Shown here piece by piece: positions 1-14,927 of a stretch of DNA of 14,927 nt. Location of the stretch: assembly GCA_014762585.1 (NCBI GenBank), contig JABURN010000124.1:1-14927 (forward strand). The letters run 5' to 3'. The DNA comes from Methylophaga sp. Lineage in GTDB: Bacteria; Pseudomonadota; Gammaproteobacteria; Nitrosococcales; Methylophagaceae. Below the pieces are notes generated by a model, which saw only the letters and a program-made list of their open reading frames with translations, was not told where the DNA came from and did no database searches. Every line of letters starts with the position of its first letter. Position 1 is the first letter of the stretch. A program made the position numbers and the translations under genes.

Positions 1-713
1 ATGAGGCCGCGGCCATAGCCGTATTGCTCCAGATAAATGGTATAGAACGTGTAGTAGGGACCATGGCTGGCCTGTGCCAGAAAACACATTGCCAGAAAGG
101 CAATCACCGCTGGTCTTTTTAGCAGTTGGCCCAGCGAGACATGCTCCAGGCTCATATGTCTGGAAGCAGACTCCGGTACGCTCAAGCTGACCAGCCAGAT
201 CCCGGCCGTGCTCAACAGCAGTGCAATCGGCACAATGCTCGGATCAAAGATTTCCAGCAGCCAGCCGAGGCTCATCACAATGACGATAAATCCGACCGAA
301 CCCCACACCCGCACTTTGCTGTAGTGGTGGCTGTGTTCTCCCAGATGCTGCAGCGTGGTCACCTCAAACTGAGGCAGTGAGGCGTTCCAGAAAAAGCTGA
401 ACAGCAGCAGGGTGCCGGCTACCCAGAGATAGGACTGGTCGATAAAAATGCCGGCAAAGACCAGAGTGGCGGCAAAACTGGCCGACCGCACAATACGCAT
501 GCGGTGGCCCTTGTGATCGGCTATCCAGCCCCAGACATTGGGCGCGACGATCCGTGATGCCAGCAAAATCGCAGTCAGTTCACCAATCTGGCTGGCAGAA
601 AAGCCTTCCCATTGCAGATAGAGGCTCCAGTACGGAACCAAAACGCCGAGGCAGGCAAAATAAAAGAAATAGAATCCCGACAGGCGCCAGTATGGAACTT
701 GGGATAAAGGCAC
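1..713 (-). CDS. MFS permease, HcaT/PPP-like family (partial, N-terminal part)
   Basis: This is an inner-membrane transporter of the major facilitator superfamily, most like the 3-phenylpropionate (HcaT/MFS_1-like) group; the true substrate is unknown. Seen: an open frame of 237 codons from 713 down to the window edge, with the opening PLSQVPYWRLSGFYFFYFA typical of that group and about six to seven hydrophobic segments. The loop after the second segment reads WGWIADHKGHRMR, the MFS signature-loop position. The only reasonable start is GTG at 713-711, because the codon before it in the same frame is the TAA stop of aroC and the first in-frame ATG lies inside that conserved loop. No clear Shine-Dalgarno site precedes it, so translation probably depends on coupling to aroC. 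The C-terminal part lies outside the window. Family assignment is fairly sure; substrate is not. Confidence 0.8.
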   Translation of the reverse strand, partial: MPLSQVPYWRLSGFYFFYFACLGVLVPYWSLYLQWEGFSASQIGELTAILLASRIVAPNVWGWIADHKGHRMRIVRSASFAATLVFAGIFIDQSYLWVAGTLLLFSFFWNASLPQFEVTTLQHLGEHSHHYSKVRVWGSVGFIVIVMSLGWLLEIFDPSIVPIALLLSTAGIWLVSLSVPESASRHMSLEHVSLGQLLKRPAVIAFLAMCFLAQASHGPYYTFYTIYLEQYGYGRGL

Positions 714-1808
714 TTAGGGTTTTTGAGCCGGGATGATGGGCGTATCCGTCGTTACATCCATGTTCTGAGCGCGATGACGCAAAACATGATCCATCAATAC
801 CAGCGCCAGCATGGCTTCGGCAATGGGGGTTGCGCGGATACCGACACAAGGGTCATGACGGCCTTTGGTCACCACCTCAATCGGATTACCTGCCTTGTCG
901 ATACTGCGACCCGGAATGCTGAGGCTGGATGTGGCTTTAAGAGCCATAGACACCAGAATATCCTGACCACTGGTGATGCCACCCAGTGTACCGCCGGCAT
1001 TATTCGACAGAAAACCTTCCGGGGTGATTTCATCACGGTGCTCGCTGCCTTTCTGGGTCACGGCGTCAAAGCCGGCACCGATTTCAGCCCCTTGAACCGC
1101 ATTGATACTCATCATCGCATGAGCGATATCGGCATCAATCCGATCGAAAATCGGCTCGCCCAGACCCGGCGGCACATGGCGGGCAACCACATTGATGCGG
1201 GCACCAATCGAGTCGCCTTTGAGGGACTTCATATAGTCTTCCAGAGCCTGTTCCTTATCCGGATCCGGGCAGAAGAAGGCGCTATTGTCGATGTGGCCCC
1301 AGTCGATTTTTTCAATTTTGACCGGCCCCAGCTGGGCCAGATAACCCTGAATTTCTATGCCATAACGTTCGCGCAGGTACTTTTTGGCAATACCACCGGC
1401 AGCCACACGCATAGCCGTTTCACGGGCAGAAGAGCGGCCACCGCCACGGTAGTCGCGAACCCCGTATTTCTGGTGGTAGGTGTAGTCCGCATGGGCCGGG
1501 CGGAACTGATTCATGATGTTGCCGTAATCCTTGGAGCGCTGATCGACGTTTTCGATCAACATGCCAATCGGCGTGCCGGTGGTTTTGCCTTCGAAAACCC
1601 CGGATAGAATTTTGACCTCGTCTGCTTCCTTACGCTGGGTGACAAAACGGGTCTTACCCGGCTTGCGACGGTCCAGATCGTTTTGCAGATCGGCTTCGCT
1701 CAGCTCCAGTCCCGGCGGGCAGCCGTCGACGATACAACCGATTGCCGGCCCGTGGCTTTCACCGAAAGTGGTGACAGTGAACAGTTTTCCAAAGGTGTTA
1801 CCAGACAT
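714..1808 (-). CDS. aroC: Chorismate synthase
   Basis: AroC converts 5-enolpyruvylshikimate-3-phosphate to chorismate in the cytoplasm, the last shared step towards aromatic amino acids, folate and quinones; it needs reduced FMN. Seen: a 364-residue protein, the usual length, starting [20 protein letters not shown], with the family blocks [30 protein letters not shown] and [12 protein letters not shown]. The frame is open upstream to 1844, but the start at 1808 matches the family N-terminus, leaves 13 bases after the mgtE stop, and has a modest GGAA ribosome-binding site; the longer start would overlap mgtE. It is probably cotranscribed with mgtE upstream and the MFS permease downstream. The C-terminus carries a short tail after DHVLRHRAQ, which is common in the family. 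Confidence 0.97.
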
Positions 1809-1821
1809 AGCAGTTCCGAAT

Positions 1822-3180
1822 CTAGACAATAAACAGTGTGGCAAAGCCTAAAAAGGCCATAAAACCGACCACGTCGGTCACTGTGGTCAGCAGCACACTC
1901 CCTGACAGCGCCGGGTCGATACCCAGCTTTTTGAGGCCCAGCGGAATGGTGACGCCGGCCAAAGCAGCAGCTATCAGGTTGATAATAATGGCGGTGCCTA
2001 TCAGCACCCCGAGCGAGACGTTATTAAACCAGATCACGGTCACAATCGCGATAGTGACTGCCCAGATCAGGCCATTGACGGCGCCGACCAGCATTTCCTT
2101 GCGCAGCAGCCAGCGCTGGTTTTTTTCATTGAGTTGCCCCAGTGCCATCGAGCGGATCACCAGAGTCAGTGTCTGGCTGCCGGCAATGCCGCCCATGCTG
2201 GCGACGATGGGCATCAGGATGGCCAGCGCAACCTGTTTCTCGATAGTGGTATCAAATAAGCCAATCACCCAGGCAGCGAGAAACGCGGTCAGCAGGTTGA
2301 CGCCGAGCCAGACCGAACGGCGATGCACACTGCGTTTCACCGGCGCGAACGTATCTTCATCTTCGCCCAGACCGGCCATGCTCAACAAAGAATGCTCAGC
2401 ATCATCCCGGATAACATCGACCACGTCATCGATGGTGATACGACCCAGCAGATGATGATCCTTGTCGACCACCGGCGCCGAAATCAAATCGTGTTTTTCA
2501 AAGCGGCGCGCCACATCACGGTCCGACATATTGGCCGGTATCGGATCCACCTGGTGCGACATCACTTCGCTCACCAGTAGCGAACGGCTACGGCTAACCA
2601 CCTGCGACAGGCGGAGGGTGCCGAGATAATGATCATTGTGATCGACGACGTACAAGCTGTCCGTGTTTTCCGGCAGTTCACCCAGCATGCGCAGGTAACG
2701 CAATACCACTTCCAGCGTGATATCGGTACGCACGGTGATGACGTCGGTGTTCATCAGACCACCGGCGGTGTCCTCTTCATAGCCGAGCACGGCTTCAACC
2801 CGACGGCGGTGCTGGATATCCATCGCCCGCAGTACTTCGTGCACGATGTGATCCGGCAGATCCTGCAGAATATCGGCCACGTCATCCGTGTCGAGGTCTT
2901 CGGTGGCGTTGATGAGGTCGGCGGTGTCCATTTCCGTCATCAGATCGGTACGGACTTCCTCACCCATGTAGGACAGTACATCCCCGCGCAGATCGGGGTT
3001 AATCAGCGGCCAGCAGATTTTACGTTCGTTGGGTGGCAGGGATTCCAGCAGATGAGCCGTTTCCGCCGGGTGCAGACTGGCCAGTAATCGCCGCATACGT
3101 ACGAAGCGCCCGCTTTGCAGGGCGTCGGCTAGGGTATCGATGCTTTGATTCAGGGTGTGATGATGGTCCAGCTCTGACAT
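1822..3180 (-). CDS. mgtE: MgtE-type magnesium channel/transporter
   Basis: MgtE is a dimeric inner-membrane Mg2+ channel gated by its cytoplasmic domains. Seen in the 452-residue protein: an N-terminal helical MgtE domain (about residues 15-140, with the EEDTAGGLM junction near 135), two CBS domains (about 140-265), a connecting helix, and a C-terminal membrane part of about five helices (285-452). Conserved membrane motifs are [14 protein letters not shown] and [19 protein letters not shown]; Asp436 in the latter matches the pore aspartate of the family. Length is normal. The start at 3180 follows a 161-base leader after the EI gene. The ribosome-binding site is weak (GAGA), and the leader holds three hairpins described separately. 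mgtE after the PTS genes is, from memory, a recurring arrangement in non-enteric gammaproteobacteria, which may reflect nothing more than shared transcription. Confidence 0.96.
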
Positions 3181-3250
3181 ATCCAGGTCTCAACGGCGGC
3201 GGTGATTCGGATCCGTGCTACGGCCGCTATTTTAGCCTGCTTGCCGGCGG

Positions 3251-3276
3251 CTGAATAGCGCCGGTCACCGATTCAG
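3251..3276 (-). other. Hairpin in the mgtE leader
   Basis: On the minus strand CTGAAT (3276-3271) can pair with ATTCAG (3256-3251), with an inner CGGT/ACCG pairing available. No T-run follows, so it is not a standard terminator. Function unknown. Confidence 0.4.
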
Positions 3277-3297
3277 TGGCTAGGGAAAGCGGGTGAA

Positions 3298-3313
3298 ACC
3301 GGCTTTAGCCGGT
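3298..3313 (-). other. Perfect hairpin between the EI gene and mgtE
   Basis: ACCGGC-TAAA-GCCGGT forms a perfect 6-bp GC-rich stem with a four-base loop, followed only by TTTC. It may be a weak terminator or an RNA-processing or stabilising element, but the T-run is too short to call it an intrinsic terminator with confidence. Confidence 0.4.
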
Positions 3314-3324
3314 CAGTGACAGTC

Positions 3325-3356
3325 GGCCCCGAAGACTGTTATCAGTGGTCGGGGCC
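3325..3356 (-). other. Long hairpin spanning the EI stop codon
   Basis: On the minus strand GGCCCCGA (3356-3349) pairs perfectly with TCGGGGCC (3332-3325). Inside it ACTG pairs with CAGT, leaving the ATAA loop. The EI stop codon TGA (3344-3342) sits in the apex. There is no T-run after the stem. It could protect the 3' end of the PTS mRNA or mark a processing site before mgtE. Confidence 0.5.
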
Positions 3357-5090
3357 GTTGATTTGTTCCAGCAGCATATCGACTTCCAGCGGGTCAGTCG
3401 CATTCATGATTTCCAGCGTGTTGGTCGGCAACTGGCTGAGGTCGGTTTCGTTAATCACCTGTTTGACTTCCAGCAGGGCATTGGGGTGCATACTGAAGCT
3501 CTCCAGACCCATCGCCAGCAGCAGACGGGTATAACGCGGATCACCGGCCATCTCACCACACATCGACACCTCGACATTGTGTTTCTTGCCGGCACGCAGC
3601 GTCATGTGAACCAAACGCAGTACGGCAGGATGCAGCGGGTCGTAGAGGTAGTTGACGTGATCATCGATACGGTCAATCGCCAGCGTGTACTGAATCAGGT
3701 CATTGGTACCGATCGACAGAAAGTCGACATGGCGCGCGAACATTTCGGCACAGACGGCGCTGGCCGGAATTTCGATCATCGCACCAATCTTGATGTGATG
3801 GTCGTACTCGATATGCTCCATGTCGAGTTCATGTTTGCACTGTTCCAGAATATGCCGTGCCTGTAGCAGTTCGTGCATGGTCGAAATCATCGGGAACATG
3901 ACTTTGATCTTGCCGTAGGCCGAGGCGCGCAGTATGGCCCGTAATTGGGTACGGAACATAGTGGGCTGACTTAGACACAAGCGGATGGCACGCAGGCCCA
4001 GCGCCGGGTTGGTGACCACAGTCTGGTTGAGGTGGCGGCCGCCATCGACGGTTTTATCTGCGCCCAGGTCAAAAGTCCTGATAGTCACCGGCTGCCCGTT
4101 CATGCCTTCAACCACATCGCGGTAAGCAGCAAGCTGTTCTTCCTCTTCCGGCGGCGCCAGTCGGTTCATATACAGAAATTCGGTCCGGTACAGACCAATA
4201 CCCTGGGCACCTGCAGCACTAATCGTGGTGATATCTTCCGGCAACTCGGCATTCGCCAGCAGGGTGATGGATTTGCCGTCTCGGGTTTTGGTGGGCTGTG
4301 ATTTATAGCGGCTCAGTGAGGAGATATGCTCACGGAAAGCGACCAGTCGGCGTTCGTATTCTTCCTGGGTGGTTTCATCGGCCCCCAGCAGCATAATCCC
4401 GGTTTCGCCGTCGACAATAAGGGGTTCATTATCCTGCACATAACGCCGTACTGACTCGACACCGACAATCGCCGGAATACCCAGGCTGCGGGCCAGAATC
4501 GTGGTATGTGAAGTGGCACCACCGTGTTCCGTAACAAAAGCGACAATACCCTGATGCTGCATCAAAACGGTATCGGCCGGGGTTAAGTCCTCGGCGATGA
4601 TGATGTGGCCCTTGAGCCGACCATCGGGGATTTCATGATCAGCGACTTCCTGATCGGTCAGAATGCGATGAATACGATTGACCACATGATCGACATCGTC
4701 ACGACGGGTACGCAGATAAGGATCATCCATCTCGTTAAAGACATTGATCAGCGCATCCCGCTGCAGTTGCAGGGCCCACTCGGCATTACAGCGGCGCTGG
4801 CGAATCATGTCTACCGGCACTTTGTTCAGCGAGGAATCTCCCAGCATCAATAAGTGGGTGTCGATAAACGAGGTGACGTCGGCCGGAGCATTGGCCGGAA
4901 TATGATTACGGATCGATTTGAGCTGCTGTTTAGCCTGTTCGATAGCATCCAGAAAACGATCGACTTCCTGCTCGATGGCAAATGCCGGAATCAGGTATTC
5001 ACGAACATCGGGCTGGTTGTGAAAAAGAATATGGGCGCGGCCCATCGCAACGCCACGTGAGACGCCGATACCCTGCAGCTCAAGTGTCAT
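3342..5090 (-). CDS. ptsI: PTS enzyme I (PEP:protein phosphotransferase), no GAF domain
   Basis: EI takes phosphate from PEP and passes it to HPr, starting the PTS phosphorelay in the cytoplasm. Seen in 582 residues: an N-terminal HPr-binding and phospho-histidine region with GGATSHTTILARSLGIPAIVG, where His195 is the phosphorylated residue; then the PEP-binding barrel with RTFDLGADK, ALGLRAIRL, SIGTNDLIQYTLAIDR and MCGEMAGDP (Cys511). All key residues are present and the length matches sugar-type EI. There is no N-terminal GAF domain as in enteric PtsP (EI-Ntr), so it may be annotated either as ptsI or as an EI-Ntr equivalent. Its ATG overlaps the HPr stop by four bases (ATGA), implying translational coupling. 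As no PTS permease is near, it most likely feeds the regulatory relay HPr to PtsN and EIIA. Confidence 0.95.
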   Translation of the reverse strand: MTLELQGIGVSRGVAMGRAHILFHNQPDVREYLIPAFAIEQEVDRFLDAIEQAKQQLKSIRNHIPANAPADVTSFIDTHLLMLGDSSLNKVPVDMIRQRRCNAEWALQLQRDALINVFNEMDDPYLRTRRDDVDHVVNRIHRILTDQEVADHEIPDGRLKGHIIIAEDLTPADTVLMQHQGIVAFVTEHGGATSHTTILARSLGIPAIVGVESVRRYVQDNEPLIVDGETGIMLLGADETTQEEYERRLVAFREHISSLSRYKSQPTKTRDGKSITLLANAELPEDITTISAAGAQGIGLYRTEFLYMNRLAPPEEEEQLAAYRDVVEGMNGQPVTIRTFDLGADKTVDGGRHLNQTVVTNPALGLRAIRLCLSQPTMFRTQLRAILRASAYGKIKVMFPMISTMHELLQARHILEQCKHELDMEHIEYDHHIKIGAMIEIPASAVCAEMFARHVDFLSIGTNDLIQYTLAIDRIDDHVNYLYDPLHPAVLRLVHMTLRAGKKHNVEVSMCGEMAGDPRYTRLLLAMGLESFSMHPNALLEVKQVINETDLSQLPTNTLEIMNATDPLEVDMLLEQINGPDH

Positions 5091-5356
5091 TCACCTTCTC
5101 CAAAATAATCATTGATCAGTGAGCCGATCGCATTCAAAGCGGCTTCAGCATCGTCACCGACTGCATGCACATGGATTTCCGTGCCTTTAGCGGCGGCCAG
5201 CATCATGACTCCCATAATGCTTTTACCATTCACACTGCGGCCATCACGGGATACGGTGATATCGGCCTGGTAGGCCGAGGCGGTGGTGACGAATTTGGCC
5301 GCGGCACGGGCGTGCAAACCGAGTTTATTTATTATTGTGTATGTCTGTTCCATCAT
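5087..5356 (-). CDS. ptsH: HPr phosphocarrier protein
   Basis: HPr is the small cytoplasmic carrier that accepts phosphate from EI and passes it to EIIA proteins. Seen in 89 residues: the active-site motif LGLHARAAAKF with His15, and the regulatory site VNGKSIMGVMML with Ser46, the residue phosphorylated by HPr kinase. Retention of GKSIMG fits the presence of hprK in the same cluster, since Ser46 phosphorylation lowers HPr's ability to take phosphate from EI. The start overlaps the EIIA stop by four bases (ATGA), and a second Met codon follows at once, so the exact first residue is uncertain by one. It could equally be named ptsO or npr (nitrogen-type HPr). Confidence 0.95.
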   Translation of the reverse strand: MMEQTYTIINKLGLHARAAAKFVTTASAYQADITVSRDGRSVNGKSIMGVMMLAAAKGTEIHVHAVGDDAEAALNAIGSLINDYFGEGE

Positions 5357-5760
5357 TTACTTGAGTATCCCGAGTGATGACAGCGGACCACACCTTCCTG
5401 GCCGCCACTCAGTGCTTTTACTTCCAATTCATCCAGGCTTAAGGCCGGGTAATTCAACACCCGTATCAGCATGGGCAGATTAAGCCCGGACACCACACGA
5501 ATATCATGGCGATCAGAAACCGCACAGGCGATATTACTGGGTGTCGAACCGAACATATCAGTGAGAATCAGAATGCCGTGCCCCTGATCCAGCCCTTTCA
5601 GATCTTCATCCAGTTCCAAGCGTATGGCTTCGGGCTGATCTCTGGACTCAATCGACAGCACCTTGGTGGGCAGGGGGCAACAGGACAGCATCTGGCGCGC
5701 CGTGTTAATTAACTCGGTGCCGATGTTGTTGTGTGATACGAGTAAAATGCCTACGGTCAT
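5353..5760 (-). CDS. PTS EIIA component, mannose (EIIA-Man) type, stand-alone
   Basis: This is a soluble phospho-acceptor of the EIIA-Man fold. Seen in 135 residues: MTVGILLVSHNNIG at the start, with His10 in the position phosphorylated in the family; then GILILTDMFGSTPSNIA and SGLNLPMLIRVL, both characteristic of the fold. No EIIB, EIIC or EIID domain is fused or encoded nearby, so it cannot itself drive sugar uptake here and is probably a regulatory output of the EI-HPr relay. The start has an acceptable GAGAGA ribosome-binding site. Its stop overlaps the HPr start. A 143-base gap with a possible promoter and attenuator separates it from hprK, so EIIA-HPr-EI may form its own transcription unit. 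The regulatory target is unknown. Confidence 0.9.
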   Translation of the reverse strand: MTVGILLVSHNNIGTELINTARQMLSCCPLPTKVLSIESRDQPEAIRLELDEDLKGLDQGHGILILTDMFGSTPSNIACAVSDRHDIRVVSGLNLPMLIRVLNYPALSLDELEVKALSGGQEGVVRCHHSGYSSK

Positions 5761-5771
5761 CTCATCTCTCT

Positions 5772-5810
5772 AAAAATTCGGCTGCTGCCTGACAGGGCAC
5801 AGCAACAGCC
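5772..5810 (-). terminator. Candidate terminator/attenuator in the EIIA leader
   Basis: On the minus strand GGCTGTTGCT (5810-5801) pairs with GGCAGCAGCC (5789-5780) over ten pairs including two G-U, followed by GAA and a run of five T (5776-5772). The T-run ends only 11 bases before the EIIA start codon. It may end hprK transcription, attenuate the PTS genes, or simply structure the leader. The short spacer before the T-run makes it weaker than a classic terminator. Confidence 0.45.
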
Positions 5811-5834
5811 TTATGACGGCTTTGAATGTAATGG

Positions 5835-5863
5835 ATATCCTCTGTTCAGGCAAATACTGAGGG
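5835..5863 (-). promoter_or_regulatory. Weak candidate sigma70 promoter for the EIIA-HPr-EI genes
   Basis: On the minus strand TTGCCT is followed after 17 bases by TACATT, each matching four of six consensus positions, in the 143-base gap before the EIIA gene. Predicted start of transcription would precede the leader hairpin. Such matches arise often by chance. Confidence 0.25.
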
Positions 5864-5903
5864 CCTGCAGAGTCGCTATACTCAGCCCATCCATGAGCGG
5901 GGA

Positions 5904-6416
5904 TCATGTTTGCATTTGTGCAGCCTGACGGCGACGGAGTTCCTGATTGGCATCGGCCTGATGCTGCATCTTGAGCCAGGTCAGCAGGCGCGACGCGACG
6001 CTGGCTGCGGAGTGCGGATTCAATCTGATGCTGGGGAGGGACTGATGCATCAGCGAGGTTGTTTGTTGCTGACCTTCCAACTTGCTGGGCAGCGGGGTCT
6101 CATTGAGTTCGACGATATACTGCAGCGGCGCTGATTCTACCGTAGCACTGACGCCAAACAGCTTTTCAACATCAATGGTGCCAAGTTCACGGCTGTTTAG
6201 CAGACCTTTGAGCATATTCGGGCAGTGGCCATAGAGCTGGTTGTCACTGCTGCTGACTTCAATGACATCATCCGCCACCAGCTGGTGCCCTTCAGCAATG
6301 AGTTCCAGCGCCAGGCTGCTTTTGCCAATCCCGGCATCGCCAGTAATCAGCACACCCTGACCGTGAATGCAGACCATGACACCATGGCAGGACTGTGTTT
6401 CTGGGTGAGGAATCAT
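5904..6416 (-). CDS. hprK: Short HPr kinase/phosphorylase, kinase domain only
   Basis: HprK phosphorylates HPr on Ser46 with ATP or pyrophosphate and can reverse this. Seen in 170 residues: His11 in SCHGVMV, the P-loop GDAGIGKS (26-33), LVADD with the catalytic Asp pair (49-50), and the family signature SRELGTIDV (75-83). The spacing His - P-loop - Asp pair (15 and 23 residues) equals that of full-length enzymes. The N-terminal domain of the usual ~310-residue protein is missing, and the C-terminal block reads LPSIRLNPHSAAS rather than the usual RPGRN-type motif, as in the short alphaproteobacterial form. It starts three bases after the ptsN stop, so it is translationally coupled and no lost N-terminal domain lies upstream. 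Kinase activity is likely; phosphorylase activity is uncertain. Confidence 0.88.
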   Translation of the reverse strand: MIPHPETQSCHGVMVCIHGQGVLITGDAGIGKSSLALELIAEGHQLVADDVIEVSSSDNQLYGHCPNMLKGLLNSRELGTIDVEKLFGVSATVESAPLQYIVELNETPLPSKLEGQQQTTSLMHQSLPSIRLNPHSAASVASRLLTWLKMQHQADANQELRRRQAAQMQT

Positions 6417-6419
6417 AAC

Positions 6420-6881
6420 TCAGTCATCATCAATCGAGAGCAGCAGTTCGAAGATGTCTTCGGCACTGTCGGCATGGCGGATTTTGTCGCAGATTTCCGG
6501 GTCGCGGAACAGGGCGACCAGGCGCGAAAGGTGTTGCAGATGGTGGTCGGTATCTTCTTCCGGCACCAGCAGACCAAAAGCAATATCGATGGGCTGATTG
6601 TCGGTAGATTCAAAAGCGACCGGGTTTTCCAGGGTCAGCATGGCAGCGATGGTGTGTGTCAGACCGGGCACCCGGGCGTGGGGAATCGCCACGCCCTTGC
6701 CCAGTCCGGTACTGCCGAGCCGTTCACGCTCGAGTAAGACCTGGAAGATTTTCTCTGCCGTTGTCGCGGTGGTATTGGCAGCCAGTTTCTGACTCAGGTT
6801 CTCCAGCACTTTTTTCTTGCTGGAGGCCGGATCGCGGTAACTGATGCTGTCGGCGTTAACCAATAAGGCGGCAATGAGCAT
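6420..6881 (-). CDS. ptsN: Nitrogen regulatory PTS protein EIIA-Ntr
   Basis: PtsN is the terminal regulatory acceptor of the nitrogen PTS; in other proteobacteria its phosphorylation state controls potassium transport, sensor kinases and sigma54-linked processes. Seen in 153 residues: an EIIA-fructose/mannitol fold with GLGKGVAIPHARVPG, where His68 is the phosphorylated residue, and the later block IDIAFGLLVPEED. Length is normal. It lies 20 bases after hpf and 3 bases before hprK in the classical rpoN-hpf-ptsN order. Phosphate would come from EI and HPr encoded downstream in this window. Confidence 0.95.
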   Translation of the reverse strand: MLIAALLVNADSISYRDPASSKKKVLENLSQKLAANTTATTAEKIFQVLLERERLGSTGLGKGVAIPHARVPGLTHTIAAMLTLENPVAFESTDNQPIDIAFGLLVPEEDTDHHLQHLSRLVALFRDPEICDKIRHADSAEDIFELLLSIDDD

Positions 6882-6901
6882 AGAAAGTCCTGTAAATAGC
6901 G

Positions 6902-7228
6902 TTAATTGCTTCTGTGCTTCATATCGGCACCGACCGCCTGATGGTGATCAGTGATTTTGTCTTTATGCTTGATGATTTGACGATCCAGCTTGGCGACCAG
7001 GTTTTCAATGGCGCTGTACATGTTTTCGTTTTCATCGGAGGCGAACAAATCTGCGCCGCTGACATGGACAGTCGCTTCCGCTTTCTGGCGCTGTTTTTCC
7101 ACAGAAAGAATGACGTGAACATTGGTCATGTTATCGAAATGACGAGTCAGTTTCTCGAATTTTTTATTGACATGATCACGCAGGCTGTCAGTGATGTCGA
7201 CGTGTTGTCCGCTTAAATTTAATTGCAT
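6902..7228 (-). CDS. hpf: Ribosome hibernation promoting factor, short form
   Basis: HPF binds the small ribosomal subunit near the decoding centre and promotes 70S dimers (100S) in starvation. Seen in 108 residues: MQLNLSGQHVDITDSLRDHV at the start, then KFEKLTRHFDN and the basic block VEKQRQKAEATVHVSGADLFA, all typical of the S30AE domain. There is no C-terminal dimerisation domain, so this is the short form. The frame is open to 7324, but the start at 7228 is chosen because it has a strong GAGGAG site nine bases upstream and matches the family N-terminus, while the longer form would overlap rpoN. It lies between rpoN and ptsN as in many proteobacteria. Confidence 0.95.
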   Translation of the reverse strand: MQLNLSGQHVDITDSLRDHVNKKFEKLTRHFDNMTNVHVILSVEKQRQKAEATVHVSGADLFASDENENMYSAIENLVAKLDRQIIKHKDKITDHHQAVGADMKHRSN

Positions 7229-7262
7229 AATTAAAGACTCCTCTAGAGTGGTGATGACTGGT

Positions 7263-8717
7263 TCAGACCAGCCGTTTTCGCTCGTTCGATGGCGCGATGG
7301 CCAGCGTCTCGCGATACTTTGCAATTGTTCTGCGAGCGACGTTGATGCCCTGATCGCCGAGGATAGCAGCGATCTTACTGTCGCTCAGGGGTTTTCGCGG
7401 GTTTTCGGCCGCGACCAGTTTCTTGATAATAGCGCGGATTGCTGTGGCTGAACATTCACCGCCTGCCTCGGTACTGACATGGCTGGAAAAGAAATACTTC
7501 AGCTCGAAAATACCGCGCGGCGTATGCAGGTATTTGCGGGTCGTGACCCGGGAAATTGTTGACTCGTGCATTTCCACGGCCTCTGCGATATCGGCCAGCA
7601 CCAGAGGTTTCATCGCTTCCTCACCATGATCCAGAAACGCTTTCTGTCTTTCGACAATGGCCTCGGTAACCTTCAGCAAGGTTTCGTTGCGACTTTGCAG
7701 GCTTTTCAAAAACCAGCGTGCTTCCTGCAGGTTATTTTTCAGATAGGTGTTTTCGGCACTGTTATCAGCCCGGTTGACCAGTTGCGCATAGTGCTCTGCA
7801 ATCTGCAGGCGCGGTGCATTATCGGGGTTGAGCGATAATTGCCATTTGCCGTTGTGCTTGCGTGCATAGACATCAGGCACGATGTATTCGGTGTTATCAG
7901 TCTGAATTTGAGTACCGGGACGCGGATTGAGCAGCTGAATCGAGCGAACCAGTTCGGTCAGCTCATCGTCCGAGACCTTCAGGGCGCGCTTGATCTGTGC
8001 ATAATCGCGTTTGGCCAGGGTATCGAGGTGTTTGTCGATGAGTTCGCGCAGCAGATCGATATGCGGAATACCGGAGGTTTCATAGACACGTAGCTGGATC
8101 AGCAGGCATTCACGCAAGTCGCGGGCTGCGACACCAACCGGATCGAAGTGTTGAATCCGATGTAGCACGGTTTCGATTTCATCGAGTTCCAGATCTTCGA
8201 ATTCTTCGCTCAGGCTTTCAAGGATCTCTTCCAGTGTGGTTTTGAGATAACCGTCGTCTTCCACCGAGTCGATAATCATGGTGGCAATGGCAGCTTCAGT
8301 TTCAGTGAACGGCGTCAGGCGCATTTGCCATAAAAGATGCTGCTGCAGGGTATCAGTGCTTTCGTCCTGGTTTTCGCGTTCCAGATCACTGTCGACCATC
8401 TGGCTGCTGCCGACACTGGAGACAGGCTGGTGGTCGTACATGTCTTCCCATTTGCTATCAACAGGGAGATCTTCGGGGATGTCCTGATTTTCCAGCTGAC
8501 TGATATCACGACTGGCCTGGTCATCATCACTGCGGTTGCGGGCATTCTCGTCGTAGTCGTAGTCTTCCTCGACTTCCAGCAGGGGATTGGTTTCCAGCGC
8601 TTCCTGGATTTCAGCCTGCAATTCGAGCGATGACAGTTGCAATAAGCGGATCGCTTGCTGCAGCTGCGGAGTCATCGACAGACTTTGGCCTACACGTAGC
8701 TGTAATGAGGGTTTCAC
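7263..8717 (-). CDS. rpoN: RNA polymerase sigma54 factor
   Basis: RpoN directs RNA polymerase to -24/-12 promoters that need an enhancer-binding ATPase. Seen in 484 residues: region I rich in Gln and Leu (LQLRVGQSLSMTPQLQQAIR, about 5-24), acidic region II (about 50-115), the core-binding region, a DNA-binding part with ISRVTTRKYLHTPRGIFELK, and the RpoN box ARRTIAKYRE (461-470). Length is normal. The start is a GTG at 8717; no in-frame ATG lies between it and the preceding stop region, the encoded MKPSLQLR matches the family, and no Shine-Dalgarno site is visible. A near-consensus sigma54 promoter lies 43 bases upstream. lptA and lptB, the usual upstream neighbours in enterics and pseudomonads, are absent and the tungstate transporter genes stand there instead. 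Confidence 0.97.
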   Translation of the reverse strand: MKPSLQLRVGQSLSMTPQLQQAIRLLQLSSLELQAEIQEALETNPLLEVEEDYDYDENARNRSDDDQASRDISQLENQDIPEDLPVDSKWEDMYDHQPVSSVGSSQMVDSDLERENQDESTDTLQQHLLWQMRLTPFTETEAAIATMIIDSVEDDGYLKTTLEEILESLSEEFEDLELDEIETVLHRIQHFDPVGVAARDLRECLLIQLRVYETSGIPHIDLLRELIDKHLDTLAKRDYAQIKRALKVSDDELTELVRSIQLLNPRPGTQIQTDNTEYIVPDVYARKHNGKWQLSLNPDNAPRLQIAEHYAQLVNRADNSAENTYLKNNLQEARWFLKSLQSRNETLLKVTEAIVERQKAFLDHGEEAMKPLVLADIAEAVEMHESTISRVTTRKYLHTPRGIFELKYFFSSHVSTEAGGECSATAIRAIIKKLVAAENPRKPLSDSKIAAILGDQGINVARRTIAKYRETLAIAPSNERKRLV

Positions 8718-8760
8718 AAGTGTGTTTGGACTAATGTTGCGACCATGAGTTTATGTTACC

Positions 8761-8775
8761 GCAAGTCTTATGCCA
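8761..8775 (-). promoter_or_regulatory. Candidate sigma54 (-24/-12) promoter upstream of rpoN
   Basis: Minus strand TGGCATAAGACTTGC fits the sigma54 pattern TGGCAY-R-N4-TTGC exactly in spacing, with the GG and GC dinucleotides 12 bases apart. Predicted transcription start is near 8749, giving a leader of about 32 bases before the rpoN GTG. It would make rpoN transcription depend on its own product plus an unknown enhancer-binding protein. A short inverted repeat (GTTC-TGT-GAAC, 8800-8810) lies upstream. Confidence 0.55.
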
Positions 8776-8855
8776 TTGCCTACAGGATATCGACAATTTG
8801 TTCTGTGAACTGAAAAACAATCTGTTTGAGTATAGGGATAATGCGCAAAACAAGC

Positions 8856-9848
8856 TTAAAAAACGCTCACCGCACTGGCTTTAAAGTTAACCCAGACAGT
8901 GTCTCCGAGCTGCAGTGCCAGGTTATGCAGTGAGGTGGGTGTTATCACCGCATAAAACGGTTCACCGCAATCGATCAACAGACGTATATGGCCTGCTTCT
9001 TCGGCAATCTGGGTCAAGCGACCAGGAAAACTGTTCAACACGCTGGTGTGGTGGAGTGGCTGATCAGACACAATAATCTGGCGGGGATCGATGGCTATAT
9101 GCCGGGCGCCGGTATCGTTTTCACCGATGTGAATTAACAATTTGCCGGTATTGAATAGTTGCTGCTGGCTTTGTCCGTGATAAAGGTTCAACAGCGGTGC
9201 GCTGGTGACACGGCCATTGACCAGGTTGATAGAGTTGTTGGCTATCGCCATCGCCTGCAGCCGGTCATGGGTGGAGAAAATCACTGTTTTGCCATCCTGG
9301 GCGGCAAACTGACGGATGCTGCTTTCCAACTGGCGGATATGACGCTGGTCCAGATGCGAGAAGGGTTCGTCCAGTAGCAGAATATCGGGTTCATAGACAA
9401 TTGCACGGGCGATGGCGGCCCGTTTCAGTTCTCCCCCTGACAGCGTGGCGGCATCCTGATCCGCCTGCGGCATCAGATTGAGCAGAGACAGCGTTTTTTC
9501 TATCAGCGCATGGTGCTGTGGCCTCGGAATCTGCTGCAACCTGAGCGCCAGCTTCAGGTTATCGCGTACGCTGCCATGCAGCATATAAGGCTGCTGGGTG
9601 ACATAACCGATGCGACGACGCTGTTCAGCGCTGAGTCTGGCACCCACAGTTTGTGTCAGCAGGGCAATTTGCCCCTCATCAGGGCGCTGTACAAAAGCCA
9701 GCAGATTCATCAGGGTCGACTTGCCGGCGCCGTTTTCGCCCAGTAGCGCAGTGCTCTCATTGAGGCACAGACTCAAGGAGGGGATATTGAGCACGTCTTT
9801 GCCATCATAGGAGACGCGAATATCACTGAGTTGATAAGCCGGCGTCAT
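8856..9848 (-). CDS. tupC: ABC transporter ATPase, tungstate type
   Basis: This is the cytoplasmic ATPase subunit driving the permease encoded just upstream. Seen in 330 residues: Walker A GENGAGKST (37-45), Q-loop VTQQPYML, ABC signature LSGGELKR (136-143), Walker B ILLLDEP (156-162) and the switch His in FSTHDR. After residue 250 there is a C-terminal TOBE/Mop-like domain (SVLNSFPGRLTQI to the end), which in molybdate and tungstate importers can bind the oxyanion. The ATG overlaps the permease stop by four bases (ATGA). Tungstate is inferred from the permease; molybdate or another oxyanion is possible. No clear intrinsic terminator is seen in the 138 bases before rpoN. Confidence 0.85.
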   Translation of the reverse strand: MTPAYQLSDIRVSYDGKDVLNIPSLSLCLNESTALLGENGAGKSTLMNLLAFVQRPDEGQIALLTQTVGARLSAEQRRRIGYVTQQPYMLHGSVRDNLKLALRLQQIPRPQHHALIEKTLSLLNLMPQADQDAATLSGGELKRAAIARAIVYEPDILLLDEPFSHLDQRHIRQLESSIRQFAAQDGKTVIFSTHDRLQAMAIANNSINLVNGRVTSAPLLNLYHGQSQQQLFNTGKLLIHIGENDTGARHIAIDPRQIIVSDQPLHHTSVLNSFPGRLTQIAEEAGHIRLLIDCGEPFYAVITPTSLHNLALQLGDTVWVNFKASAVSVF

Positions 9849-10537
9849 GATTTGGCCCTGTTGAGAACAGACAGCAGGAAGTTCAGCACAAAGGCAATCA
9901 CCAGCAACACCATGCCCAGCGCCAGACCCAGCTCGAATTCACCCTTACTGGTTTCCAGCGCAATCGCGGTTGTCATGGTGCGGGTAAAGCCCTCGATATT
10001 GCCGCCCAGCATCATGGCGGCGCCGACCTCACCGATAGCCCGACCGAAACCGGTGATGACGCCGGCCAGAATTGCAAAGCGGGTAGTACGGATAACCTGT
10101 AGCATCATCGGCAGCGTGCGCGCGCCGAGACTTCTGAGCGTTGGTATCAGTCTGGGATCGGCCGCGTTCACCGCTGTCACCGTCAGGTTCATCATGATGG
10201 GGAAAATCAAAATGGCCTGGGCGATGATGATTGCTGTCGGGGTATAGAGCAGGCCCCATTCTCCCAGCGGCCCGGCACGGCTGAACAAGCCATACAGCAG
10301 TAGTCCAATGACGACGGTGGGCATCGCCATCAGCGTATTGAGCAAATGCTGAATCGTGGCTTTGCCTTTGAAGCGCTTCAAGGCCATCGCCACACCAGCC
10401 GGGATCGCCAGCAGTGCTGCGATGACAGAGGCTGATAGTGAGATAAAGACGGAAGTGAAGATGATCCGCATAATCTCCGGATCCAGCTTCAGCAGCAATG
10501 CAAAGGCAGCAGCGAAAGAATCAGCAAAATATCCCAT
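9845..10537 (-). CDS. tupB: ABC transporter permease, tungstate (TupB) type
   Basis: This is the membrane subunit of an oxyanion ABC importer. Seen in 230 residues: about five to six hydrophobic segments and the EAA loop LRSLGARTLPMMLQVIRTTR, followed by GVITGFGRAIGEVGAAMMLGG. The blocks LNTLMAMPTVVIGLLLYGL, GPLGEWGLLYTPTAIIIAQ and TTAIALETSKGEF are those I associate with TupB tungstate permeases rather than ModB. It starts 18 bases after metF with an AAGG site, so it is probably cotranscribed with metF, and it overlaps the ATPase gene. No gene for the periplasmic binding protein TupA is in the window. Tungstate supply would serve tungsten enzymes such as some formate dehydrogenases; that link is inference. 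Confidence 0.82.
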   Translation of the reverse strand: MGYFADSFAAAFALLLKLDPEIMRIIFTSVFISLSASVIAALLAIPAGVAMALKRFKGKATIQHLLNTLMAMPTVVIGLLLYGLFSRAGPLGEWGLLYTPTAIIIAQAILIFPIMMNLTVTAVNAADPRLIPTLRSLGARTLPMMLQVIRTTRFAILAGVITGFGRAIGEVGAAMMLGGNIEGFTRTMTTAIALETSKGEFELGLALGMVLLVIAFVLNFLLSVLNRAKS

Positions 10538-10555
10538 CGCAGCGCCTTTTATGCC

Positions 10556-11410
10556 TTATTGCTTGACGAGATTAAGTCGCTGACAGATAGTCAAAGTCGG
10601 CTCGGTTTTGTTCATGGTGTAGAAGTGAAGGCCGGGCACATCAAGCTCAATCAACTGACGGGTGAATTCGGTCAGAAAGTCCAGAGTGAAAGCTTTCATC
10701 GACTCGGTATCATCATAGAATTCTTCCAGGCGCTTGCGTAACCAGCGCGGGATTTCGGCACCACAACTGGCAGAAAAGCGTGCCAGCTGGGCAAAGTTAT
10801 TGATCGGCATAATGCCGGGAATGATCGGAATATCGATACCTTTCCGGGCACAGCGATCGAGGAAGAAACGATAGGCGTCGATGTTATAAAAATACTGGGT
10901 AATAGCACTGTTGGCACCGGCATCGACCTTACGTTTGAAGTTATCCAGATCAAACTCGGCGGTGTGTGCCTGAGGATGCACTTCGGGGTAGGCAGCCACT
11001 TCAATATCAAAATAGTCGCCGGTTTCCTTGCGGATAAACTCAACCAGTTCACTGGCATAGCGGAAATCGCCCGGGTCACGCATACCGGAGGGCAGATCCC
11101 CGCGCAGGGCTACAATCCGATGAATGCCGTTTTGTTGGTAGGTATCGAGCATTTCCCGCAGTCGTTCGGCACTGGAGCCGACACAGGACAGGTGTGGTGC
11201 GGCATCAATACCGGTAGCGGGTTGCTGTTGCTGAATTTCCAGCACCGCTTCCATGGTATTGTCCTGAGTGGAGCCACCGGCGCCGAAAGTCACCGAATAA
11301 AACTCGGGCGCGAGTGGGATTAAGGCCTCGCGAACACGGCGCAGATTGGTCACGCCTTTTTCGGTTTTAGGCGGAAAAAACTCGCAACTGAGCGTCAGAT
11401 TTTTGGACAT
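10556..11410 (-). CDS. metF: 5,10-methylenetetrahydrofolate reductase
   Basis: MetF reduces methylene-THF to methyl-THF, the methyl donor for methionine synthase, using FAD and NADH. Seen in 284 residues: LSCEFFPPKTEKG at the start (family motif EFFPPK), then SVTFGAGGST, RIVALRGDLP, AAYPEVHPQA, TQYFYNIDAY and GLHFYTMNK, covering the whole barrel. Length is normal. It follows metK and ahcY and completes a methionine/SAM recycling set, but an intrinsic terminator stands between ahcY and metF. The start has only a weak ribosome-binding site (AAGA), with the terminator T-run about 15 bases upstream. Expression thus may come from readthrough or from a promoter not seen. Confidence 0.96.
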   Translation of the reverse strand: MSKNLTLSCEFFPPKTEKGVTNLRRVREALIPLAPEFYSVTFGAGGSTQDNTMEAVLEIQQQQPATGIDAAPHLSCVGSSAERLREMLDTYQQNGIHRIVALRGDLPSGMRDPGDFRYASELVEFIRKETGDYFDIEVAAYPEVHPQAHTAEFDLDNFKRKVDAGANSAITQYFYNIDAYRFFLDRCARKGIDIPIIPGIMPINNFAQLARFSASCGAEIPRWLRKRLEEFYDDTESMKAFTLDFLTEFTRQLIELDVPGLHFYTMNKTEPTLTICQRLNLVKQ

Positions 11411-11425
11411 GTTTTTGTCTTGAAT

Positions 11426-11454
11426 AAAAAAATGGGCTGAAAAATCAGCCCATT
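11426..11454 (-). terminator. Intrinsic terminator between ahcY and metF
   Basis: On the minus strand AATGGGCTGA (11454-11445), loop TTTT, then TCAGCCCATT (11440-11431): a perfect ten-pair stem whose last bases run into a tract of seven T (11432-11426). It begins 15 bases after the ahcY stop and ends 15 bases before the metF start. This is a textbook rho-independent terminator in this direction; the opposite strand has no T-run after the stem. Confidence 0.88.
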
Positions 11455-11469
11455 CTAACTGATTAACGA

Positions 11470-12780
<1,311 letters not shown>

Positions 12781-12794
12781 GATGATTCCTTAAA

Positions 12795-13958
12795 TTATTT
12801 CAGACCGGCGGCATCGCGTAATACGTCAGCCATATCGGTGTTTTCCCAGCTGAAGCCAGCATCTTCACGGCCGAAATGACCGTAGGCGGCAGTGGGTTGG
12901 TAAATGGGTTTAATGAGGTCGAGCATTTTGATAAGACCGACCGGGCGCAGATCAAAATGTTCCCTGACCAGCAGCTCCAGGCGCTCCTGCGGAATTTTGC
13001 CGGTGCCGAAGGTTTCAACGCTGATCGAGGTCGGTTCAGCGACACCGATGGCGTAGGAAACCTGGATTTCACAACGGTCGGCGAGACCGGCAGCAACGAT
13101 ATTCTTGGCTACATAACGACCGGCATAGGCCGCACTGCGGTCGACCTTGGACGGATCCTTACCGGAGAAGGCACCGCCACCGTGACGGGCCATGCCACCG
13201 TATGTATCAACGATGATTTTTCGACCAGTCAGGCCCGCATCACCCACCGGGCCACCAATGATGAACTGGCCGGTCGGATTGATATGAATCTTGGTTTTGG
13301 CTGTCAGCCAGTCTTCCGGCAGAACCGGTTTAATGATGTGCTCCATCACCGCTTCTTGCAGATCTGCCTGGGAGATTTCCGGGCTGTGCTGGGTAGACAA
13401 GACAACCGCATCAATGCCGACCGGTTTGCCATCCTGGTAAACAAAGGTCACCTGACTTTTGGCGTCCGGACGCAACCAGCTCAGTTCACCGCTTTTACGG
13501 ATGTGCGCCTGTCTTTTCACCAGACGATGGGCATAGGTAATCGGCGCCGGCATCAAAACATCGGTTTCATTACTGGCATAACCGAACATCAGGCCCTGGT
13601 CACCGGCACCCTGATTTTCTTCGGTATCGCGGTCAACGCCCATAGCGATGTCGGAGGATTGTTTGCCAATCAAAGACATGACGGCACAGGTCTGACCGTC
13701 AAAGCCGACTTCTGAACTGTTATAGCCGATATCGGTGATGGTTTTGCGCACCACGTCTTCCAGGTCGACCCAGGCCGAGGTGGTGATTTCGCCGGCGATA
13801 ATCGCGGCACCGGTTTTAATCAGGGTCTCACAGGCGACCCGGGCGCGGGGATCCTGACGAAGAATTTCGTCCAGGATGGCATCAGAAATCTGATCAGCGA
13901 CTTTATCCGGATGACCTTCTGACACGGATTCAGAAGTGAAAAGATAGTTACTACTCAT
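12795..13958 (-). CDS. metK: S-adenosylmethionine synthetase
   Basis: MetK makes SAM from methionine and ATP. Seen in 387 residues: [19 protein letters not shown] (His16), [12 protein letters not shown] (117-122 begins it), the metal- and phosphate-binding [19 protein letters not shown] (from 260), and the C-terminal [12 protein letters not shown]. The start at 13958 is chosen over an upstream in-frame ATG at 14006 because [19 protein letters not shown] matches the family, an AGGAAG site lies six bases before it, and the longer start would be buried in the leader hairpin. It is the first gene after an SAH riboswitch and is followed by ahcY at 14 bases, so SAM synthesis and SAH removal appear to be controlled together by SAH. 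Confidence 0.98.
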
Positions 13959-13969
13959 AGCCAGCTTCC

Positions 13970-14041
13970 TCATTACATTAGTTCGAGGTAATGATAGTGG
14001 TGCCATGAGTCGGGGACATTGCTCATTACTATCAGTTACCT
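13970..14041 (-). promoter_or_regulatory. Expression platform of the SAH riboswitch (metK leader)
   Basis: Two exclusive folds are visible. Fold A: AGGTAA-C-TGATAGT (14041-14028) pairs with ACTATCATTACCT (13998-13986), 13 pairs with one bulge, and the metK Shine-Dalgarno AGGAAG (13970-13965) stays free. Fold B: TCATTAC (13994-13988) pairs with GTAATGA (13976-13970), reaching the first base of the Shine-Dalgarno. Both use 13988-13994. The pairings are read directly; the switching role is inferred. Confidence 0.55.
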
Positions 14042-14050
14042 GTTAATAAT

Positions 14051-14118
14051 GAACGCAGTTAGTTGAAACCTGTTGGATAAGCCTAGCAGGGTATGTCCTG
14101 TTGCAGCGTTCCTTATCC
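14051..14118 (-). ncRNA. SAH (S-adenosylhomocysteine) riboswitch aptamer
   Basis: Reading the minus strand: P1 GGATAAG (14118-14112) pairs with CTTATCC (14081-14075), seven pairs. Between them lie the conserved ACGCTGCAAC (14110-14101), a small stem CAGG (14100-14097) with CCTG (14090-14087), and TAGGC. After P1 a linker leads to GCGTTC (14056-14051), which pairs with GAACGC (14111-14106) as the pseudoknot. This order, the CGCTGCAAC core and the AGGCT element are those of the known SAH riboswitch family, which raises expression when SAH is bound. It lies about 93 bases upstream of the metK start codon. A SAM-sensing class is not favoured because none has this pseudoknot layout and core. Confidence 0.88.
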
Positions 14119-14128
14119 GAAAGTCGAC

Positions 14129-14156
14129 ATATTAATCGAAACGGCAGATTTTTCAA
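14129..14156 (-). promoter_or_regulatory. Candidate sigma70 promoter of the metK-ahcY transcript
   Basis: Minus strand TTGAAA (14156-14151), 16-base spacer, TAATAT (14134-14129). Transcription would start near 14122, four bases before the first P1 base of the aptamer, which is where a riboswitch promoter should place it. The -35 matches five of six consensus bases, the -10 four of six. Confidence 0.6.
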
Positions 14157-14192
14157 GCTTGTAAACGCCAGTCGCCAGCCTGGCAGCGGCTT

Positions 14193-14885
14193 TTACAGCT
14201 GAAGTTTCTGTCCGTTTGATTTCAACCATGCCCGATGTTGCGTGAACGCCGGGTCAAATTGTTTCACCAGTTGCCAGAATGCCGGTGAGTGATTGTGCTG
14301 ACGCAGATGACAGAGTTCGTGAATGATGACGTAATCAATAATGTCAGGCGCCGCCATGATGAGTTTCCAGTTAAGCTGCACTTTTCCTGATGCGGTACAA
14401 CTGCCCCAGCGGGCACGGTAGGTTTTGACTTCTATGCTGGCGGGCACCAATCCGATCTGCGCTGCCAGTTCTTCGCAGCGGGCTGTTAGTAAATGCTTCG
14501 CCTGTTGTTTGTACCAGCCTTCGACTTGCCGTTTTATCGCTGCCTGACTGGGCTGCGGGTCACGGTGCATGACAAGCAAAACATTATCAGTGAGTTGTAT
14601 CTCTCTGCGCGCCTGGGCTGGCTCAACCACCAGACTATGGGTTTTACCCAGATAGAGCAGGCTTTCGCCGCTTTCGAATTGTTTGGCTTTAACTGGAGGG
14701 TGCGCCAGCAGCTTTTGCTGTATCCAGTGACTTTTTTCATGGACGAAGCGCTCGGCTTGATGCAAGGGCAGGCGGGCCGGGATGCGCAGTTTGACCTCAC
14801 CGTTACGGATGCCCAGCGACAGGGTCTTGCGGCGCTTGCTGCGTCTGACCTCGACCTCCACGCCGTTGCAATGGATGCTTCTCAT
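14193..14885 (-). CDS. YgjP-type zinc metallopeptidase (DUF45/M48-like)
   Basis: The role of this family is poorly known. Seen in 230 residues: an N-terminal beta-rich part with RRSKRRKTLSLGIRNGEVKL, typical of the YgjP/DUF45 family (COG1451), then YRARWGSCTASGKVQLNWKL, and the zinc site HELCHLRQHNHSPAFW (HExxH with a further His in HNHS). Key residues are present, so it is probably catalytic. No signal peptide or membrane segment is seen, so it should be cytoplasmic. The start ATG at 14885 lacks a visible Shine-Dalgarno site; only 42 bases lie upstream in the window. It is separated from the metK promoter by about 36 bases and is probably not part of that unit. Confidence 0.9.
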   Translation of the reverse strand: MRSIHCNGVEVEVRRSKRRKTLSLGIRNGEVKLRIPARLPLHQAERFVHEKSHWIQQKLLAHPPVKAKQFESGESLLYLGKTHSLVVEPAQARREIQLTDNVLLVMHRDPQPSQAAIKRQVEGWYKQQAKHLLTARCEELAAQIGLVPASIEVKTYRARWGSCTASGKVQLNWKLIMAAPDIIDYVIIHELCHLRQHNHSPAFWQLVKQFDPAFTQHRAWLKSNGQKLQL

Positions 14886-14927
14886 CGCGGTATTTTGCGT
14901 AAGAGGCAGATTTTTCCGCAGTTTTTT

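Follow-up and report, generated by a model that had tools for sequence, protein, structure and literature searches.

A putative three-hairpin expression platform connects a SAH aptamer with the metK ribosome-binding site in Methylophaga and its relatives

SAH is a by-product of methylation, and SAH riboswitches classically precede ahcY. They operate in the ON direction, a strand of the aptamer pseudoknot competing with a blocking helix; the system described here would resemble them in both respects. The riboswitch before ahcY, its aptamer family and its ON direction were reportedly described by Wang and colleagues in 2008. In most of the short-platform relatives which were folded here, an extension of the pseudoknot strand pairs directly near the Shine-Dalgarno sequence. 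We analysed a window of 14,927 nucleotides from Methylophaga sp., a methanol-eating bacterium (contig JABURN010000124.1; coordinates refer to the window). When tested, its aptamer belonged to the same family as that of the riboswitches before ahcY. It differs from the short-platform SAH riboswitches in that a strand mimicking the Shine-Dalgarno region, an ON (antisequester) hairpin and a sequester strand are interposed, and in that the first gene is metK. At a probability of roughly three in four, we take the element to be a SAH-responsive translational ON switch for metK-ahcY-metF with a relay-type expression platform.

On the minus strand the window carries, in this order, a promoter-like site, the SAH aptamer, a platform of 85 nt, metK, ahcY and metF. 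The genes were named by NCBIfam: metK, SAM synthetase (12795..13958; TIGR01034, 621.5 bits, cut-off 309.4), ahcY, SAH hydrolase (11470..12780; TIGR00936, 668.6 bits, cut-off 497.6) and metF, methylenetetrahydrofolate reductase (10556..11410; TIGR00676, 326.7 bits, cut-off 293.7). They would be read as one transcript. The ATG start of metK at 13958-13956 was chosen from context, and homologues agree. The promoter-like site TTGAAA-16-TAATAT (14129..14156, minus strand; 2 sites in the region versus 0.6 in shuffles) ends 8 bases upstream of the aptamer; a transcript would therefore start nearly at P1. A CTTG...TAnnnT-like pattern is seen at the same place in many other leaders (by eye, uncounted). 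No terminator-like site, i.e. a leader hairpin followed by a T-run as in intrinsic-terminator riboswitches, was found on the minus strand in 13900-14300, as the initial annotation had maintained in arguing for translational control. Searching the leader against plasmids gave no match. A 9-pair helix over the metK start codon of the window was set aside: by eye, its upstream arm is present in G013, the nearest relative found (MetK 99% identical to that of the window), and missing in the near relative G004.

The aptamer (14044..14120, minus strand) matches RF01057 with 37.9 bits, narrowly above the curated cut-off of 37. P1 (14118-14112/14081-14075, 7 pairs), the P2 core (14100-14097/14090-14087) and the 6-pair P4 pseudoknot can all be formed in the window sequence. 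P4 joins GAACGC (14106..14111, minus strand) with GCGTTC (14051..14056, minus strand), the latter being the switching strand. In 46 leaders the P4 strands change together: GGAACG goes with GCGTTC in 39, and GGAGCG or GGGGCG with GCGCTC in 7. Of the 46 matches in the window's family, 45 score above the cut-off. SAM-cycle genes lie downstream, as is usual for RF01057, with ahcY second rather than first. Judged from sequence, the ligand would be SAH. The window genome (86% complete) has a single SAH aptamer.

An aptamer search gave a match in 77 of 143 genomes. In the window's family the aptamer was matched in 46 of 57 genomes, each time with metK downstream; the same search detected none in the six genomes of the order's other family. 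Eleven family genomes gave no match; metK was located in six of them, and its leader was readable in four. In G035 and G050 a laxer scan recovered the aptamer, and the platform is the same as the family's. The readable metK leaders of G024 and G045 lack the aptamer, laxer scan included, and, by eye, the platform. G045 and the 1.1 Mb G024 (loci L136 and L138) have metK and ahcY and apparently lost aptamer and platform. Outside the family 31 of 34 aptamer places were examined. ahcY is the next gene in 30, the exception being the first aptamer copy of G135, which precedes metK. This genome of another family has tandem SAH aptamers (L083:160-242 and 1440-1529), one before metK and the other before ahcY; both score above the cut-off and have short platforms.

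A pattern scan of named genomes yielded 51 loci, all with metK downstream, from Methylophaga, Piscirickettsiaceae or other gammaproteobacterial MAGs, and Cycloclasticus. Since the pattern includes the pseudoknot-strand extension, these loci are selected for it; the 46 family leaders were found by aptamer alone, without such selection. Thirteen of the 51 are new platforms, L135 and twelve of Cycloclasticus type (11 titled Cycloclasticus, L114 titled Piscirickettsiaceae; L117 and L123 are from one isolate). Together with the 46 this gave a set of 59 leaders, 55 of them distinct, from Methylophagaceae and Cycloclasticus.

The first helix of the platform would compete with the pseudoknot. The initial annotation had proposed eight pairs, one of them G-U, between GTTCATTA (14054-14047) and TAATGAGC (14028-14021). 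These pairs are exact, but the helix is longer, 11+3 pairs. It spans 14054-14044/14031-14021 with 11 pairs, two of them G-U, and continues after an A.A mismatch (14043/14032) as CAG/CTG (14042-14040/14035-14033) with a GUAA loop. Thus, on the minus strand, a 5' arm GTTCATTATTA (14044..14054) is joined via the cap CAG-GTAA-CTG (14033..14042) to a 3' arm TAGTAATGAGC (14021..14031), which resembles the Shine-Dalgarno region GTAATGAGG. This anti-pseudoknot helix is conserved. The 46 leaders found through the aptamer all have 10-13 contiguous pairs, and the remaining 13 have 10-12. Every one of the 59 leaders shows standard pairs throughout columns 2-10; at column 3 these are C-G (7), U.G (38) and U-A (14). 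Its pairing probability exceeds 0.5 in 57/59 leaders and is 1.00 in the window. When strands were swapped between 26 divergent leaders (<75% alike), z was -1.5 (419 of 20,000 swaps), a slight co-evolution signal because the strands hardly vary. Within Methylophaga no pair of the anti-pseudoknot or the ON helix changed on both sides, and pair counts within the genus were dropped as a covariation test because they are too invariant.

The ON hairpin is conserved as well. In the window its 13 pairs, 14041-14028/13998-13986, are exact in the sequence as annotated, with C14035 bulged. The 5' arm is AGGTAACTGATAGT (14028..14041, minus strand); the 3' arm ACTATCATTACCT (13986..13998, minus strand) holds the sequester strand. 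The arms pair with -16.6 kcal/mol compared to -8.3 (sd 2.4) with shuffled 3' arms, 3 of 1000 being as good; the 3' arms of 9 of the 58 other leaders pair with the window 5' arm equally well or better. The helix was then counted by folding each leader on its own while its pseudoknot strand and ribosome site were blocked. At least 7 pairs (the 13-pair helix or a lineage equivalent) were present in 59/59 leaders. It has bases in common with the anti-pseudoknot arm in all 59, which bears out the proposal that the helices are mutually exclusive in the order given below, and it overlaps the sequester strand by at least 3 nt in 49. Counting own folds with strands blocked, some helix is expected, and a swap test serves as control. 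The metK start is GTG in L054, L059, L065, L071 and L075; in four of these five leaders the ON/OFF overlap is small (0, 1, 1 and 4 nt).

In the swap test with the 26 divergent leaders, own ON arms paired with -14.35 and swapped arms with -11.29 kcal/mol (z -6.0, 0 of 20,000 swaps; these z-scores ignore phylogeny). Wider arms gave z -6.5 (0/20,000), two control strand pairs -1.4 and 0.3. By group, z was -6.0 for 28 other Methylophagaceae (0/20,000) and -2.3 for 19 Methylophaga (185/20,000); it was flat for the 12 Cycloclasticus-type leaders (-0.4). Between groups, Cycloclasticus-type 5' arms reached -9.2 with Methylophaga 3' arms and -15.9 with their own; Methylophaga 5' arms reached -16.6 with Cycloclasticus-type 3' arms and -17.4 with their own. 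Only 34/59 leaders had ON arms better than 95% of shuffled 3' arms. Pair counts in 33 two-arm rows showed 78.8% paired versus 73.2 (sd 1.0) in shuffles (0/500) and at most 49.1% when slid. In these rows 28 cells had changed on both sides versus 15.5 in shuffles; pairs changed on both sides showed no excess (3 versus 3.5). The covariation score of 0.198 was matched by a slide of +3 (0.210). The clearest change, from U-A (15 rows) to A-U (12 rows), concerns one pair; as the A-U rows coincide with the twelve Cycloclasticus-type leaders, it is possibly a single event. Across the divergent leaders the ON arms show co-evolution, for which the initial annotation had suggested looking; in the OFF helix the same 26-leader swap test gave z -0.2, i.e. 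no co-evolution.

This OFF helix consists of the seven exact pairs that had been annotated, the sequester strand TCATTAC (13994-13988) with GTAATGA (13976-13970), which abuts the Shine-Dalgarno AGGAAG (13965..13970, minus strand). It covers only the first base of AGGAAG and flanks the Shine-Dalgarno rather than masking it. Of its cells within Methylophaga, 83.3% are paired. The free-state opening cost of the ribosome site is hardly above that with shuffled linkers (10.7 versus 9.9, z 1.8). The partner of the sequester strand in Methylophaga is mostly the bases just before the mimic strand; in many family leaders outside Methylophaga its partner is the mimic strand (TAATGAGCGTTG with CAAC.CTCATTA). 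Both arrangements follow one logic. L033 (G003), although placed in the window's genus, has the platform type of the other Methylophagaceae with direct pairing to the mimic strand, and differs in the alignment from the 19 other genus members.

Energies computed for the window were -14.1 kcal/mol for the anti-pseudoknot hairpin, -6.0 for its remnant without the pseudoknot bases, -15.3 for the ON hairpin region, -3.7 for the OFF hairpin and -7.2 for the P4 duplex. Summed up, the unbound state (-17.8) is more stable than ON alone. ON together with P4 comes to -22.5, not counting ligand and pseudoknot cost, and is more stable than P4 with remnant and OFF (-16.9). The initial annotation had the ON hairpin form once GCGTTC is held by the pseudoknot. 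With 13 strand bases held, ON was indeed the best fold (-15.9), but with GCGTTC alone held a remnant of 7+3 anti-pseudoknot pairs persisted and the best fold kept OFF (-16.4); the two folds thus differ little in energy.

Accessibility of the Shine-Dalgarno core was mixed in the 46 family leaders: 14 went up and 12 down by >0.05, and in a second computation 14 up and 3 down by >0.1; in the window it was 0.55 in both states. The opening cost of the ribosome site (-20 to +3) was added after this outcome. With the six pseudoknot bases held it fell in 46/46 leaders, by 1.2 to 7.2 (mean 4.1), compared to 0.9 with shuffled linkers, and in the window from 16.8 to 9.6 kcal/mol. The computed opening cost favours the ON direction that had been predicted, throughout; the mixed core accessibility counts against it. 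In a like computation 13 short-platform SAH leaders showed a fall of >1 in 10 cases, mean 2.5. The recurring helices, the lower opening cost and the absence of a terminator make a translational ON switch well supported computationally.

The relay would run from pseudoknot strand to mimic strand, sequester strand and ribosome site. In the absence of SAH, the pseudoknot's 3' strand and its extension would pair the downstream mimic of the Shine-Dalgarno region. The anti-pseudoknot hairpin would then occupy the ON hairpin's 5' arm, leaving the sequester strand to pair beside the Shine-Dalgarno (off). Once SAH is present, the pseudoknot would keep its strand and the anti-pseudoknot hairpin would open at its base; the ON hairpin could form and capture the sequester strand, and the ribosome site would open (on). 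The direction in the cell, the translational level and the kinetics of this scheme, like the way in which the platform arose, are what we infer.

Possibly the pseudoknot 3' strand pairs the Shine-Dalgarno region directly, the ON hairpin being merely nested and the anti-pseudoknot hairpin a side product. Short-platform ahcY relatives mostly fold in this manner. Among the 59 leaders such pairing has a probability >0.3 in three (G025 0.67, L090 0.45, G048 0.39); of 17 leaders folded, three (G008, G025, G031) have it as their best fold. We consider it unlikely because anti-pseudoknot pairing dominates in nearly all leaders, as given above, and the matched anti-pseudoknot duplex has -13.05 versus -6.90 for direct pairing. 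Moreover, in the window the anti-pseudoknot partner is only about 12 nt away and is transcribed long before the Shine-Dalgarno. A little less probable still is an aptamer variant that senses SAM, or both SAM and SAH, putting metK under product feedback. The window score is near the cut-off, and in M. nitratireducenticrescens an element next to methionine adenosyltransferase is named a S-adenosylmethionine riboswitch by PMC12530212 (2025). However, RF01057 scores above its cut-off in all but one of the family matches, ahcY is in the same operon, and product feedback would call for the opposite of the ON sense in which the folding logic runs.

Least probable, in our estimate, is an aptamer that acts otherwise, for instance by transcription attenuation or mRNA decay, with the helices forming constitutive structure or stabilising the RNA. 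The poor coverage of the Shine-Dalgarno core by the OFF helix and the unchanged accessibility in the window would fit; the missing terminator-like site in 13900-14300 and the invariable overlap of the ON hairpin with the anti-pseudoknot arm speak against it. So does the joint occurrence of platform and aptamer, both absent in G024 and G045 (platform by eye) and both present in G035 and G050.

Returning to the relay, its platform in Methylophagaceae and Cycloclasticus looks as if the direct strand-to-Shine-Dalgarno platform, which elsewhere precedes ahcY, had been lengthened. It is about an even bet that a SAH riboswitch moved from ahcY to metK and its platform was rebuilt with a Shine-Dalgarno mimic and a second anti-Shine-Dalgarno, giving a three-step RNA relay by which SAH turns on SAM synthetase and SAH removal. 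If so, the repeated TCATTA/TAATGA strands are the trace of a duplicated module. Given SAH riboswitches before metK in most family genomes and in Cycloclasticus, SAH would raise both SAM synthesis and its own removal. The platform offers natural variants of a multi-hairpin switch in which different sequences carry the same logic, and should aid the study of how riboswitch platforms grow.

According to a survey that covered about 200 proteobacterial genomes, metK is not under SAH riboswitch control (PMC4239095, 2014). For M. nitratireducenticrescens GP59, Table 4 of PMC12530212 (2025) has an entry for a S-adenosylmethionine riboswitch next to methionine adenosyltransferase, the sole mention of a Methylophaga element beside metK in the literature searched, which largely excluded subscription papers. 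Very probably this entry is the SAH element described here; the gene link has then already been published, under a different name. The same literature yielded no description of the relay platform. Two things are new: this platform, and that a SAH aptamer is recognised before metK across a family.

Other RNAs share single traits with the window. The SAM/SAH riboswitch RF01727 of Rhodobacterales also precedes metK and also has a SAM-cycle ligand, but it belongs to another aptamer family and another lineage (PMC4239095; PMC2864571). The SAM-Chlorobi motif stands before metK and ahcY operons with a gene content like that of the window, yet is a different RNA whose preliminary probing revealed no binding (PMC2864571). 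The add adenine riboswitch and the T-box likewise free the ribosome site by an antisequester hairpin (PMC10907184). The window differs from these by an additional anti-pseudoknot hairpin, which would gate the antisequester.
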